The notes below the pieces were generated by a model that was given only the letters and a program-made list of their open reading frames with translations, was not told the origin of the DNA and did not search any database. The translations under genes were made by a program, and so were the position numbers. A stretch of 64,000 bases of DNA from Anabaena sp. PCC 7108 (GTDB lineage: Bacteria > Cyanobacteriota > Cyanobacteriia > Cyanobacteriales > Nostocaceae), in NCBI RefSeq assembly GCF_000332135.1, contig NZ_KB235896.1, positions 5,227,356 to 5,291,355 of the forward strand, in the 5' to 3' direction. Of this stretch, positions 1-64,000 are shown piece by piece; position 1 is the first letter of the stretch; every line of letters begins with the position of its first letter.

Positions 1-1336
1 ACTGGTCAATAACTACCACAGGTAACTGGTTTTGCTGCAACAACCTCACTAAATTTTTGCCAATTCGCCCGTAGCCACATACTACTATATGGTCTTTCCG
101 TGGCACATCTTCAGAAAAATCACGGGCTTGATCTTCCACCAAATAAGGTTTTAGCCAAGGCATTGATTCAGCAAAATCAAATAAAAATGGTACTAGACGC
201 AAGACAAACGGAGTCAACATCAATGTGACTGCGGTAGTTCCCAAAATCAGTAAATATATGCGTCGGGAAACTAAACCCAAAGCCTGTCCTTCACTAGCCA
301 GAACAAAGGAAAACTCTCCAATTTGTGCCAGTCCTAACCCGGCAATTAAAGCGGTTTTTAATGGATAGCCAAATAATTTAACTAGAGGTGTGATAATTAA
401 AAACTTGCCTACGAACACTAGGGCGACAAGTCCGAGAATCAGTTCCAGATTGTTCCACAAAAATACTGGGTCAATTAACATCCCAATCGCAGCGAAAAAC
501 AAACTGGCGAAGATATCCCGCAGTGGTTCAACAATGGTCAGTGTTTCGTCGGCGTACTCAACCTCAGAAATCATCAACCCAGCGACAAACGCTCCCATCT
601 CAATTGATAGCCCCAAATATTCTGTTAATAGGGCAATACATAAACACAGAGTTACCACGCCTAACAAAAATAACTCTCGGCTTTCAGTACGCGCTAACAG
701 TCTTAATAAAGGCGGGATTAACCAAATTCCCGCTACAACTGCACCAGCAGCAAATAAGCCAATCCTCACCAGGGCTATTAACACCGCCATCCCAAGAACA
801 TCAGCTGGTTCATGGAGGGCTGGTAATACAGCCAACATTAGTCCTAAAGCCAAGTCCTGCACTACCAAAATGCCCAGCATTACCTGCCCGTGGGGTGTTT
901 CTGTTTCGTTGCGTTCCATCAAGCATTTGAGGACAACTGCTGTAGACGACAAAGAGAGAATTGACCCCAAAAATACACCTTTAGCTGGTAAACTTCCCCA
1001 AGCGCCTGTTAACCCACATACCAAAACCGTGATTAAAATGGTGAGGGCAATTTGTAAACTACCGCCACCAATAGCGATCGCTTTGACCTTCTTGAGTTCC
1101 GCCAAGGAAAATTCTACACCCAAGGCAAACAACAAAAAGGCTACCCCAAACTGCGCCAGGGTTTCCACCTGCACAACTTCTTTAATTAGCCCTAGTCCAG
1201 ATGGTCCGACAACCATCCCGCCGATGATATACCCCAGTAAAACTGGTTGTTTTAAGAGTGCAGCTAACAGTCCACCGCAGGCGGCGACAGCAAACACTGA
1301 CACTAAGTCAACAATTAATCTAAAATCCTCTTGCAC
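1..1336 (-). CDS. Kef-type monovalent cation:proton antiporter, CPA2 family (3' end outside window)
   Basis: Read on the minus strand, this frame encodes about 445 visible residues and runs off the left edge. The first ~390 residues are hydrophobic with the pattern of a CPA2 Na+/H+ or K+/H+ exchanger (start VQEDFRLIVDLVSV, then LLGYIIGGMVVGPSG). A TrkA-N/RCK nucleotide-binding domain begins near residue 418 with HIVVCGYGRIGKN; its GYGRIG glycine motif is at residues 421-426. This is the usual KefB/KefC architecture: a membrane exchanger gated by an NAD-binding cytoplasmic domain. The start is taken as GTG at 1336 because an in-frame TAA lies two codons upstream (one Leu and one Lys codon apart). 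The gene is divergent from the photolyase gene. The transported ion cannot be told from sequence. Confidence 0.9.
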   Translation of the reverse strand, partial: MQEDFRLIVDLVSVFAVAACGGLLAALLKQPVLLGYIIGGMVVGPSGLGLIKEVVQVETLAQFGVAFLLFALGVEFSLAELKKVKAIAIGGGSLQIALTILITVLVCGLTGAWGSLPAKGVFLGSILSLSSTAVVLKCLMERNETETPHGQVMLGILVVQDLALGLMLAVLPALHEPADVLGMAVLIALVRIGLFAAGAVVAGIWLIPPLLRLLARTESRELFLLGVVTLCLCIALLTEYLGLSIEMGAFVAGLMISEVEYADETLTIVEPLRDIFASLFFAAIGMLIDPVFLWNNLELILGLVALVFVGKFLIITPLVKLFGYPLKTALIAGLGLAQIGEFSFVLASEGQALGLVSRRIYLLILGTTAVTLMLTPFVLRLVPFLFDFAESMPWLKPYLVEDQARDFSEDVPRKDHIVVCGYGRIGKNLVRLLQQNQLPVVVIDQ

Positions 1337-1601
1337 CAGTTTTTAAAGAACTATTAAGACCTAATAAACCCAGCATACAAAGTTTTATCTCTTTGAGGGG
1401 ATGGGAATAGTCCCCTAAAAACAAAAATTCTAGATAACTCCATCTATTTTCTCCAAGTTGCTAGTTATCTCTTGCTTAATACCCCTAAATTTATTTATGG
1501 AGTTATTTATGGAGTTTAGCGAAACAATGCTAAGTAAAAAACTAAGAGCGCAAGTGTCCTTTTAGATGTAAAATAGTACAAATAAACTATATCAATATCT
1601 A

Positions 1602-3041
1602 ATGTCTGACCTAATTCTGTTTTGGCATCGCCGGGATTTACGTATTTCTGATAATACAGGACTAGCCGCTGCACGAGAGCGAAGTGCAAAATTGGTAGGT
1701 GTATTTTGCCTCGATCCTGATATTTTGCAGCGAGATGACATAGCTCCTGCTAGAGTAACTTATATGATTGGCTGCTTGCAAGCACTGCAACAGCAATATA
1801 GTCAAGCTGGTAGCCAATTGTTAATTCTGCACAAAAACCCAGTGATAGGGATTCCGGTTTTAGCAGAGGCTTTAAAAGCTAAAGCTGTGTTTTGGAATTG
1901 GGACGTAGAACCATATTCACAAACAAGAGATATCGCCGTAATAGATTCTTTAAAAGCACAAGGAATTGAATTTCTTCACCAAAATTGGGATCAATTACTT
2001 CATGCACCAACAGAAATTTTTAGTGGTTCTAAAACGCCTTACACTGTTTATACTCCTTTTTGGAAAAATTGGATTACTAAACCCAAAGCAACTCCTATAG
2101 AAACTCTACCAAATTTTGCAGGTTTAACAGAACAAGAACAAGAAATTGCTCAACAAGCAGGCGCAATTAAATTACCATCTGCTCAAGATTTAGGATTTAG
2201 TTGGGATGGAGAATTAATTATTTCTCCAGGAGAATCAGCAGCAGAAACAAGGTTAGAAATATTTACCAAATCTGCTATTAATGAATACCAGGAACAACGC
2301 AATTTTCCCGCTGTCGATGGAACATCTCAATTAAGTGCAGCATTGAAATTTGGTGTAATTAGTATTCGTAAACTTTGGCAAGCTACAGTAGAAGCATTAG
2401 AAAATAGTCCTAGTGAAGAAGTTACAGCAAGTATCCGTACATGGCAACAAGAATTAGCCTGGCGGGAATTTTATCAACACGCCATGTATCACTTCCCTGC
2501 ATTATCTGAAGGTGCATATAGAGATAGTTTCAAAAACTTTCCTTGGCGAAATAATGAGACACATTTTCAAGCTTGGTGTGAAGGAAAAACGGGTTATCCG
2601 ATAGTTGATGCAGCCATGCGGCAGTTAAATGAAAGTGGCTGGATGCATAATAGATGTAGAATGATTGTTGCTAGTTTTTTAACTAAAGATTTAATTATTA
2701 ATCCTCAATGGGGAGAAAAATATTTTATGCAGAAACTCATTGATGGTGATTTATCTGCTAATAATGGTGGTTGGCAATGGAGCGCTTCTAGTGGCATGGA
2801 CCCCAAACCATTACGGATTTTTAACCCCGCAAGTCAAACGCAAAAGTTTGATGCAGAAGGAGAATATATTCGTCAATGGGTCAGAGAGTTAAAATCTGTA
2901 GAGACGGAGTATTTAATCAGTGGTAATATTACACCTTTAGAGCGTCGTGCTGTGGGTTATCCAGCACCAATTATAGATCATAAAAAGCAGCAGGCTTTGT
3001 TTAAACAATTGTATCAGAATCAAAAAACTGCTATGAATTAA
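1602..3041 (+). CDS. phr: Deoxyribodipyrimidine (CPD) photolyase, class I
   Basis: The 479-residue protein repairs cyclobutane pyrimidine dimers with blue light. The N-terminal alpha/beta antenna domain starts [15 protein letters not shown], the standard start of the photolyase/cryptochrome family. The C-terminal FAD domain (about residues 200-475) carries [34 protein letters not shown] and the [10 protein letters not shown] segment, all diagnostic for class I CPD photolyases. Cyanobacterial members of this length usually use 8-HDF as antenna pigment; that is family knowledge, not visible here. The ATG at 1602 directly precedes the conserved N-terminus. The gene stands alone, divergent from the antiporter. 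Confidence 0.95.
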
Positions 3042-3103
3042 TTTTTACCTTTAGATGGGAAGGATGTAAATATTAATCATCCCCCACAAAAAACGTAACT
3101 GTT

Positions 3104-3124
3104 CATTTGACATTTGACATTTGA
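3104..3124. repeat. Heptamer repeat (CATTTGA)x3
   Basis: Three perfect tandem copies of CATTTGA lie in the 297-bp spacer between phr and ccdA. It is a short tandemly repeated heptamer of the type scattered over heterocystous cyanobacterial genomes. The rest of this spacer shows no gene or clear terminator. Confidence 0.8.
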
Positions 3125-3338
3125 CACTGGTTAGAGTCTTTTCCAATCTTCTGAGGGTATCTGCTCTCAATGACTCACGGAATCAAGTTCCATGTTATTT
3201 AATGTCTCAAATTTTGGCAGTAATTTTTACCTCTCTCTATTCAAATTATTGATGTCGATTTTCCATAAAATCAATAAACAACAACATAAAATAAGCTAAA
3301 ATGCAAACAGAGTAAGCATTTCCCCTTTAACAACAATC

Positions 3339-4079
3339 ATGCTGGAGATTCTACAAACACAAATTTATCAACTTGAACAGTTCGCAAACAGCCTTGTTGC
3401 TAACCAACTCACCCACCTTAGCATCGTCAGCATTGCCATTATTTTTGTCGCCGGCTTACTCACCAGCCTTACGCCCTGTATGCTGTCTATGCTGCCCATT
3501 ACCATAGGCTATATCGGCGGTTATGAAGCTAAAACCCGCTTACAAGCAGCAGCCCAATCAACTTGGTTTGCCTTGGGATTAGCAACTACACTTGCAGGGA
3601 TGGGAATCATAGCAGGTTTAGTTGGAAAAGTCTACGGTCAAGTAGGAATTGGCTTACCAATTATTGTGAGCATTATTGCTATCATTATGGGATTGAACTT
3701 ATTAGAAGCATTACCCATACAATTTCCTTCTTTGAATGAAACAAATTGGATTTCCCAAGATTTACCTCCTGGAGTGCGTTCATACTCGATTGGATTAACA
3801 TTTGGATTAGTCGCTTCCCCTTGTAGCACACCAGTTTTAGCCAGTTTATTAGGTTGGGTTGCGAACACCCAAGATTTAATTTTAGGTGCTGTTTTACTAC
3901 TTTCCTATACAGCCGGATATGTAGCCCCATTGATTTTAGCAGGTACATTTACTGCTGCCATTAAAAAAATATTAGAATTGCGACGTTGGTCTGGTTGGAT
4001 AAATCCTGTCAGCGGTGCATTATTAGTAGGCTTTGGTGTTTTTTCTTTACTTTCTCGTATCCCTATTGCTAGTTTCTAG
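3339..4079 (+). CDS. ccdA: Cytochrome c biogenesis transmembrane protein CcdA
   Basis: The 246-residue polytopic membrane protein has about six hydrophobic segments. It carries the two intramembrane cysteines of the CcdA/DsbD family: Cys47 in LTPCMLSMLP and Cys162 in ASPCSTPVLA. CcdA passes reducing equivalents from cytoplasmic thioredoxin across the thylakoid membrane so that apocytochrome c haem-binding cysteines stay reduced (system II). It is followed after 3 bp by ccs1, the usual cyanobacterial order, so the two are almost certainly co-transcribed. The ATG at 3339 gives the expected family length. Confidence 0.95.
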   Translation: MLEILQTQIYQLEQFANSLVANQLTHLSIVSIAIIFVAGLLTSLTPCMLSMLPITIGYIGGYEAKTRLQAAAQSTWFALGLATTLAGMGIIAGLVGKVYGQVGIGLPIIVSIIAIIMGLNLLEALPIQFPSLNETNWISQDLPPGVRSYSIGLTFGLVASPCSTPVLASLLGWVANTQDLILGAVLLLSYTAGYVAPLILAGTFTAAIKKILELRRWSGWINPVSGALLVGFGVFSLLSRIPIASF

Positions 4080-4082
4080 ACA

Positions 4083-5450
4083 ATGACTTTAGATAATACG
4101 ACATCCACAGAATTAAGTTGGTGGTTAATACCTGGAAGATTCCTCCGTCGAGGGATTTTGCCGATTTTAACTGATTTGCGCTTGGCAATTATCCTCTTAT
4201 TAGTAATTGCATTATTTAGCATTAGTGGTACTGTAATTGAACAGGGACAATCACCTGCATTTTACCAATCTAATTACCCAGAACATCCAGCTTTATTTGG
4301 TTTTTTGACTTGGAAAGTAATTCAAGTAGTTGGGTTAGATCATGTATATAGAACTTGGTGGTTTTTGAGCTTACTAGTACTATTTGGAACCAGCTTAACA
4401 GCTTGTACATTTACACGTCAATTACCAGCCTTAAAAGCTGCTCAAAAATGGAAATATTATGAAGAACCCAGACAATTTAAAAAATTAGCTTTGAGCGCAG
4501 AACTAGATATAGTTTCCTTGCAGTCAGTTACGCCAATTTTGCAGCAAAAAAGGTATAAAATATTTCAAGAAAAAAATCAAGCACAGGATGATATTCTCTA
4601 TGCTCGTAAAGGTATAGTCGGACGTATTGGACCAATTATCGTTCATATTGGTATCGTTGCCATTTTGCTAGGTGGGATTTGGGGCGCAATGACCGGATTT
4701 ATGGCTCAAGAAATGATTTCTAGCGGCGATACATTCCAGGTAAAAAATGTTATTGATGCTGGTCTATGGTCATCTCAGGATGTATTAAAAGATTGGTCTG
4801 TACGTGTAAATCGCTTTTGGATTGATTACACACCTACGGGGGGAATTGACCAATTTTATTCAGATATGTCTGTGTTAAATAATGAGGAAAAAGAAGTTGA
4901 ACATGAGAAGATTTATGTTAACAAACCCCTGCGTTATCACGGAGTAGTTTTCTATCAAACAGATTGGGGAATTTCTAGTGTTCGGATTAGATTAAATAAA
5001 AGTCCGATTTTTCAATTACCAATGGCACAATTAGACACCAAAGGAAAAGGAAGACTTTGGGGAACTTGGATACCAACTAAGCCTGATTTAAGTGAAGGTG
5101 TTTCCTTACTAGCAAAAGATTTGCAAGGTATGGTATTAATTTATGATGCTCAAGGCAAATTAATTAATACTGTCCGTGCGGGAATGTCTATACCTGTGAA
5201 TGGGGTAAACTTAAAAATTATTGATGTTATTGGTAGCACAGGGTTACAAATTAAATATGATCCTGGTATACCCATTGTTTATGCAGGATTTGGTTTGCTA
5301 ATGTTGGGTGTAGTAATGAGTTATTTTTCCCATTCGCAAATTTGGGCATTAAAAAAAGGAGATACTTTGTATATTGGTGGTAAGACCAACCGAGCGCAAG
5401 TTGTATTTGAAAGAGAAATTTTAGGAATTTTAGAGGAATTAAGTTCTTAA
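4083..5450 (+). CDS. ccs1: Cytochrome c biogenesis protein Ccs1 (ResB family)
   Basis: The 455-residue protein of the ResB/Ccs1 family works with CcsA in system II haem delivery and ligation to c-type cytochromes at the thylakoid lumen. The first membrane segment follows [15 protein letters not shown], the N-terminal signature of cyanobacterial and plastid Ccs1. Further membrane segments lie near residues 90-110 and 180-200 and at the C-terminus ([21 protein letters not shown]), with a large soluble domain between. It begins 3 bp after ccdA, so translation is probably coupled. No ccsA is present in the window. Confidence 0.93.
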
Positions 5451-5664
5451 GGGAACTCCAAAAAATAAATTATTCAATATTTTGGAATCAAAACGACTGT
5501 TCTTCCCCCTGCTCCCTGCTCCCCTGCCTTCAAAACGGTCGAATATTTTTTTAGTTGGAAGTCCCTAAGCTATGGGAGCGTTTCCTGTTCCCTTCCTAAA
5601 GCTAAACTAATCGAGAGCGTAAAGCCACTACTGCTACCAGTAATTAATGTTGCTATTTTCAAAT

Positions 5665-6723
5665 TTATTGTTCAGCATCTAAATTTTTTGTCTGCGATAA
5701 AAACAGTAAATTCGCCAACTTATAAACTATTCGCGCACCTACATTACCATCCCACTCAGCATCACCAACTTCGCAAATATCAAAACCAATAATTTTTCTG
5801 CCACTATTCACCAATTCTCGGAATAAACAATAAGCTTGCTCTAATTCCAATCCCCCTGGAACTGGTGTACCTGTATGCGGACAAAGTTTAGGATCTAAAC
5901 CATCGACATCAAAGCTAATATATACATTTTCTGGTAAATGACTAATTATTTCTTTACATAAGTCAACCCAAGTTATTCCCGAATATAATTTCTGTTTAAT
6001 TGCCGATTCATAATAAGCAATAATGCGCTGATTTGAGTTGTTAATTATGTCTACTTCATCTTGACAAATATCTCGTATAGCTACCTGTACTAGTTTGGAA
6101 ATTTGCGGTATCTTCATAGCATTAAACATGATAGATGCATGGGAAAATTCAAATTCCTCATAGGCATCACGTAAATCTGCGTGTGCATCAATGTGCAGAA
6201 TACCATAATTCTCATATTTAGCGGCTAAAGCTTGGAAATAACCTAATGGTGAACTATGATCACCACCAATAACAGCAACTTGCTTACCCTGGTTTATCGC
6301 TGTTTGACATTGGGTAAACAACCAGTGATTCACCTGTTCACCTGCTTGATTAATTGCTGTTAGCACAAGGGTTAAATCAGGTGTATCTGTCAGTGCTTTT
6401 CCTTCAGCTTGTCGTTCAATAATTTTAGCTGCTTCCTGACGGTAGTAATTATTTTTTTCTAAAATATCTTGGGGAATTTCTAGCAAAAAAATTCCCTGTT
6501 TCCAGCCATCAGGATGATCTAAATCAAATAAATCTATTTGCAGTGAAGCATCAAGAATTCTCTGTGGTCCTTTGGCTGTTCCAGCACCGTAGGAAACGGT
6601 GACTTCCCAAGGTACAGCAAAGACAATCAAGTTTGCAGAATCGTAATCAAATGGTAAACCCAATAGGTTTCCATTCATTTCAGCTATCCCACTAGGATCG
6701 TAGTCTTGGAGTTGATTATTCAT
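5665..6723 (-). CDS. speB: Ureohydrolase family protein, agmatinase-like (SpeB family)
   Basis: The 352-residue ureohydrolase carries every metal-binding motif: GGDHS (153-157), HIDAHAD (177-183) and SFDVDGLDP (270-278), the ligands for the two-metal centre. It begins with a ~30-residue extension before NLIVFAVPWE, as in several cyanobacterial members. Heterocyst formers use an agmatinase of this family in arginine breakdown, while close relatives in other cyanobacteria hydrolyse guanidine, so the substrate is inferred. No guanidine riboswitch-like leader was recognised upstream. The gene is convergent with ccs1; the 214-bp gap holds a CCCTGCT-type pyrimidine-rich repeat. Confidence 0.85.
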   Translation of the reverse strand: MNNQLQDYDPSGIAEMNGNLLGLPFDYDSANLIVFAVPWEVTVSYGAGTAKGPQRILDASLQIDLFDLDHPDGWKQGIFLLEIPQDILEKNNYYRQEAAKIIERQAEGKALTDTPDLTLVLTAINQAGEQVNHWLFTQCQTAINQGKQVAVIGGDHSSPLGYFQALAAKYENYGILHIDAHADLRDAYEEFEFSHASIMFNAMKIPQISKLVQVAIRDICQDEVDIINNSNQRIIAYYESAIKQKLYSGITWVDLCKEIISHLPENVYISFDVDGLDPKLCPHTGTPVPGGLELEQAYCLFRELVNSGRKIIGFDICEVGDAEWDGNVGARIVYKLANLLFLSQTKNLDAEQ

Positions 6724-6892
6724 TGCTCATTTTCTAGATTTACATCAGCAGAGAAAACGCTGCTTGGTCAACATCTGCATTGTAACAGAATTGACTATTA
6801 ATCAACTTAAAATTGCAAATATCTATAATTAGGTTGATGGATATTATCGACTCTACGATTATTGGAACAGGTAAGGGAGGAAACTGATTATT

Positions 6893-7012
6893 AAAAAAAG
6901 GTTTGGCAATAAACCAAACCTCTATAATTGCTGTGCTTAACAACGTACTAAATTAATTTAGTTCTAGTTTCTTTGCAGTTCATCTTCCTAGAGAGTATGT
7001 CCAAATACACCA
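6893..7012 (-). ncRNA. Putative small RNA, unit 1 of a four-member family
   Basis: On the minus strand this unit ends in a clear intrinsic terminator: AGGTTTGG (6921-6914), a 7-nt loop, CCAAACCT (6906-6899), then a T run. About 65 nt upstream lies the shared motif AGGAAGATGAACT (6989-6977), followed by TAAATTAA. The same order (AGATGA, about 20-30 nt, TAAATTAA, about 30 nt, GG(T/C)TT(G/A)G hairpin, T run) recurs in three more units upstream. The stem sequence varies while pairing is kept, which argues for an RNA. Units 1 and 4 are most alike. No promoter could be fixed with confidence, so the 5' boundary is the limit of visible similarity. Confidence 0.55.
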
Positions 7013-7098
7013 AAAACTGATAAAGGATTTCTTGATTAAAATAGTAACTCTATTTTTGGGTTTAGTCTCAAAATATACTAATATATATTTTAAGCATG

Positions 7099-7212
7099 AA
7101 AAAGGCTTGGTCTTAGTCCAAGCCTTTGTATATACCAGGTGTTTACCATATATAGTTAATTTAACCTCTCTTGGAATGTAGTTCATCTCTCTATAAGGTG
7201 TGTACAAATTTG
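7099..7212 (-). ncRNA. Putative small RNA, unit 2 of a four-member family
   Basis: The minus-strand terminator is AAAGGCTTGG (7127-7118), a 7-nt loop, CCAAGCCTTT (7110-7101) and a T run. The conserved AGATGAACT (7188-7180) and TTAAATTAACTA segments precede it. This unit shares a longer block with unit 3: ATATGGTAAACAC followed by TGGTATATA just before the hairpin. A TATAAT hexamer on the minus strand (7310-7305) about 100 nt upstream of the conserved block is a possible -10 box. A 75-codon frame covers this unit, but the equivalent frame in unit 3 has several stops, so the RNA is the likely product. Confidence 0.55.
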
Positions 7213-7422
7213 CTAAAAGCTGCTATCTAATCTCACACTAACTTCTATGTTAAATAAATTTTTTTCTAAAATTTTTTTCAACTAAATAGTGCTGATAGTA
7301 GTTAATTATACTATTTCTGAGTTTAACTTTAAAGTATTTACTTGTGAAATAATTGCTAGATAAGCTTTTGGGCGTTTCATCTGTGAGAATTATTTTTTAA
7401 ATTGTCAGTTAATATTACATAC

Positions 7423-7535
7423 AAAAAAGGCTTGGTTCTGAACCAAGCCCATATATATACCAAGTGTTTACCATATCTAGTTAATTTAGAATAACTTTAA
7501 TTTTACTTCATCTACCTATAGGATGTATACAAAAT
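7423..7535 (-). ncRNA. Putative small RNA, unit 3 of a four-member family
   Basis: The minus-strand terminator has a 10-bp perfect stem, GGCTTGGTTC (7449-7440) with GAACCAAGCC (7438-7429), and then six T. Upstream are AGGTAGATGAAGT (7517-7505) and CTAAATTAACTAG, plus the ATATGGTAAACAC block shared with unit 2. Compared with unit 2, the stem is extended by compensated changes (TTC/GAA), as expected for a transcribed hairpin. Confidence 0.55.
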
Positions 7536-7763
7536 TTATATAACCTGTTAAGGATTTATTTGAGAATAGCTAACTAAAAACCTATTCTCACTTTAAACAA
7601 ATTCTAGATGATCTGTTTTGAGGATTGTCTCAAGATGATGCTTTCTTCAAAAAGATACTACACCCTGAATGAAAATAGAGAATAATACCATAAATAATTC
7701 ACTTAATTGAGCGAACCACAAATATGATCGATATCCTGATTAATATTTAATTATGAGGTTAAT

Positions 7764-7878
7764 AAAAAAGGTTTAGCACTCGGCTAAACCTCCATAGAAA
7801 GCAGTTATTTCGACACACCAAAATTAATTTACGTCTATTATTTTTTATAGTCATCTTCCTTAAGTGAGTATCTAATTT
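7764..7878 (-). ncRNA. Putative small RNA, unit 4 of a four-member family
   Basis: The minus-strand terminator is GGTTTAGC (7790-7783), a short loop, GCTAAACC (7777-7770) and a T run. Upstream are AGGAAGATGA (7860-7851) and GTAAATTAATTT, matching unit 1 most closely, and TACTC further 5' as in unit 1. This is the most upstream recognisable copy; nothing similar was seen between 7880 and 8430. Confidence 0.5.
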
Positions 7879-8436
7879 TCGTCAAATATGATAGTCACTT
7901 CACCGTTTAAAGCTTTAACTAAATCTACTACCAAAAGAAAGATTAACCATTTAAGTTATTAGCTTTTAAAACAATATTATCACTAAGTTTAAAAAAAGAC
8001 ATTAAATTCACAAATATTTCTATATTTGAAATCTATAAATTAGTATAATTTAGTCGTAATTATTTGGCTGTGTATGCGTTTAAATGGTCGATTGTATATG
8101 GCTTTTGGGTTTAGTGAAGAAGTAGCTATTTTAATAAATTGGAACAAATATTACAGCATATGTAGTGAATAATATTAAGTGTAATAACTGAATATTTTAC
8201 TTAAGTCGGTAGGCACAATTAAACATAACTATGTGAAGAAAAATTAACATTACTCAAACCTTGTTCCCTCAGGATAAATATTCACGGACGGAAGACGTAA
8301 ATATAACATTGTATTCGGGTGAATAACCATCCTTAGAGCATGGAAAGTTTTTAATGAACCGCAGAGGTAGAAAAAAAGATGTTACGCTAATTAGCATAAT
8401 GCGTGTTCATAGAAGCCATGTGTTAGCACTACATAG

Positions 8437-8634
8437 GGGTTGCTGAAAAAGTCTTGTCGTGGAGACAGGGAACAGGGAACAGTTTCAGCTATCTGTCATC
8501 CCCAAATTTTTGGATTTATTAGCCCCAAAATGCACAGTTTTTCAGGTCTAACCTTCAAAAATCTTGCACTTTGTTTCCTCTTGTTCAGCCCCAAACCTTT
8601 GATTTATCTGGGTTTTACATTTATTCAGCAAGTC
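8437..8634. mobile_element. MITE-like element, 198 bp, with 8-bp target duplication
   Basis: The element begins GGGTTGCTGAAAAAGTC and ends TTTATTCAGCAAGTC, which are imperfect terminal inverted repeats sharing TTGCTGAA. It is flanked by perfect 8-bp direct repeats CTACATAG at 8429-8436 and 8635-8642. There is no transposase frame inside; a 74-codon open frame covers it but has no recognisable domain. The ends resemble those of a second element at 30361-30473, which also has an 8-bp duplication. Confidence 0.75.
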
Positions 8635-8715
8635 CTACATAGCTTTTTCAAAATCGCTATATGATTAAAATAAGTTTTAATTCCAGGATATTTGGCAAGA
8701 CTTAATGCTATTTTA

Positions 8716-8835
8716 ATGACAGCTTTTACCTCTACTGTAGGCGCACAACTGTTTGTCAATCAGACTTCAGATTTATTAGTAAGTCCTATTGAGTATAAAT
8801 TAGTAAACTTTGAGAGTGTGAGAAGACAAAAATGA
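8716..8835 (+). other. Short frame overlapping the lipoprotein start; possible remnant of an upstream gene
   Basis: A 39-codon frame from ATG 8716 (or from TTG 8692) ends in TGA overlapping the ATG of the lipoprotein gene (ATGA). Such an overlap is typical of translationally coupled genes. No ribosome binding site precedes either start, and the product is not recognised. It begins about 60-80 bp after the MITE copy. It could be the 3' end of a gene destroyed upstream, a tiny leader peptide, or chance. Confidence 0.3.
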
Positions 8836-9713
8836 AGCAGTTTTTTACCAGTATTTTCATCTTGACAACTTTGTTAATTGCACCTAGCTGTTCATCAGAC
8901 AATAAATCTAGTGAAGTCAAGATTTCACCTAGTATGAATATGAATCATGAAAAAGATTCTATGAGTGAACATGATGGACATTCTATGGAACATATGAATG
9001 AGGAAGATCACTCAAAAACAACTACTCAAGCTAAATTAAATACTCCTCAAAAGTTAGCTCCTAATCAGCCAATTAATTTAGTGATAGAGATTCAAGATTC
9101 TGCTGGAAAACCCGTGACTAAATTTGATAAATTCCAGGAAAAACTAATGCATTTAATTGTAGTTAGTGATGACCTGAGATTTTTCGAGCATATTCATCCA
9201 GAATATCAAGAGAATGGCAGCTTTAAAGTCAGTACTAAATTTCCTGAATCTGGAGGATATACTCTATTTAGTGACTATAAACCTGTGGGAGAAAAAGATA
9301 GAGTATCTTTAATGAATATCTCTATTCCTGGTTCAGTTCCACTTCCAAAAAGTTTGGAAAAATTTCAAAAAAGCCAAACTATATCTAACACGAAAGTTAA
9401 TCTCGATTTTTCGGAAAAAAACATTAAAGCCGGAAAATATATTACCCTGAAGTTTGATTTAAAAGATAGCAATAATCAACCAGTTAAAGACTTACAACCA
9501 TATTTGGGAGAGAAAGGACATTTAGTAATTATCAAGAGTTCTTCAGACCTGACAACAGCAGATTATATCCATGCCCATGCACTCAAAAATACCACAGATG
9601 GAGTAATCGAATTTAAAACTAAATTCCCCCAAAAGGGAACTTATAAAATGTGGATGCAATTTAATCGTAACGGAAAAATTAATACTGCTGACTTTTGGGT
9701 AAATGTAGAATAG
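8832..9713 (+). CDS. Periplasmic Met/His-rich lipoprotein with duplicated beta domain, putative metal-binding
   Basis: The 293-residue protein has a lipoprotein signal (TTLLIAPSC, lipidated Cys20). A Met/His/Asp-rich stretch (about residues 34-63, with DGHSMEHMNEEDH) resembles copper- or silver-binding segments. The rest holds two related modules, about 95-165 (LMHLIVVSDDLRFFEHIHPE...) and 215-290 (KGHLVIIKSSSDL...YIHAHAL), each with a strand, a His pair and a (K/T)FP(E/Q)xGxY turn. They look like YtkA/FixH-type Ig-like domains; this assignment is by pattern only. The most likely role is periplasmic copper binding. No metal-transport neighbour supports it, and the gene is convergent with ecfT. 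Confidence 0.6.
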   Translation: MKQFFTSIFILTTLLIAPSCSSDNKSSEVKISPSMNMNHEKDSMSEHDGHSMEHMNEEDHSKTTTQAKLNTPQKLAPNQPINLVIEIQDSAGKPVTKFDKFQEKLMHLIVVSDDLRFFEHIHPEYQENGSFKVSTKFPESGGYTLFSDYKPVGEKDRVSLMNISIPGSVPLPKSLEKFQKSQTISNTKVNLDFSEKNIKAGKYITLKFDLKDSNNQPVKDLQPYLGEKGHLVIIKSSSDLTTADYIHAHALKNTTDGVIEFKTKFPQKGTYKMWMQFNRNGKINTADFWVNVE

Positions 9714-9743
9714 ACCTGCCCCCCAAATTCTGCTGTATTTTGA

Positions 9744-10673
9744 TTATGAGACTTGCGTTCCAAAGGCAATTCTTAATCCCCAAAATACAATTAAAATTGC
9801 GATCGCTAACCAGTCCCCTGTTCTGAATTTTAAATCTTGCCATTTAACTCGATGCTCATTCGGACTGGTAAAGCCGCGCACCATCATTGCATTTGCCATT
9901 TGATCAGCACGCAAGAGCAGATTTTCTAAAAGTCTTTCAATCACAATTAACCAAACTTTAGCTCCTCCTTTTAATCCTAGCTTTTTCCAATTAATTGCCC
10001 TAGTCATCACAGAACGCACTAGATTTTGGACTTCTTCTAAAACTAAAGGAATAAATCGCAAAGATAAAGTTAAAGTTAGAGTAATTTCTGTAACTGGTAT
10101 CTTAAACCTTCGCAGAGGTTGCATTAAACTTTCCATTCCAGAGGTGATTTCTTCTGGTGCAGTTGTTAGCAGATATAAATTAGTGCTGTAAATTAAGGTA
10201 AAAACAATTGTACTGAGGCTAATTGCTAAATCTAAGGAACGGCGATTTACTTTAATTGGTCCTTGATGAAACAGCACATAGTTATATTCTTTATTCCTAG
10301 CTGCTAATTTGGGACTCTCTTTTGTTTTCTCACCATTTGCTGGCGGAGTTAAAACTTGTTCCGTTGCAGGTAAGCGTGGCTGATAACTGACACCTAGCCC
10401 ATCAGGACTGATAGCACCAATTATTAATACCATAAATGATAGAACTAACAGCCAACCCATTTGTTGCCGCCACACGCGCAAAGGAATCTTGGCAAATACC
10501 GTAAAAATAATTAGCAGTAATACCAATAGCACTCGCCAATAGTTATTAGCGACAACATAGCTGGTGAGAAAGCTCAATAACCAAATTAACTTAACTCGCG
10601 GGTCGAGTTTATGTAGCCAAGTTTGCGGATTTTCTAAGTATAGTCCTAGTGGGAGCGATCGCAGTAAATCCAT
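9744..10673 (-). CDS. Energy-coupling factor transporter membrane protein (EcfT/CbiQ family)
   Basis: The 309-residue integral membrane protein has DPRVKL at residues 24-29 near the first membrane segment, as in EcfT/CbiQ. The coupling-helix motif MANAMMVRGF is at 259-268, in the region where the family has Ala-Arg-Gly motifs that contact the ATPases. EcfT links substrate-specific S-components to a pair of ABC ATPases for vitamin or metal uptake. No S-component or ATPase gene is nearby, so the substrate is unknown. It lies 66 bp downstream of der on the same strand, separated by a heptamer repeat, and is probably co-transcribed. Confidence 0.88.
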   Translation of the reverse strand: MDLLRSLPLGLYLENPQTWLHKLDPRVKLIWLLSFLTSYVVANNYWRVLLVLLLIIFTVFAKIPLRVWRQQMGWLLVLSFMVLIIGAISPDGLGVSYQPRLPATEQVLTPPANGEKTKESPKLAARNKEYNYVLFHQGPIKVNRRSLDLAISLSTIVFTLIYSTNLYLLTTAPEEITSGMESLMQPLRRFKIPVTEITLTLTLSLRFIPLVLEEVQNLVRSVMTRAINWKKLGLKGGAKVWLIVIERLLENLLLRADQMANAMMVRGFTSPNEHRVKWQDLKFRTGDWLAIAILIVFWGLRIAFGTQVS

Positions 10674-10680
10674 TTTTTAG

Positions 10681-10715
10681 TCATTGGTCATTGGTCATTG
10701 GTCATTGGTCATTGG
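10681..10715. repeat. Heptamer repeat (TCATTGG)x5
   Basis: Five perfect tandem copies of TCATTGG fill most of the 66-bp gap between ecfT and der. Related TGACCAATGA-type repeats occur at about 15262-15284, 19897-19920 and 62684-62718. Confidence 0.95.
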
Positions 10716-10739
10716 TGATGAACAAATGACCAGTGAATA

Positions 10740-12104
10740 CTATTTTACGCGAGTTGCTCGATTGAGATTGCCAATTTCCGCATCTCGGACTTTTTTACTC
10801 CGCCAGAATAACCGAATCGGAGTCCCATCAAATCCTAATTGTTTGCGAAATTGTCTTTCAATATAACGGCGATAATTATCATTGAAGCGGTGAGCATCAT
10901 TAACAAATAGAGCAAATGTTGGTGGTTGGGTACTTACTTGTGTACCATAATAAATCTTACCTTGACGACCGCCTCGTGAAGTTGGTGGAGAATGCCAGCT
11001 AATTGCATCTGTGAGGACTTCATTTACTACGGAAGTAGTAACACGGCGTTTGTGTGCCTCTGCTGCTTTATTCACCAAGTCTAAAATCTTTTCTACCCGT
11101 TGTCCGGTGACGGCACTCACAAAAATTATCTCTGCCCATTCGGTAAAATGCAACCGTCCTTCCAGAGTTTTTTCGTAATCATAAATGGTGTATGAGTCCT
11201 TTTCGACAGCATCCCATTTGTTAACTACGATAATGCAAGCTCGACCTTCTTCGATGATTCGCCCAGCTAATTTTTGGTCTTGTTCTGTGGCTCCATCTTC
11301 GGCATCTAGAACTAATAAAACCACATCGGCGCGGCGAATTGCTTTAAAGGCGCGGTTAATGCTAAAGAATTCCGTACCGTAATCGATGTGTTTCTTTTTA
11401 CGAATGCCGGCGGTGTCAATTAAGCGATAAGTTTGCCCAGACCGTTCGATGACTGTATCAATACTATCACGAGTTGTACCGGAAATAGGGCTGACGATCG
11501 CTCTTTCTTCCCCAACAAAGGCATTTAATAAGCTGGATTTACCTACATTTGGGCGGCCAATAATGGCGACTTTAATTTCGTTATTTTCTTCTACTTCCGT
11601 AACTTCGGGAATGTGAACTAGTAACTCGTCCAGAATTTCCCCTGTACCGCTACCATGAATCGCGGAAATCGGGTATGGTTCACCTAACCCCAACTGCCAA
11701 AATTCACTAGCTTGCATTGCGCCTTGTTCGGGAGATTCACATTTGTTCACAGCCAGTAAAACAGGAACCGATTGTTGACGCAACCACCCAGCAATTTCTT
11801 CATCTGCTGGCGTGGGGCCTGTTTGACCATCGACGACAAAAATCGCTGCACAAGCTTCTCTGAGTGCGATTAATGCCTGTTGGCGAATCAAAGGCAGGAA
11901 TTCGGTGTCATCGTTAAAGACTAAACCGCCTGTATCTACGACTAAAAAATCGCGATCGTTCCAAAAAGCAGGTCGATAAGTGCGATCGCGCGTTACACCC
12001 GGTTCATCGTGGACAATCGCCGTTTGATCTCCGGCGAGACGATTAACTAAGGTGGATTTGCCCACATTCGGGCGGCCGATAATTGCAATAATTGGCAGTG
12101 CCAT
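10740..12104 (-). CDS. der: Ribosome-associated GTPase Der (EngA)
   Basis: The 454-residue protein has two tandem G domains, the hallmark of Der, needed for late assembly of the 50S ribosomal subunit. The first P-loop is GRPNVGKST (from residue 10) with DTGG; the second is GRPNVGKSS (from residue 183) with DTAGIRKK and NKWD. A C-terminal KH-like domain follows. The longest frame begins 28 codons earlier, but the conserved start [17 protein letters not shown] sits at 12104, so that ATG was chosen. It is divergent from the WD40 gene. Confidence 0.97.
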
Positions 12105-12343
12105 AAACCAGAGTGCTGAGTGTGTAGATGTGCTGAGTTTTCTATCTACGTTCTTCACCCAGCACTGTTTTGGAGAACTATTTATCATATCACATTTTAA
12201 GATTATAGCAAATTTAATTTATATAATTTTTATGTAATTTTAAATAAAAGTGCAAATACAAGTACTTGGTCGTAATGTTGCAAAATACAGCAATAGCAAT
12301 TATACATAAGTATAAATCAATTATAAGCGTCACAATTAATCAC

Positions 12344-14350
12344 ATGAGTAAACGTTCATGGCTAGAAATTAGCGAGTATATATGCTTGGGTTTATCAGTA
12401 TTGGGAACAATCACAGCTACTGTGACTCAGCAAGTAGTTTATGCAGCTATTCCACTGAGTTTAAGTATGGCGTTAAATTTAGCCAATCGTCCCCGGTTTA
12501 ATTATTCCCAGTCACAACAACAAATTGAGCAATTACAGTCAAGTCTGCAAAATATGACAGACAACTTTTACCAAGTAACGGAAACTATGGATACATCTAA
12601 TCAGCGTTTGCAACAAATCGATGCTTGGAGACAACAATTAATCCAAATTATCGACCAAAAAATCGAAATATCAATACAAGAATTGACAGCGAATATTAAC
12701 CAATTTAATCAACAAATCCAAGTAGTTAATAACCGTTTAACTCGCTTGGATAATTCCCTGCAAAATTTAAATCAGACAATTCACCAACAAGGAGAAGAAT
12801 TAATAACAGTTCAAGAATTAAAATCTGAATTTTCACAATTTAATCAACAGATTGAAGTTGTTAATTCACGATTTGAGCAAATTGAGAACTCGATCAAAAA
12901 TTGGAGTGAAAACAGTCAAAAGCAATTAGCTGAATTACGCCAAAATCAAGAAAATCAAAGTTTAGAATTTTCACAATTTAATCAACAGATTGAAGTTGTT
13001 AATTCACGATTTGAGCAAATTGAGAACTCGATTAAAGATTGGAGTGAAAACAGTCAAAAGCAATTAGCAGAATTACGCCAAAATCAAGAAAATCAAAGTT
13101 TGGAATTTGCCCAACTTAGTCAAAAGATCGAAATAGTTAAACCTCGATTTGAGCAAATAGATAACTCAACACAGCAATTGCATCAAACTATTGGAAAACA
13201 AGCTGAAGAATTAGAGCAAGTTAAACAAAATCAAGATACTGAAAGTTCCAAATTTAATAACCTCTTTAATTCTATCAACGATTCTATCAAACAATCTTTG
13301 ACAGCATTGGATGTGTTGACAGAATTAGATAGTTCATTGGATGCTTTATTAAAACCGTTGCAGACAGAGAATCAGTCAACTAGTCAAACAAATCTGGAAT
13401 TTAATCAAGCAATTCCAACTACATCTTCATCTGATCAAAACCTAGAAAAATTATTATTTGTAGGTACTTTAAAAGGTCATAATCATAAGGTTCTTTCAGT
13501 TGCTTTTAGTCCAGATGGTAGAATATTAGCTAGTGGAAGTGATGATAAAACTATCAAGATTTGGGATTTAGCGACTCAGCAACATCGTACTCTTGAAGGA
13601 CATGGAGAATCTTCTTGGTCTGGAGGGATTAATTCAGTTGCTTTTAGTCCAGATGGTAAAATATTAGCAAGTGGAAGTGATGATAAAACAATTAAATTGT
13701 GGGATATAAATACGGGAATAGAAATTTTCACGTTCACAGGACATGAAGAAAAAGTTTACTCTGTCGTATTTAGTCCCTTGGGAAAAATGTTAGCTAGTGG
13801 GAGTAAAGATAAAACTGTCAAACTATGGTCTTTAGAACAGGGGAAAGAAATTCACTCTTTCAAAGGTCATACAGATGATGTGTTATGTGTGGCTTTTAGT
13901 CCAGACGGTAAAATTTTAGCTAGTGGTAGCAAAGATAAGACCATTACAATTGTGTATTTAGGTCAACAAAAAGTCCAAACTATTACAACTGATTCTGATT
14001 GGTTTGCAGATATTAATTCTCTTGCATTCAGTCCATATGGCAAAATTTTAGCTAGTGCTAGTCAGAAGAAGAAAATTCAATTATGGGATATAGAAACCTG
14101 TCAAAAGATTCGCACTCTCAAAGGTCATGATGATGACGTTCTTTCTGTTGCATTTAGTCCCAATGGTAAAATTTTAGCAAGTGCGAGTAAAGATAAAACT
14201 GTTAAACTATGGTTTGTAGATAGTGGTGAAGAAATTTCCAGCGTCAAATGTGCTGATGATACAGTTTATTCAGTTGCTTTTAGCCCAGATGGTAAAATAT
14301 TAGCTGCGGGAAGTGGAGATAAAACGATTACCTTATTTCCTTGTAAGTGA
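12344..14350 (+). CDS. Membrane-anchored coiled-coil protein with seven WD40 repeats
   Basis: The 668-residue protein is counted from ATG 12344 (MSKRSWLEISEY); a longer frame starts 26 codons upstream but adds only low-complexity sequence. Residues about 13-45 form one or two membrane segments. Residues about 55-340 are a Gln/Asn-rich coiled coil built on a 46-residue repeat, two copies of which are nearly identical at the DNA level. Residues about 371-668 hold seven WD40 units, each around VAFSPDGKILASGS and DKTIKLWD, enough for one closed beta-propeller. WD40 propellers act as protein-binding platforms. The fifth repeat is the most degenerate (no GH, QKKKIQLWD). The partner is unknown. Confidence 0.88.
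   Translation: MSKRSWLEISEYICLGLSVLGTITATVTQQVVYAAIPLSLSMALNLANRPRFNYSQSQQQIEQLQSSLQNMTDNFYQVTETMDTSNQRLQQIDAWRQQLIQIIDQKIEISIQELTANINQFNQQIQVVNNRLTRLDNSLQNLNQTIHQQGEELITVQELKSEFSQFNQQIEVVNSRFEQIENSIKNWSENSQKQLAELRQNQENQSLEFSQFNQQIEVVNSRFEQIENSIKDWSENSQKQLAELRQNQENQSLEFAQLSQKIEIVKPRFEQIDNSTQQLHQTIGKQAEELEQVKQNQDTESSKFNNLFNSINDSIKQSLTALDVLTELDSSLDALLKPLQTENQSTSQTNLEFNQAIPTTSSSDQNLEKLLFVGTLKGHNHKVLSVAFSPDGRILASGSDDKTIKIWDLATQQHRTLEGHGESSWSGGINSVAFSPDGKILASGSDDKTIKLWDINTGIEIFTFTGHEEKVYSVVFSPLGKMLASGSKDKTVKLWSLEQGKEIHSFKGHTDDVLCVAFSPDGKILASGSKDKTITIVYLGQQKVQTITTDSDWFADINSLAFSPYGKILASASQKKKIQLWDIETCQKIRTLKGHDDDVLSVAFSPNGKILASASKDKTVKLWFVDSGEEISSVKCADDTVYSVAFSPDGKILAAGSGDKTITLFPCK
12827..13102 (+). 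repeat. 138-bp in-frame tandem duplication inside the coiled coil
   Basis: Two 138-bp copies (12827-12964 and 12965-13102) differ at only about four positions. Each encodes 46 residues beginning with SQFNQQIEVVNSRFEQIE. A diverged copy follows (QLSQKIEIVKPRFEQIDN) and another precedes (INQFNQQIQVVNNRLTRLDN). The period is a multiple of three, so the reading frame is kept. Confidence 0.92.
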
Positions 14351-14387
14351 GGCGTGAATTTTATTTATTTATTAATTTAGTTAAATT

Positions 14388-14451
14388 AGTCGGCTTAAGC
14401 CGACTTTCGCTATTAGCCGGGGAATTAATTCCCCGGAGGCTAAAGTTTTTT
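14388..14451 (+). terminator. Double hairpin terminator after the WD40 gene
   Basis: An 18-bp perfect palindrome AGTCGGCTTAAGCCGACT (14388-14405) is followed by a larger hairpin. The larger hairpin is TAGCC...GGCTA (14414-14442) with a 20-bp perfect palindromic core, and then AAGTTTTTT. It lies between convergent genes and fits termination of the WD40 transcript. The perfect palindromes also look like a dispersed repeat. Confidence 0.65.
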
Positions 14452-14505
14452 ATCTGTGGTTGCCTTAACCATCAGAATGTCCCACAATTATCTGATATTT
14501 ATATT

Positions 14506-15186
14506 TTATGCCGTTTGTTCAGTTTCCGTCTCTACCTTCTGCCCAATTTTCGGTTCTGTACCCGCAATTAATCGCTCAATATTACTGCGGTGACGAATAA
14601 TAACATATAAACCTCCAGCAATACCAAAAAGTATATATGGTAAAGGTTGATGGAAAATTGCCATCAAAATGGAAACAGCAACAGCACCAGCAATAGAACT
14701 CAAAGACACAATTCTCGATATGGCAATAACAACGGCAAAAATTCCTATTGTTGACAAACCAACCTGCCAACTTAATGCTAACAAAATCCCTATACCAGTA
14801 GCCACAGACTTACCACCAGTAAAGCCTAAAAAGATTGATTTACTGTGTCCTAAAATTGCGGCAAATCCAGATAAAGTTACTAAATAAGGTTGCCAAATTT
14901 CTAAATTTATAGTTAACGGGATTAAATTATAACTAGGAGCAAGATTGCATAAAACATAAACTAGATTTATTGCTAAAACTCCCTTTAACCCATCAATTAA
15001 TAACACAGATGCCCCTGGAACTTTTCCTAAAGTCCTTAGTACGTTTGTTGCCCCAGTTGAACCAGAACCAACTTCCCGAATATCAATTCCTTTTAACAGC
15101 TTCCCAGCCAGATATCCCGTAGGGAAAGAACCCAATAAGTAAGCTATTAAAACAACCGCCCCACACAAAGTTAACCAAATAGCCAT
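14506..15186 (-). CDS. plsY: Glycerol-3-phosphate acyltransferase PlsY
   Basis: The 226-residue membrane protein uses acyl-phosphate to acylate glycerol-3-phosphate at sn-1, the first step of phosphatidic acid and glycerolipid synthesis. The start GSFPTGYLAGKLLKGIDIRE and the signature GSGSTGATNVLR (about residues 40-51) are typical, and five hydrophobic segments are present. It is the last gene of the minus-strand set mlaE-DUF3119-DUF3086-plsY. The heptamer-repeat gap of 100 bp to DUF3086 may weaken co-transcription. Confidence 0.95.
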   Translation of the reverse strand: MAIWLTLCGAVVLIAYLLGSFPTGYLAGKLLKGIDIREVGSGSTGATNVLRTLGKVPGASVLLIDGLKGVLAINLVYVLCNLAPSYNLIPLTINLEIWQPYLVTLSGFAAILGHSKSIFLGFTGGKSVATGIGILLALSWQVGLSTIGIFAVVIAISRIVSLSSIAGAVAVSILMAIFHQPLPYILFGIAGGLYVIIRHRSNIERLIAGTEPKIGQKVETETEQTA

Positions 15187-15191
15187 AATAG

Positions 15192-15226
15192 TTCGTAATT
15201 CGTAATTCGTAATTCGTAATTCGTAA
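15192..15226. repeat. Heptamer repeat (TTCGTAA)x5
   Basis: Five perfect copies of TTCGTAA lie just upstream of the plsY start, on the side where its ribosome binding site would be. They are followed by a short ACCAATG-type repeat at about 15262-15284. Confidence 0.95.
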
Positions 15227-15286
15227 TTATTTGGTCACTAGTCTAGAGTGAAATATCTTGACCAATGACCAATGACCAATGACTAA

Positions 15287-16555
15287 TTAAAACTCATCAT
15301 CATAATCTCTATCTTTCATGGTTTTTGGATCGGGTGCAAAAGCCAACCAGAGAGGGAATTGTAGCAAACCTAGGCTAATTTGCTCCTCAGAATCATCAAT
15401 AATAATTAAAGGCAATTGATTGGCTTTAACTAATCTATCTGCTTTCTGGGCTAAAGCCGTCGGTGCTTCAAACAAAACCACACCTCTATCAGGGCCAAAA
15501 TCGGGACGACCAATTCCCAAACAATCTTGTAAACCGCGTCGCCATTCACCTAAACGTTCTGGTGTATTGGCTAAAATTAGAGTACGCACGCGATCGCCAT
15601 GTAGTTTGTGTAATATGGAAATTGCCGCCGACGCAATCAAGATATTCTGCAAGCGGCTACCCATTGTCCGTAAAGCACCCCGTCCCCCCAAAGTGAAAAA
15701 CCAATTAGAAACTCGTTCTGCGTGAATTGGTTCAAAAGTCCGCCTTAACTGCCACGCAGCGCCATAATAATCGGGTTGATTGCGGTATTGGTCAATTAAA
15801 CGGCGTATTTGTTTAGTTGTCTCTTGAAACTGTTGTTGAGCTAGTTGCAGTGTGGGGGGCTGTTGTTCAGCCGGTTTTGCTTCTTTGACTGCTGGTTTTT
15901 CCCGTTCCTTCACAGCCGGGGCTAATTGCAGTTGCTCGGCTGCGGCTGCTAAATCTTGTAAGCTACCTGTGAGATAGTCTTTAAAACCCTGTACCCGAAT
16001 TGCTAAATCTTGAGATGTTCCCGCAAAGGTAGTTCGCATTTCATTACGAATGCGTTCTTGTCGTCTTTCTAGTTGTTCGACAGAAATCTGCAATGCTTGT
16101 TTACGTTGTTCTAACAGCAATAGAGACTCTTGCACCATTTTTGAGAGTGCAGTTTGAGTTTCACTAACTTGTCCTTGAAGATTTTTGTAAGTAGCTTGGA
16201 GTTGAAAAATTTCTGCTTTCAGCGCTGTCTCAGTTGCTTGTAACTCGGCGACTCGGTGTGCAGCTTGTACATATAGTGAATTAAGTTCTGATTCTGACTC
16301 CAGCACCGCAGTTTCTACTTCACCTTTGAACTCTTCTGTTGGTTCTACTGTCAGAGATGCCGCTGCTATGTTGACTACTGGTGACTCCAAAGATACATCA
16401 TCTGCTTGTGGTTCACCTGATGGAATTAAAGTTTCTGTTGCCGGCAATAAATCAGCAGCTAGGTTTTCCGGTGTTTCACCTGTAGAAATTTTTTCTGGTG
16501 TTTCTTCCCACCAATCATCAATCGATTCTGGAGTTTGAGATTCCTCTGGGTTCAT
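15287..16555 (-). CDS. DUF3086 domain protein
   Basis: The 422-residue protein has an acidic, Pro/Thr/Glu-rich disordered N-terminus (about 1-85). A coiled coil (about 90-200) contains repeated Gln/Leu heptads. After a second low-complexity linker comes the conserved C-terminal domain (about 235-422) with FEPIHAERVSNWFFTLGGRG and RPDFGPDRGVVLFEAP. This matches the cyanobacteria-specific DUF3086 family, whose function is unknown. The conserved domain lacks membrane segments. Its position between DUF3119/mlaE and plsY suggests a role linked to membrane lipids; that is inference from neighbourhood only. Confidence 0.8.
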   Translation of the reverse strand: MNPEESQTPESIDDWWEETPEKISTGETPENLAADLLPATETLIPSGEPQADDVSLESPVVNIAAASLTVEPTEEFKGEVETAVLESESELNSLYVQAAHRVAELQATETALKAEIFQLQATYKNLQGQVSETQTALSKMVQESLLLLEQRKQALQISVEQLERRQERIRNEMRTTFAGTSQDLAIRVQGFKDYLTGSLQDLAAAAEQLQLAPAVKEREKPAVKEAKPAEQQPPTLQLAQQQFQETTKQIRRLIDQYRNQPDYYGAAWQLRRTFEPIHAERVSNWFFTLGGRGALRTMGSRLQNILIASAAISILHKLHGDRVRTLILANTPERLGEWRRGLQDCLGIGRPDFGPDRGVVLFEAPTALAQKADRLVKANQLPLIIIDDSEEQISLGLLQFPLWLAFAPDPKTMKDRDYDDEF

Positions 16556-16639
16556 AAATATATAGTGTAATTCCTAGGAAACGAATAATATCGAAGTCAG
16601 GGGAGACGCTCAAGACGAGGAGAAAATCACCATTCACCA

Positions 16640-17026
16640 CTAAATACGTGGACAACGCTGTTCCAAACAAGATTTTAAGGCTTTGGGGTCAAATAAAATC
16701 GGTAAAAAGTGAATGCTGTTGACTTCTTTAAAATAAAACAGAATGGGAAATCCATTCCAGAAGATTCGCCAATTTTGCCATTCTTGGTAAGGAAAACGCC
16801 TAATTAACTTTTCTCCCCGGTAAATATCAAAGTCTGTGGCGGTAAATTGCAACCGCAGTGTGACAGCTTGAAACATGAGAAACAAGCCAAAAATTGTGAA
16901 CACTCCTCCTACCCAAGGTTGTACTAGCAGTAGTGGAATAGCAGCCAGCACCAAGACGACAGGGATATTGTAACTTGGCTTGAGTTCCACAGTAGCGGTG
17001 GTATTCGGCACAGATGAACTAATCAC
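16640..17026 (-). CDS. DUF3119 family membrane protein
   Basis: The 128-residue protein has two closely spaced hydrophobic segments (about 22-60). These are followed by a PH-like soluble part with TLRLQFTATDFDIYRGEKLIRRFPY and WQNWRIFWNGFPILFYFKE. This matches the DUF3119 family of cyanobacteria and plastids, of unknown function. It sits 64 bp downstream of the mlaE-type permease gene and 84 bp upstream of DUF3086 on the same strand, so the three are likely one transcript. Confidence 0.8.
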   Translation of the reverse strand: MISSSVPNTTATVELKPSYNIPVVLVLAAIPLLLVQPWVGGVFTIFGLFLMFQAVTLRLQFTATDFDIYRGEKLIRRFPYQEWQNWRIFWNGFPILFYFKEVNSIHFLPILFDPKALKSCLEQRCPRI

Positions 17027-17090
17027 AATCTTGATCTCCTGCTTTGTTAGTAAACATTAATCTTCTATTTTAGTAGTTAAAACTGAGTCG

Positions 17091-17876
17091 TTATAACCCT
17101 GGCGTAAATCCACCACCTGTTCCTTGAAACATTAACCAAGAAAGAAAGAAGTTGCTAACGAAGATAATCAGCAAGGCTGTAACCACGGCTGTTGTGGTTG
17201 ATTGTCCCACACCTTTCGCGCCTCCTGTTGTCGTTAAACCCCAACTGCAACCAATGGTGGCGATTAAAATACCAAAACAGCCTGCTTTAATCATGGCGCT
17301 ACAGATATCCCAGATGTCGAGAAAGTTACGAGCTGAGTCTAAAAAGACTGCATCTGAAAGATTGTAAACGTTGGTGGCAATTATCAATCCCCCAGTCATG
17401 CCGGTAATTAAGGACAGAAGGGTTAAAATGGGCAGCATTAATAAACAAGCAAGAATACGGGGGATTACTAGATAATCAATTGGGTCAGTTTTTAACATCA
17501 ACAGGGCATCTATTTGCTCTGTGACTCGCATTGTACCAATTTCGGCTGCAAAGGCAGAACCAACCCGTCCCGCTAAAATTACTGCTGTCAGTACTGGTGT
17601 AAGTTCTCTGGTTAAGGCTACCGCCAAAACACCGCCGACGAGGTTTCCTGCACCAAAGTTGATAAATTCCCGCGCTACCTGAATTGTAAAGACTGCACCG
17701 ACAAAAACGGCTGTTAATAAGGCAATAAATACGGAATCTGGACCAACTGCTGCTAGTTGCTCTAAGGTGTTACGCCGATGGATTTTGCCTTTGAGGAGGT
17801 GAACTATTACTTGTCCACCCAAAAAAACCGCTGCCAGCAATCGCTGACTCCATGTTCCTAAACTGGATTTAGTCAT
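17091..17876 (-). CDS. mlaE: MlaE-type lipid ABC transporter permease (TGD1-like)
   Basis: The 261-residue permease has the family core ELTPVLTAVILAGRVGSAFAAEIGTM (split here: ELTPVLTAVI at 91-100 and GRVGSAFAAEIGTM at 103-116) and VTEQIDAL. It is homologous to MlaE/YrbE and plastid TGD1, which move phospholipids between membranes together with an MlaF-type ATPase and an MCE-domain substrate protein. Neither of those partners is encoded nearby, as is usual in cyanobacteria. It leads the minus-strand cluster that ends with plsY. Confidence 0.93.
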   Translation of the reverse strand: MTKSSLGTWSQRLLAAVFLGGQVIVHLLKGKIHRRNTLEQLAAVGPDSVFIALLTAVFVGAVFTIQVAREFINFGAGNLVGGVLAVALTRELTPVLTAVILAGRVGSAFAAEIGTMRVTEQIDALLMLKTDPIDYLVIPRILACLLMLPILTLLSLITGMTGGLIIATNVYNLSDAVFLDSARNFLDIWDICSAMIKAGCFGILIATIGCSWGLTTTGGAKGVGQSTTTAVVTALLIIFVSNFFLSWLMFQGTGGGFTPGL

Positions 17877-18057
17877 TAATTCAGTAGTCAGTTATCATTT
17901 ATTCAGTTATCATAAACTGCCCTAACTCCCTAAATTCCTAACTCCTTCAGGTGTTGCTCAAACATTAAGTTAGTTTAAAGACTCTCTCAGAAAGTTAAGC
18001 TATTATTAAACGCATTGCAACGAGTTATTTATAATTTATTGAAAATAAAACCTTGAT

Positions 18058-18093
18058 AAATAAAGGGTTTCACGGCTTGCCAGCCCTTTATTT
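18058..18093. terminator. Hairpin AAATAAAGGG/CCCTTTATTT
   Basis: A perfect 10-bp stem (18058-18067 with 18084-18093) encloses a 16-nt loop, and a T-rich tail lies on the plus side. It sits in the 371-bp spacer upstream of mlaE and of the small plus-strand gene at 18248. Nothing obvious on the plus strand needs terminating here, so it may instead be a dispersed palindrome. The rest of the spacer has an HIP1 octamer and no gene. Confidence 0.4.
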
Positions 18094-18247
18094 TAGCCTC
18101 AGCATTTTGTGTAACTAGTAGAGTTTACTTTTAATGAAAACTTAAGATTATTGACGAAATAACTGTTCAGGAGCGATCGCATTTATTCTAGAAGATGACG
18201 TGCATCTATTCAGCCATCGTCTACATACTCCCGGAGCTTGCCTGATA

Positions 18248-18544
18248 ATGAGCATATTTACCAACTTTCTTCGCTCCCTACTACTCACTACCGTTTTTAG
18301 TTTTATCGCTCCTATATTCTTAGTCGGCAGTATATTAGTCTTCTTATGCCTCTTTGGCTACATTCCTGGTTTACAAGGCGTAGCTGAGAATATCCCGACT
18401 CTAATCCTGCATTTTCTCGCCACTTTTGGCACTGGTAGCCCCATTAATGGCTTATTTGTCATTAGTCTTACCTGTGGTTTTGTGGGCGGGCTGTTTGATA
18501 TCTATGCTTACTATCGATGTCAAATTCTCCGCATTGATTCCTAA
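18248..18544 (+). CDS. Small two-span membrane protein, unknown function
   Basis: The 98-residue product is counted from ATG 18248 (MSIFTNFLRSLLL); the frame is open 16 codons further up, but that part is not protein-like. Two hydrophobic stretches (about 12-40 and 65-90) are separated by a short loop with GYIPGLQGVAENIP. It ends with a basic tail, YRCQILRIDS. It is not recognised beyond being plausible for a cyanobacterial small membrane protein. It is flanked by sizeable spacers, so it is probably a single-gene unit. Confidence 0.6.
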   Translation: MSIFTNFLRSLLLTTVFSFIAPIFLVGSILVFLCLFGYIPGLQGVAENIPTLILHFLATFGTGSPINGLFVISLTCGFVGGLFDIYAYYRCQILRIDS

Positions 18545-18926
18545 GTAATATTAATGCCTTCGTCAGGTATTTATTAAGTTACAGGAAGACGCACTTTCGC
18601 CAAAACCACCTTGTTGCTGCTCTTAACTCAGATTTGAGTTCCTATTGTTAACTACGTATAAGCCATCACAAGTCTTAGTCATTAGTAACTCAAGACCATA
18701 TTTTGTGCTGGAAATAGCCTGTTCGTGCCTTTGTGGCCAAGACCAGTTAATAATTAGTAATTTCAATACATAGTCCTTAACAAATAAATATAGCAAATGA
18801 AACTATACACGAAATCTAAAATTTTCCTTAAGATTTTAGATAGTCCTGTACCTGCTCACTATTAAGGAGGTTGTCTGAGCGCTAGGCATTTTATATTAGG
18901 TTTATTAATAGGTAATTAAATTGCTC
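18545..18926. other. Spacer before sppA
   Basis: About 380 bp without a gene. It contains no long repeat. A TATATT hexamer near 18890 could serve as a -10 box for sppA, and an AAGGAGG at about 18864 is too far from the sppA start to be its ribosome binding site. Nothing else could be supported. Confidence 0.5.
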
Positions 18927-19748
18927 ATGGTTTGGCCTTTTTCGCCCAGATTTCGGAAACAAATTGCTCGGATTGAGATTACTGGTGCGATCGCCAGTGC
19001 TACCCGTAAACGGGTATTAGAAGCCCTGAAAACTGTAGAAGAGAAGAAATTTCCGGCTTTACTGCTACGCATTGATAGTCCTGGCGGTACAGTGGGAGAC
19101 TCCCAAGAAATTTACAGCGCTTTGAGACGGTTGCAGAAAAAAACCAAAATTGTCGCTAGTTTTGGCAATATATCGGCTTCGGGCGGCGTTTATATCGGAA
19201 TGGGAGCCGAACACATTATGGCTAACCCAGGCACGATTACAGGTAGTATTGGTGTGATTTTGCGTGGGAATAACCTGGAACGCTTGCTAGAAAAAGTGGG
19301 TGTTTCTTTTAAGGTGATTAAGTCTGGCCCTTACAAAGATATTTTGTCCTTTGACCGAGAATTGACAGCAGCAGAAGAGAGCATCCTGCAACAGTTGATT
19401 GATGTCAGTTATCAGCAATTTGTGCAAACAGTAGCTGAGGGCAGGTCTTTGGATGTAGAAACCGTGAAAACTTTCGCTGACGGCCGGATTTTTACGGGAG
19501 AGCAAGCCTTAAATTTGGGCGTTGTAGACCGTTTGGGAACAGAAGAAGATGCACGTCGCTGGACGGCCGAATTAGTAGGACTTGATCCAGAGAAAACTCC
19601 TTGCTATACGCTAGAAGAACGTAAACCATTATTGAGTCGAGTTCTACCAGGGAGCCGTCTGGCGAACTCCAGAATTGGGGCTGGAATTGATTGGCTCGAA
19701 TTTGAAATATCTACTAGTGGTTTACCCTTGTGGTTGTATCGACCGTAA
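18927..19748 (+). CDS. sppA: Signal peptide peptidase SppA, short cyanobacterial type
   Basis: The 273-residue serine protease of family S49 has its nucleophile Ser85 in NISASGG and general base Lys137 in SGPYKDI, the SppA Ser-Lys dyad. LLRIDSPGGTVGDSQ and GTITGSIGV are the other family signatures. It is the single-domain form, which assembles as an oligomer to degrade cleaved signal peptides. The ATG at 18927 is preferred to TTG 18921 by comparison with the usual MVWPF start. No membrane segment is evident at the N-terminus. It is followed by a repeat-rich spacer and aroH. Confidence 0.93.
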   Translation: MVWPFSPRFRKQIARIEITGAIASATRKRVLEALKTVEEKKFPALLLRIDSPGGTVGDSQEIYSALRRLQKKTKIVASFGNISASGGVYIGMGAEHIMANPGTITGSIGVILRGNNLERLLEKVGVSFKVIKSGPYKDILSFDRELTAAEESILQQLIDVSYQQFVQTVAEGRSLDVETVKTFADGRIFTGEQALNLGVVDRLGTEEDARRWTAELVGLDPEKTPCYTLEERKPLLSRVLPGSRLANSRIGAGIDWLEFEISTSGLPLWLYRP

Positions 19749-19794
19749 ATAAATTGTCAATAGTCACTAGTACCGCAGGGGGGAATTAAAAATT

Positions 19795-19851
19795 AACAAT
19801 TAAAAATTAAAAAAGCAGATGGCTCTAGCTTTTCAGTAATTTTTAATTGTT
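19795..19851 (+). terminator. Perfect 15-bp inverted repeat after sppA
   Basis: AACAATTAAAAATTA (19795-19809) and its exact complement TAATTTTTAATTGTT (19837-19851) flank a 27-nt loop. It lies 46 bp after the sppA stop. It may end the sppA transcript, although the AT-rich stem and lack of a T tract make this uncertain. Confidence 0.4.
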
Positions 19852-19943
19852 GTTTGAGTTACTCTATGCTGCACTAGTTAATAGTCTTTGTACTAATGAC
19901 TAATGACTAATGACCAATGACTAAATAAAGGAGGATTTTGGAA

Positions 19944-20357
19944 GTGGAATGGCAAATACGAGCGATTCGTGGCGCAACAACTGTTGCAGAAAATAGAGTG
20001 GAAGCAATCCGAGAAGCGGTGACAGAATTACTTGATGAACTCGAAGAACGGAATCAACTTGAACCAACAGCAATTTTGAGTGTTACTTTTTCTGTCACAC
20101 GGGACTTAGATGTTATTTTCCCAGCTGCGATCGCTCGCAGTCGTCCTTTATGGGATAGTGTGGCTATGTTGGATGTCCAGCAAATGCACGTTGAAGGCAG
20201 TTTACAGCGCTGCATTCGGTTTTTAATCCACGCCTATTTACCAACTTCCGCCCCCATTCACCACATTTATTTACGTCAAGCGGCTAAATTGCGCCCAGAT
20301 TGGGGTTTACCGCAAACGTTACAAACTTCACAGCCAGTAATTAAAACAAAAGTTTAA
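19944..20357 (+). CDS. aroH: Chorismate mutase, AroH class
   Basis: The 137-residue monofunctional chorismate mutase converts chorismate to prephenate for Phe and Tyr synthesis. It shows the AroH signature WQIRAIRGATTV (active-site Arg7) and later SRPLWDSVAMLDVQQM and the CIRFLIH segment. The start is GTG at 19944: the AAGGAGG at 19928-19934 lies 9 nt before it, whereas the upstream TTG at 19938 would be only 3 nt away. The following 95-residue gene is 39 bp downstream. Confidence 0.93.
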   Translation: MEWQIRAIRGATTVAENRVEAIREAVTELLDELEERNQLEPTAILSVTFSVTRDLDVIFPAAIARSRPLWDSVAMLDVQQMHVEGSLQRCIRFLIHAYLPTSAPIHHIYLRQAAKLRPDWGLPQTLQTSQPVIKTKV

Positions 20358-20396
20358 AATCAGCAGGTCAATAATATATGTAAAAATTAGCGCCAA

Positions 20397-20684
20397 ATGA
20401 GTTATTACAATGGTGATGCGGCTGCTCAACCTGCTGCTATTGGTGGGAGTATTTTCACTCATCGAGGAACTGGTGTTTGTGTGAAGTTAGAGGATTTTTT
20501 GAATATTCTCTCCAAAGGTGAAGAGCCGCTTGTCATTGTCACTAGTGAAGGTTATTTTACGAAAATATATAAATATGTGACTGCGTATAAGGGTTTTGTG
20601 TTTTTCACAGAATCCTTAGATAAATTGCAATTTGGTAGCAATATTGAGGTGATTTACGCCCAGAGTTTAGGGACGGATATTTGA
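20397..20684 (+). CDS. Conserved small hypothetical protein
   Basis: The 95-residue soluble protein starts MSYYNGDAAAQPAAIGGSIF. It contains HRGTGVCVKLEDFLNILSKGEEPLVIVTSEGYF and ends YAQSLGTDI (given in pieces). Alternating strands suggest a small beta-rich fold. It has no membrane segment and no known motif, and I do not recognise a family. It lies 39 bp after aroH on the same strand and could be co-transcribed. Confidence 0.65.
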   Translation: MSYYNGDAAAQPAAIGGSIFTHRGTGVCVKLEDFLNILSKGEEPLVIVTSEGYFTKIYKYVTAYKGFVFFTESLDKLQFGSNIEVIYAQSLGTDI

Positions 20685-20804
20685 TAAAATAAATCAGATT
20701 GCGGATAAATATCAATCCTTTGCTGATTATGATTTATACTCGACATTGTGTTAAAAAGATAATTAAAGCTTCTGCTTCTTGATCTGGCAGGAGTTTGATC
20801 ATAT

Positions 20805-21260
20805 ATGTCATTTTTGTTTGGACTAAGAAATCGTAACGGCTTAACCGATAGACAAATAGAATATTGTATTGAGGCTTGGCAAGTCTTATGTGGTGATGAG
20901 GGTAGAATACTAATTACAAATGGAGCAAAGATATATAGTTCTTCAACGCGTTTTGTAGAAGGTAAAAATGTCGTTTATTTAGGAGCAGATGCCTATCCTG
21001 GTAATAACTCTAGTGCAAATTCCCGAATGTCTGTACTAGCCTGTTTAGCTCACGAATTATCACATATGCAACGTTTTGACAGGGGCTATCGGCGACCTCT
21101 GGATATGCCTGATATACTTATAGATGAAGCTGAAACAAGTTTGGATGCTTCTTTTCATATTGTAATTAGCCTCAAAGATAGAGAAGACTTAATAGAAGAT
21201 GCAAGAGATAGGCTGACCGATTGGTTGGCTAATAAATCTAAGTCAGGAGAATCATTATGA
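20805..21260 (+). CDS. Minimal zincin-like protein with HELSH motif
   Basis: The 151-residue protein has a single recognisable feature, the metallopeptidase motif LAHELSHMQRF (His83, Glu84, His87). Downstream, DEAETSLDAS (Glu108, Glu110) is placed as the third zinc ligand would be in gluzincins of the M48/M78 type. No signal peptide or transmembrane segment is seen, so it should act in the cytoplasm. Its stop overlaps the start of the next gene (ATGA at 21257-21260), so the two are coupled. Function is not known. A protease acting on a repressor or toxin is one possibility, by analogy with ImmA-type peptidases. Confidence 0.65.
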   Translation: MSFLFGLRNRNGLTDRQIEYCIEAWQVLCGDEGRILITNGAKIYSSSTRFVEGKNVVYLGADAYPGNNSSANSRMSVLACLAHELSHMQRFDRGYRRPLDMPDILIDEAETSLDASFHIVISLKDREDLIEDARDRLTDWLANKSKSGESL

Positions 21261-21487
21261 TTACAAAAGTAGAACCCAGCGGTGTAATACTAAAAGACAT
21301 TTGTGAGATTCAAACAGAAAAGTGTGTTGCAAAAGACTCACCAGCTGCAATCACTGCTGTTTGGTATTCTCCAGGACGTAAACAGGTTAATGTATGTAGA
21401 TCCTGTCTTGATGAGATGGTACGTAGGGGAGAATGGGAGGTTAAAGGTGCTAGGTTAAGCCCTCGCGCTGATATAACCAGTGGATAA
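21257..21487 (+). CDS. Small Cys-rich protein partner of the zincin
   Basis: The 76-residue protein has four cysteines (16, 23, 47, 50); the last two form VCRSC, so a zinc-ribbon-like site (CX6C...CX2C) is possible. It is translationally coupled to the upstream zincin gene by a 4-bp overlap and followed after 8 bp by a HicB-like gene. I do not recognise the family. Confidence 0.6.
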   Translation: MITKVEPSGVILKDICEIQTEKCVAKDSPAAITAVWYSPGRKQVNVCRSCLDEMVRRGEWEVKGARLSPRADITSG

Positions 21488-21495
21488 GAAAGAAG

Positions 21496-21714
21496 ATGAA
21501 TAAACTCAAGTACCAAATGATAATTCAGTGGTCTGAGGAAGATAATTGCTTCTTAGTAGGATTCCCTGACTTTCCAGGACCAAAATGGCGCACTCATGGG
21601 GATACTTACGAGTTAGCAGTAACGAATGGAATAGAAGCCTTAGACTCTCTAATTATTGCTTACGAAGCTGCGGGTGATGCACTTCCAGAACCAACAGTTT
21701 GTCAAGCAGCATAG
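21496..21714 (+). CDS. HicB-like antitoxin, no HicA partner
   Basis: The 72-residue protein matches the HicB fold: an N-terminal partial RNase-H-like unit with IIQWSEEDNCFLVGFPDFPG, then HGDTYELAVTNGIEAL and a LPEP end. HicB normally neutralises the mRNA interferase HicA. No HicA frame lies on either side. It also lacks the C-terminal DNA-binding extension of longer HicB proteins. It shares a short operon with the zincin and Cys-rich genes and is closed by a terminator at 21734. Confidence 0.75.
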   Translation: MNKLKYQMIIQWSEEDNCFLVGFPDFPGPKWRTHGDTYELAVTNGIEALDSLIIAYEAAGDALPEPTVCQAA

Positions 21715-21733
21715 GGAAGCATTGAAGTAAAAT

Positions 21734-21760
21734 AACCCAACCAGCGTTGTTGGGTTTTCT
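21734..21760 (+). terminator. Intrinsic terminator after the HicB-like gene
   Basis: AACCCAAC (21734-21741) pairs with GTTGGGTT (21749-21756) and runs into TTTTCT. It is 20 bp after the stop codon and closes the zincin/Cys/HicB operon. Confidence 0.85.
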
Positions 21761-21910
21761 GACCTGGTTTTTGGGTTGATTAAATCATAATATTACGTAT
21801 AATTACTGTATGTTACTAAGCCAATAGTTTATATATTATAGTCACGGTGTTTGTCTGAAATACAAAATCGGGCGATCGCACTTGGTAATAAAGTTTAGTG
21901 AGGGCATTAT

Positions 21911-22225
21911 ATGACAGATGTTCACCTTCCTTTACCTTTTAAATTAAAAGGGTCAAATAAAAGCTTTCATACTGAAGTTGTTGGGCAACTTTCAATTATG
22001 GATAACCCACATTTTATTGAAAAGGGTCAACCAATTCTAGTACTTGGTTTCAATGTACCATTTGATGCAAAATATTTGTGTAAATACGGAGACAAAATTC
22101 TTGTTATTCCTACAGAAATATCGCGATTTGAGAAAATTAAACGGGATTTCCTTGCTAACCACGAAGGAAAATATGAAAATCTTTCTTACACAGAGATGTT
22201 AGAATACCTTGATCTATTTGGTTAA
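21911..22225 (+). CDS. Hypothetical protein, 104 residues
   Basis: This is a small soluble protein with mixed alpha/beta composition. It contains LGFNVPFDAKYLCKYGDKILVIPTE and ends LSYTEMLEYLDLFG. No motif is recognised. It is a single-gene unit, preceded by an HIP1 octamer and followed by a good terminator at 22309, which supports that it is expressed. It lies in a cluster of small accessory genes, so it may have been acquired. Confidence 0.5.
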   Translation: MTDVHLPLPFKLKGSNKSFHTEVVGQLSIMDNPHFIEKGQPILVLGFNVPFDAKYLCKYGDKILVIPTEISRFEKIKRDFLANHEGKYENLSYTEMLEYLDLFG

Positions 22226-22308
22226 AGGTGTGAATTGATAACACCAATTTCGCAATAAAGATAAGTTGTCAAACTCGCAAGCATTCTTGAAAATCCAAAT
22301 TTACCCTT

Positions 22309-22338
22309 CAGACAGTAAGAAACTTACTGCCTGTTTTT
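22309..22338 (+). terminator. Intrinsic terminator after the 104-residue gene
   Basis: CAG-A-CAGTAAG pairs across an AAA loop with CTTACTG-C-CTG and is followed by five T. The stem is 7 perfect pairs plus three more beyond a single bulge. Confidence 0.8.
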
Positions 22339-22484
22339 CCCATATCTATCACTTACCCTTCGCATTTAAAGCGTATTCCCTAAACTCTCAGTTTTTAGTT
22401 GGGTTACGATATTGTTAATTCTCTCTTTCTAAATTATTCAGGAAATTTAGGTTTTGATATAGTAATCATGAGTGGTAAACCCCT

Positions 22485-22709
22485 ATGCCAGATTTATTTG
22501 AAAGAATTACAATCAACCCGAAGCAATGTGGTGGTCGTCCCTGTATCCGGGGTATGCGAATTCGTGTATCAGACGTGCTGGATTTGTTTGTAGCTGGACT
22601 AAGTGCTGAACAGATTCTCGAAGAAATGCCCGATTTGGAAATGGATGATCTCAAAGCAGCACTTATGTATGCTTCACGTAAACTCAATCATCCGGTTCTG
22701 GTAGCATGA
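22485..22709 (+). CDS. DUF433 antitoxin
   Basis: The 74-residue protein starts MPDLFERITINPKQCGGRPC and has RGMRIRVSDVLDLFVAGLS and EQILEEMPDLEMDDLKAAL, the DUF433 signature. DUF433 proteins are predicted DNA-binding antitoxins paired with PIN-like toxins. Here the gene overlaps the next one by 4 bp (ATGA), and that partner is a DUF5615 protein, the usual pairing. Confidence 0.85.
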   Translation: MPDLFERITINPKQCGGRPCIRGMRIRVSDVLDLFVAGLSAEQILEEMPDLEMDDLKAALMYASRKLNHPVLVA

Positions 22710-23044
22710 TAATCTGGGTAGATGCACACTTATCACCTGCTATTGCTGTCTGGATTACCAGTACATTCAGCATCACAGCATTAGCCTTACGAGATGTTGG
22801 ATTGAGGGATGCTGAAGATCCTGAGATTTTTGAAGCAGCAAAAGCTAGAGGAGTTATCTTAATGACTAAAGATAGTGACTTTGTTGACTTAGTTCAGCGT
22901 CTTGGTTCACCACCACAAATTATTTGGTTAACTTGTGGTAATACATCAAATTTTCATTTGCAAAAAATCCTAAATAAAACACTACCGCAGGCACTAGAGC
23001 TTTTAAAAGCAGGTGAGACTTTAGTAGAAATCAGCGGTAATTAA
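22706..23044 (+). CDS. DUF5615 PIN-like toxin
   Basis: The 112-residue protein starts MIIWVDAHLSP, with the first acidic residue (Asp6) of the PIN-like active site. The second cluster is in ILMTKDSDFVDL (Asp56, Asp58). DUF5615 proteins are predicted ribonucleases of toxin-antitoxin systems. It is coupled to the DUF433 gene upstream. The motif acids are intact, so it is probably functional. Confidence 0.85.
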   Translation: MIIWVDAHLSPAIAVWITSTFSITALALRDVGLRDAEDPEIFEAAKARGVILMTKDSDFVDLVQRLGSPPQIIWLTCGNTSNFHLQKILNKTLPQALELLKAGETLVEISGN

Positions 23045-23060
23045 TACCGCTTACGTTTTA

Positions 23061-23948
23061 TTAGTGATGCTGATTAAACCGAATCCCCAGAAAAACATCA
23101 TACAAGAACTCAAAAAAGTCCTTCTTCTGTAATAAACCTGAAGTTTGCGGACTACCCTTTTCATCCAATAACGGCTTCATCAAATAATAAGCCGGCTGGT
23201 AATTATACCAAGGAATCGAAGGCCACAAATGATGAACTAAATGGTAATTCTGCCCCAAAATCAGGATATTGAGAACTTTACCAGGATAGACGCGGGCATT
23301 TTTCCAGCGACTGCGCTCCACAAAAGGACGATGGGGTAAATAATCAAAAAATAACCCCAAGGCAATTCCTACCAAGAACGCCGGAATAAACCAAAAATTG
23401 AGAATATAGCCCAAAAAATGATATTGGACAGAAATATAAACAATAGTAATGACAATTAAACGGCTAATAAACCATTCCAGTAACTCATATTTCCGCCACA
23501 ATTGCCGTTGAAAGAAAAATACCTCATGGTATAAAAATCTGACTGCAATCAACCACAAGGGACCACCTGTAGAGACATAATGATCTGGGTCATCTTTAGG
23601 GTGATTCACATTACCATGATGCTGCAAATGTACCCGTGTAAAAACTGGAAAAGCAAAAGCTAAAATTAAGGCACTACAATGCCCTAACATGGCATTAATC
23701 ACACGGTTGCGATGGGCTGACTGGTGACAAGCATCATGAATTATTGTCCCAGAACAATGCAAGGCCAGAGTATTAATGCTAAAGCATAGCCAATGTGGCC
23801 ATTCCCAAACCCAATAACCAAAGTTAGATAACACCAACATTGTCACTACTACAAAAAACATGAGTAGTGTGGGATTAAAATCACCAGGAGGTGCTAAAAG
23901 TTCTTTGGGTGGGATTGTCAGTGGCTTTTGTGCCTCCGACGTAAGCAT
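23061..23948 (-). CDS. crtR: Beta-carotene hydroxylase CrtR (fatty-acid-desaturase superfamily)
   Basis: The 295-residue di-iron membrane enzyme adds the 3-hydroxyl groups to beta-carotene and related carotenoids to give zeaxanthin-type xanthophylls. Histidine boxes are HDACHQSAH, HLQHHGNVNH and YHLVHH, in the order and spacing of the desaturase superfamily. The start MLTSEAQKPLTIPPKE is that of cyanobacterial CrtR. AAAGGAG lies 6 nt before ATG 23948, which decides this start over upstream ATGs at 23951 and 23969. It sits downstream of psbA on the same strand but behind the psbA terminator, so it is expressed separately. An omega-type lipid desaturase is less likely given the N-terminus. Confidence 0.88.
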   Translation of the reverse strand: MLTSEAQKPLTIPPKELLAPPGDFNPTLLMFFVVVTMLVLSNFGYWVWEWPHWLCFSINTLALHCSGTIIHDACHQSAHRNRVINAMLGHCSALILAFAFPVFTRVHLQHHGNVNHPKDDPDHYVSTGGPLWLIAVRFLYHEVFFFQRQLWRKYELLEWFISRLIVITIVYISVQYHFLGYILNFWFIPAFLVGIALGLFFDYLPHRPFVERSRWKNARVYPGKVLNILILGQNYHLVHHLWPSIPWYNYQPAYYLMKPLLDEKGSPQTSGLLQKKDFFEFLYDVFLGIRFNQHH

Positions 23949-24113
23949 CATTAACTCCTTTGTTATCAAATATTACGAATATACAACAAATCTTAGTCAT
24001 AGTGTCATTATTTAGAACTCATAGATAATGTTTTTTGTCAATGTGTATAATGTTAGCCCTTTCAAAGTTTGGTTAAGAGAGGTGAAAATCACAAAAATTA
24101 GATCAACAATATT

Positions 24114-24145
24114 AAAAAAAAATACCCCCCATTTCTGGAGGGTAT
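24114..24145 (-). terminator. psbA intrinsic terminator
   Basis: On the minus strand ATACCCTCC (24145-24137), a 6-nt loop, and GGGGGGTAT (24130-24122) are followed by a run of eight or more T. It lies 27 nt after the psbA stop. Confidence 0.92.
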
Positions 24146-24171
24146 TCTTCAGCTATCTGAATCTTTCAGAA

Positions 24172-25342
<1,171 letters not shown>

Positions 25343-25536
25343 GATAATTAAAATTAGTATTAGTTATGACAGTTATATGTTTTTCTAATGTAGTGAGATT
25401 TACAAAAATAATTTGGGTGAGCAAGACTTGAATTAAGCGTAGCGGAAGTATGCCCAAAGCCAGTTGCTACAATAAGGGGAATCCGAGCAACGCACTGGCT
25501 TCCCCACGAGATTTCTAGATGATTCAAATGTGAATA

Positions 25537-25878
25537 TTAACCAGGAGGCCAGGACATAAGTCGGCGGCCTAGGATGTGTATATGTAAGTGATGCACTGTT
25601 TGACCGCCATCAACACCAGTATTCATAACTACGCGATAACCGTTTTCTAATCCAGCTTGTGCTGCGACTTTCTGGACTGTTAATAGTAGATGTCCTAATA
25701 AAGCCTGATCTTCTGGTTCGGCGGTTGCGAGGCTAACTATGGGTTTTTTGGGAATGATAAGGATGTGAACTGGGGCCTGGGGGTTAACATCTGTAAAGGC
25801 CAAGGCTAAATCGTCTTCATAAACAATATTCGCGGGAATTTCTTTACGAATGATTTTGCTGAAAATTGTTTCTGTCAT
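25537..25878 (-). CDS. HIT-family nucleotide hydrolase (HINT type)
   Basis: The 113-residue protein has the histidine triad His97-Leu-His99-Ile-His101 in VHHLHIHILGRR near the C-terminus and the HINT-type start FSKIIRKEIPANIVYEDD. HINT proteins hydrolyse AMP-linked phosphoramidates such as lysyl- or aminoacyl-AMP. Length and motifs are complete. No functional link to neighbours is evident. Confidence 0.93.
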   Translation of the reverse strand: MTETIFSKIIRKEIPANIVYEDDLALAFTDVNPQAPVHILIIPKKPIVSLATAEPEDQALLGHLLLTVQKVAAQAGLENGYRVVMNTGVDGGQTVHHLHIHILGRRLMSWPPG

Positions 25879-26110
25879 ATTGTTGATGCAGTTTTACCTA
25901 ATCATCTGCTAGAGATTTTAGGCGATAGTTGGAGCAAATGTAGCGATAGAGTCAGTGCTGATTTGTCAGTTCGCTTTTTTGGACGGAAAAAGGTCAGTGC
26001 AGGCTTGTAGTAAAAAAACGAAGCCTCGCCTCAGGTGATAGAAATTAGGGCTGTAGCCCTAACTAAGAGCCAATTTCCAAATTTGTTACCTCACTCAAAT
26101 GAGATATGCT

Positions 26111-27328
26111 CTAAAAAACAAACCTTTCCACACATCTTACAAACATCTCCACACCCATAACTAAAGCTGTTTCATCAAAATCAAACCGGGGATGATGATG
26201 AGGATAATTTAATTTTTTCTCGGCATTTGCAGAACCTAAAAAGAAATAACAACCAGGAACTTCTTGCAGGAAAAATGACATATCTTCACCACCCATTGTT
26301 TGGCATTCGGGAACAATACCAAAGGGAGTTTCTATAACTTCTGCGGCTACAGAACGAACTAATTCTGCTATTTCTGGATGATTAATTACAGGTGGATAAA
26401 GATTGATATAATTAAACTCATAACTGGCACCATGACTTTGGCAAATTCCCGAAATAATTTGCTCAATTCTTTGTTTAAAAAAGCCGGCTAAATTAGGATG
26501 AAAATATCTAACAGTACCACCGATTCTAGCAGTGTCAGCAATCACATTTACTGCTGTGCCGGCGTGGAATTCACCAACAGTTACTACTGCTGAGTCAATG
26601 GGGTTAACGTTACGAGATACAATTATTTGTAGTGCATTAACAATTTGGGCAGCTACTACAATAGAATCAACGGTTTGATGTGGTATTGCACCATGTCCAC
26701 CTTTCCCGAAAATAGTACAGCGAAATAATTCTACAGCTGCCATTAAAGCACCGGCACGGACTCCCACTGTTCCCAAGGGCAAATTATTCCATAGATGTAA
26801 ACCAATAATGGCATCAACATCAGGATTTTTGAGTACCCCTGCTTCTATCATGGGTTTTGCACCACCTGGTCCTTCTTCTGCGGGTTGGAAGATGATTTTT
26901 ACGGTTCCTGGGAAGTCTTGACGATGTTGGTGGAGGTAGTATGCTGTTCCTAGAGCGATCGCAGTATGCCCATCATGTCCACAAGCGTGCATCACACCAT
27001 CATGCTGGGAACAATAGGGAACCTCATTCAATTCTTGAACTGGTAAAGCATCCATATCAGCACGAATTGCTAAAACTTTCCCATTCCCAGATTTTTCACC
27101 TTTGATAATAGCAACTATGCCAGTTTCAGCGATCTCTGTTTGATGTTCAATTCCCCATGCTTGCAGCTTTTGGGAAATAAATTCAGCGGTGATTTTTTCT
27201 TGAAAACCTAATTCTGGCTTTTGGTGAATGCTACGTCTCCATTCTACTAACTGCGGTTGTAAAGAGCGAATTTTCAACCGTACCTGAGAGAGATTTACGG
27301 AAGAGGAATGAGGAAAAGTAGAAAGCAT
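26111..27328 (-). CDS. M20 family amidohydrolase (N-acyl amino acid / hippurate hydrolase type)
   Basis: The 405-residue zinc amidohydrolase has RRSIHQKPELGFQE near the start, AIRADMDALPVQE, the metal motif MHACGHDGHTA, and PAEEGPGGAKPMIEAG with its catalytic Glu. The C-terminal MGGEDMSFFL and HHPRFDFDE complete the M20D signature. The subfamily includes hippurate, N-acetyl-amino-acid and IAA-conjugate hydrolases; the substrate is not decidable here. The start ATG at 27328 abuts an (TAATTGG)x8 repeat, so no conventional ribosome binding site exists. Confidence 0.9.
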   Translation of the reverse strand: MLSTFPHSSSVNLSQVRLKIRSLQPQLVEWRRSIHQKPELGFQEKITAEFISQKLQAWGIEHQTEIAETGIVAIIKGEKSGNGKVLAIRADMDALPVQELNEVPYCSQHDGVMHACGHDGHTAIALGTAYYLHQHRQDFPGTVKIIFQPAEEGPGGAKPMIEAGVLKNPDVDAIIGLHLWNNLPLGTVGVRAGALMAAVELFRCTIFGKGGHGAIPHQTVDSIVVAAQIVNALQIIVSRNVNPIDSAVVTVGEFHAGTAVNVIADTARIGGTVRYFHPNLAGFFKQRIEQIISGICQSHGASYEFNYINLYPPVINHPEIAELVRSVAAEVIETPFGIVPECQTMGGEDMSFFLQEVPGCYFFLGSANAEKKLNYPHHHPRFDFDETALVMGVEMFVRCVERFVF

Positions 27329-27383
27329 AATTGGTAATTGGTAATTGGTAATTGGTAATTGGTAATTGGTAATTGGTAATTGG
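27328..27383. repeat. Heptamer repeat (TAATTGG)x8
   Basis: Eight perfect tandem copies of TAATTGG begin at the last base of the M20 hydrolase start codon and fill its entire 5' leader. On that gene's strand the leader reads (CCAATTA)n. Confidence 0.95.
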
Positions 27384-27410
27384 TAATTAGTGATTGGGAA
27401 ATATATTTCT

Positions 27411-27600
27411 AGGACTTACGCATTGACAAAGTTTTTAAAATATATATGTATGGTGTTTTATCTCTTGTAGGGTGTGTCAGACACGATAATTTGCCCACAA
27501 TTAAACAAGTTTTGGCATCTGACGCACCTTACTAATATGTCGGAAATAACTAATTTTGGTTGATTCAGATGATGTCTAATTTGTATAGTGCGTAAGTGCT
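27411..27600. mobile_element. MITE-like element with GGACTTACGCA ends, copy 1
   Basis: About 190 bp, beginning AGGACTTACGCA and ending TGCGTAAGTGCT. Internally it carries an inverted pair around GTAGGGTGTGTCAGA and TCTGACGCACC. The same ends and core recur at 51296-51418 and partly at 39900-40028. It lies 5 bp from the bioD stop codon and has no coding capacity. Confidence 0.65.
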
Positions 27601-27605
27601 AATTT

Positions 27606-28286
27606 CTACAACCGCAAAGTTTCCCAATCTAAATTAGATGCAATTTGAGCGAGTTTATCTAAATCAGTGGGATTTTCTAAATAGGGTAAACAACCCAAAA
27701 CAGGTATATGTGTAAATGAGCGAATTAAATCTGGTGGTGTTAAGTCAGCAATTTCTGCTTCAGTTCTAGATTGTGTACAATTAAGGACAATACCTTGTAA
27801 ATTAATCTTTTTCTCTCTAGCTAATGCTACATTAGCCACGGCTTGTGCGATCGCTCCCAATCTTACAGGTACAACCAACAGCGTCGGTAATCGCCATTCA
27901 CCCGCTAAATCAGCTACTGTCAATTCATCAGTAATCGGTGAACCTAAACCACCTAAAGCTTCAATCAACACCAAATCCCGTCCCTTTTGTAAATCTAGTA
28001 AAGCCTTCCAAACTATTGCTAAATCTACAAACCGATTTTCCTTAGCCGCAGCGATTGGTGGTGCTAAAGGTGCTTGAAAATACAAAGGAGTAATTTCTTC
28101 TGGAGACTGTTCTAGTGTAAAAAGACTTTGGTATAGTTCTCTGTCTCCCACACCCGATTGAATTGGTTTCATAATCCCTAAGCTACGGTGGGGGTAATAT
28201 TTCTGGAAATAAGCAGCTAGGGCTGTTGTCACAACAGTTTTACCTGCCTCAGTATCAGTTCCTGTGATTAGTAGTGTATTTAACAA
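27606..28286 (-). CDS. bioD: Dethiobiotin synthetase BioD
   Basis: The 226-residue ATP-dependent ligase closes the ureido ring of dethiobiotin from 7,8-diaminopelargonate and CO2. The P-loop is [12 protein letters not shown] (about residues 8-19), then GIMKPIQSG with the catalytic Lys and [12 protein letters not shown]. Start is TTG 28286: no ATG precedes the conserved [10 protein letters not shown], and an in-frame TAA lies six codons upstream. No other biotin genes are in the window. Confidence 0.92.
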
Positions 28287-28407
28287 TTTTTTTGCGAATA
28301 ATTATTGTTTATCTCTCAAGAAGAAAATATGACGGGGAAAGGAGTATAAAACCCCGGCTAAATCTCCCACTCAGTCGCAGAGATTTCAGGTAGAATCTGA
28401 ATCTCAC

Positions 28408-28433
28408 AAAAGAAAAGAAACGCTTTCCGCGTT
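28408..28433 (-). terminator. Terminator after the Ser/Thr kinase gene
   Basis: On the minus strand AACGC-GGAAA-GCGTT (28433-28419) is followed by TCTTTTCTTTT. The stem is short but GC-rich and is placed 50 nt after the kinase stop. Confidence 0.55.
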
Positions 28434-28482
28434 AGAGTATTTCTTTATTCAATGCTGGGACTATCCATAATTTAACTTAAAA

Positions 28483-30165
28483 TCATGGGGTTGGTGTTGT
28501 TTCAGGTAGTTGATTATTTTCTCCTGTAGCGGCAGTTGGTGTCGGTGTAGGCGTTTCCGTTGGTGTCGGTGTAGGCGTTTCCGTTGGTGCAGGTGTAGGC
28601 GTTTCCGTTGGTGCAGGTGTAGGCGTTTCCGTTGGTGCAGGTGTGGGCGTTTCCGTTGGTGTCGGTGTGGGCGTTTCCGTTGGTGTAAGTTTAATTGGAT
28701 TTTCTAAAGCAACAATCAGAGTATAGTCACTAAAAGTAATTCCCTCAGCCAAACTTAATTGAATAGTATATTTACCAGCATTCTGTAATACTTGTTGATC
28801 TGAATTGTCAATGGGTTGACCATTGGGTGCTAATACAGAGAGTAAAATACTACTTCTTGGGTCAACTGATAGACTTAATATTTGCCCAGCTTCACCCGCA
28901 AAACTATACTTAATAATTTGATTTTCTTGGAGAGAACCCTGTTCTCTTGCTGGGTTCGATGAGTCTAAATTGAGAGAGTTATTAAATACAGCAGGTTGAG
29001 TATTGGTAGGTATAGGTGTAGGTGTAGGTGCAAAAATTGTACCACCAGTAATCACCGGGGAAGGGAAATCCTGTGGCGTTTGGATTGCTTCTGGTGGAGT
29101 CTTAGACGGATTGCGGATAGAGTTTACCACTGCCCAAGAACCGAATCCCGCTAAAATAACTACAGCACTACCGATAGCCCCAATTGCCAATGGACTATCT
29201 AGGATAGAACTAGTTTGGTTTGGTGAAATTACAGGTGCAGGTTTGTTAGATGGTCGTGGTATCGGGTCAGGACGACGACCAACAGCGACAGTCTGCATAC
29301 GCGATATATTGGGCTGAGGGATATGGGGTTGATTTAGAGACGACAATGCTGATTGTACTTGGGCAGCACTTTGATAGCGATCGCCAGGAATATAACTCAA
29401 CATTCGCTGCAAAACCTCAGCAAATTGCGGTTTCACTTGTACCCACTGTTGCCAATTCCAAGTTAGTTGCGTTTCGTCAAATAAATCTGCCGGTTCTTTC
29501 CCAGTCAGCAAAACTATTGCCGTGACTGCCAGTGCATATAGGTCACTATTGGGATAAGCTCGTCCTGATTGCATTTGCTCACTCGGAGAATAGCCTAATT
29601 TACCCACAGTAGTCTCAGAAGTCTTATTTGGCGAGTGTAGTCGTGTTGCTAGTTCTTTCACTACCCCAAAATCAATCAATACAGGCTTGGTATCACTATC
29701 CCGTAAAATCAAATTATCAGGAGAAATATCTCGGTGAACAATTCCTAAGCCGTGAAGATGCGCTAATACTGGTAGCAAAGAGTTTAGTAAAGATAAGACT
29801 TCAGCCTCGGTGAAAGTTTGACCGACAGCTTGACGTTCAGCTAAAAGCATCTGGTATGTCTTACCAGCAACGTAATCCTGTACCAAAAAAAAGCGTTGGT
29901 CTTGTTCAAATTTTTCCCTAAACTTCGGTATTTGAGGATGCTCAATTTGATACAGGGTTGCTGCTTCTCGTTCAAACAGTTCCTGTGCTTTCTTTCCACC
30001 ATGAACTCCCGTAGCCGTCAGCATCAATTCCTTAATCGCGCATAGTTCGTTAAAACGTCTCTGGTCTTCTGCAAGATAGGTTCTACCAAATCCCCCTTGT
30101 CCAAGGATGTGAATAATCCGATAACGATTTTGCAGGATAGTACCAACTGTAATGGGTGTTTGCAT
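28483..30165 (-). CDS. Membrane-anchored Ser/Thr protein kinase with Pro/Thr-rich C-terminus
   Basis: The 560-residue Hanks-type kinase has a Gly loop LGQGGFGRTY, Lys45 in CAIKEL, the HRD loop at 144-146 (HRDISPDNLIL) and DFG at 165-167, all intact. A single membrane segment (about 325-347, IGAIGSAVVILAGFGSWAVV) separates the cytoplasmic kinase from an external part. That part resembles a PPC-type beta domain (about 400-485). It ends in a (TPTPTETP)n tail encoded by a 24-bp tandem repeat. The repeat length is likely to vary between strains. The ligand and targets are unknown. Confidence 0.9.
   Translation of the reverse strand: MQTPITVGTILQNRYRIIHILGQGGFGRTYLAEDQRRFNELCAIKELMLTATGVHGGKKAQELFEREAATLYQIEHPQIPKFREKFEQDQRFFLVQDYVAGKTYQMLLAERQAVGQTFTEAEVLSLLNSLLPVLAHLHGLGIVHRDISPDNLILRDSDTKPVLIDFGVVKELATRLHSPNKTSETTVGKLGYSPSEQMQSGRAYPNSDLYALAVTAIVLLTGKEPADLFDETQLTWNWQQWVQVKPQFAEVLQRMLSYIPGDRYQSAAQVQSALSSLNQPHIPQPNISRMQTVAVGRRPDPIPRPSNKPAPVISPNQTSSILDSPLAIGAIGSAVVILAGFGSWAVVNSIRNPSKTPPEAIQTPQDFPSPVITGGTIFAPTPTPIPTNTQPAVFNNSLNLDSSNPAREQGSLQENQIIKYSFAGEAGQILSLSVDPRSSILLSVLAPNGQPIDNSDQQVLQNAGKYTIQLSLAEGITFSDYTLIVALENPIKLTPTETPTPTPTETPTPAPTETPTPAPTETPTPAPTETPTPTPTETPTPTPTAATGENNQLPETTPTP
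28543..28686 (-). repeat. 24-bp coding tandem repeat in the kinase tail
   Basis: About six copies of a 24-bp unit (plus-strand form GGCGTTTCCGTTGGTGCAGG and variants ending TGTA or TGTG) encode the 8-residue unit TPAPTETP or TPTPTETP. Copies differ mainly at GTGTCGG/GTGCAGG, giving Thr/Ala alternation. The frame is preserved. Confidence 0.9.
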
Positions 30166-31393
30166 GATAGATATATGAATACATTGAATTTAAAAGCAAC
30201 TGAGCTATGGCAATCCTAATTTGATTCGTGATACCGTTTCTTTATGAAAATACACCTCATTCGTCCACTCAGCAGGGCTTTGTCTGTGTAGCCCCAGAAT
30301 TGTATTCTGAGGGAGAATATAGCGCAACCTCACATAAAATTGGGATGAGATATTTTTTCTGGCGTTGCATAATTGCGGGATGATTTGAGAAACTGCGTCA
30401 ATATATAATCACCGCGTCTCCCTGTCTCCGCGTCCCCGCTTCAGCCTCAATCATCCCCTTATTCAGCAACGGCTTTTTTCTCAGGAGTCTAGAATTCTCT
30501 GATCATAATCAACATTCAGAAACTTCCTCAGTCAGGATGTGCTAGACACAGGGGACGCTCTAATTTAGATTACTGTGCTTCAAGAAGTATCAGCAACCTT
30601 AGCCAGAGCTTCTGCTCTTATCCTGACACAGGACACATCTGTAATAGCTTGGGAATCAAGGCTGTTATCTCAACTCTGGATCATCAATTAATTATTAACA
30701 GCGCTTTTCCCTGCTCTTCTACCCTAACAACAATTAGGATATTGTTTGATTTGGAAGTCTCTGAAATCTCTTTGTGTCACCACCTCAACCTTAATGATAA
30801 GTCTATCTCTAGAGACTAGCAAAGCTCACAACCGGAATTGATATTAGTAGTTGAGTGATTAACAACCGGAATATCTCAACACAAATTCTCAAACTTTCTC
30901 AATTTGGCGCTAGTATCATAAGGTAATGGATTGCAACGTCAATTCTTACTCAAAGGTATTCTAATACCTGAGAGCCAACTTAAATATCTCTTTATAATCT
31001 GTAAATAATTTTTTTCCCAGTTATAAAAGAAGCAGGTAGAATAAGTAATCTACCATACCGAATTTTCAAATATTGGGTGGCCTACTCCCCCCGAAAAACT
31101 TGAAACTATGAAGCTATTGGCAAGAATAGAGATCAGTAAAATCCTCAGTGGTGCTTTTTCCAAAAGAACTAGAAAATTAGTGAATGCAATTCTATGGAGA
31201 AATATTTCAAATTTGTATGAGAGCTTCAACAGAACCACCATCTGTTGCCAGGTAGATCAGGTCTTGAACTAATGAGAAAATATGGACACCACAGACTTTT
31301 AAGCCTGTTGTCCGTTGCCTGTTCCCTGCTATACATATGTTTTGTTTAGTCTATGTCGATTAAATCTGCTAAATTTCTGATGATAATATTGCC
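30166..31393. other. 1.2-kb spacer between the kinase and prs
   Basis: No supported gene was found; a 63-codon minus-strand frame at 31050-31241 has no protein-like features. The region contains a MITE-like element (30361-30473) and two direct ACAACCGGAAT motifs near 30829 and 30862 that could be protein-binding sites. The remainder is otherwise featureless AT-rich sequence up to prs. Part of it must hold the prs promoter, which I could not place. Confidence 0.6.
30361..30473. mobile_element. MITE-like element, 113 bp, with 8-bp target duplication
   Basis: The ends are GGCGTTGCATAATTGCGGGA and, on the other strand, GCCGTTGCTGAATAAGGGGA; both continue TGATT. They are imperfect terminal inverted repeats. 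Direct repeats TTTTTTCT flank the element at 30353-30360 and 30474-30481. The centre holds CCGCGTCTCC-type repeats. The GTTGCTGAA core and the 8-bp duplication match the element at 8437-8634. Confidence 0.65.
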
Positions 31394-32410
31394 ATGAATG
31401 CACATCGAGGATCTGCTGTGCTTACTTCCGCAACTTTAAAAATGGAACCAGCCGCAACAGGAATGACTGAAAATCATCGTCTGCGTCTGTTTTCTGGTTC
31501 TGCCAATTTACAACTATCTCAAGAAGTTTCTCGTTACCTGGGAATGGAATTGGGGCCAATGATTCGCAAAAGATTTGCGGACGGTGAACTTTATGTTCAA
31601 ATCCAAGAATCGATTCGCGGTTGTGATGTCTATTTAATCCAGCCAAGTTGTCAACCGGTTAACGACCACTTGATGGAATTACTGATTATGATTGATGCCT
31701 GTCGTCGGGCTTCTGCACGGCAGATTACAGCAGTACTTCCATACTATGGTTATGCTCGTGCCGACCGTAAAACCGCTGGACGAGAATCAATTACTGCCAA
31801 GTTAGTTGCTAACTTAATTACTGAAGCAGGTGCTAACCGGATTTTAGCAATGGATTTGCACGCAGCACAAATTCAAGGTTATTTCGATATTCCCTTTGAT
31901 CATGTTTATGGTTCCCCTGTTTTACTAGATTATTTGACGAGTAAAGCACTACACGACATTGTCGTTGTTTCCCCTGATGTTGGTGGTGTCGCGCGGGCAA
32001 GAGCATTTGCCAAAAAGCTGAATGATGCACCATTGGCAATTATTGACAAACGTCGTCAGGCTCACAATGTAGCTGAAGTTTTGAACGTCATTGGTGATGT
32101 CAAAGGTAAAACAGCTGTTTTGGTAGATGACATGATTGATACAGGTGGCACAATTGCTGAAGGCGCTAGATTGCTGCGGGCTGAAGGTGCAAGTCAGGTG
32201 TATGCCTGTGCTACCCATGCAGTATTTTCACCACCGGCAATTGAGCGGTTATCAGGTGGATTGTTTGAAGAAGTCATCGTCACTAATACAATTCCCATTC
32301 CAGAAAAAAATCGGTTTCCACAACTTGTAGTGCTTTCAGTTGCTAATTTGCTTGGAGAAGCCATCTGGCGAATTCATGAAGATAGCTCTCTGAGTAGTTT
32401 ATTTCGCTAA
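31394..32410 (+). CDS. prs: Ribose-phosphate pyrophosphokinase
   Basis: The 338-residue enzyme makes PRPP from ribose-5-phosphate and ATP for purine, pyrimidine, His, Trp and NAD synthesis. It has LRLFSGSANLQLSQEV, RFADGELYVQI, LPYYGYARADRK (ATP flexible loop) and the PRPP loop VLVDDMIDTGGT near residue 245. The first ~22 residues precede the conserved domain, as in other cyanobacterial forms; an internal ATG at residue 24 is an alternative. It is a single-gene unit with its own terminator. Confidence 0.96.
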   Translation: MNAHRGSAVLTSATLKMEPAATGMTENHRLRLFSGSANLQLSQEVSRYLGMELGPMIRKRFADGELYVQIQESIRGCDVYLIQPSCQPVNDHLMELLIMIDACRRASARQITAVLPYYGYARADRKTAGRESITAKLVANLITEAGANRILAMDLHAAQIQGYFDIPFDHVYGSPVLLDYLTSKALHDIVVVSPDVGGVARARAFAKKLNDAPLAIIDKRRQAHNVAEVLNVIGDVKGKTAVLVDDMIDTGGTIAEGARLLRAEGASQVYACATHAVFSPPAIERLSGGLFEEVIVTNTIPIPEKNRFPQLVVLSVANLLGEAIWRIHEDSSLSSLFR

Positions 32411-32453
32411 CGTACAAAAAACATCCTCTTTAAGGAGTATTAAGATAGTAAAT

Positions 32454-32494
32454 ATGAAGGATGAAATTTGCTAATTTTTATCCTTCATTTTTTA
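32454..32494 (+). terminator. prs intrinsic terminator
   Basis: ATGAAGGAT (32454-32462) pairs with ATCCTTCAT (32480-32488) and continues into a T run. It lies 44 nt after the prs stop. Confidence 0.85.
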
Positions 32495-32522
32495 TAATTA
32501 ATTTTGCTGATGCTTTTGGGAA

Positions 32523-33314
32523 TTAACGCCACTTTTCACTCCAAGCACCTGTAACATTAAAACCACCATTTACAGGAGTTAATTTCAAAGAACCATAACC
32601 AAAAGTATTGCAAATTAGACCAAAACCAGCAGCACAAATATCACTTGCACCGTAACCATTTAAACCACGAGTTCCGAGATGGGAATAAGTTGTTCCTCCC
32701 CAATTACCATTACCAAACCAGGTTGTGTTTTTTAGTCCGACACGAAGAACGCAACGTAAACCTTCACCTCGACGATTTCCATTCAAGTCAGAAACTTTGT
32801 ATTCATCTAAATATCGACCACAAGTTGTTGGTTTTGGCAAAGGTTTGTAATGGGTAGATTGAACTAATTGCCATTCTTCATTCCATGCACCGGTGACACG
32901 AATTGTCGATGAATTTATGACGTTAATGTTGAGATTTCCGGGAAAATTATTATTGATATCTTCGCCATTACCATGAATATCTGAGGCAAAACCAACAAGA
33001 TTAGAACCTCTGTAAATTGCTTGTCCGAGATGACGATATTTTGCACCACCCCAATTACCTTCGCCATACCATGCTAATCGGGGAATTCTATTACTTGGTT
33101 TACCTTCACTAAATTTAACGCAGCGAATACCAAAACCTTGACGGTTATTTAATGGTTTGACAATATAGGTACGAAGATGAGGTTCACAGGTAAAGCTGGA
33201 TTTTTGAACTACGTGCAAATTTTGTAATGTTGGTACTTGTGCTAAGGTGCTAGTTGTAGCAGTTAGGGCAGTTATAGTCCCAATTGTTAAAGATTTTATT
33301 GTTTGGCGAAACAT
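32523..33314 (-). CDS. Secreted protein with two tandem W-G-G repeats, unknown function
   Basis: The 263-residue protein has a signal peptide (about 1-25, ending STLAQ). The mature part is two homologous halves, about 40-150 and 165-263. Each has C...(Y/L)..Y.V..LN..(Q/R)G.G(I/L)RCV, then WYGEGNWGG or WFGNGNWGG, an HLG motif, and a closing VTGAW(N/S)E(E/K)W. Each half has conserved Cys that may pair. The pattern suggests a duplicated small beta domain, perhaps carbohydrate binding; that is a guess. It is divergent from the sigma-like gene, 83 bp apart. Confidence 0.65.
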   Translation of the reverse strand: MFRQTIKSLTIGTITALTATTSTLAQVPTLQNLHVVQKSSFTCEPHLRTYIVKPLNNRQGFGIRCVKFSEGKPSNRIPRLAWYGEGNWGGAKYRHLGQAIYRGSNLVGFASDIHGNGEDINNNFPGNLNINVINSSTIRVTGAWNEEWQLVQSTHYKPLPKPTTCGRYLDEYKVSDLNGNRRGEGLRCVLRVGLKNTTWFGNGNWGGTTYSHLGTRGLNGYGASDICAAGFGLICNTFGYGSLKLTPVNGGFNVTGAWSEKWR

Positions 33315-33397
33315 AGTTATCTTTGGTTGTAGTAAAGTTTGTTTGTGAAAGCTTTATTAATGCCTTCACTGTTTATTAGGTAGAGTAATTATTTTTT

Positions 33398-34639
33398 ATG
33401 CACTCTCGAAAAAACATCATTGAAATTTTTTCAACCTTTGTGCAATTTAGTAGCGATCGCTTTGACCATTGGGCGGTAGAATCGAAACTGCGGCGCAGTA
33501 TGCAAAGTTGTCTCAACCGCACACCCCAAGAAACATCGGAATCGTTCTGGGAATTATATTGGTATAAGTTTTGGCAGGTGACAGAAACTCAGCGTTTAGC
33601 GAAACAACATCTCACCGCTTACTTACAGGAATCTTGTTATTGGGTATCGCAAAAAACAGTTACAAGTTTTGCTAGTACGCAGTATCAACTTTCAGACTGC
33701 TTTCAAATTGCAATTTCCCAAGTAGAGAAAATTTTCCAAGGTTTTAACCCAAATCAAAGCTTTAGTCTCAAAAATTACGCAACTACGATTTTTAGTAATT
33801 CTATTCGAGAGACTTTGCGTCAACGTCATGAAGTTGATATCTGCACAGATTGGGGATTATTGCGGAAAATCACGAAAAAGCGGTTGCTGGAATCGTTAGA
33901 AACTGCGGGTTTATCTCCCGCTGAGGTGAATGCTTATACAATGGCTTGGGAATGCTTCAAAACCTGCTATGTTCCTTCTCCCACAGGTACGTCTCGTCAA
34001 CTTCCTCCCCCAGATTTAGCAACTTGGAATGCGATCGCTAAAAGTTATAATTCTCAAAGCAGTCAACAAGTAAATCCCCAAACTCTGGAAAAATGGCTGC
34101 TAAATACTGCTAAAGCTGTCCGCAAATATCTTTATCCCACACACAATTCTCTCAACACACCCAAAGGTGGGGATGATTCTTTAGAGTGGTTAGATAATCT
34201 TCCAGGCTTACAACAAGAGTCTTTAGTTAACGACATTATCGCCCAAGAAGAAGCAGCAACCAGAAATACCCAGCAAAGCGAAATCAATCAAGTCTTAATA
34301 ACCACAATATCCGAAATAGAACCACAATTACAGCAAATATTGCAATTATATTACCGTCAGCAACTAACCCAAGACAAAATTGCCAAACATTTAGAAATGC
34401 AGCAATATACCGTTTCTCGAAGACTGAAAAAAGCACAAGAATGTTTATTAAAATCTTTAGCTAACTGGAGTCGAGACACCCTGCATATTTCCATCACTTC
34501 AGACCTACTCAAAAATATGAGTATATTAATGGAAGAATGGCTACAAAATTATTACAGCAGAATTCAGGAGTCAGGAGGAGGCAGTGCGGTGGACGGGTTC
34601 CCCCGCATAAAGCAACTGCCGTTCAGGAGTCAGAATTAA
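33398..34639 (+). CDS. Sigma-70-like factor with C-terminal region 4
   Basis: The 413-residue protein resembles the large, divergent sigma-70-like proteins of filamentous cyanobacteria. The clearest part is a region-4-type helix-turn-helix, about 318-355: LQQILQLYYRQQLTQDKIAKH and TVSRRLKKAQECLLKSL. A region-2-like core is not obvious in the N-terminal 300 residues, although SLKNYATTIFSNSIRETLRQR is sigma-like. It is followed by a DUF1822 gene, a pairing common in Nostocales. The last ~22 residues are encoded by a dispersed repeat rather than by family sequence. Confidence 0.75.
   Translation: MHSRKNIIEIFSTFVQFSSDRFDHWAVESKLRRSMQSCLNRTPQETSESFWELYWYKFWQVTETQRLAKQHLTAYLQESCYWVSQKTVTSFASTQYQLSDCFQIAISQVEKIFQGFNPNQSFSLKNYATTIFSNSIRETLRQRHEVDICTDWGLLRKITKKRLLESLETAGLSPAEVNAYTMAWECFKTCYVPSPTGTSRQLPPPDLATWNAIAKSYNSQSSQQVNPQTLEKWLLNTAKAVRKYLYPTHNSLNTPKGGDDSLEWLDNLPGLQQESLVNDIIAQEEAATRNTQQSEINQVLITTISEIEPQLQQILQLYYRQQLTQDKIAKHLEMQQYTVSRRLKKAQECLLKSLANWSRDTLHISITSDLLKNMSILMEEWLQNYYSRIQESGGGSAVDGFPRIKQLPFRSQN
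34572..34634. repeat. Palindromic dispersed repeat forming the 3' end of the sigma-like gene
   Basis: GGCAGT (34580-34585) and ACTGCC (34615-34620) bracket an inner GCGG...CCCCGC pair, and direct copies of CAGGAGTCAG flank the whole element. It reads through in frame and supplies the residues SGGGSAVDGFPRIKQLP. Confidence 0.7.
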
Positions 34640-34697
34640 AAGTCTTTTGGTGTTTTCCTTTTGATTTCAAATTCCCAGTTAATTTAAGATTACATAT

Positions 34698-34749
34698 CTT
34701 CTTCCTTCTTCCTTCTTCCTTCTTCCTTCTTCCTTCTTCCTTCTTCCTT
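34698..34749. repeat. Heptamer repeat (TTCTTCC)n
   Basis: About seven tandem copies of TTCTTCC lie in the spacer between the sigma-like gene and the DUF1822 gene, followed by GCGGTTCATTAAATCC, itself a dispersed motif seen again near 45688. Confidence 0.9.
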
Positions 34750-34787
34750 CGCGGTTCATTAAATCCATATTCATTTAATCCCCAACC

Positions 34788-35930
34788 ATGCTAACCTTTG
34801 CGAACCCGACAGATTTAATCTTAGAAATTCCTAACCGACAGCAAGCGAGTCTTCGCAGTCAATCTTTTTCTAACTCATATTCTCGCTATCAAGCTTACAT
34901 TAATGAACTTTGTTTAAATGCTATCTTGCAATGGTTGCAAGAAGATTTGACACCACAAGCAAAGATATGGCTAACTACCACAGCATTATCCAGTTTTTGG
35001 GAATTTGTAAATGGAACTGCGGTCATAGTAGACTCCAAAAAATTGATTTTGGTTCCTCAAGACACAATTGATTTGAGTGAATTCCGCGTACCTCAAGAAT
35101 GGGTAGATATACCAAACTGGGTAGGAGATTATTATTTAGCTGTACAAGTAGAACCAGAAGATAGTTATGTGAAAATTTGGGGTTATTGTACCCATGCACA
35201 TCTGAAAACAAAAGGTAGTTATGATGCAGTTGAACGCACTTATTCCCTAGATGCAAGTGATATAATCCAAGATATCAATGTATTAACATTAACATTGCAG
35301 CTTTGTGCAACTGAAACCACACGCACCGCTATTACTCCCCTACCAGATATACCACTAACACAAGCCCAAAATCTGATTACCCGGTTAGCAAATCCAGAAA
35401 TAATCACCCCCCGGTTAGCAATTCCTTTTTCGCTATGGGGTGCATTAATTGAAAATGGTGGTTGGCGAAAAAGCCTATATCAAAAGCGTTTAGGACTACC
35501 AGAACAATGGTCTATTTTAGAATGGTTAGAAACTGGTATATCTGAAATTGCGGAAAATATAGGTTGGGGAAAATTGAATTTAGAAATGGGTGCAGCTACT
35601 GCTAGAAGTATAACAGAAACTCAACCACAACAAACCTTATTTAGACAATTAGAAATTGCAGGACAACTATACGAATTACTAGTCATACCCCAAACCGAAG
35701 AAACTTGGCGCTTTGAATTGCGTAACCTCACTATTGCTGCAACCATACCCGGTGGTTTTAAACTCCGACTTCTCACCGAAGATTTACAACCTTTCCCCGA
35801 TAATGAAGCAGTAGCCACAACTGCGGTACAATCAATATTTGTAGATGTAGCCTTAGAACCAGGAGAAGGTATAGTTTGGGAAATTGAACCCTTACCAGAA
35901 AACTATGACCGGGAAATTCTCAGGTTTTAA
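34788..35930 (+). CDS. DUF1822 family protein
   Basis: The 380-residue soluble protein has FWEFVNGTAVIVDSKKLILVP and VPQEWVDIPNWVGDYYLAVQV near the N-terminus and a C-terminal domain ending VFVDVALEPGEGIVWEIEPLP-like (here SIFVDVALEPGEGIVWEI). This is the DUF1822 pattern of cyanobacteria. Such genes commonly follow a sigma-like gene, as here, sometimes with a CHAT-domain gene that is absent in this window. Function is unknown; a regulatory or sensory role with the sigma-like protein is an inference from pairing. Confidence 0.8.
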   Translation: MLTFANPTDLILEIPNRQQASLRSQSFSNSYSRYQAYINELCLNAILQWLQEDLTPQAKIWLTTTALSSFWEFVNGTAVIVDSKKLILVPQDTIDLSEFRVPQEWVDIPNWVGDYYLAVQVEPEDSYVKIWGYCTHAHLKTKGSYDAVERTYSLDASDIIQDINVLTLTLQLCATETTRTAITPLPDIPLTQAQNLITRLANPEIITPRLAIPFSLWGALIENGGWRKSLYQKRLGLPEQWSILEWLETGISEIAENIGWGKLNLEMGAATARSITETQPQQTLFRQLEIAGQLYELLVIPQTEETWRFELRNLTIAATIPGGFKLRLLTEDLQPFPDNEAVATTAVQSIFVDVALEPGEGIVWEIEPLPENYDREILRF

Positions 35931-35971
35931 TTATATATCTTTTGCACTCTTACTGAAAATTTTAACTGCTT

Positions 35972-37066
35972 ATGATTGGGGTCGCCATTGTCGGGACTGG
36001 GTTTGGTCAAAAAGTTCATATTCCCGCATTTCAAGCACATCACAAAACCGAAATAGTCGCTGTTTATCATCGAGATATAAATAAAGCTCAAGCTATTGCT
36101 ACAGCTAATAATATTCCCCATGCTAGTGATAACTTAACAGAAATTCTCGCTTTATCAGAAGTTCAAGCAGTCAGCATTTCTACACCGCCATTTTTACATT
36201 ATGAAATGGCTAAACAAGTTTTAGAAGCTGGTAAACATCTCTTACTAGAAAAACCTATTACTTTAAATGCCACTGAAGCCAAAGAATTATATCAGTTAGC
36301 AAAAAATAAAGGTGTAATTGCAACTGTAGATTTTGAATTTCGCTTTATCCCCGCATGGCAATTTTTTTCACAACTCTTATCCTCAAATTATGTAGGGAAT
36401 GTGCGCTTAATTAAAATTGATTGGTTGGGTGCTTCCCGTGCAGATGTTTCCCGTCCTTGGAATTGGTATTCTGCAAAAGATCAAGGTGGTGGTGCATTAG
36501 GATCTTTAGGTTCCCATGCTTTTGATTATATTAACTGGCTATTTGGAACAGTTCACAAATTAAACGTGCATTTAAGTACAGCAATTACCGAAAGAATTGA
36601 CCCAGCAAATGGAGAATTAAAACCAGTAAATACAGATGATAATTGTTTGATATCTTTGGAATTAGCAAATGGTACACCTTGTCAAGTTGCTATTAGTGCA
36701 GTGGTTCATGCAGAAAGAACTCATCGAGTAGAAGTGTATGGAGATAAAGGTACAATAATTTTAGGTAATGATAATCAAAAAGATTATATTCATGGTTTTC
36801 GGGTTTGGAGTTTTCAACCTGGTCAACCTTTAACAGAAATAGAAATTCCTAAACAATTACTATTTCCCCAACATTATAATGATGGTCGTATTTGTGCATT
36901 TCTTCGTGTCGTTGATGAATGGGTAAAAGGAATTGAAACTCAGCAGGAAATTACACCATCTTTGCGAGAAGGAGTTTATTCGCAATTATTAATGGATTTA
37001 TCTCATCAATCAAATGATTTAAGAAGTTGGGTAAATGTGCCGAGTTTAGAATCATTTTTGGCTTAA
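35972..37066 (+). CDS. Gfo/Idh/MocA family NAD(P)-dependent oxidoreductase
   Basis: The 364-residue protein starts MIGVAIVGTGFGQKVHIPAF, with the Rossmann GxGxxG-type motif at 8-13. The family catalytic-region motif EKPIT lies near residue 93. The C-terminal domain includes GGGALGSLGSHAFDYINWLFG (split across motif SHAFD). Members oxidise or reduce sugars, inositols or related compounds; the substrate is not predictable. It follows the DUF1822 gene by 41 bp on the same strand and may share its transcript. Confidence 0.92.
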   Translation: MIGVAIVGTGFGQKVHIPAFQAHHKTEIVAVYHRDINKAQAIATANNIPHASDNLTEILALSEVQAVSISTPPFLHYEMAKQVLEAGKHLLLEKPITLNATEAKELYQLAKNKGVIATVDFEFRFIPAWQFFSQLLSSNYVGNVRLIKIDWLGASRADVSRPWNWYSAKDQGGGALGSLGSHAFDYINWLFGTVHKLNVHLSTAITERIDPANGELKPVNTDDNCLISLELANGTPCQVAISAVVHAERTHRVEVYGDKGTIILGNDNQKDYIHGFRVWSFQPGQPLTEIEIPKQLLFPQHYNDGRICAFLRVVDEWVKGIETQQEITPSLREGVYSQLLMDLSHQSNDLRSWVNVPSLESFLA

Positions 37067-37376
37067 TTAATAACTATTCAGATCCCCGATTTATCAAATG
37101 ATTCAGGGATCTATCTATTCACTAGCCACACGAATAGCGGTTAAAATTGCATTCATTATTTTTAGCCATATCTTCCCTTTCAAAACCACTAACCAATATG
37201 ATATAAGCATTTATCAGTCATATATTTTACCCAGTTGCAGCCATTAAACTAGATTAAGAACATCTCCGAAAGATAGATATTGATATGAATTTCCGGGAAT
37301 TTACGAAAATGCTTTTCCTCGTGTTGGATATATAAGAACGATAGCATTCAACTCATTGAGTCAAAAGGAGTGAAAC
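37067..37376. other. Spacer before the 212-residue secreted protein
   Basis: About 310 bp without a gene. GATCCCCGAT...TTCAGGGATC (37081-37112) is an imperfect inverted repeat shortly after the oxidoreductase stop and could act as its terminator. AAAGGAGTG at 37364-37372 is the ribosome binding site of the next gene. Confidence 0.5.
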
Positions 37377-38015
37377 ATGAAAGTAAACATTCAGAATATT
37401 TATAAATGGTTTTTTAGTCCTGTGTCGGTAGGTGTATTGACAGTAATAACTATCGCATCTTCTCCTTCTCTATCCTTTGGTGCTGCCACTACAAATATCT
37501 CATCACCAACAACTTCAAGAAAATTAGTTGCTCAAAACGAAGGTAATTACAGAAATAATACTTTTAAATTGAGGTTTAACTATTCTACTAAGGATTTTGT
37601 ACTTGATCATAAAACAACTAGACCCAGTTCCAACTTGAATTTGTTAGTTATTGATCTTTGGAATAAAAAACACGCTCAGAAAATCAAAGCAGGAGCTTAT
37701 GAAGGTGGAGCGGAATACCCAGCAAATGCACAAGTTAGGGTGTACTACAATCCTCGACGTTTGTCATTGCAAAACTGGGTTAAACAAAGTCAGGATTTTG
37801 CCGCACCCAAAAAATTTAGTAATGTAAAAATAGCAGGACAAAACGCCCTCCAATTTGAATCTAGTGGTTTATATGAAAATAAGCACACCGTTTTAATTAA
37901 CCCTAAAAACTCTAACATCATTGTTATCAGCTTATCTCAAATTGGATCTGGTAATGATGATGCTATATACCGCAAAGGATATCAACAAGTGCTGCAATCT
38001 TTGAGATTTAATTGA
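37377..38015 (+). CDS. Secreted hypothetical protein (PsbP/DUF1795-like pattern possible)
   Basis: The 212-residue protein has a signal sequence (about 1-36, ending SLSFGAA). The mature domain has NTFKLRFNYSTKDFVLDH, QVRVYYNPRRLSLQNWVKQS and VKIAGQNALQFESSGLYENKH followed by VISLSQIG (given in parts). Order of strands and the NW motif recall PsbP-like/DUF1795 domains, but I cannot confirm this. There is a good ribosome binding site upstream. It is convergent with the YifB gene. Confidence 0.6.
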   Translation: MKVNIQNIYKWFFSPVSVGVLTVITIASSPSLSFGAATTNISSPTTSRKLVAQNEGNYRNNTFKLRFNYSTKDFVLDHKTTRPSSNLNLLVIDLWNKKHAQKIKAGAYEGGAEYPANAQVRVYYNPRRLSLQNWVKQSQDFAAPKKFSNVKIAGQNALQFESSGLYENKHTVLINPKNSNIIVISLSQIGSGNDDAIYRKGYQQVLQSLRFN

Positions 38016-38095
38016 TAAGAGGGAATAGGGAAAAGTAGCTAGAAAGATAATTACGAATTACGTATTCTTAGCGGGACTGGAGGCATTATTACGAA

Positions 38096-39625
38096 TTATT
38101 GCATTCTATCAATAGTTCGATATTGAATTGCTTCTGCGACGTGTTGCGGTTTGAGATCATCATCTCCGGCTAAATCTGCAATAGTTCGTGCTACCTTGAG
38201 AATGCGATCGCTTGCTCTAGCCGATAAACCCAATTTTCTAATCGCAGCTTCCAATAAATTCCGACTAGCATCATCTAAATTACACCACTTTTGGAGATGA
38301 CCACTTTGCATTTGAGCATTGCAACGCAGATTTGTTTCTGCTTGAAAACGAATCATAGCCCGTTCTCGTGCTGTTTTCACTCTTTCTGCTACAGATTTCG
38401 ATGCTTCTCCCGTTGCAGCTTGGGTGATTTCCTCCGGTTTTAAGCGATTCACAGCCACCTGCAAGTCGATTCTATCCATCAAAGGTCCCGATAATTTCGC
38501 CCAATATTGCTCTCGGTGACGCGGGGAACAAGTACACTCTTGAATCGTATCGCCATAGTAACCACAAGGACAAGGATTAGTACTCGCTACCAAAGTAAAC
38601 TGTGCAGGAAACGTCACCGATTGTCTAGTTCGAGAAATTGTCACAAAACCATCTTCTAAAGGTTGACGCAGAAACTCTAATACATCTCTTTTAAATTCTG
38701 TTAACTCATCTAAAAACAATATCCCCCGATGTGATAGAGATATCTCCCCCGGACGGGGAAAAGTGCCACCACCAACCAAAGAAGGTCCCGATGCAGAATG
38801 GTGAGGACTACGAAAAGGGCGATCGCGCACCAACGAACCACGATTTTTCAACAACCCAGCCACAGAATGAATCCGAGTCACTTCCAAAGATTCTGAAAAC
38901 TCTAAAGGTGGTAAGATACTAGGTAAACGTCTTGCTAACATTGTTTTTCCGCTGCCTGGTGGTCCCACAAAAATGAGATTATGTCCGCCAGCAGCCGCAA
39001 TTTCCAAAGCCCGACGCGCATGAGCTTGTCCTTTGACATCATGTAAGTCTGCGCCAGTATAAACTACATCTAAACCATTTCTAGTTTCATCCAACTTGAC
39101 AGGTTTGTAACGTCCTGGATTATTTAATAAATCCACCACATCAGCAATATGTCTGCAACCATAAACCGCTAATCCTTCCACCACCGCAGCTTCTTGAGCA
39201 TTATCCACAGGAACAACTAAACCTGTAATTCCCATTTTCTGTGCAGTTGCAGCAATAGGAAGAACACCCGCAATAGGACGTAAACTCCCATCTAAAGAAA
39301 CTTCCCCCAAAAATAAAAAATCTCCCAACAAATCAGGATTAACTTGTTCAGAAGCCGCTAAAATTCCCACACTAATAGGTAAATCAAAAGCGGGTCCTTC
39401 CTTGCGTAAATCTGCGGGAGTCAGGTTAATTACAATCTTTCGCATCGGAAAAGCAAAACCCGCATTTTTCAAAGTTGCTTTTACCCGTTCTTTAGATTCT
39501 TGAATAGCCGAATCTGGTAAACCTAAAATCACAATTCCCGGTAAACCCCCGGAAACATCAACTTCCACACCCACTTTGACAGCGTCGATACCGATAATAG
39601 ATGCACTCCAGACTCTAGCCAGCAT
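38096..39625 (-). CDS. comM: YifB/ComM family Mg-chelatase-like AAA+ ATPase
   Basis: The 509-residue protein has an N-terminal Lon-type domain (SASIIGIDAVKVGVEVDVSG), the Walker A motif GPPGSGKT at 221-228, Walker B ILFLDELTEF, a zinc-like NPCPCGYYGD...CTC motif, and the C-terminal Mg-chelatase subdomain. In naturally competent bacteria ComM is a hexameric branch-migration helicase that helps integrate transformed DNA. Length and motifs are complete. It stands alone. Confidence 0.93.
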   Translation of the reverse strand: MLARVWSASIIGIDAVKVGVEVDVSGGLPGIVILGLPDSAIQESKERVKATLKNAGFAFPMRKIVINLTPADLRKEGPAFDLPISVGILAASEQVNPDLLGDFLFLGEVSLDGSLRPIAGVLPIAATAQKMGITGLVVPVDNAQEAAVVEGLAVYGCRHIADVVDLLNNPGRYKPVKLDETRNGLDVVYTGADLHDVKGQAHARRALEIAAAGGHNLIFVGPPGSGKTMLARRLPSILPPLEFSESLEVTRIHSVAGLLKNRGSLVRDRPFRSPHHSASGPSLVGGGTFPRPGEISLSHRGILFLDELTEFKRDVLEFLRQPLEDGFVTISRTRQSVTFPAQFTLVASTNPCPCGYYGDTIQECTCSPRHREQYWAKLSGPLMDRIDLQVAVNRLKPEEITQAATGEASKSVAERVKTARERAMIRFQAETNLRCNAQMQSGHLQKWCNLDDASRNLLEAAIRKLGLSARASDRILKVARTIADLAGDDDLKPQHVAEAIQYRTIDRMQ

Positions 39626-39773
39626 TTTTTATATATGAATAAACCTTGAGAATATCAAAGCAGATTCTTGGGTGGATTAACAATGGGTGAAATCACGCAA
39701 GAAGACTGTTAGTAATCAGAAAACAAGGAAAACATCAGGCTAAAATAACAGCAGCTAAAGATGGAGGTGATTG

Positions 39774-39824
39774 ATGGTTCAAGCATTAACAAAACCATTA
39801 ACCTTTAAAGAATTCCTCATCTAA
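39774..39824 (+). pseudogene. Truncated Uma2 (DUF820) gene start
   Basis: GGAGGTG precedes ATG 39774, and the frame reads MVQALTKPLTFKEFLI before a stop. This is the typical opening of cyanobacterial Uma2-family nuclease genes. No continuation in any frame was found downstream, so only the 5' end survives, next to MITE debris. Confidence 0.5.
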
Positions 39825-39899
39825 TTAAAACTTACTCACTATGCAAATTGGACATGATATAGATCAACGATAATTACTGATTGTAGGCTTTTAGAACAG

Positions 39900-40028
39900 C
39901 ATATTAGTAGGGTGCGTCAGACTCACTAATTTGACACAATTAACATATTTTCCATATCTGACGCACCTGACAAGACACTGAAAGTTATATTTCATATTTG
40001 ATGTTTTCTGTCAATGCGTAAGTTCTAA
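39900..40028. mobile_element. MITE-like element, degenerate copy 2
   Basis: TAGTAGGGTGCGTCAGA and TCTGACGCACC form the same inverted core as in the copies at 27411 and 51296. The right end TGCGTAAGTTCT is present, but no matching left end was found, so this is a partial copy. Confidence 0.5.
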
Positions 40029-40169
40029 TGATATCACAACCTATACGGAGTTAGCGGCTAACAGAAATATCTGCTATTTTCTGTCATAAATAGTCTTGCA
40101 AGTCATAATTATCAGCGCGTAAGCATTCCCAAGGTGTGATCTGCCACAAACACCACATAAAGGAAATAT

Positions 40170-40430
40170 ATGCGCTATCGTCCCTATGCCAAACAAGGCA
40201 ATTATTCTATTTTCACAGCTGTTAAATTTGTCAGCTTTACGTTTTTTTTTGGAACTTTAATCTGTGGTGGTTTCTATACAGGTTCTTTCATGATCTCTTA
40301 TGTTACATCCAGCTTAAACACTATTCACCCTACCTCAATTCCTGGTATTAAACAAGACAAATGTCAGTCTACTGGGAAAGTTTGGCGTGATGATAAATGT
40401 TGGGATTATCAACATAATCCTACATTTTAA
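40170..40430 (+). CDS. Small single-span membrane protein, unknown function
   Basis: The 86-residue protein has a basic N-terminus (MRYRPYAKQGNYSIF), one long hydrophobic segment (about 18-45) and a soluble C-terminus with CQSTGKVWRDDKCWDYQH, whose two Cys may pair. AAAGGAAA lies just upstream of the ATG. I do not recognise the family. It precedes a terminator hairpin shared with the convergent M48-like gene. Confidence 0.5.
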   Translation: MRYRPYAKQGNYSIFTAVKFVSFTFFFGTLICGGFYTGSFMISYVTSSLNTIHPTSIPGIKQDKCQSTGKVWRDDKCWDYQHNPTF

Positions 40431-40465
40431 TCACTGCATAGAAGTTCTGTTTGATTTTTCCCCAT

Positions 40466-40488
40466 CAAAAAAGTCGTATATCCGACTT
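40466..40488 (-). terminator. Terminator of the TetR/M48-like operon
   Basis: On the minus strand AAGTCG (40488-40483), loop GATATA, CGACTT (40476-40471) and a T run form an intrinsic terminator 23 nt past the stop of the M48-like gene. A further GTCGG repeat next to it could give a second hairpin. Confidence 0.65.
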
Positions 40489-40510
40489 ATCTAAAAAGTC
40501 GGGTATCTGA

Positions 40511-41407
40511 TTACCAAGAAGATAAAAAGTTCCAACCCTCTTGCTGTGAATTATCTTCTTCGGACGCTTGTGATTTTAAATCTTCCTGAATCAATTGATC
40601 ATATTCACCAGAATCAACCCATTTTAATAATTCCCCACTTCGCATCACTATCCAAGAAAGTCTATGTTCTGTATAGCTTAATATTTTTGTCACCTTATCC
40701 AAACTATCAAAGCTATTAGATGCAAACTCACGAGACTGAATTAGAAAATCTTCAATAACATTATCTGTTAAGTATTCATTGGGTAAACCTGCAAGTTTAA
40801 TTAACGCAGTTGTGGCTGTATTAATATCTTGACACGCTAACAAACCAGCACGGTCAGCAGTTAACTTAGCCATCATCACCCAATTATATAAAGCTAGTTC
40901 GACTCCACTCGCAACTAAGCCACCAATACCCAAGGTGGTACTACTCAATAAATTCTTTAAAATGGGCATCACAATTGCCATTTGATGATATATCATGTGC
41001 TGGCTTTTAATTCGAGCAACTTCGTATCCTAAAATATAAAGTAATTCATCTGCATTTAGCCATTCCATAGCTTCTAAATTCATACCAATTAATGGTTTTT
41101 CTACTCCGACAACATAGGTTTGAATATAACCTGTACCTCGAAATAAATACAATTCAGGCAGGGGAGAAAAATTTAGAATTTGGCAAGTTTCTACTAATGC
41201 TGCATATAATTTGGGAAAATTACGGTTTGTGACTTTGATTTCACTACCAAGGCTTTGCAATCTCAGTAACCGATCAATACCATATTCGTTAATTTTTTTG
41301 AGTAAGGGGGAAATCCCTGGCATTTTTTGTAAAGAAGCTAAAGCTTGGCGGTCAAAAGGATGTTCATAGGCTTGAGAATTTAGTCCAGTTAAAATTTTTC
41401 TGGTCAA
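40511..41407 (-). CDS. M48-like membrane protein with destroyed zinc site (pseudoprotease)
   Basis: The 298-residue protein aligns by eye with cyanobacterial M48 peptidases (start with LTGLNSQAYEHPFDRQAL, then LPELYLFRG and QTYVVGVEKPLIGMN). The active-site helix, normally GHELGHIKSxH, reads GYEVARIKSQH (residues 127-137): both His of HExxH are replaced, by Tyr128 and Arg132. The third ligand region, normally ELTADRAG, is KLTADRAG (181-188). It therefore cannot bind zinc in the usual way. The hydrophobic segment between these motifs is kept. It lies 12 bp downstream of the TetR gene in one operon. Confidence 0.8.
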   Translation of the reverse strand: MTRKILTGLNSQAYEHPFDRQALASLQKMPGISPLLKKINEYGIDRLLRLQSLGSEIKVTNRNFPKLYAALVETCQILNFSPLPELYLFRGTGYIQTYVVGVEKPLIGMNLEAMEWLNADELLYILGYEVARIKSQHMIYHQMAIVMPILKNLLSSTTLGIGGLVASGVELALYNWVMMAKLTADRAGLLACQDINTATTALIKLAGLPNEYLTDNVIEDFLIQSREFASNSFDSLDKVTKILSYTEHRLSWIVMRSGELLKWVDSGEYDQLIQEDLKSQASEEDNSQQEGWNFLSSW

Positions 41408-41419
41408 GGGATATTTGCC

Positions 41420-42052
41420 TCATTTGCTTGTATGAGCGAGTACCAAACTCATTAAACTATCTAAAATGCGATCGCGTGACAATGACATCATTTCTTTACC
41501 ATATAGTATTTCCTGCACCATCACATAGGATACCAATGAACCAAAAAAGATTTGCGCTGTTGCTTCTGGGTCAGTAATCCCCAATTCTGGGTGAGAAGCA
41601 AAATACTGACTCAGCAATTTCCTTCCGCGCTGAATCACGGTTTGAGTATATAGTTTTGCCAATTCTGGAAAGCGTTGTGACTCGGTGATAATCAAGCGGA
41701 ACAGTGCTAAATACTCAGGATTGTCAGCAACTTTTGTGAAATAAGTTTTGGCAATTTCACGTAAAAAAATCTCTGGTTCACTACGTATATCTTCTGCACA
41801 AAAAATACCTCGGAAACTATCAATTGTCACCCTTTCCATTAACGCTTTAAATAGTCCTTCTTTATCTTGAAAGTGACTGTATATAGTCTGCTTAGATACC
41901 CCAGCTTCAGCACTCACCCTATCCATACTAGTTCCAGCATAACCATCTCTCAAGAATATCTGCATGGCTCCTTGCAAAATTTGCTCCTGTTTTGGAGTGA
42001 TTTCTCTTAAAAGAGGTAAAGTTTCAGATTGGTGACTAGAAGTTTTGGACAT
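41420..42052 (-). CDS. TetR family transcriptional regulator
   Basis: The 210-residue protein has an N-terminal TetR helix-turn-helix (about 15-65: ITPKQEQILQGAMQIFLRDGY, GVSKQTIYSHFQDKEGLFKAL). The C-terminal domain ends FFGSLVSYVMVQEILYGKE, of the AefR/YbiH-like type often found beside multidrug exporters. It is divergent from the adaptor gene at 42159 with a 106-bp shared promoter region, the classical arrangement for a local repressor of the exporter. The downstream M48-like gene is in the same operon. Confidence 0.92.
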   Translation of the reverse strand: MSKTSSHQSETLPLLREITPKQEQILQGAMQIFLRDGYAGTSMDRVSAEAGVSKQTIYSHFQDKEGLFKALMERVTIDSFRGIFCAEDIRSEPEIFLREIAKTYFTKVADNPEYLALFRLIITESQRFPELAKLYTQTVIQRGRKLLSQYFASHPELGITDPEATAQIFFGSLVSYVMVQEILYGKEMMSLSRDRILDSLMSLVLAHTSK

Positions 42053-42158
42053 CTGGAATCGTGAATTTTTTGCATATTTATTTGACTATCATACCACACA
42101 GTCTAGTATGATGATCAAAGTAGGTATTTAATTCTAAAAATATATATAGGGTGATACC
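42053..42158. promoter_or_regulatory. Divergent promoter region of the TetR and exporter operons
   Basis: This 106-bp gap contains ATCATACCACACAGTCTAGTATGATGAT (42088-42115; given as arms ATCATAC and GTATGAT), an inverted repeat of ATCATAC with an 11-14-nt spacer. The likely start sites of both transcripts would lie around it. It is the best candidate operator for the adjacent TetR protein. Confidence 0.55.
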
Positions 42159-43526
42159 ATGTCTCAGACGGCCTCAACATCTCCAGAAAGTATTATAAAT
42201 GTTCCAGTCCCACCATCTAAACAGCAACGAAAGAAACCGATTCCTTTGTTGTTGGGGTTGCTGGCTGTAGTCGGTGGGATTGGTTATGTAGTGTGGCATA
42301 ATCAACCGCAAGGAGCAGCAAATGTACTGAAAGTGAGTGGCAGGATTGAAGGTTACGAAACAGAGATTGGGGTGAAGCGTTCGGGAAGAATTGTCTCAAT
42401 TGCAGTCAGAGAAGGGGCAGCGGTCAAGAAAGGGCAAGAATTAATCAAGTTGGATGATAGTAACGACCAACTGCTACAAGAACAATTGCGGGGCGCTGAG
42501 GCTAGGGTTGCGTCTGCCCAATCTGATGAACAGCAAGCAATTTCCGATGTTACTCAAGTGCAAAGTGGGATAGAACAAATTGATAGCCAAATCAGTGAAG
42601 CAAAACTTAATTTTCAGCAATCTCAAGGAGATACCCAAGGAAGAGTTCAACAGGCACAATCTAACGTAGCAGCAGCCAAAGCCCAATTATTACAGGCTCA
42701 AGCACAGACAAAACAGGCAGAGGCAGAAGTAAAATTAGCGAGAATGAATCGCGATCGCTATGCCAAACTAGTCCAAGAAGGCGCTATTAATCAACAACAA
42801 TTTGACCAAGCACAAACCACATTTGACACAGCAGTAGCCACCCTAGAAGCCCGAAAAGCAGCGGTAAATGCTGGAGAAGAACAATTAAGTGCTGTTGTCG
42901 GGGCATTAACCCAAGCTAAAACCACAAGTTTCAATCCTGATATTCGCAATGCCCAAATAGAGGCTTTAAACAGAAAAAAAGACCAAAGTTTTGCTCAACT
43001 GAAATCTGCTCAGTCCAAGGTAAAATCTGCTCACGCTAAAGTCAATGATGCTAAGGCATCAAAACAGCAAATCCTCACCCAAATAGAAGACTCAAAAAAA
43101 GATTTAAATGTTATTAGTCCTTTAGATGGGGTAGTAACTGCCCGTAGTGTTGAACCTGGTGCAGTAGTTAGCAGTCAAACCAAGATTTTGACAATAGTTG
43201 ACCCCAATACAGTGTATTTGCGAGGTTTTATTCCCGAAGGCGATATTGGGAAAGTGCGTTTAGGACAAACAACTAAAATCTTTCTTGATTCTGCACCGGA
43301 AAAACCCCTGATGGGCAAAGTGATTGCTGTTGATCCTCAAGCTTCCTTTACACCAGAAAATATCTATTTCCAAAAAGATCGGGTAAGGCAAGTAGTAGGC
43401 GTGCGGATTCAGTTAGAAAACCCTCCTGGCTGCTTTAACCCGGAAAATCCCTACTCTGGTTCAGATTTGCCCTGCGCCAAAATTGGAATGCCGGCAGATG
43501 CGGAAATTAGGTTACAGAACAATTAA
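42159..43526 (+). CDS. HlyD-family membrane fusion protein (YbhG-like adaptor)
   Basis: The 455-residue adaptor has one N-terminal membrane segment (about 29-48, PLLLGLLAVVGGIGYVVW). A first lipoyl half (GRIEGYETEIGVKRSGRI) is followed by a long coiled-coil hairpin (about 95-310) rich in Gln/Ala heptads. The second lipoyl half is NVISPLDGVVTARSVEPG, and a beta-barrel end follows. It should link the ABC permeases to the outer membrane. It is the first gene of the plus-strand exporter operon, directly opposite the TetR gene; the twin ATPase follows after 28 bp. Confidence 0.92.
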   Translation: MSQTASTSPESIINVPVPPSKQQRKKPIPLLLGLLAVVGGIGYVVWHNQPQGAANVLKVSGRIEGYETEIGVKRSGRIVSIAVREGAAVKKGQELIKLDDSNDQLLQEQLRGAEARVASAQSDEQQAISDVTQVQSGIEQIDSQISEAKLNFQQSQGDTQGRVQQAQSNVAAAKAQLLQAQAQTKQAEAEVKLARMNRDRYAKLVQEGAINQQQFDQAQTTFDTAVATLEARKAAVNAGEEQLSAVVGALTQAKTTSFNPDIRNAQIEALNRKKDQSFAQLKSAQSKVKSAHAKVNDAKASKQQILTQIEDSKKDLNVISPLDGVVTARSVEPGAVVSSQTKILTIVDPNTVYLRGFIPEGDIGKVRLGQTTKIFLDSAPEKPLMGKVIAVDPQASFTPENIYFQKDRVRQVVGVRIQLENPPGCFNPENPYSGSDLPCAKIGMPADAEIRLQNN

Positions 43527-43554
43527 AAATTAAAAATTAAAAATTCACGAAATT

Positions 43555-45579
43555 ATGTTGGAAATAATCACCAATCACCAATTACCAATTACTAATTACC
43601 CAACAGAAGCTATTAGAGTTAGTAATTTACATCAACATTATGGACAATTAGTTGCAGTCAAGGGAATTGATTTCACTGTTAATAAAGGTGAAATGTTTGG
43701 GTTAATTGGTCCTGACGGTGCAGGTAAAACTACCACTTTTCACATCTTAGGTGGTGTGATGGAGGCAACAGCGGGAGAAGTTTTAGTATTTGGTCAACCT
43801 GCAAGAAACGCACGTTTAAAAACGGGATATCTCACACAACAGTTTTCCTTATATTTGGATCTCAGCATTGATGAAAACTTGCGTTATGCGGCGGGATTGC
43901 GACAAGTAAGTGATGATTTATTAAGGGAACGTCGCCAGAAGTATCTGACATTGATGAGTTTAGAACGGTTTAGCGATCGCTTGGCTGGTCAACTTTCTGG
44001 GGGGATGAAACAAAAGCTGGCGCTGTGTTGTGCCTTGGTTTCCCAACCCGAAGTGCTGTTATTAGATGAACCTACCACAGGAGTTGATCCAGTTTCCCGA
44101 CGGGAATTTTGGGATGTGTTAGCGGAACTTTCATCTGATGGGATGACAATTGTTGTCGCCACACCCTATCTAGATGAAGCTGAACGCTGCCATCGGGTGG
44201 CATTGATGTATGGTGGTCAAATTCACGAAATCGGCACACCAGCAGCCTTACGCGCCGATTTAGGCTTACATCGCTTAGAAGTGAGAACAGAAAATTTGGA
44301 GATAGCCGAGAAACTTCTCTTGGAAAATGTGCAGACAAATATAGTCGATGTGCAGACATTTGGCGATCGCTTGGATGTTCTCGTTGAAGATATAACTATG
44401 GGTGAAAACCAAGTTAATCAACTGCTACAACAGCATCACCCCAATATTGAACGTGGCGAACCCACCCTAGAAAACGTCTTTGTCACCCGTCTACGACAAC
44501 AAGGTTCTGCGCCAGCATTTTTACAATTTCCGCGTTCTCGTGGGGGAAATAAGGCTAGAGGAATAGAGGAGCAAGTTAACAGAGAAACAAATTCTTCCCA
44601 ATTACCAATTACCAATTACCAATCACCATCTTCTTCTCAAATCGCTATTTACGCCAATAATCTCAACCGTGTATTTGGTAATTTCCAAGCAGTCAAAAAC
44701 GTCAATGTTGAAGTACGTTATGGCGAAATATTCGGGCTTTTAGGTGCAAATGGAGCCGGAAAAACCACCACAATTAAAATGCTGTGTGGATTATTAGCAG
44801 CTAGTGGTGGTGAAATTTCTCTAGGTGGAGAAACAGAAAATCTGCGTAGCACTGAATTAAGAAAACGCATTGGTTATATGAGCCAGAAATTCACCCTTTA
44901 TGACGATTTAACAATTCTACAAAATCTAGAATTTTATAGTGGTGTTTACAGCGTCCCCCGCAAACTCAGACGCGAAAAAATTGATTGGGTAATTGCTACC
45001 TGTGGGTTAGAAGGACAAGAACAAATGCTGACTGGACAATTACCAGGAGGTTGGAAACAAAGAGTAGCTTTTGGTGCTTCTGTTATGCACGAACCAGATA
45101 TTTTATTTTTAGATGAACCGACATCTGGAGTAGATCCTTTAGCCCGTCGTCAGTTTTGGAAACTAATTAATGACTTTGCTCGTAATGGTACAGCAATTTT
45201 AGTAACAACCCATTATTTAGAAGAAGCCGAACAATGTAACCGCATGAGTTTTATGGTAGCTGGAGAAATCGCCGCCGAAGGTTCACCAAGTTCTATCAAA
45301 GCTTCTCAACCAGGAAAACTTATAGAAATTATTGTGAACCAAAACCAAGCCGCATCCAAAATACTTAAACAACAATTTGATTCTTGGCGAGTTTCTATTT
45401 TTGCCAATAGTTTACACATTGTTCTTGATCACCCTGAAGTAGAAATTCCCTACATAACTCAACTTTTAAAATCCGCAAATTTTACAATTGAATCTCTGCG
45501 TCCCATTCCTTTCTCCTTAGAAGACGCTTTTATTGGCATAGTTGAACGCACCGTAGGAGGAAACTCAAATAATTCGTAA
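43555..45579 (+). CDS. ABC transporter twin ATP-binding protein (YbhF-like)
   Basis: The 674-residue protein holds two complete ABC domains. The first (about 20-310) has GPDGAGKTTT, LSGGMKQKL and LLLDEPTTGVDP. The second (about 360-665) has GANGAGKTTT, a changed signature LPGGWKQRV, and FLDEPTSGVDP. Both belong to the drug-exporter (CcmA/YbhF) class. The N-terminal ~16 residues and part of the interdomain linker (LPITNYQ) are encoded by CCAATTA-type heptamer repeats. It lies between the adaptor and the first permease, as in ybhGFSR operons. Confidence 0.93.
   Translation: MLEIITNHQLPITNYPTEAIRVSNLHQHYGQLVAVKGIDFTVNKGEMFGLIGPDGAGKTTTFHILGGVMEATAGEVLVFGQPARNARLKTGYLTQQFSLYLDLSIDENLRYAAGLRQVSDDLLRERRQKYLTLMSLERFSDRLAGQLSGGMKQKLALCCALVSQPEVLLLDEPTTGVDPVSRREFWDVLAELSSDGMTIVVATPYLDEAERCHRVALMYGGQIHEIGTPAALRADLGLHRLEVRTENLEIAEKLLLENVQTNIVDVQTFGDRLDVLVEDITMGENQVNQLLQQHHPNIERGEPTLENVFVTRLRQQGSAPAFLQFPRSRGGNKARGIEEQVNRETNSSQLPITNYQSPSSSQIAIYANNLNRVFGNFQAVKNVNVEVRYGEIFGLLGANGAGKTTTIKMLCGLLAASGGEISLGGETENLRSTELRKRIGYMSQKFTLYDDLTILQNLEFYSGVYSVPRKLRREKIDWVIATCGLEGQEQMLTGQLPGGWKQRVAFGASVMHEPDILFLDEPTSGVDPLARRQFWKLINDFARNGTAILVTTHYLEEAEQCNRMSFMVAGEIAAEGSPSSIKASQPGKLIEIIVNQNQAASKILKQQFDSWRVSIFANSLHIVLDHPEVEIPYITQLLKSANFTIESLRPIPFSLEDAFIGIVERTVGGNSNNS
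44594..44632 (+). repeat. Heptamer repeat inside the ABC linker
   Basis: CAATTAC/CAATTAC/CAATTAC/CAATCAC-type repeats lie in frame between the two ABC domains and encode the LPITNYQSP part of the linker. The same repeat type forms the gene's 5' end at about 43567-43601. Confidence 0.8.
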
Positions 45580-45752
45580 TAGGAACTTTATTTTTCCAAA
45601 TAATTATAAAACTCATGCAAAATTCCTTTTTAAACCTCTTTTCTTCGCGATCTATCCCTTCGGGACGCTACGCGAACGCGTCTTTGCGGTTCATTAAATC
45701 CAGGATTGTGTGCGCGTAGCGCAACACAAACTACAAAAAATAATTTAGAGAT

Positions 45753-46859
45753 ATGAAAAGAATTCTTTCCCAGTGTATCAAAGAAATAGCACAATTTCGA
45801 CGAGATCGCTTAACTTTATCGTTAGCATTTTTATTGCCGTTTTTAACTCTATTGATTTTTGGATTTGCTATTCGTTTAGAAAGTAAGGATATTCCTCTAG
45901 TTGTCCAGGATTTTGACCGCACAAACCTGAGTAGCAGCTATATTGAACGGTTGTATGCTACCAATCAATTTATACCTAAACAATGGTCAGGAGGTAATCC
46001 AGCACGAGATGCAATTGACAGAGGAATTGCGAAAGCAGCGGTGATTATTCCTCCCCAATTCAGTCGAGATATTCAAGCTGGTAAAAATGCCAAGGTGCAA
46101 GTATTAATCGATGCCACAGATGTTAATAATGCTCGTGTCATTAGAGGTAGTATTCAAAGAGTAACTAATTTCTTCATGCAAGACCAAGGACTAATAGCAA
46201 ATAAAAGCATTATTACACCGCGAATCCGTTTGTGGTTTAACCCTGGTAGATTGGAATCGCTGTATATTGTTCCAGGAAGCTATGCTGTCGTGTTGTGGAT
46301 TTTCCCCTCAATGCTAACAGCAATCGCCATGGTGCGTGAAAAAGAAAAAGGTACAATTTTACAAGTCTATGCTTCTAGCATTAGTGCAACGGAACTGTTA
46401 CTTGGTAAAGGACTAGCTTACCTGCTACTTGCCATTACTGAAGCTTTAATAGTCATGGTATCGGGGTCAATAATTTTTCATATTGGCGTAATTAGTAACC
46501 CGATTACTTTGTTACTAGGAACTCTACTATTTTTGATGGCTAGTGTTTCCTTTGGTTTACTTATAGGGGTACGCAGCACTAACCAAAATTCCGCAGTACA
46601 AATTATTTCTCTTGTCGGTTTCATTACATCTTTATTGCTGTCGGGTTTTATTTATCCTCTCAGTAATATTCCTTTTCCCCTTTCACTAACACCTAATGTA
46701 TTTCCTGCCCGTTATTATATTGATATCACTCGTGATGCCTTTGTGCGTGGTACAGGATGGACAGGAGTTTGGTTTGACTTACTCATGCTTGCAGTTTTAG
46801 GATTTGTATTTTTCAATTTAGCGCGTCGGCTTTTAAGTCGAATGCAAATTGATAAGTAG
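45753..46859 (+). CDS. ABC-2 type exporter permease 1 (YbhS/YbhR-like)
   Basis: The 368-residue protein has one N-terminal membrane segment, then a large periplasmic domain (about 45-175) with VVQDFDRTNLSSSYIERL. Five C-terminal membrane segments follow, with AIAMVREKEKGTILQVYASSI in the first cytoplasmic loop, the ABC-2 signature. It follows the twin ATPase gene by 173 bp containing CGCTACGCG-type palindromic repeats. It should pair with the second permease at 51584. Confidence 0.92.
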   Translation: MKRILSQCIKEIAQFRRDRLTLSLAFLLPFLTLLIFGFAIRLESKDIPLVVQDFDRTNLSSSYIERLYATNQFIPKQWSGGNPARDAIDRGIAKAAVIIPPQFSRDIQAGKNAKVQVLIDATDVNNARVIRGSIQRVTNFFMQDQGLIANKSIITPRIRLWFNPGRLESLYIVPGSYAVVLWIFPSMLTAIAMVREKEKGTILQVYASSISATELLLGKGLAYLLLAITEALIVMVSGSIIFHIGVISNPITLLLGTLLFLMASVSFGLLIGVRSTNQNSAVQIISLVGFITSLLLSGFIYPLSNIPFPLSLTPNVFPARYYIDITRDAFVRGTGWTGVWFDLLMLAVLGFVFFNLARRLLSRMQIDK

Positions 46860-47119
46860 GTCAACGAAAGTCTAAAGCTCAACAAGCATAAATACTCTAT
46901 TGAGTCTAGCTGAAAAAACCTATTGTAATTCCCTATTAAGTGAAATCAGCAGACCATCAACAATTCCTGAAAAGTTTGTGTAATCTGCTTTTTTAATTCT
47001 GCCTTGCGGTACTAGCCTTAAAAACAATTATATCTTAATAAGAATTATCAGGACTCTCAGATGAATCTGCATTTTTATGAAATGCTTATTGAATTACTCA
47101 AAGGATTTGAAATATAACT

Positions 47120-48127
47120 ATGAAACGTTTAGTCATTTGTTGTGATGGAACTTGGCAACAGTTAACGAGTTCTTACCCAAGCAATGTGGTTAAGCTGGCT
47201 CAATCTGTGAAACCGATTGCCAGTGACGGGGTTGCACAAATCGTTTTCTATGACGCAGGCATTGGCACCGAAAGTCAAAGAATTTTAGGCGGAGCTACCG
47301 GATTAGGAATCGATAGAAATATAGAAGATGGCTACCGATTTCTTAGCCTCAACTATGTTCCTGGTGACGAAATTTATCTGTTCGGCTTCAGTCGCGGTGC
47401 TTACACAGTTAGGAGTCTAGCGGGGATGATCTATTGCTCCGGTCTCCTAGAGCGCCCCCATGTCACTAAAGCACATGAAGCTTACGAGCTTTACCGTAAC
47501 CGGGTTATTAAACCCAAAGATAGAGTAGCAACAAAATACCGTCAAATTTATGGCGATCGCGTCCCTATCACCTTGCTTGGTTGTTTTGACACCGTTGGCG
47601 CTCTTGGTATTCCTGGGATACCCGCTTTCCGAAGTTTGCACGACCAGCTAAATAAGCGGTACAGATTCCATGACACTACTTTAAACAAATTTATTGGCAA
47701 TGCATTGCACGCAGTGGCGATCGACGAAATCCGCGAAATCTTTGATGTCACTCCCATGAAAAAACATCCTGAGGCTGAAAACCAGCGGGTAATTCAAAAG
47801 TGGTTTCCAGGAGAACACGGTTGCGTCGGTGGTGGAACGGAAGAACACAGTGGGTTATCAGATACTGCCTTACAGTGGATGATTGATTCCATCGAGAATC
47901 TAGGATTGGGGCTTGACCTCGATCCTAGTGTGATTCCCACAGGCATTAACCCCAATTATGAATGTGACTTTAAGAACAATGTTGGCTTCTTTAAATTAGC
48001 AGGAATCAAGCTTCGCGAGGTCAGCGATGTGATTGAAGATATTCATGAAAGCGCAATCAACCGTCTGCAAAAGCGCAAGGACTATCGACCCAAGAATCTA
48101 CAAAAGATTATTTCCAAACTAGATTAA
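47120..48127 (+). CDS. DUF2235 family alpha/beta hydrolase, putative phospholipase
   Basis: The 335-residue protein begins MKRLVICCDGTWQ, the DUF2235 opening. The nucleophile elbow is LFGFSRGAYT with Ser91. Later motifs are LGCFDTVGALGIPG (acid Asp region) and the HAVAIDEIRE and WFPGEHGCVGGG segments with the candidate catalytic His. The same family includes Tle1-type phospholipase effectors. No signal peptide is present. It lies 80 bp upstream of the fatty-acid dioxygenase gene on the same strand, which suggests that it releases the fatty acid substrate; this is inference. Confidence 0.85.
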   Translation: MKRLVICCDGTWQQLTSSYPSNVVKLAQSVKPIASDGVAQIVFYDAGIGTESQRILGGATGLGIDRNIEDGYRFLSLNYVPGDEIYLFGFSRGAYTVRSLAGMIYCSGLLERPHVTKAHEAYELYRNRVIKPKDRVATKYRQIYGDRVPITLLGCFDTVGALGIPGIPAFRSLHDQLNKRYRFHDTTLNKFIGNALHAVAIDEIREIFDVTPMKKHPEAENQRVIQKWFPGEHGCVGGGTEEHSGLSDTALQWMIDSIENLGLGLDLDPSVIPTGINPNYECDFKNNVGFFKLAGIKLREVSDVIEDIHESAINRLQKRKDYRPKNLQKIISKLD

Positions 48128-48207
48128 GTTGAATGAACTTAGGTAAGTAAATCAGAGAATTTAGTGTAAATTGAATACATCAGTTTTAAAAAAAGGTAAC
48201 AATAATT

Positions 48208-49836
48208 ATGACTGCAAAAAGAGACACATCTAAAGACGGTTTTAGCAACAAGCTTCAGACATTTGTTTTAACAAACTTTGAAGGCATTTGGCAACTTATT
48301 CAAAGCAATGAATCTCTAAAACGTACAGTTAACAAAGCTCTAATTAATAGTCTCATCTACAAAATTCCTACTCGTCCTAATGCCTACAGTATGATGACCT
48401 TAGATGAGCATATTCCTGATACTAAAATTCCTAAAAAAACTGATACTTATACTTCCTGGGAATCCCTCAAAGATCGCACTTATACAGGAAGACATCTACC
48501 ACCTGATCCAAAGTTAAATGCTGAGGGCAATTTACCTAAAGTTGAAGACTTGGCTGTTTTGTTCCGTAAAAGAGATGGTAAAACAATTTATTCTCCCAAA
48601 TCAACTATGCTGTTTCCCTATTGGGTGCAGTGGTTTACTGATAGTTTCCTCCGCCTTGATCACACTAATAAATTAAAAAATACCTCCAACCATGAAATTG
48701 AATTATCTAATGTTTATGGTTTAACCAGAAAACAAACACATCTTTTAAGAACCTTTCAAGGAGGTAAATTTAAAACTCAAAAACTTAAGCGCCAAGATGG
48801 TGTAGAAGAAGATTATCCCTTGTTTTATTATGCTGATCCAGAACAAGGTATAGTTGATCCTCAATTTGAGGGACTTTATGAACCCATCAATGATGAGAAA
48901 AGACAGCCCGCAGATAAAAAACAATATATGTTTGCAATGGGAGTAGAACGAGCAAATGTGCAAATTGGCTATGTCATGCTCAATACTATGTGTATCCGGG
49001 AACATAATCGTCTTTGTGATGTATTAGCCAGCAATTATCCAGATTGGGATGATGAACGCCTCTTCCAAACTTCGAGAAATATTCTCATGGCGATGATTCT
49101 CAAAATCATTATGGAAGAGTACATTAATCACATCACTCCTTATCACTTTAAGTTGTTTGCTGATCCTGAAGCTTTTACTAAGGAAAGTTGGCATCGTACC
49201 AATTGGATGGCAATTGAGTTTGACTTTGTTTATCGCTGGCATAGTGCGATTCCAGAAACCTTTAAATATAATGGTCAACCAACCCATATTGCTACAACTC
49301 TCTGGAACAATAAGCTGTTTATTGACCAAGGTTTAGGTGCATTGATGGAAGAAACTTGTTCCCAACCAGGGACAAGAATTGGTCTATTCAACACACCTGA
49401 TATATTGGTTGAGTTAACCGAGTTACCCTCAATCAAACTAGGACGACAACTGCAATTAGCAAGCTACAACGATTATCGAGAAATGTGTGGTTTCCCCAGA
49501 GTGAATAGATTTGAGCAAATTACCAGCGATGAATTTACTCAAAAGAAACTCAAAGAATTATATGGTCATGTAGATAAAATTGAGTTTTTTGTGGGACTTT
49601 ACGCTGAGGATGTGCGGCAAAATTCAACGATTCCTCCTCTAGTAGCACGTTTAATTGGGATTGATGCCTTTTCTCAGGCGCTAACTAATCCTTTACTATC
49701 ACCCAATATTTTCAATAAAGAGACTTTTTCTCCTGTGGGTTGGGAAATTATTCAAAATACCAAAACTGTTTCAGATTTAGTGAATCGTAACGTTCCTCCA
49801 TCAGATAAGAAGTACAAAGTTACTTTTGACCTCTAG
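48208..49836 (+). CDS. Cyclooxygenase-like fatty-acid heme dioxygenase (linoleate 10S-dioxygenase type)
   Basis: The 542-residue protein belongs to the peroxidase/cyclooxygenase superfamily. The distal haem His266 sits in REHNRLCD, exactly as in COX. The proximal His345 and radical-forming Tyr342 sit in the YRWH signature (FVYRWHSAIPETF). A Nostoc punctiforme homologue with YRWH is a linoleate 10S-dioxygenase encoded next to a catalase-related hydroperoxide lyase. The same pairing is seen here, with the partner 85 bp downstream. Alternatives are other fatty-acid dioxygenases of this class. No EGF-like domain or signal peptide is present, so it should be cytoplasmic or membrane-peripheral. Confidence 0.88.
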   Translation: MTAKRDTSKDGFSNKLQTFVLTNFEGIWQLIQSNESLKRTVNKALINSLIYKIPTRPNAYSMMTLDEHIPDTKIPKKTDTYTSWESLKDRTYTGRHLPPDPKLNAEGNLPKVEDLAVLFRKRDGKTIYSPKSTMLFPYWVQWFTDSFLRLDHTNKLKNTSNHEIELSNVYGLTRKQTHLLRTFQGGKFKTQKLKRQDGVEEDYPLFYYADPEQGIVDPQFEGLYEPINDEKRQPADKKQYMFAMGVERANVQIGYVMLNTMCIREHNRLCDVLASNYPDWDDERLFQTSRNILMAMILKIIMEEYINHITPYHFKLFADPEAFTKESWHRTNWMAIEFDFVYRWHSAIPETFKYNGQPTHIATTLWNNKLFIDQGLGALMEETCSQPGTRIGLFNTPDILVELTELPSIKLGRQLQLASYNDYREMCGFPRVNRFEQITSDEFTQKKLKELYGHVDKIEFFVGLYAEDVRQNSTIPPLVARLIGIDAFSQALTNPLLSPNIFNKETFSPVGWEIIQNTKTVSDLVNRNVPPSDKKYKVTFDL

Positions 49837-49921
49837 GAGATATTCCGCATCAATCAGCTTTTAGTGCGATCGCTTTAGCAAACAAGTGATCGCCACAATT
49901 ATTACATCAACCTGTAAAAAC

Positions 49922-51103
49922 ATGAAACTATTTACCGAATACCCAGAAAAAGACGAAGCAAAATATTGCGCTCTCATGAGTGAGTTAGTCAAAAAGAACA
50001 TGGACAACCTTTACGGAGGTGAAAAGAAAAAAATTGCCAAAAGAGATACTCACTCAAAAACCCACGCGGCTGTTCAAGGTACTCTAGAAATCTTTGACTT
50101 TGATGAAGCAGCAATTAAGCAAGAACTGAGCAAACACACCTCATTAACTGAAGCTCAACTTCAAGCAATTTCCCTAAAACAAGGTTTATTTGCCCAACCG
50201 AAACAATATCCAGTTTGGCTACGATTTGCAAGTGGTGCGTTCTCAGTCAAGGGTGATTATGAAGGCGATACGCGCTCTATGGCCGTAAAAGTGATCGGGG
50301 TAGAAGGAGAACGACTACCACAAAGTCACGAGTTAAAAACCCAAGATATTATTGTCCACAATACCGAACTCTTTTTTGTGAGAAGCATTAAAGACTTCTA
50401 CGGCTTTTTTTTGGCGATTTATCGAGCAGGGTTGTTTCCACTTTTTAAGCTGTTAGTGCTTTTATGGCTAAACTTACATCCCTACGAATTCAATCTTTTA
50501 AAAACTAGTTTCAAACGGTTTCCCAAAACTTTGCTTATAGAACGCTATTGGAGTGCTTCAGCATATTCTCTAGGACTCAAATCTGATTTTGATCCCTACA
50601 AACCAGGTCGAGTTCCTGTAGAATATCCATCTGTGATTAAATATGGGTTTATTCCGGTTTCCAGTCAACCACCTCATCAACAACTTTCTCTAGAGTCCAG
50701 ATCAGAAAGCGAGCTAAGAAAAGCCAAAGCTTTAGGTTCAGAGGATAACTACTACCGGGAGGATATCATTCAAGCTTTAGCAAAACCTGATGCTGAGTAT
50801 ACTTGGGATTTTCAAATCCAATTTCAAACTAAACCAGAAATGTCCATTGATGATACCACCATTCCTTGGAATGAAGAAGAATCACCCTTCTTTACAATTG
50901 GTCGTCTGACAGTTAAGCATCAGAAGGTTGATTCTCCCCTAGAAAATGACTTTGGGGAAAATCTCAGTTTTTCTCCAGGGAATGGTCTAGCAGTACATCG
51001 TCCTATCGGTGCGATTAATCGGTTACGCAGCATTGTTTATCCGATTGTGGCTGAGTCCCGTCACAATAAACGAGGAGTCGAATACCAGGAACCCACTGTC
51101 TGA
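49922..51103 (+). CDS. Catalase-related hemoprotein, fatty acid hydroperoxide lyase type
   Basis: The 394-residue protein is a short catalase relative. The distal helix reads KRDTHSKTHAAVQG: Thr43-His44 replaces the catalase Val-His, a change typical of catalase-related allene oxide synthases and hydroperoxide lyases. Further catalase landmarks are PVWLRFASG, DTRSMAVKV, NTELFFVRSIKDF (distal Asn) and RYWSASAYSLG (proximal Tyr candidate). It is much shorter than true catalases. By analogy with the N. punctiforme pair it should cleave the 10S-hydroperoxide to 10-oxo-decenoic acid and C8 alcohols. ATG 49922 is chosen over a GTG 12 codons upstream because the protein-like sequence begins there. 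Confidence 0.85.
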   Translation: MKLFTEYPEKDEAKYCALMSELVKKNMDNLYGGEKKKIAKRDTHSKTHAAVQGTLEIFDFDEAAIKQELSKHTSLTEAQLQAISLKQGLFAQPKQYPVWLRFASGAFSVKGDYEGDTRSMAVKVIGVEGERLPQSHELKTQDIIVHNTELFFVRSIKDFYGFFLAIYRAGLFPLFKLLVLLWLNLHPYEFNLLKTSFKRFPKTLLIERYWSASAYSLGLKSDFDPYKPGRVPVEYPSVIKYGFIPVSSQPPHQQLSLESRSESELRKAKALGSEDNYYREDIIQALAKPDAEYTWDFQIQFQTKPEMSIDDTTIPWNEEESPFFTIGRLTVKHQKVDSPLENDFGENLSFSPGNGLAVHRPIGAINRLRSIVYPIVAESRHNKRGVEYQEPTV

Positions 51104-51295
51104 CTTTTCACAGCAATTCAAGAACCCAAGAAATAGAAATTGTATGTGAAGTTGCAGAGAATGACGAAATCCATGAATTCCAGAAGTATTTATCTGCGAT
51201 AGTTGTCCTGGAAATCTTATTTTATGCAACTTCATTTTCAGCAAGATATCAGTTTGTTAACAAATTATATGAATATTGCACAAGCTTCTCTAATA

Positions 51296-51418
51296 GGACT
51301 TACGCAAGTGTCACACTAAAAATCTCTTGTAGGGTGCGTCAGACTGCATAAATCCTGCAAATAAACAGATTATTGATATCTGACGCACCCTACTAATATG
51401 CCAGTTGCGTAAGTCCTG
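51296..51418. mobile_element. MITE-like element with GGACTTACGCA ends, copy 3 (complete)
   Basis: Perfect terminal repeats AGGACTTACGCAA and TTGCGTAAGTCCT flank an inner perfect pair GTAGGGTGCGTCAGA / TCTGACGCACCCTAC. It is 123 bp, non-coding, and the best preserved of three copies in the window. Confidence 0.8.
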
Positions 51419-51419
51419 T

Positions 51420-51552
51420 CTAAGTAGGTTGGCGTTAAAAATTGTTGTTATGACAAGGGAACAGGGAACAGAGAAGAGATTTTACTTTTCGTTACATAGT
51501 ACTCTTCGAGAAGCCGCTGCGCGTCTACGGTTTTTTCGGTTCACCTACTTAG
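51420..51552. mobile_element. MITE-like element with CTAAGTAGGT ends, copy A
   Basis: Begins CTAAGTAGGTTGGCGTTAAA and ends ACCTACTTAG; 133 bp. Shares its first ~40 bp and the TTTACTTTTC..CACATA segment with copy B at 52812-52945. It contains GGGAACAGGGAACAG and TCTACGG-type filler. Confidence 0.75.
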
Positions 51553-51583
51553 AACAATTTAGATACTATACTTTTTCTCAAAA

Positions 51584-52741
51584 ATGATTAATCACCAACT
51601 AAATCATATGAAATATATTTGGCAATATATTTGGCGATTGTTTGATAGTCCATTTTGGTCATTAGTGCAGAAAGAAATTAATCAAATTCTGCGAAATAGA
51701 GAATTAATTGTTTTGTTAATTGTGCCACCAACAGTACAATTATTACTTTACGGATTTGCACTTAATCCAGATGTTCATAATTTACGATTGGGTGTAATTG
51801 ATTATGCAAATGTATCTGCAAGTCGAGAACTAGTTTCAGCAATGACATCCAATCACACTTTTAAATTAGAATCTGTACCAACCAATGAAAAAGATTTAAG
51901 CCGCCAAGTAGAAGAAGGTAAGCTAGATGTTGGGATCATAATTCCACCAGATTTCCCACGTCAACTAGCCAAAAAATCAGCAGAAATTCAAGTATTTATC
52001 GATGGAGTAAATGCAAATACAGCAGGTATTGCTGCTAACTATGTTAGTCAAATTATTCAACAATATAATCTCACCTTAATGCCAGATATAGTTAGTATCC
52101 CAGTCTCAACTGAAGTTGTTTTTCTTTACAATCCCGGACTCATAAGTAGTTGGTTTTTCATACCAGGAGTTATGGGTTTAGTCCTGACATTAATTGGCAC
52201 ATTAGTATCAGCAGTAACTGTTGTCCGCGAGAAAGATACAGGAACTTTGGAGCAATTGTTAATGACTCCATCTACAAACTGGGAAATTTTATTAGCTAAA
52301 ATTGTTCCATTGGCATTTCTACTCATGGGAGATGTGCTACTAGCTTTGACGTTGGGAACAGTCGTATTCAATGTGCCATTTCGTGGTAGTTTTCTGCTAT
52401 TTATCGCCTTATCAAGTATGTATGTATTTGTGGGAATTAGTTTGGGAATTATGTTGGCAACTATTTGCGGTTCTCAACAACAAGTATTACTCACATCCTT
52501 TTTTATAAATTTACCAATGATACAAACTTCTGGGGCGATATCTCCTATTGAAGCTATGCCCTCTTTGTTTCAATTTCTCTCTCTATTTAATCCCCTACGA
52601 CATTACATCACAATTGTGCGCGGTATTTTACTCAAAGGAGTTGGTTTAGATGTTTTGTGGTTAAATGTTTTAGCATTAATCGGTTTTGCTGTTGTGTTAT
52701 TAACTATTAGTGTTAACAAGTTTCGTAGTCAATTAAGCTAA
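51584..52741 (+). CDS. ABC-2 type exporter permease 2 (YbhR-like)
   Basis: The 385-residue protein has the same architecture as permease 1: one N-terminal segment (LIVLLIVPPTVQLLLYGFAL), a periplasmic domain starting RLGVIDYANVSASRELV, then five segments with SAVTVVREKDTGTLEQLLMTP. ybhGFSR-type exporters need two such permeases, so it should complete the exporter at 42159-46859, although it is 4.7 kb away. ATG 51608 (MKYIWQYIW) is an alternative start, because the first residues look repeat-derived. Confidence 0.9.
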   Translation: MINHQLNHMKYIWQYIWRLFDSPFWSLVQKEINQILRNRELIVLLIVPPTVQLLLYGFALNPDVHNLRLGVIDYANVSASRELVSAMTSNHTFKLESVPTNEKDLSRQVEEGKLDVGIIIPPDFPRQLAKKSAEIQVFIDGVNANTAGIAANYVSQIIQQYNLTLMPDIVSIPVSTEVVFLYNPGLISSWFFIPGVMGLVLTLIGTLVSAVTVVREKDTGTLEQLLMTPSTNWEILLAKIVPLAFLLMGDVLLALTLGTVVFNVPFRGSFLLFIALSSMYVFVGISLGIMLATICGSQQQVLLTSFFINLPMIQTSGAISPIEAMPSLFQFLSLFNPLRHYITIVRGILLKGVGLDVLWLNVLALIGFAVVLLTISVNKFRSQLS

Positions 52742-52811
52742 TTGGTAGAGTGGATTAAGCACACTCATATAAAATGATAAAAATCAAGATTTGCTTTCCT
52801 AACACCGTAAA

Positions 52812-52945
52812 CTAAGTAGGTGGGCGTTAAAAATTGTCGTTGGGGTAAGGCAGGGAGCAGGGGGCTTTCTAGCAGGGGGAAAGAGGGTTTCACCCCTATT
52901 TACTTTTCTTCACATACCTTTAAATTTTTCTGTTTACCTACTTAC
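52812..52945. mobile_element. MITE-like element with CTAAGTAGGT ends, copy B
   Basis: Begins CTAAGTAGGTGGGCGTTAAA and ends ACCTACTTAC, about 134 bp, in the same orientation as copy A. It contains GGGAGCAGGGGG filler. With copy A it brackets the permease 2 gene. Confidence 0.75.
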
Positions 52946-52967
52946 TACCATTTACACGAACAGTAAA

Positions 52968-52995
52968 GGTGGGTTATACAAAGGCTATACCCACC
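52968..52995. terminator. Hairpin between convergent exporter genes
   Basis: GGTGGGTTATA (52968-52978) pairs with TATACCCACC (52986-52995), a 10-bp stem with one bulge. It could terminate permease 2 or the ABC exporter on the other strand. It lacks a clear T tract, so it may be only a dispersed palindrome. Confidence 0.4.
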
Positions 52996-53031
52996 CTACA
53001 GTTCTTGGGTAATTTATCTATTGGTGTTCCC

Positions 53032-55710
53032 TCAAATATTCGTCTGCTGTCGTTGATAAAGTGACCAGTACAAACCCTTTTGTTTTAATAACTCTGCGTG
53101 TGTACCCCTTTCCGCAATTATGCCCTTTTCCATGACTAATATTAAATCAGCACGTTTTAATGGTGCGAAACGGTGAGCAATTAAAAACACGGTGCGGTTA
53201 GCAGAAACTTTTTGCAGGTTTTGTAATACTTGCTGTTCGGTTTCACTATCTAAAGCGCTGGTAGCTTCATCTAAAATCAAAATTGGTGCAGTAGAAAGAA
53301 ACAATCTTGCTAAAGCTATTCGTTGTCTTTGTCCACCAGATAAAGCTGTACCTCTTTCACCAACATTGTTTTCGTAACCGTAGGGTAATTGACTGATAAA
53401 ATCATGGGCTACGGCTAATCTGGCAGCTTCTACAACTTGTTCGGCGGTAATATCTGGATTTCCTAAAGAGATGTTTTCCAAGATAGAACCATTAAATAAA
53501 AAGTCTTCTTGGAGAACTACGCTGATTTGTTGTCGTAAAGATGCCAAATCCGCACTTTTGATATCAAACCCATCAATAAGAATCCGTCCTGATTCAATTT
53601 GATAAAGGCGTTGTAAAATTTTAGAAAGGGTACTTTTTCCAGAACCACTACGTCCAACAATTCCTACAAATTGCCCAGGTTCGACATTAAAAGAAATTCC
53701 TTTTAATACAGGTTCAGTGTTGGGATTATAGCGGAAAAATACTTGTTCAAAATTAACTTCACCTTTAAGCGGTGGCAATACTAAACCTGTTCCTGCTTCC
53801 GTTTCTGGTGCGGCGTTGAGAATATCCCCAATGCGGTCTACAGATAGTAGCACTTGTTGGAGATTTTGCCACAATTGCACCAAGCGTAATAGCGGTCCTG
53901 TGACCCTCCCCGATAACATTTGAAAGGCGATTAATTGACCAACTGTGAGTTGATGATCAATTACTAATTTTGCCCCAAACCAAAGTATCAGCAATGTAGA
54001 AAAATTAGTGAGAAAATCACCTATATTACTGCTAATATTAGATGTTGTAGAAGCTTTAAAACTGGTGCGAATAAAGCGAGCAAATAAGCCTTCCCAGCGT
54101 TCTCTAGCTACTGGTTCTGCGGCGTGGGCTTTAACTGAATGTATACCCGTGACTGTCTCTACTAAAAATGATTGACTGTCCGCACTACGGTTGAAAGTTT
54201 CATTTAACCAATTCCGCAAAATTGGTGTCGCAACAATTGTCAAAGTTGCAAATAAGGGTAATACGGCCAAAGCTACAAAGGTGAGGGGAATGTTGTAATA
54301 AAACATCAATCCCAAGTACACCACTGCAAAGATGCTATCGAGAATAACTGTTAAAGCTGTACCTGTCAGAAATTGGCGAATTTGTTCTAATTCCTGAACT
54401 CTAGCGATTGTATCTCCCACTCTCCTCGACTCAAAATAAGCCAAGGGTAAACGCATCAAATGGCGAAAAAGTTGAGCCGATAAACTCAAATCTAAACGTC
54501 GTGCTGTGTGGGTAAAGATGAATAGCCGCAGCATACCCAGGATAGATTCAAATATAGCAACCAATAAAAGTGCGATCGCCATTACGTCGAGAGTTGCTAA
54601 ACTCTCCTGTACCATGACTTTGTCAATGATGACTTGGGTAATTAACGGTGTCGTTAACCCCAACAATTGCAAAGTAAAGGAAGCCAGCAATACTTCACCT
54701 AACAAAACTCGATATTTCCAAACTGCGGGAGTGAACCAAGAAAGGTTAAATTTTTCCTGTTTAGAAACCAGTTCTGCTTGCCATAATTTACCATCCCAGC
54801 AAGATTCTACTACTGATTCGGTTAAATATTCACATTCAAAATTGAGAGGATTGGCAATAATTAAACAATTACCTTTCATCCCATAAGCTACAACCCAACT
54901 ACTGATAGATTCAGATTTCCACAGCAGCAAAGCAGGAAATGATAACTGTCGTAATTCACCCCAACTTACCTGCACGCGACGCAAAACTAACCCTACTTTT
55001 TCGGCTGCTTCTATCAGATTTTTAGGGCGTTGTCCTCGCAGTTGACGTTGTACCCATTCCAGTTGTACAGCATTATTTAAATATTGCGCCACCATTGTTA
55101 AACAAGCCGCACCAGTGTTCCCACTTGCGACAAAAGGATAAGAAGGTGAGAGGTGAGAGGTGAGAGGTGACAGTGAAAAAGGTGAAGAAGAATTTTCTCC
55201 TCTTTCCATCTTTCCCCTGTCATCTATTACCTGTTCCTTGTTATCTTTTCTGTCACCTTTTATATCACCTGTCAAATTCCAAAATTCATCTATTTGGGGA
55301 TTGGAAAACTTTGCCCATAGTGCTGAATTCCAACACACAATTACTACTTCCTTACTAGCAGCTATAGCTTTACAATCAGTAAATAACTTTTGACAATCAC
55401 CAAACCAATCTCCTTTTTGTAAAGTTGCTAAAGGTTTGCTTACGTCTTCAGTTCGTAAACGAACTTTACCAGTAACGATAAAAAACTGATATTCGCTGGC
55501 TTCCTTTGACCAAATTTTTTCCCCAAGTTTATATTCACGGATTTCCGAATTACTTTTTAATTCGGTTTTTTGTACATCTGTAAGCCAGGATAGTGGTGGT
55601 TGATTCCAAGGTAACAAATCTAGCACATTCGCTTGTAAATAGTTATTATCCAGAATTTTTAGCTCACTTGTAATTTGACTGTCAGTTTTTGAATTTTCGA
55701 CCCTAGCCAT
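53032..55710 (-). CDS. Peptide-type ABC exporter: cyclic-nucleotide-binding, inactive C39-like, membrane and ATPase domains
   Basis: The 892-residue protein has four parts. A cyclic-nucleotide-binding-like domain covers about 45-145 (GEKIWSKEASEYQFFIVTGKV). A C39-like domain covers about 195-310: the catalytic Cys is replaced in SGNTGAACLTMVAQYL (Thr where DCG is expected), so it is HlyB-like and non-cleaving. The six-span membrane domain is about 325-610. The ATPase (about 660-892) has VGRSGSGKST, LSGGQRQRIALAR and ILDEATSALD. The linker before the C39-like part (SPFSLSPLTSHLSPSY) is encoded by a heptamer repeat. It overlaps the upstream parvulin gene by 52 bp. Such pairs export bacteriocin-like peptides or proteins; no HlyD partner is adjacent. 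Confidence 0.9.
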   Translation of the reverse strand: MARVENSKTDSQITSELKILDNNYLQANVLDLLPWNQPPLSWLTDVQKTELKSNSEIREYKLGEKIWSKEASEYQFFIVTGKVRLRTEDVSKPLATLQKGDWFGDCQKLFTDCKAIAASKEVVIVCWNSALWAKFSNPQIDEFWNLTGDIKGDRKDNKEQVIDDRGKMERGENSSSPFSLSPLTSHLSPSYPFVASGNTGAACLTMVAQYLNNAVQLEWVQRQLRGQRPKNLIEAAEKVGLVLRRVQVSWGELRQLSFPALLLWKSESISSWVVAYGMKGNCLIIANPLNFECEYLTESVVESCWDGKLWQAELVSKQEKFNLSWFTPAVWKYRVLLGEVLLASFTLQLLGLTTPLITQVIIDKVMVQESLATLDVMAIALLLVAIFESILGMLRLFIFTHTARRLDLSLSAQLFRHLMRLPLAYFESRRVGDTIARVQELEQIRQFLTGTALTVILDSIFAVVYLGLMFYYNIPLTFVALAVLPLFATLTIVATPILRNWLNETFNRSADSQSFLVETVTGIHSVKAHAAEPVARERWEGLFARFIRTSFKASTTSNISSNIGDFLTNFSTLLILWFGAKLVIDHQLTVGQLIAFQMLSGRVTGPLLRLVQLWQNLQQVLLSVDRIGDILNAAPETEAGTGLVLPPLKGEVNFEQVFFRYNPNTEPVLKGISFNVEPGQFVGIVGRSGSGKSTLSKILQRLYQIESGRILIDGFDIKSADLASLRQQISVVLQEDFLFNGSILENISLGNPDITAEQVVEAARLAVAHDFISQLPYGYENNVGERGTALSGGQRQRIALARLFLSTAPILILDEATSALDSETEQQVLQNLQKVSANRTVFLIAHRFAPLKRADLILVMEKGIIAERGTHAELLKQKGLYWSLYQRQQTNI
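55143..55172 (-). repeat. Heptamer repeat inside the ABC exporter linker
   Basis: Tandem GTGAGAG copies (about three to four, plus-strand form) lie in frame and encode the Ser/Leu/Pro-rich linker between the cyclic-nucleotide and C39-like domains. Confidence 0.75.
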
Positions 55711-56417
55711 TGATCAAATAACTCATTTTCTAGTGATTTTTTTAGTTGAGTATCTTCTAAAGATGCTGGCAGAAATTGTTCTACTCGAAATAAACTGTAA
55801 CGCCCTTCTAGTTCTATTACTCCTGTGATTTGTCCAGGATTTACAGCATCTATTTCCGCCCTCACTACATCGGGTAAACTCCCTCGACTAATTGGTCCCA
55901 TCATGCCATTAAAAATGCGTTCATCTGCCAATGAATACTCTTTTGCTAATTGTTCAAAACTACTGCCTTCTTCAATTTGAGTTTTAATTTCTTCTGCAAG
56001 TTCTCGGTTATCAACCATAATTCGAGAAAGAACCACACGATCTAAATAAATTTTGTGGTTAATAAAGTGTTCTGGTAGTTTTTCTTCTGCAACTACGGCT
56101 TTTAATTTTTCTAATTTGAAGCTAAAAGTAACTGATTCATGAAATGTAGTGTAGTCACTACCATTGTTTATTAACCATTCTTGGAATTTTTGAGGATCAG
56201 TTAATTGGTTTTTCAGTCGAAAATCAATAATTGTTTGTTCAATTAAGGATGGACTGATATCAATATCTGTTCGTGTCTGTAGTTCTTGTTCTATGACATA
56301 TTGACGAATTACATCACTAATAAACTGATTCAGCTTACCAGAGACTTGTAAATACTTGATCACTTGAGAAAGGTCGATCTGCTCGTTGTTGACAGTAAAA
56401 AATGATGAAGATGTCAT
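55659..56417 (-). CDS. Parvulin-type peptidylprolyl isomerase (SurA/PpiC-like)
   Basis: The 252-residue protein has an N-terminal SurA-like helical part (about 10-110, with ISDVIRQYVIEQELQTR) and a parvulin domain (about 120-220, with ILVDNRELAEEI-like VLSRIMVDNRELAEEI, SFEQLAKEYSLA, GPISRGSLPD). No signal peptide is evident. Genes of this kind sit directly before C39-type ABC exporter genes in many cyanobacteria, as here, and may hold the export substrate unfolded. Its stop lies 52 bp inside the exporter gene, so the two are translationally linked. Confidence 0.88.
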   Translation of the reverse strand: MTSSSFFTVNNEQIDLSQVIKYLQVSGKLNQFISDVIRQYVIEQELQTRTDIDISPSLIEQTIIDFRLKNQLTDPQKFQEWLINNGSDYTTFHESVTFSFKLEKLKAVVAEEKLPEHFINHKIYLDRVVLSRIMVDNRELAEEIKTQIEEGSSFEQLAKEYSLADERIFNGMMGPISRGSLPDVVRAEIDAVNPGQITGVIELEGRYSLFRVEQFLPASLEDTQLKKSLENELFDQWLGSKIQKLTVKLQVS

Positions 56418-56632
56418 GAAATAAATATGAAGAAACCACTAGTAAATCTATACAACTTTTCTATTGAATAATAGATAAAACAGTAGAAAATTACGGTTCA
56501 TAATGATAAAGATTCTATGAATTAGATATGTGAAAAATAAATAATTATAAAATTAACCTAACTTACTGAAAATTAGCTAAACAGCAAAAGTAATTATTGA
56601 CATAATATTTAGTATGTTTTGAGGCAGTAAAT

Positions 56633-56657
56633 ATAAAAAAAACAGCAAATATGCTGT
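56633..56657 (-). terminator. Terminator of the DUF92 gene
   Basis: On the minus strand ACAGCA (56657-56652), loop TATT, TGCTGT (56647-56642) and a run of eight T. It lies about 50 nt after the DUF92 stop. Confidence 0.85.
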
Positions 56658-56669
56658 CAGGGTTTAAGG

Positions 56670-56702
56670 AATTTTTGGTAAATTTTTGGTAAATTTTTGG
56701 TA
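56670..56702. repeat. 11-bp direct repeat (AATTTTTGGTA)x3
   Basis: Three perfect tandem 11-mers lie immediately after the DUF92 stop and before its terminator. One unit per DNA turn would place the copies on one face of the helix; whether they bind a protein is unknown. Confidence 0.85.
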
Positions 56703-56707
56703 AATAT

Positions 56708-57466
56708 TTAAACAAATATACTTTTCCAGAGTAAGGACAGGCTGATAGCAGAAACCGCACCAATAAATGTGTTGATGATATTTACGACTTCATTAGTAAG
56801 CCAGGTATATTTAGATTGCAATGTTGCACCAATGACACTTTCTAAATTTGTAGCGATAAATGCTGCTAATACACACCAAAAAATTCCGAAGATATCAATT
56901 AAATTAACACCCCAAGCCACAAGTGCGATCGCTACTGAACCAACAATACCCGCTAAAGTCCCTTCTAAGCTAACTGCTCCTTCTGTACCTCTAGCTACAG
57001 GTTGCAGCGTCGTAATCAAAAAGGTACTTTTACCATAAGCTTTACCCACTTCACTCGCTGTCGTGTCCGATAACTTTGTGCTAAAGCTCGCTACATAGCC
57101 CAAACATAGCAAAAACTTTAAATCAGGTACAAGCAACACTCCCACGGCACACAAAGCCGCAATTAACGCCGAACCCCAAACATTTTCTGGTCCCCTAGCA
57201 CCAGAACGCTTTTCTGCAATTCCGGCCGCTTCCTTTTGCGCCATGCCAATGCGCGTCACTCCTGAACCGACGATAAAATAAAATATTACGACTAAATATC
57301 CTTGCCAACCTAATGTACCCCAAATGATAATTCCCAGTAACCAAGCATGGAAAATACCGGCAGGAGTGAGTAACTTTTTGGGAATAATCGCCACTATACC
57401 CAACAAAATCGCATTTAAACCTACACCAATTAACCAGGGATTTACAGATTCAAGTAAATTTAACAT
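56708..57466 (-). CDS. DUF92 family membrane protein, VTE6-like (phytyl-phosphate kinase homologue)
   Basis: The 252-residue polytopic protein is counted from ATG 57466 (MLNLLESVNPWLIGVGLNA); the frame is open 44 codons further but without protein-like sequence. Family motifs are KLLTPAGIFHAWLLGIIIWG, KRSGARGPENVWGSALIAA, TKLSDTTASEVGKAYGK and TEGAVSLEGTLAGIVGS. The plant member VTE6 phosphorylates phytyl phosphate to phytyl diphosphate, salvaging chlorophyll phytol for tocopherol and phylloquinone. The same role is likely here but not shown. It lies 207 bp downstream of the COQ4-family gene on the same strand. Confidence 0.85.
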   Translation of the reverse strand: MLNLLESVNPWLIGVGLNAILLGIVAIIPKKLLTPAGIFHAWLLGIIIWGTLGWQGYLVVIFYFIVGSGVTRIGMAQKEAAGIAEKRSGARGPENVWGSALIAALCAVGVLLVPDLKFLLCLGYVASFSTKLSDTTASEVGKAYGKSTFLITTLQPVARGTEGAVSLEGTLAGIVGSVAIALVAWGVNLIDIFGIFWCVLAAFIATNLESVIGATLQSKYTWLTNEVVNIINTFIGAVSAISLSLLWKSIFV

Positions 57467-57673
57467 TGGTAATAAATTCTGAGTATTTTCAAGTTTTTGA
57501 TGGTAAAAAATTATTTTATACCCTTTTACCAGAGACTTATCGTAAGTTAACCATTGGGATTTTTTAATTCTAGTGCAGCGGCCATTTTTTCTTCCCAAAC
57601 TCTATCCAGCTGAACTTCAATGCTGTAGCATGACTCCATAAAGTGCGATCGCTACGCTACTACCTAAATAATT

Positions 57674-58300
57674 TTAGTCGAATCCTATTGTGGGAATTTC
57701 TGGTAACTTGAACCGTTGTCTAATCTTGTTAATCGGTTCTTCCCAATATTCTTCCCAGCGATAACCCAACAGGAAATCAGCTTGACTCGCCATTTCTTGA
57801 CCTTTTTGGATGTTGGCAAAAATTGCTTTGATTTGTTGAGGCGCAAGGATAGGATATAAAAATCTAGCTAACCATAAACTAATTTTGAGTGATTTGCTGT
57901 AGTTTTGCTCGGCAGCAAAGGCCAGAACGCCAATTTCTCCGGCATAGGTAGTGTCAAAGCCAAGCAACACATGAAAAATATCATGGGTGACGACATACCG
58001 CAGACTAAAAACATTGCGTCTAGCTATGTCATCTATCTCAGGACTAATATCTAGAGGCTTCAGGGAATTTGCCTTCATGTGAGCAGCATATTCTCGTCCA
58101 AAAGTGCCATGAGGATATTGACTCAATAAATCTAAGTCGATACGCGGATAATATCCTACAACCTGTTGTAGTTTAGCGGCTACTACCGGATCGACTTTTG
58201 CACCCAAAACCTCGGCTTTGAGAATAGCAAAATCTCCAATTTTATGGGAATTTTTAGCAAATTGAATGGCTTTATAGATAGTTTTAAGTTTAAACAACAT
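57674..58300 (-). CDS. COQ4 family protein
   Basis: The 208-residue protein has the COQ4 metal-binding motif HDxxH followed by Glu: THDIFHVLLGFDTTYAGEIGVLAF (split here as THDIFHVLLG and YAGEIGVLAF). It also has YPHGTFGREYAAHMKANSL and YRWEEYWEEPINKIRQ. COQ4 acts in ubiquinone ring modification in eukaryotes and some bacteria. Cyanobacteria make plastoquinone rather than ubiquinone, so the substrate must differ. The neighbouring DUF92 gene points to prenylquinone or phytol metabolism; this is inference. Confidence 0.85.
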   Translation of the reverse strand: MLFKLKTIYKAIQFAKNSHKIGDFAILKAEVLGAKVDPVVAAKLQQVVGYYPRIDLDLLSQYPHGTFGREYAAHMKANSLKPLDISPEIDDIARRNVFSLRYVVTHDIFHVLLGFDTTYAGEIGVLAFAAEQNYSKSLKISLWLARFLYPILAPQQIKAIFANIQKGQEMASQADFLLGYRWEEYWEEPINKIRQRFKLPEIPTIGFD

Positions 58301-58460
58301 AATTCTAAGTAATGAGTACTGAGTTATGAATTTTTAGAAATGTCTTCAACTCCTCTGTTCTGACTTCTGACTCGCTACTCAACTCTCATCAACATCCTAA
58401 CTGCTGGACTACTGTAAACAACCGTTACACTTCATTGCAAATTTACAATCTAGACGTAAC

Positions 58461-58484
58461 AACATGATAACTTTTGATCATGTT
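58461..58484. promoter_or_regulatory. Perfect palindrome AACATGAT-N8-ATCATGTT
   Basis: Two 8-bp arms (58461-58468, 58477-58484) with an 8-bp spacer form a perfect dyad, 35 bp before the GTG of the 68-residue gene. The spacing suits a dimeric regulator acting on that gene. A hairpin role is less likely because there is no T tract. Confidence 0.5.
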
Positions 58485-58519
58485 ATGAATTTGTACAAAA
58501 TTTATCAAAGGAGAATACA

Positions 58520-58726
58520 GTGGCAATGGAATCAAATTTATTAACGGGCGCATCTGTAGACAACCAAGATTTCAGTGAATATGTTGCTCATCTACAGTTG
58601 CACATGACTCTCCAGGCTCGCAACTTGGTTCCAAACCTCCAACAGACAGTAGAAGATAGTCGCCAACAATTACTTCATCAAACCCAAGCCAACTTTGAAA
58701 AGCTGGTTTCTCGGCAAGGTTTATAG
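58520..58726 (+). CDS. Small helical protein, unknown function
   Basis: The 68-residue product starts at GTG 58520, 7 nt after AAAGGAG (in-frame ATG at 58526 is the alternative). The sequence is amphipathic and helical: FSEYVAHLQLHMTLQARNLV and LQQTVEDSRQQLLHQTQANF. There is no Gly-Gly leader, so it does not look like a substrate of the nearby peptide exporter. The strong ribosome binding site and the upstream palindrome support that it is real. Confidence 0.6.
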   Translation: MAMESNLLTGASVDNQDFSEYVAHLQLHMTLQARNLVPNLQQTVEDSRQQLLHQTQANFEKLVSRQGL

Positions 58727-58771
58727 AAACAGTAAAAATTATACAGAATTTTAACCAGAATTACCATAAAA

Positions 58772-58828
58772 TAAAAGCAGATGTTGTGATTTCCAGACCA
58801 AAGGTATATTCACGATCTCTGCTTTTTA
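58772..58828 (+). terminator. Possible terminator of the 68-residue gene
   Basis: ATAAAAGCAGA pairs with TCTGCTTTTTAT around a ~34-nt loop, and a second T-rich run follows. The long loop makes it less certain. Confidence 0.4.
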
Positions 58829-58961
58829 TGCTTTTTTTAAGTATTAAGTTAAGAAAATCACTCTTTTGGAGCAATAGCTAGGAGCGGAAAGCCGTTAAGA
58901 TTATTGCAGCATCACCTCACCAATCGCAATTAGTAAAGGCTAAATGGCGGCTTGAATCAAA

Positions 58962-60194
58962 ATGAATTCACTACTTCCTCGAAACCTCAGCATTGTCATT
59001 CGACCAGTCCAATACCGGGATCTGGATGGCATTGAGCGCCTAACTCAAGATTCATTCGCAGCCCACTCTCCCAAAGGAGCATTTTTTACCATGCAATGGC
59101 TGCGCCACTGGTTTGGGTTACTCAAGTTTTTGAGTTGGTTTCCCAACCCTTTCCAGTACCGCTTCTGTGGCTATGTGGCAGAACAAGGACGGATGCTTTT
59201 GGGGATGATTCAAGTCTCACCGTTTAACCGTACCCGCAGCACTTGGCGAATTGACAGGGTAATGTTAGACCGTGCTGTTGATAAGCAAGGTGTCGGCTCT
59301 CAACTGTTGCGTCATTGCTTTGAGTCAATTTTAGAAGCTCGAACCTGGCTATTGGAAGTTAATGTTAATGATCTAGAAGCTCTAGCGCTCTATCGGCAAA
59401 ATGGATTTCAGCGACTAGCGGAAATGACATACTGGGAAATTAGCGCCGAGTTGTTGGTTGAATTAGCACAAGCTGAACCAGACCTACCGAACCTATTGCC
59501 AGTAAGTAATGCTGATGCCCCATTGCTATATCAATTAGATACAGCATCAATGCCTCCTTTAGTTCGTCAGGTGTTTGACCGCCACACCCATGACTTCAAA
59601 ACCAGTTTATTCGGCGTTCTCTCAGATGCTGTCAAACAGTGGCTGACTAAAACTGAAGTTGTTAGTGGCTATGTATTTGAACCCCAGCGTAAAGCCGCCA
59701 TTGGTCATTTTCAGGTACAACTTGACCGGAAAGGGGAAAACCCCCATGTGGCAACTCTGACAGTTCACCCAGCATATACTTGGTTATATCCAGAATTGTT
59801 GTCTCAACTAGCTCGCATTGCCCAAGATTTTCCTCAACAAGGTATGCAACTGGCTTCCTCAGATTATCAGCCAGAGCGGGAGGAATATTTGGAGCGCATT
59901 GGGGCTAAACGCATAGAACATACCCTGATTATGTCGCGCTCAGTTTGGCATAAACTGCGGGAATCAAAATTTGTCTCCTTGGAAGGTATTCAATGGCCAG
60001 AAGTGCTACAAGGACTGCAACCAGCACGCAAACCCATACCAGGAGGGATGTCATGGATACCAAAACATCCACAGCCTAAGTCAGACAGACCTGTACCGAC
60101 AAAGTCAGAAATTGTTTCTTTTGGTAGCCACAACTTGAATATGGATGCATCTAGCCAATCTGAGCCAACAGATGCCCAGCAGGAGATAAATTAG
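58962..60194 (+). CDS. GNAT-family N-acetyltransferase
   Basis: The 410-residue protein has a GNAT domain (about 10-155) with IVIRPVQYRDLDGIERLTQ, acetyl-CoA loop AVDKQGVGSQLLRH, and LEVNVNDLEALALYRQNGF. A second, degenerate acyltransferase-like half follows (about 180-330), and the tail is low-complexity. Such long forms are conserved in cyanobacteria next to ruvX, as here, where the gap is 1 bp and the genes are surely co-transcribed. The acetyl acceptor is unknown. Confidence 0.88.
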   Translation: MNSLLPRNLSIVIRPVQYRDLDGIERLTQDSFAAHSPKGAFFTMQWLRHWFGLLKFLSWFPNPFQYRFCGYVAEQGRMLLGMIQVSPFNRTRSTWRIDRVMLDRAVDKQGVGSQLLRHCFESILEARTWLLEVNVNDLEALALYRQNGFQRLAEMTYWEISAELLVELAQAEPDLPNLLPVSNADAPLLYQLDTASMPPLVRQVFDRHTHDFKTSLFGVLSDAVKQWLTKTEVVSGYVFEPQRKAAIGHFQVQLDRKGENPHVATLTVHPAYTWLYPELLSQLARIAQDFPQQGMQLASSDYQPEREEYLERIGAKRIEHTLIMSRSVWHKLRESKFVSLEGIQWPEVLQGLQPARKPIPGGMSWIPKHPQPKSDRPVPTKSEIVSFGSHNLNMDASSQSEPTDAQQEIN

Positions 60195-60195
60195 C

Positions 60196-60672
60196 GTGAT
60201 ATTTCAGCAGCAATCAAAGTCTTTGATCTCAGCTTTGGGGGTGGATGTCGGTAGCAAGCGCATTGGTCTGGCTGGTTGTGATGGTACTGGTTTAATTGCC
60301 ACAGGTATCACTACCATTGAGCGCAGATCCTTTAAAGAAGATGTAGAGCAAATACAACAAATAGTGAATGAGCGCCAAGTGCAAGTTCTGGTTGTTGGTC
60401 TACCATATTCAATGGATGGTTCTTTGGGTTTTCAGGCTCGCCATGTCCAAAAATTTGCCACTAGACTGGCTCAAGCGCTCAAATTGCCTGTGGAATATAT
60501 GGATGAGCGATTAACTTCTTATCAAGCAGAACAAATGCTGATTGCGGAAAATCGCTCACCATCGCGTCATAAGGCTCTAATTGATCGCAAAGCTGCTGCT
60601 TTGATTCTGCAACAATGGCTAGATAGCAGACGAAGTACCTCGAATAGATCAGTAGCATTTACTGAGGATTGA
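60196..60672 (+). CDS. ruvX: Putative pre-16S rRNA nuclease / Holliday junction resolvase-like protein RuvX (YqgF)
   Basis: The 158-residue RNase H-fold protein has the first catalytic Asp in LGVDVGSKRIGLAG, then VVGLPYSMDGSLG, YMDERLTSYQAEQ and the last acidic cluster near DRKAAALILQQWLD. The E. coli family member matures the 5' end of 16S rRNA. Start is GTG 60196, one base after the stop of the GNAT gene. AGGAGAT at 60181-60187 lies just inside that gene and fits as ribosome binding site. Confidence 0.93.
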   Translation: MIFQQQSKSLISALGVDVGSKRIGLAGCDGTGLIATGITTIERRSFKEDVEQIQQIVNERQVQVLVVGLPYSMDGSLGFQARHVQKFATRLAQALKLPVEYMDERLTSYQAEQMLIAENRSPSRHKALIDRKAAALILQQWLDSRRSTSNRSVAFTED

Positions 60673-60803
60673 TACCTTTTAACATGGTATTCTGAAAACT
60701 ATTACTCAACTGTATATCCAGCTTTTTGGTTGACATTGACTATCATCAGATATTTCAATGATTTCCATACTTGTGGGTATTGATAAATTTACATAATGTG
60801 GCT

Positions 60804-61376
60804 ATGTCTTCCTCTCAATTTTCTGACGAAAATGATCACGCTAACCTTGGTTCTATCACTTTGACAGATGACAGTGGGCGATCGCTTGAATGTTATGTTG
60901 AGCATTCGCTATCAGTAGATGGACAAGAATATGTTTTACTTCTGCCAGTGGACTCACCAATAGAAATCTTTGCATGGCAAGATGAAGGTGATGAAGAAGA
61001 AGCTATTTTGGTAGAAGATGATGCTACCATCAACAGAGTCTTTAGCACCGCTCAAGCCGTTCTATCTGAGCAGAATCTGGTTGTTAAAAATACTGCTTAT
61101 GCTTTGACGGTGGCGGGTGATTTACCACCAGTGGAAGAATCAGAACTCTTTACTTTAGAAATTGAAGATGACGAGGCAGATTTAGAACCTGAGCAACTCC
61201 AGTTACTCGCTAGTTTTTACCATGAAGATCAGGAATATGCAGTTTACACACCTCTCGATCCTCTGCTATTTTTTGCTCGGATAACCGATACGGGTAAGCC
61301 TGAATTGCTATCTCCTGAAGAGTTTCGGAAAGTTCAACCGTTATTGGAAGAGCATCTGTTTAATCAAGTTGAATAA
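60804..61376 (+). CDS. DUF3727 domain protein
   Basis: The 190-residue acidic protein is counted from ATG 60804 (MSSSQFSDENDHANLGSITL). An N-terminal DUF1292-like part (ITLTDDSGRSLECYVEH, YVLLLPVDSPIEIFAW) and a C-terminal half with LLASFYHEDQEYAVYTPLDPLLFFAR repeat the same strand pattern, the DUF3727 arrangement. It is conserved downstream of ruvX in cyanobacteria. Function is unknown. Confidence 0.85.
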   Translation: MSSSQFSDENDHANLGSITLTDDSGRSLECYVEHSLSVDGQEYVLLLPVDSPIEIFAWQDEGDEEEAILVEDDATINRVFSTAQAVLSEQNLVVKNTAYALTVAGDLPPVEESELFTLEIEDDEADLEPEQLQLLASFYHEDQEYAVYTPLDPLLFFARITDTGKPELLSPEEFRKVQPLLEEHLFNQVE

Positions 61377-61439
61377 TCCGAATTTAAAATTAAACACTAA
61401 TAGTTAGAAATAACATTTCTGAATTGTGAAGTTGAAATT

Positions 61440-61490
61440 TTTCCATTGCCAATCTGACTCGATTACGTTGATTGGCAGTGGAAATTTATT
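61440..61490 (+). terminator. Terminator after DUF3727
   Basis: TTTCCATTGCCAATC (61440-61454) pairs with GATTGGCAGTGGAAA (61470-61484), 14 of 15 pairs, followed by TTTATT. Confidence 0.7.
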
Positions 61491-61578
61491 AATCAAAAAA
61501 TCCCATGATTTAGAACTCGTAATTACAGAATAGAGTAACTTTATTTGTTAATAATGGAAACAGAAAAATAGTAATAAT

Positions 61579-61698
<120 letters not shown>

Positions 61699-61899
61699 AA
61701 AACCCTCTTGTAGTGGGAGTTTCATTATCAATTGATGTCCTAACCACCCTGTCCACGGCTATATGTTGCACTATTTCCAATTAGTTTATTAACCCACCTG
61801 GGAATCAATTTTCTAGCGGTTGTAGGTACTAGTGTAAGATGTCAGCTATGTTTATTTACGTTTTTCTACTTAATTACGAACTAAGAATTACGAATTATT

Positions 61900-62439
61900 A
61901 TGGCTTGGAACAATCTCTTACAGCCTGACTTGATTTTACAAGGTTCAGTCTTGAACCTGACACCAAACACTATCCAAAAATATGGGTTGAAAGGGCTGGT
62001 GTTGGATGTGGATGACACTTTAGTGCCGATTAAAGTGAAGGAGGCTTCTCCAGAACTGCAACAGTGGGTAGAAGAAATCCGTACTTGCACTGCACTGTAC
62101 TTAGTCAGCAATAACCTGAGCGAAGGGCGAATTGGTAGTATTGCTCGTTCCCTGAACTTACCTTACTATCTGGGTGCAGCTAAACCCTCACGGCGCAAAA
62201 TCAGGGCTGCATTACGCGGAATGAGTTTACCTGTACATGAAGTGGGTATGGTAGGCGATCGCTTGTTTACTGATGTGATCGCAGGTAATCGTCTAGGAAT
62301 GTTTACCATTTTGGTGGAACCAATTGTCCATTCTGATACCATTCTCCGTTCTCATCCCATCCGTAACTTTGAAGTTTGGGTATCAGAAATATTAGGAGCC
62401 TCCATCACACCTAAGCACACAAAAATTCATAAAGATTGA
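61900..62439 (+). CDS. YqeG family HAD-type phosphatase
   Basis: The 179-residue protein has HAD motif I in LVLDVDDTLVP, motif II in LVSNN, the Lys of motif III in AAKPSRRKI and motif IV in GMVGDRLFTDVIAGN. This is the YqeG/PGP subfamily (IIIA). Some members dephosphorylate phosphatidylglycerophosphate, which would fit phosphatidylglycerol synthesis, but this has not been shown for this type. It has its own terminator. Confidence 0.9.
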   Translation: MAWNNLLQPDLILQGSVLNLTPNTIQKYGLKGLVLDVDDTLVPIKVKEASPELQQWVEEIRTCTALYLVSNNLSEGRIGSIARSLNLPYYLGAAKPSRRKIRAALRGMSLPVHEVGMVGDRLFTDVIAGNRLGMFTILVEPIVHSDTILRSHPIRNFEVWVSEILGASITPKHTKIHKD

Positions 62440-62574
62440 TAAATCATCAGCAAACTAAATCTAAAGAAATGATTAAGCTTTCTTGCTTCTGCTCAAAAAT
62501 CAGAGATTATATATGCTAATAACATCAGGGTCAGCCAAAAAAGACCCTAGCAGATAACAGATAAATATAAACCC

Positions 62575-62622
62575 GTACAGCGTCAGCCTTCACTATAGAG
62601 GGATTGGCGCTGTACAATTTTT
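62575..62622 (+). terminator. Terminator after the YqeG-type gene
   Basis: GTACAGCG (62575-62582) pairs with CGCTGTAC (62608-62615); inner GGC/GCC pairing extends it. AATTTTT follows. Confidence 0.75.
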
Positions 62623-62683
62623 AGTACTGAGTACCGAGTAGTGAGTACTGAGTAAAGGGTGTAGGAGGAGAATAACCTCTTGC

Positions 62684-62718
62684 CCAATGACCAATGACCA
62701 ATGACCAATGACCAATGA
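62684..62718. repeat. Heptamer repeat (CCAATGA)x5 at the proB start
   Basis: Five perfect copies plus a degenerate sixth run into the first codons of proB. Every copy carries an ATG. Confidence 0.95.
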
Positions 62719-63838
62719 CCAATGCCCCATGCCCAAAACAATAGTTGTTAAAATAGGCACTTCTAGCCTAACTCAACCAGAAACAGGACAACTAGCCCTT
62801 TCCACTATTGCCACTTTGACGGAAACCCTGTGCAATTTAAGACACCAAGGGCATCGCGTAATTTTAGTTTCCTCTGGTGCAGTCGGAGTAGGTTGTGCGC
62901 GGCTGGGTTTAACAGAACGTCCGAAAGCCATAGCCCTCAAACAAGCTGTAGCAGCAGTTGGGCAAGGTCGGCTCATGCGTATTTATGATGATTTATTTAG
63001 TACATTAAATCAACCTATAGCTCAAGTATTATTAACGAGAGCAGATTTAGTACAACGTAGTCGCTATCTCAATGCCTATAATACTTTTCGGGAACTGTTA
63101 GGACTGGGAGTAATTCCGGTGGTGAATGAAAATGATACAGTAGCTGTTGAAGAATTGAAATTTGGTGATAACGATACTCTTTCGGCTTTAGTAGCCAGCT
63201 TGGTTGAAGCTGATTGGTTATTTTTACTGACGGATGTTGATAAATTATATTCAGCAGATCCTCGGACTGTACCAGATGCCCGTCCCATTTCTTTAATTAG
63301 TAATATGAAAGAATTGGCGGAATTACAAATCCAAACCGGGGGACAAGGTTCACAATGGGGAACTGGGGGGATGGTGACAAAGATTTCGGCTGCTAGAATT
63401 GCGATCGCAGCTGGTGTGCGAACTGTAATTACTCAAGGGCGTTTTCCACGCAATATTGAGAAAATTATCCAAGGGGAAGCTATAGGAACGCATTTTGAAC
63501 CGCAACCAGAACCAACTTCAGCGAGAAAACGCTGGATAGCTTATGGTTTGGTTCCTACGGGGAAATTATATTTAGATGATGGGGCAATAAATGCCATTTT
63601 GCAAGCAGGAAAATCTTTGTTAGCTGCGGGAATTAAGGCTGTAGAAGGGGAGTTTGAGAATCAGGAAGCAGTACAGTTGTGCGATCGCAATGGTAACGAA
63701 ATTGCACGGGGTTTGGTGAATTATAACAGCGAAGATTTACAAAAAATTTGTGGTTATCATTCGCGGGATATTGCCGGAATTTTAGGTTATGCGGGTGCGG
63801 AAACTGTGATTCACCGGGATAATTTGGTGTTGATTTAG
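62708..63838 (+). CDS. proB: Glutamate 5-kinase with PUA domain
   Basis: The 376-residue enzyme phosphorylates glutamate in the first step of proline synthesis. The amino-acid-kinase domain (about 8-255) shows [49 protein letters not shown] and [17 protein letters not shown]-terminal PUA domain is about 285-365. The first seven residues (MTNDQCP) are encoded by the heptamer repeat, so the true start may be ATG 62729 (MPKTIVVK), giving 369 residues. No conventional ribosome binding site precedes either. proA is not in the window. Confidence 0.94.
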
Positions 63839-63907
63839 GGATGTTTTAACGCAGAGGAACGCGGAGGTTCACGCGGAGGTTCGCGGAGTTTTTATGGAGG
63901 AGAGGTT

Positions 63908-64000
63908 ATGGTTAGAGTTTTGGAAGGTTCTTTGGGTTTACCGGAGGAGGAACAACGTTTCTACCGTCGTGGGGTTAGTTGGGAAAGGTTTCAAGCGATT
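63908..64000 (+). CDS. Uma2 (DUF820) family nuclease, 5' part only
   Basis: From ATG 63908, preceded by GGAGGAGAGG, 31 codons are visible up to the window edge. The reading EEEQRFYRRGVSWERFQAI matches the opening of Uma2-family proteins (R...GVSWE.(Y/F)). These are PD-(D/E)XK-fold proteins that occur in many copies in cyanobacteria; their biological role is unclear. Upstream, GCGGAGGTTC direct repeats separate it from proB. Confidence 0.7.
   Translation, partial: MVRVLEGSLGLPEEEQRFYRRGVSWERFQAI

Follow-up and report, generated by a model that had tools for sequence, protein, structure and literature searches.

Three adjoining genes in Anabaena sp. PCC 7108

Within the window, i.e. the whole stretch of 64,000 nucleotides analysed here, three genes follow each other on the forward strand. 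They encode a DUF2235/Tle1-like serine hydrolase (LIP, 47120..48127, 335 aa), a COX-like haem dioxygenase (DOX, 48208..49836, 542 aa) and a catalase-related haem protein (CRP, 49922..51103, 393 aa from a conserved ATG; a longer start at the GTG at 49886 is also possible in the list of open reading frames). The forward-strand gaps between them measure 80 nt (48128..48207) and 85 nt (49837..49921). An earlier note on this DNA had described the same order, single strand and gap lengths, and all of these were found. Consensus scans of 46860-51583 detected neither a promoter-like site on the + strand nor a terminator-like site, the LIP-DOX gap included, with fewer sites than in shuffled sequences. 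The three genes may be co-transcribed.

By its family and catalytic residues, LIP is predicted to be a lipase or phospholipase. It matches PF09994 (E 2.5e-79), the catalytic domain of T6SS Tle1-like phospholipases, which we take to be the former DUF2235; plasmid relatives of LIP carry the annotation DUF2235. The GFSRGAY motif pointed out earlier (47384..47404, + strand) is invariant and contains the predicted nucleophile Ser91. This serine, D157 and H233 are all invariant among 23 aligned sequences, so that LIP combines the PF09994 domain with the Ser-Asp-His residues of a Tle1-like (DUF2235) phospholipase. When the PDB was searched with the LIP profile, the solved Tle1, 4O5P, was found weakly (E 0.052), and the Asp and His motifs of LIP aligned with it; for this matching, we relied on the residues that we presume to form the Tle1 triad. 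Compared to the Tle1 phospholipases, LIP thus has the same catalytic domain family, a GxSxG nucleophile, and Asp and His in matching motifs. It differs in its length of 335 aa, in its position beside or fused to an oxygenase and in its weak similarity to the solved Tle1, and nothing suggests that it acts as a type VI effector. The structure model of LIP was poor (pLDDT 46.6), too poor for a fold search.

For the two other proteins, the closest known system is that of Nostoc punctiforme, for which Brash et al. 2014 reportedly described a 10S-dioxygenase and a catalase-related 10S-hydroperoxide lyase. In the case of DOX (PF03098, E 3.2e-50), the best PDB match was prostaglandin G/H synthase 2 (E 1.1e-64). 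REHNRLCD and YRWH, both claimed previously, are present at residue 264 and, inside FVYRWH, at residue 340. DOX and the N. punctiforme 10S-dioxygenase are equally long (542 aa), and nearly all compared site residues are identical: FTDSF at 143, Y305-IxxIT310, F338, Y342, I483, A487 and Q490 are common to both. According to the published letters of the terminal motif, residue 469 is Val in the window and Gly in N. punctiforme, and residue 477 is Pro as against Ala. With a proximal His and a catalytic Tyr where they have been published (YRWH, Y342), FTDSF and IMxxYIxxITPY (compared with the part of PMC13049297 consulted), DOX is predicted to be a linoleate 10S-dioxygenase. The system of Brash et al. 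2014 is cited in the consulted parts of PMC13049297 and PMC9579011.

CRP matched PF00199 barely over the cut-off (25.4 vs 25 bits). A profile of 26 CRP sequences gave coral allene oxide synthase 1U5U as its first match (E 2.1e-7), the structure model showed a catalase fold, and the top match of the fold search was the 33-kDa catalase-related protein. H44, R369 and Y373 are invariant in the 26 aligned sequences, while T43 gives way to Glu or Gln in three sequences, the most divergent of the set, and is Thr in the remainder. As for the Thr-His pair that the earlier note had located in the distal helix, the pair is there (T43-H44, numbered from the ATG), but the model puts both residues immediately ahead of the first barrel strand, in a loop of low confidence rather than in a helix. 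Having a catalase fold, a Thr before the distal His, a proximal RxxxY and a length shorter than that of catalase, CRP is predicted to be a 10S-hydroperoxide lyase. It is 88% identical to the CRP of N. punctiforme NIES-2108.

The surrounding exporter genes

The three genes interrupt an ABC-exporter operon in the window as a block. ABC-2 permease 1 (45753..46859) and ABC-2 permease 2 (51584..52741), both on the + strand, were judged to be context and not part of the system. By blastn, the whole cassette block (47060..51187, + strand) is common to Anabaena lutea (L003) and A. catenula (L023), where the flanking ABC-exporter genes are absent; the break points of the match lie at 47060 and at 51180 in the comparison with L003 or 51187 in that with L023. 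Exporter genes on both sides of the trio, with HlyD, ABC and permease genes on its strand, could be taken to mean that the TetR-HlyD-ABC-permease genes are part of the system, serving to export the oxylipin. This is very improbable, and the exporter was rejected as a partner: of the 29 other loci that the search returned, 27 have the two permeases side by side with no cassette between them, and both nearest relatives carry the cassette with a TetR remnant and no ABC genes. Among DOX loci, close copies of the permeases occur only at the window's own locus. Most likely, judging from these comparisons of sequence, the three genes are a travelling unit.

Association of the lipase with oxygenases

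Among 57 loci whose flank reaches 1300 nt or more, 32 have LIP directly upstream of DOX, at LIP-DOX gaps of 64-308 nt. Thus, the conserved linkage of DUF2235 to the dioxygenase/lyase pair, by which the earlier note had proposed to judge its reading, does exist in relatives. Where both flanks were available (54 loci), LIP and CRP were present at 30, CRP only at 12, LIP only at one and neither at 11. These linkage counts place the arrangement of the trio far from chance. At the same time, DOX does not need this lipase, because LIP is missing at 25 of the 57 loci and both partners at 11 of the 54. Six plasmid records of DOX, one from a cyanobacterium and five from proteobacteria, had no LIP within 4 kb; the partners recognised there were CRP-like proteins or a P450.

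A search of 29 genomes of one genus gave 11 with DOX, and in six of these LIP and DOX share one open frame. These frames comprise 905-951 codons, with the lipase part ahead of the dioxygenase part and a linker that, measured from the last motif of LIP, is 44-57 codons long. The Ser, Asp, His and YRWH motifs are intact in all six. The start ATG of DOX is gone in one fusion; internal ATG starts are retained in the five others, so that free DOX could be made too. Between the two fused lineages, dS was 0.75 for LIP and 1.3-1.5 for DOX. The long frames had raised the suspicion of a DOX-CRP fusion, and reading them showed LIP to be the fused partner.

Trees were of the 'quick' type, with support by SH-aLRT only, and 12 of the 87 loci given were left out of the DOX tree (short or no DOX). 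A single clade (SH-aLRT 99) unites 45 DOX-linked and five LOX-linked LIPs, with 18 unlinked rows outside. LIP occurs with two DOX types as well as with a lipoxygenase (LOX). At the five LOX loci, the lipoxygenase replaces DOX-CRP, and a P450 is also present at four of them. The LIP-linked LOX is close to PDB 5EK8 (1269 bits over residues 2-668), which we take to be CspLOX1, the Cyanothece PCC 8801 lipoxygenase of Newie et al. 2016. Assignment to Cyanothece LOX2 was considered and dropped, as LOX2 is PDB 5MED, a weak match, and the 5EK8 type fits instead.

Other hydrolases were seen beside DOX at three loci without DUF2235: Lipase_3 (L005), patatin (L052) and a DUF900 alpha/beta hydrolase (L031). 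The Pfam scan behind these cases covered 21 of the 29 LIP-less loci and part of their neighbours, at some loci excluding the nearest one. As a background, 120 ORFs picked at random from the loci were scanned; with the 25 largest of 184 families listed, this gave no usable lipase rate, and family counts in three genomes were used instead: 2, 1 and 3 for Lipase_3, and 2, 3 and 3 patatin matches (two of the last three in one frame). These neighbours bear on the idea that the DUF2235 protein is no membrane lipase and hydrolyses something else, be it another ester or a pathway product. The family is indeed broad: a paralogue 54% identical to LIP stands without an oxylipin neighbour in the same genome, DOX, CRP and LOX are absent from the 17 paralogue regions inspected (of 25 DUF2235 matches at ≤57% identity), and the likeness to solved Tle1 is weak. 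Against this, a class-3 lipase, a patatin phospholipase or an alpha/beta hydrolase next to DOX points to lipid ester hydrolysis, and the Pfam family of LIP is named after the Tle1 phospholipase. We consider the idea improbable.

Even less credible, and close to negligible, is that the three genes are neighbours by a hitch-hiking accident and share no function. Block behaviour alone can hold unrelated genes together and LIP is absent from many DOX loci, but the fusion, LIP with two DOX types and LOX, and other hydrolases beside DOX speak against an accident. LIP is thus likely a third component of the known DOX/CRP pathway. The lipase membership suggested by the earlier note is well supported at the gene level (linkage, six fusions, one clade, other hydrolases at three loci), while the 25 of 57 loci without LIP speak against it. 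The literature searched, which comprised among others the consulted parts of PMC13049297, PMC9579011, PMC11719350, PMC5437038 and PMC6612559, yielded no statement connecting this lipase with the dioxygenase, Brash et al. 2014 lying outside this scope.

We lean, by a modest measure, towards a broader reading in which the DUF2235 clade is the constant gateway of modular cassettes. Exchangeable in them would be the oxygenase, which is of either dioxygenase type or a mini-lipoxygenase, and the hydroperoxide-processing haem enzyme (CRP or P450). In some genomes, the gateway would be joined to the COX-like enzyme, giving a lipase-dioxygenase in which fatty acid is channelled from the membrane to the active site.

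A proposed path from membrane lipid to oxylipin

Altogether, we regard it as quite probable that the trio is a mobile oxylipin cassette in which LIP frees C18 acids, DOX makes the 10S-hydroperoxide and CRP cleaves it. In detail, LIP would act as a lipase on glycerolipids, releasing C18 fatty acids (linoleate, oleate); desaturases are encoded in the same genome as the cassette. The freed acids would pass to DOX for conversion into the 10S-hydroperoxide, which CRP would split into 10-oxo-8-decenoic acid and C8 alcohols, e.g. 1-octen-3-ol, presumably the same products as those of the N. punctiforme enzymes, for which these last two reactions are known. The cassette most likely converts membrane fat into small volatile signals, and the oxylipin may serve as a signal or deterrent.

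The order of the first two steps could also be reversed: DOX (or LOX in the sister cassettes) would oxygenate membrane-bound acyl chains, and LIP would then free the oxidised chain for CRP or P450. All genomic evidence on lipase and oxygenase fits this order equally, and oxygenation of membrane lipids is suggested, in the part of PMC6612559 consulted, for the Cyanothece lipoxygenase to which we relate the LIP-linked LOX. On the other hand, the N. punctiforme 10S-dioxygenase is reported to be active on oleic and linoleic acid (PMC13049297, in part), and the lipase part comes first in the fusions, which is suggestive only. The reversed order seems unlikely to us, and LIP would rather act before DOX.

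The logic of lipase, COX-fold dioxygenase and a haem enzyme acting on the peroxide is analogous to that of the animal phospholipase-COX-prostaglandin cascade. It also recalls the fungal DOX-P450 fusions (PMC13049297, in part). Unlike both of these, the present system is one bacterial gene block, and it ends with a catalase-like enzyme or, in the LOX version, with a P450. Catalase-lipoxygenase fusions of coral (3DY5) and of the cyanobacterium Acaryochloris (PMC11719350, in part) likewise bring together a catalase-fold enzyme and a fatty-acid oxygenase, in some cases fused; in the present system, however, a COX-like enzyme is the oxygenase, and where fusion occurs it joins this enzyme to the lipase instead of to the catalase-like protein. 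As in the N. punctiforme system, the catalase-related enzyme of the cassette is encoded by its own gene; the lipase is added as a third component.

To our knowledge, the supply of free polyunsaturated fatty acid to bacterial oxylipin enzymes is an open question. A lipase tied, and sometimes fused, to a COX-like dioxygenase offers a direct entry point to it, and the LIP-DOX link resembles the way in which animals couple phospholipase to cyclooxygenase. With three genes, or a single fusion protein, the route from membrane lipid to 'mushroom alcohol' would become testable.

The three genes and their products

Pfam domain matches on the plus strand bear out the three genes that an earlier note had claimed: LIP, a predicted lipase of the DUF2235/Tle1-like type (47120-48127; PF09994, the T6SS Tle1-like phospholipase catalytic domain), DOX, a COX-like haem dioxygenase (48208-49836; PF03098), and CRP, a catalase-related protein starting at 49922 (PF00199, borderline). 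The first gap is 80 nt, and the second is 85 nt if ATG 49922, the start conserved among relatives, is taken for CRP. NCBIfam, searched with E up to 0.001, gave none of the three a name. Between 46860 and 51583, neither a promoter-like site on the plus strand nor a terminator-like site was found, which is compatible with a single transcript but no proof of one.

The DOX/CRP pair of Nostoc punctiforme was reportedly described by Brash in 2014 as making a 10S-hydroperoxide and cleaving it to 1-octen-3-ol. Excerpts of PMC13049297 and PMC9579011 give the same two steps, and the former gives the N. punctiforme 10S-DOX a length of 542 aa, which is also the length of the window DOX. In the window protein the motifs FTDSF, YINHIT and FVYRWH start at residues 143, 305 and 340, which makes Y342 the first Tyr to follow FV. 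I483, A487 and Q490 match the numbering excerpted from PMC13049297, with Val for the published Gly at 469 and Pro for the published Ala at 477. F143, D145, Y305, Y342, H345 and A487 were identical in all 75 sequences compared. DOX and CRP are separate genes in the window, as in the excerpt of PMC13049297, unlike the cyanobacterial catalase-haem dioxygenase fusion named in an excerpt of the review PMC11719350.

In the case of CRP, coral allene oxide synthase was the top PDB match of the profile. The predicted structure (pLDDT 82.8) has a catalase fold, and a search with it placed the coral enzyme 35th and 38th, a 33-kDa catalase-related protein being the top match. More distant CRPs (L042, L043 and L030; 28-34% identity to the window CRP) have Thr replaced by Glu or Gln at the position preceding the distal His, possibly pointing to a different hydroperoxide chemistry.

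Concerning LIP, Ser91 (GFSRG), Asp157 (CFDTV) and His233 (PGEHGCVGGG) were invariant in 23 sequences; against 4O5P, a Tle1 structure, the overall match is weak (E 0.052), though the motifs around Asp and His line up. The predicted structure of LIP was of poor quality. In other cyanobacterial families (L174, L175, L176, L178), DUF2235 domains lie within longer proteins of 674-1889 aa, and no DOX, CRP or lipoxygenase (LOX) was seen in the regions inspected.

Linoleate is plausible in this organism because eight fatty-acid desaturase matches, including three closely spaced ones, occur in its genome. One of the eight lies at 23145-23801, about 23 kb from the cassette. The LOX type linked to LIP elsewhere was not found in this genome (E up to 1e-20).

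Linkage of LIP to oxygenase genes

A scan of genome contigs gave 61 DOX loci. Of the 57 loci with 1300 nt or more of upstream sequence, 32 carry a co-oriented LIP no further than 500 nt upstream; the gaps span 64-308 nt, and 15 of these 32 fall at 75-93 nt. Where 1500 nt or more was available downstream (also 57 loci), CRP lies within 800 nt in 44. With both flanks available (n=54), 30 loci hold LIP and CRP, 12 CRP only, one LIP only and 11 neither. Across the phylum, DOX was present in 18 of 386 genomes (E up to 1e-10; three weak) and LIP-like proteins in 33 of 386 (41 matches, E up to 1e-20).

Among the 16 LIP matches of at least 65% identity, ten adjoin DOX, five adjoin LOX and one (G358) adjoins neither, its genome having DOX-CRP on another contig. 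For the matches of at most 57% identity, 17 of 25 regions were inspected (one cut by a contig end), and DOX, CRP and LOX were in none; one of these matches (L170) has a P450 gene, 29% identical, about 1.8 kb away. A LIP tree of 68 rows places the 50 oxygenase-linked sequences in one clade (SH-aLRT 99), with the five LOX-linked ones as a subclade (SH-aLRT 98), and puts all 18 unlinked rows outside the linked clade.

Genomic setting and probable exchange of partners

The window trio sits between two ABC-2 permease genes. A search for these matched 45 of 99 family genomes and returned 29 other loci; in 27 of them the two permeases adjoin with no cassette between. Anabaena lutea and A. catenula have the block 47060-51180/51187 in common with the window and lack both ABC parts. 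The cassette is thus a block placed into an exporter operon, and the exporter was rejected as a lasting partner. The two relatives have the same break points (41525, 47060, 53031) and a 39-residue TetR remnant. Recurrent near the cassette are very large proteins (cluster 4; L005, L007, L008, L015, L018, L019, L024, L046) that look VWA-like from their sequences, Pfam giving a sub-threshold DUF445 match for one and nothing else, and small proteins (cluster 15; L007, L011, L015), of which the one scanned has a sub-threshold H-type lectin match.

LIP has as partners two DOX types and LOX. In G167 (L076), identity to the window is 87% for LIP, 86% for CRP and only 62% for DOX, so the middle gene was probably exchanged. 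The LIP-linked LOX is close to PDB 5EK8, which we take to be Cyanothece CspLOX1. An excerpt of PMC5437038 gives 9-HPODE as the CspLOX1 product. A P450 gene lies between LIP and LOX in four of five LOX loci (L153, L155, L156, L157; not L154); in the first three its product is extended at the N-terminus by about 146 residues. The 60 matches listed of 450 in PDB for the L153 P450 were mostly bacterial P450s and fungal P450nor, and plant allene oxide synthase was absent among these 60. Homologues of these P450s immediately precede DOX in one cyanobacterium (L056:1170-2543) and, 38-42% identical, on Rhizobium and Sinorhizobium plasmids (L243:2724-3980; L244:2724-4004); this layout resembles fungal DOX-P450 fusions. 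L026:5659-12986 (UBA11370), with P450, LOX, DOX and CRP in one row without LIP, is two oxylipin modules side by side.

Among the 21 LIP-less loci in which a neighbour was scanned, three have another hydrolase beside DOX: a class-3 lipase directly upstream (HT-58-2, L005), a patatin two genes upstream, beyond a gene with a sub-threshold SCP2 match (UBA11371, L052), and, immediately downstream, a DUF900 hydrolase with a marginal match (Eremiobacterota MAG, L031). HT-58-2 has two Lipase_3 matches in 7.9 Mb, the strong one being this L005 gene, and UBA11371 three patatin matches in 8.5 Mb. In two more of the 21, the gene directly upstream of DOX is a PAP2 phosphatase (L055) or the P450 named above (L056), and the neighbours scanned in the remaining 16 LIP-less loci included no lipid enzyme except the LOX of L026. 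In L192 (G072), a stretch resembling class-3 lipases (36% over some 112 residues) lies close to two other lipoxygenase genes and may be a further lipase-LOX link.

The LIP-DOX fusion and the probable role of LIP

The genus of G334 is probably Microcoleus, because its DOX proteins of L147, L148 and L145 are identical to those of the named Microcoleus loci L028, L027 and L054. It has DOX in 11 of 29 genomes; within its family (DOX in 11 of 61 genomes and one of 11 genera), none was found outside it. Six of its genomes (L073, L074, L149, L150, L151, L152) carry LIP and DOX as a single stop-free frame of 905-951 codons; among 84 DOX loci checked for motifs, no others had such a joint frame. Four further DOX-bearing genomes have the other DOX type and a separate LIP; in one genome, G099, a DDE transposase gene (L162:6107-7315) splits DOX, with the flanking LIP and CRP open.

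The linker of 44-57 codons differs in length by whole codons only, and shuffled linkers (5000 draws each) left the frame open in 3.5-5.6%. The two fused lineages are separated by dS of 0.75 (LIP) and 1.3-1.5 (DOX), and all six frames retain intact GxSxG, Asp, His and YRWH motifs. As the fused LIP lacks its own stop codon, ribosomes translating it continue into DOX. Free DOX could possibly arise from an internal ATG in five of the six; in L150 the ancestral DOX ATG is lost and GTG and TTG codons remain nearby. The LIP, DOX and CRP trees fit a single or a repeated origin of the fusion.

Our literature search, whose scope did not include the primary paper on the pair, found no paper describing a LIP-DOX link. 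We infer the reaction of LIP, its place relative to DOX, the final products in this organism and any ecological role. Altogether, LIP very likely functions as a third component of the DOX/CRP pathway.
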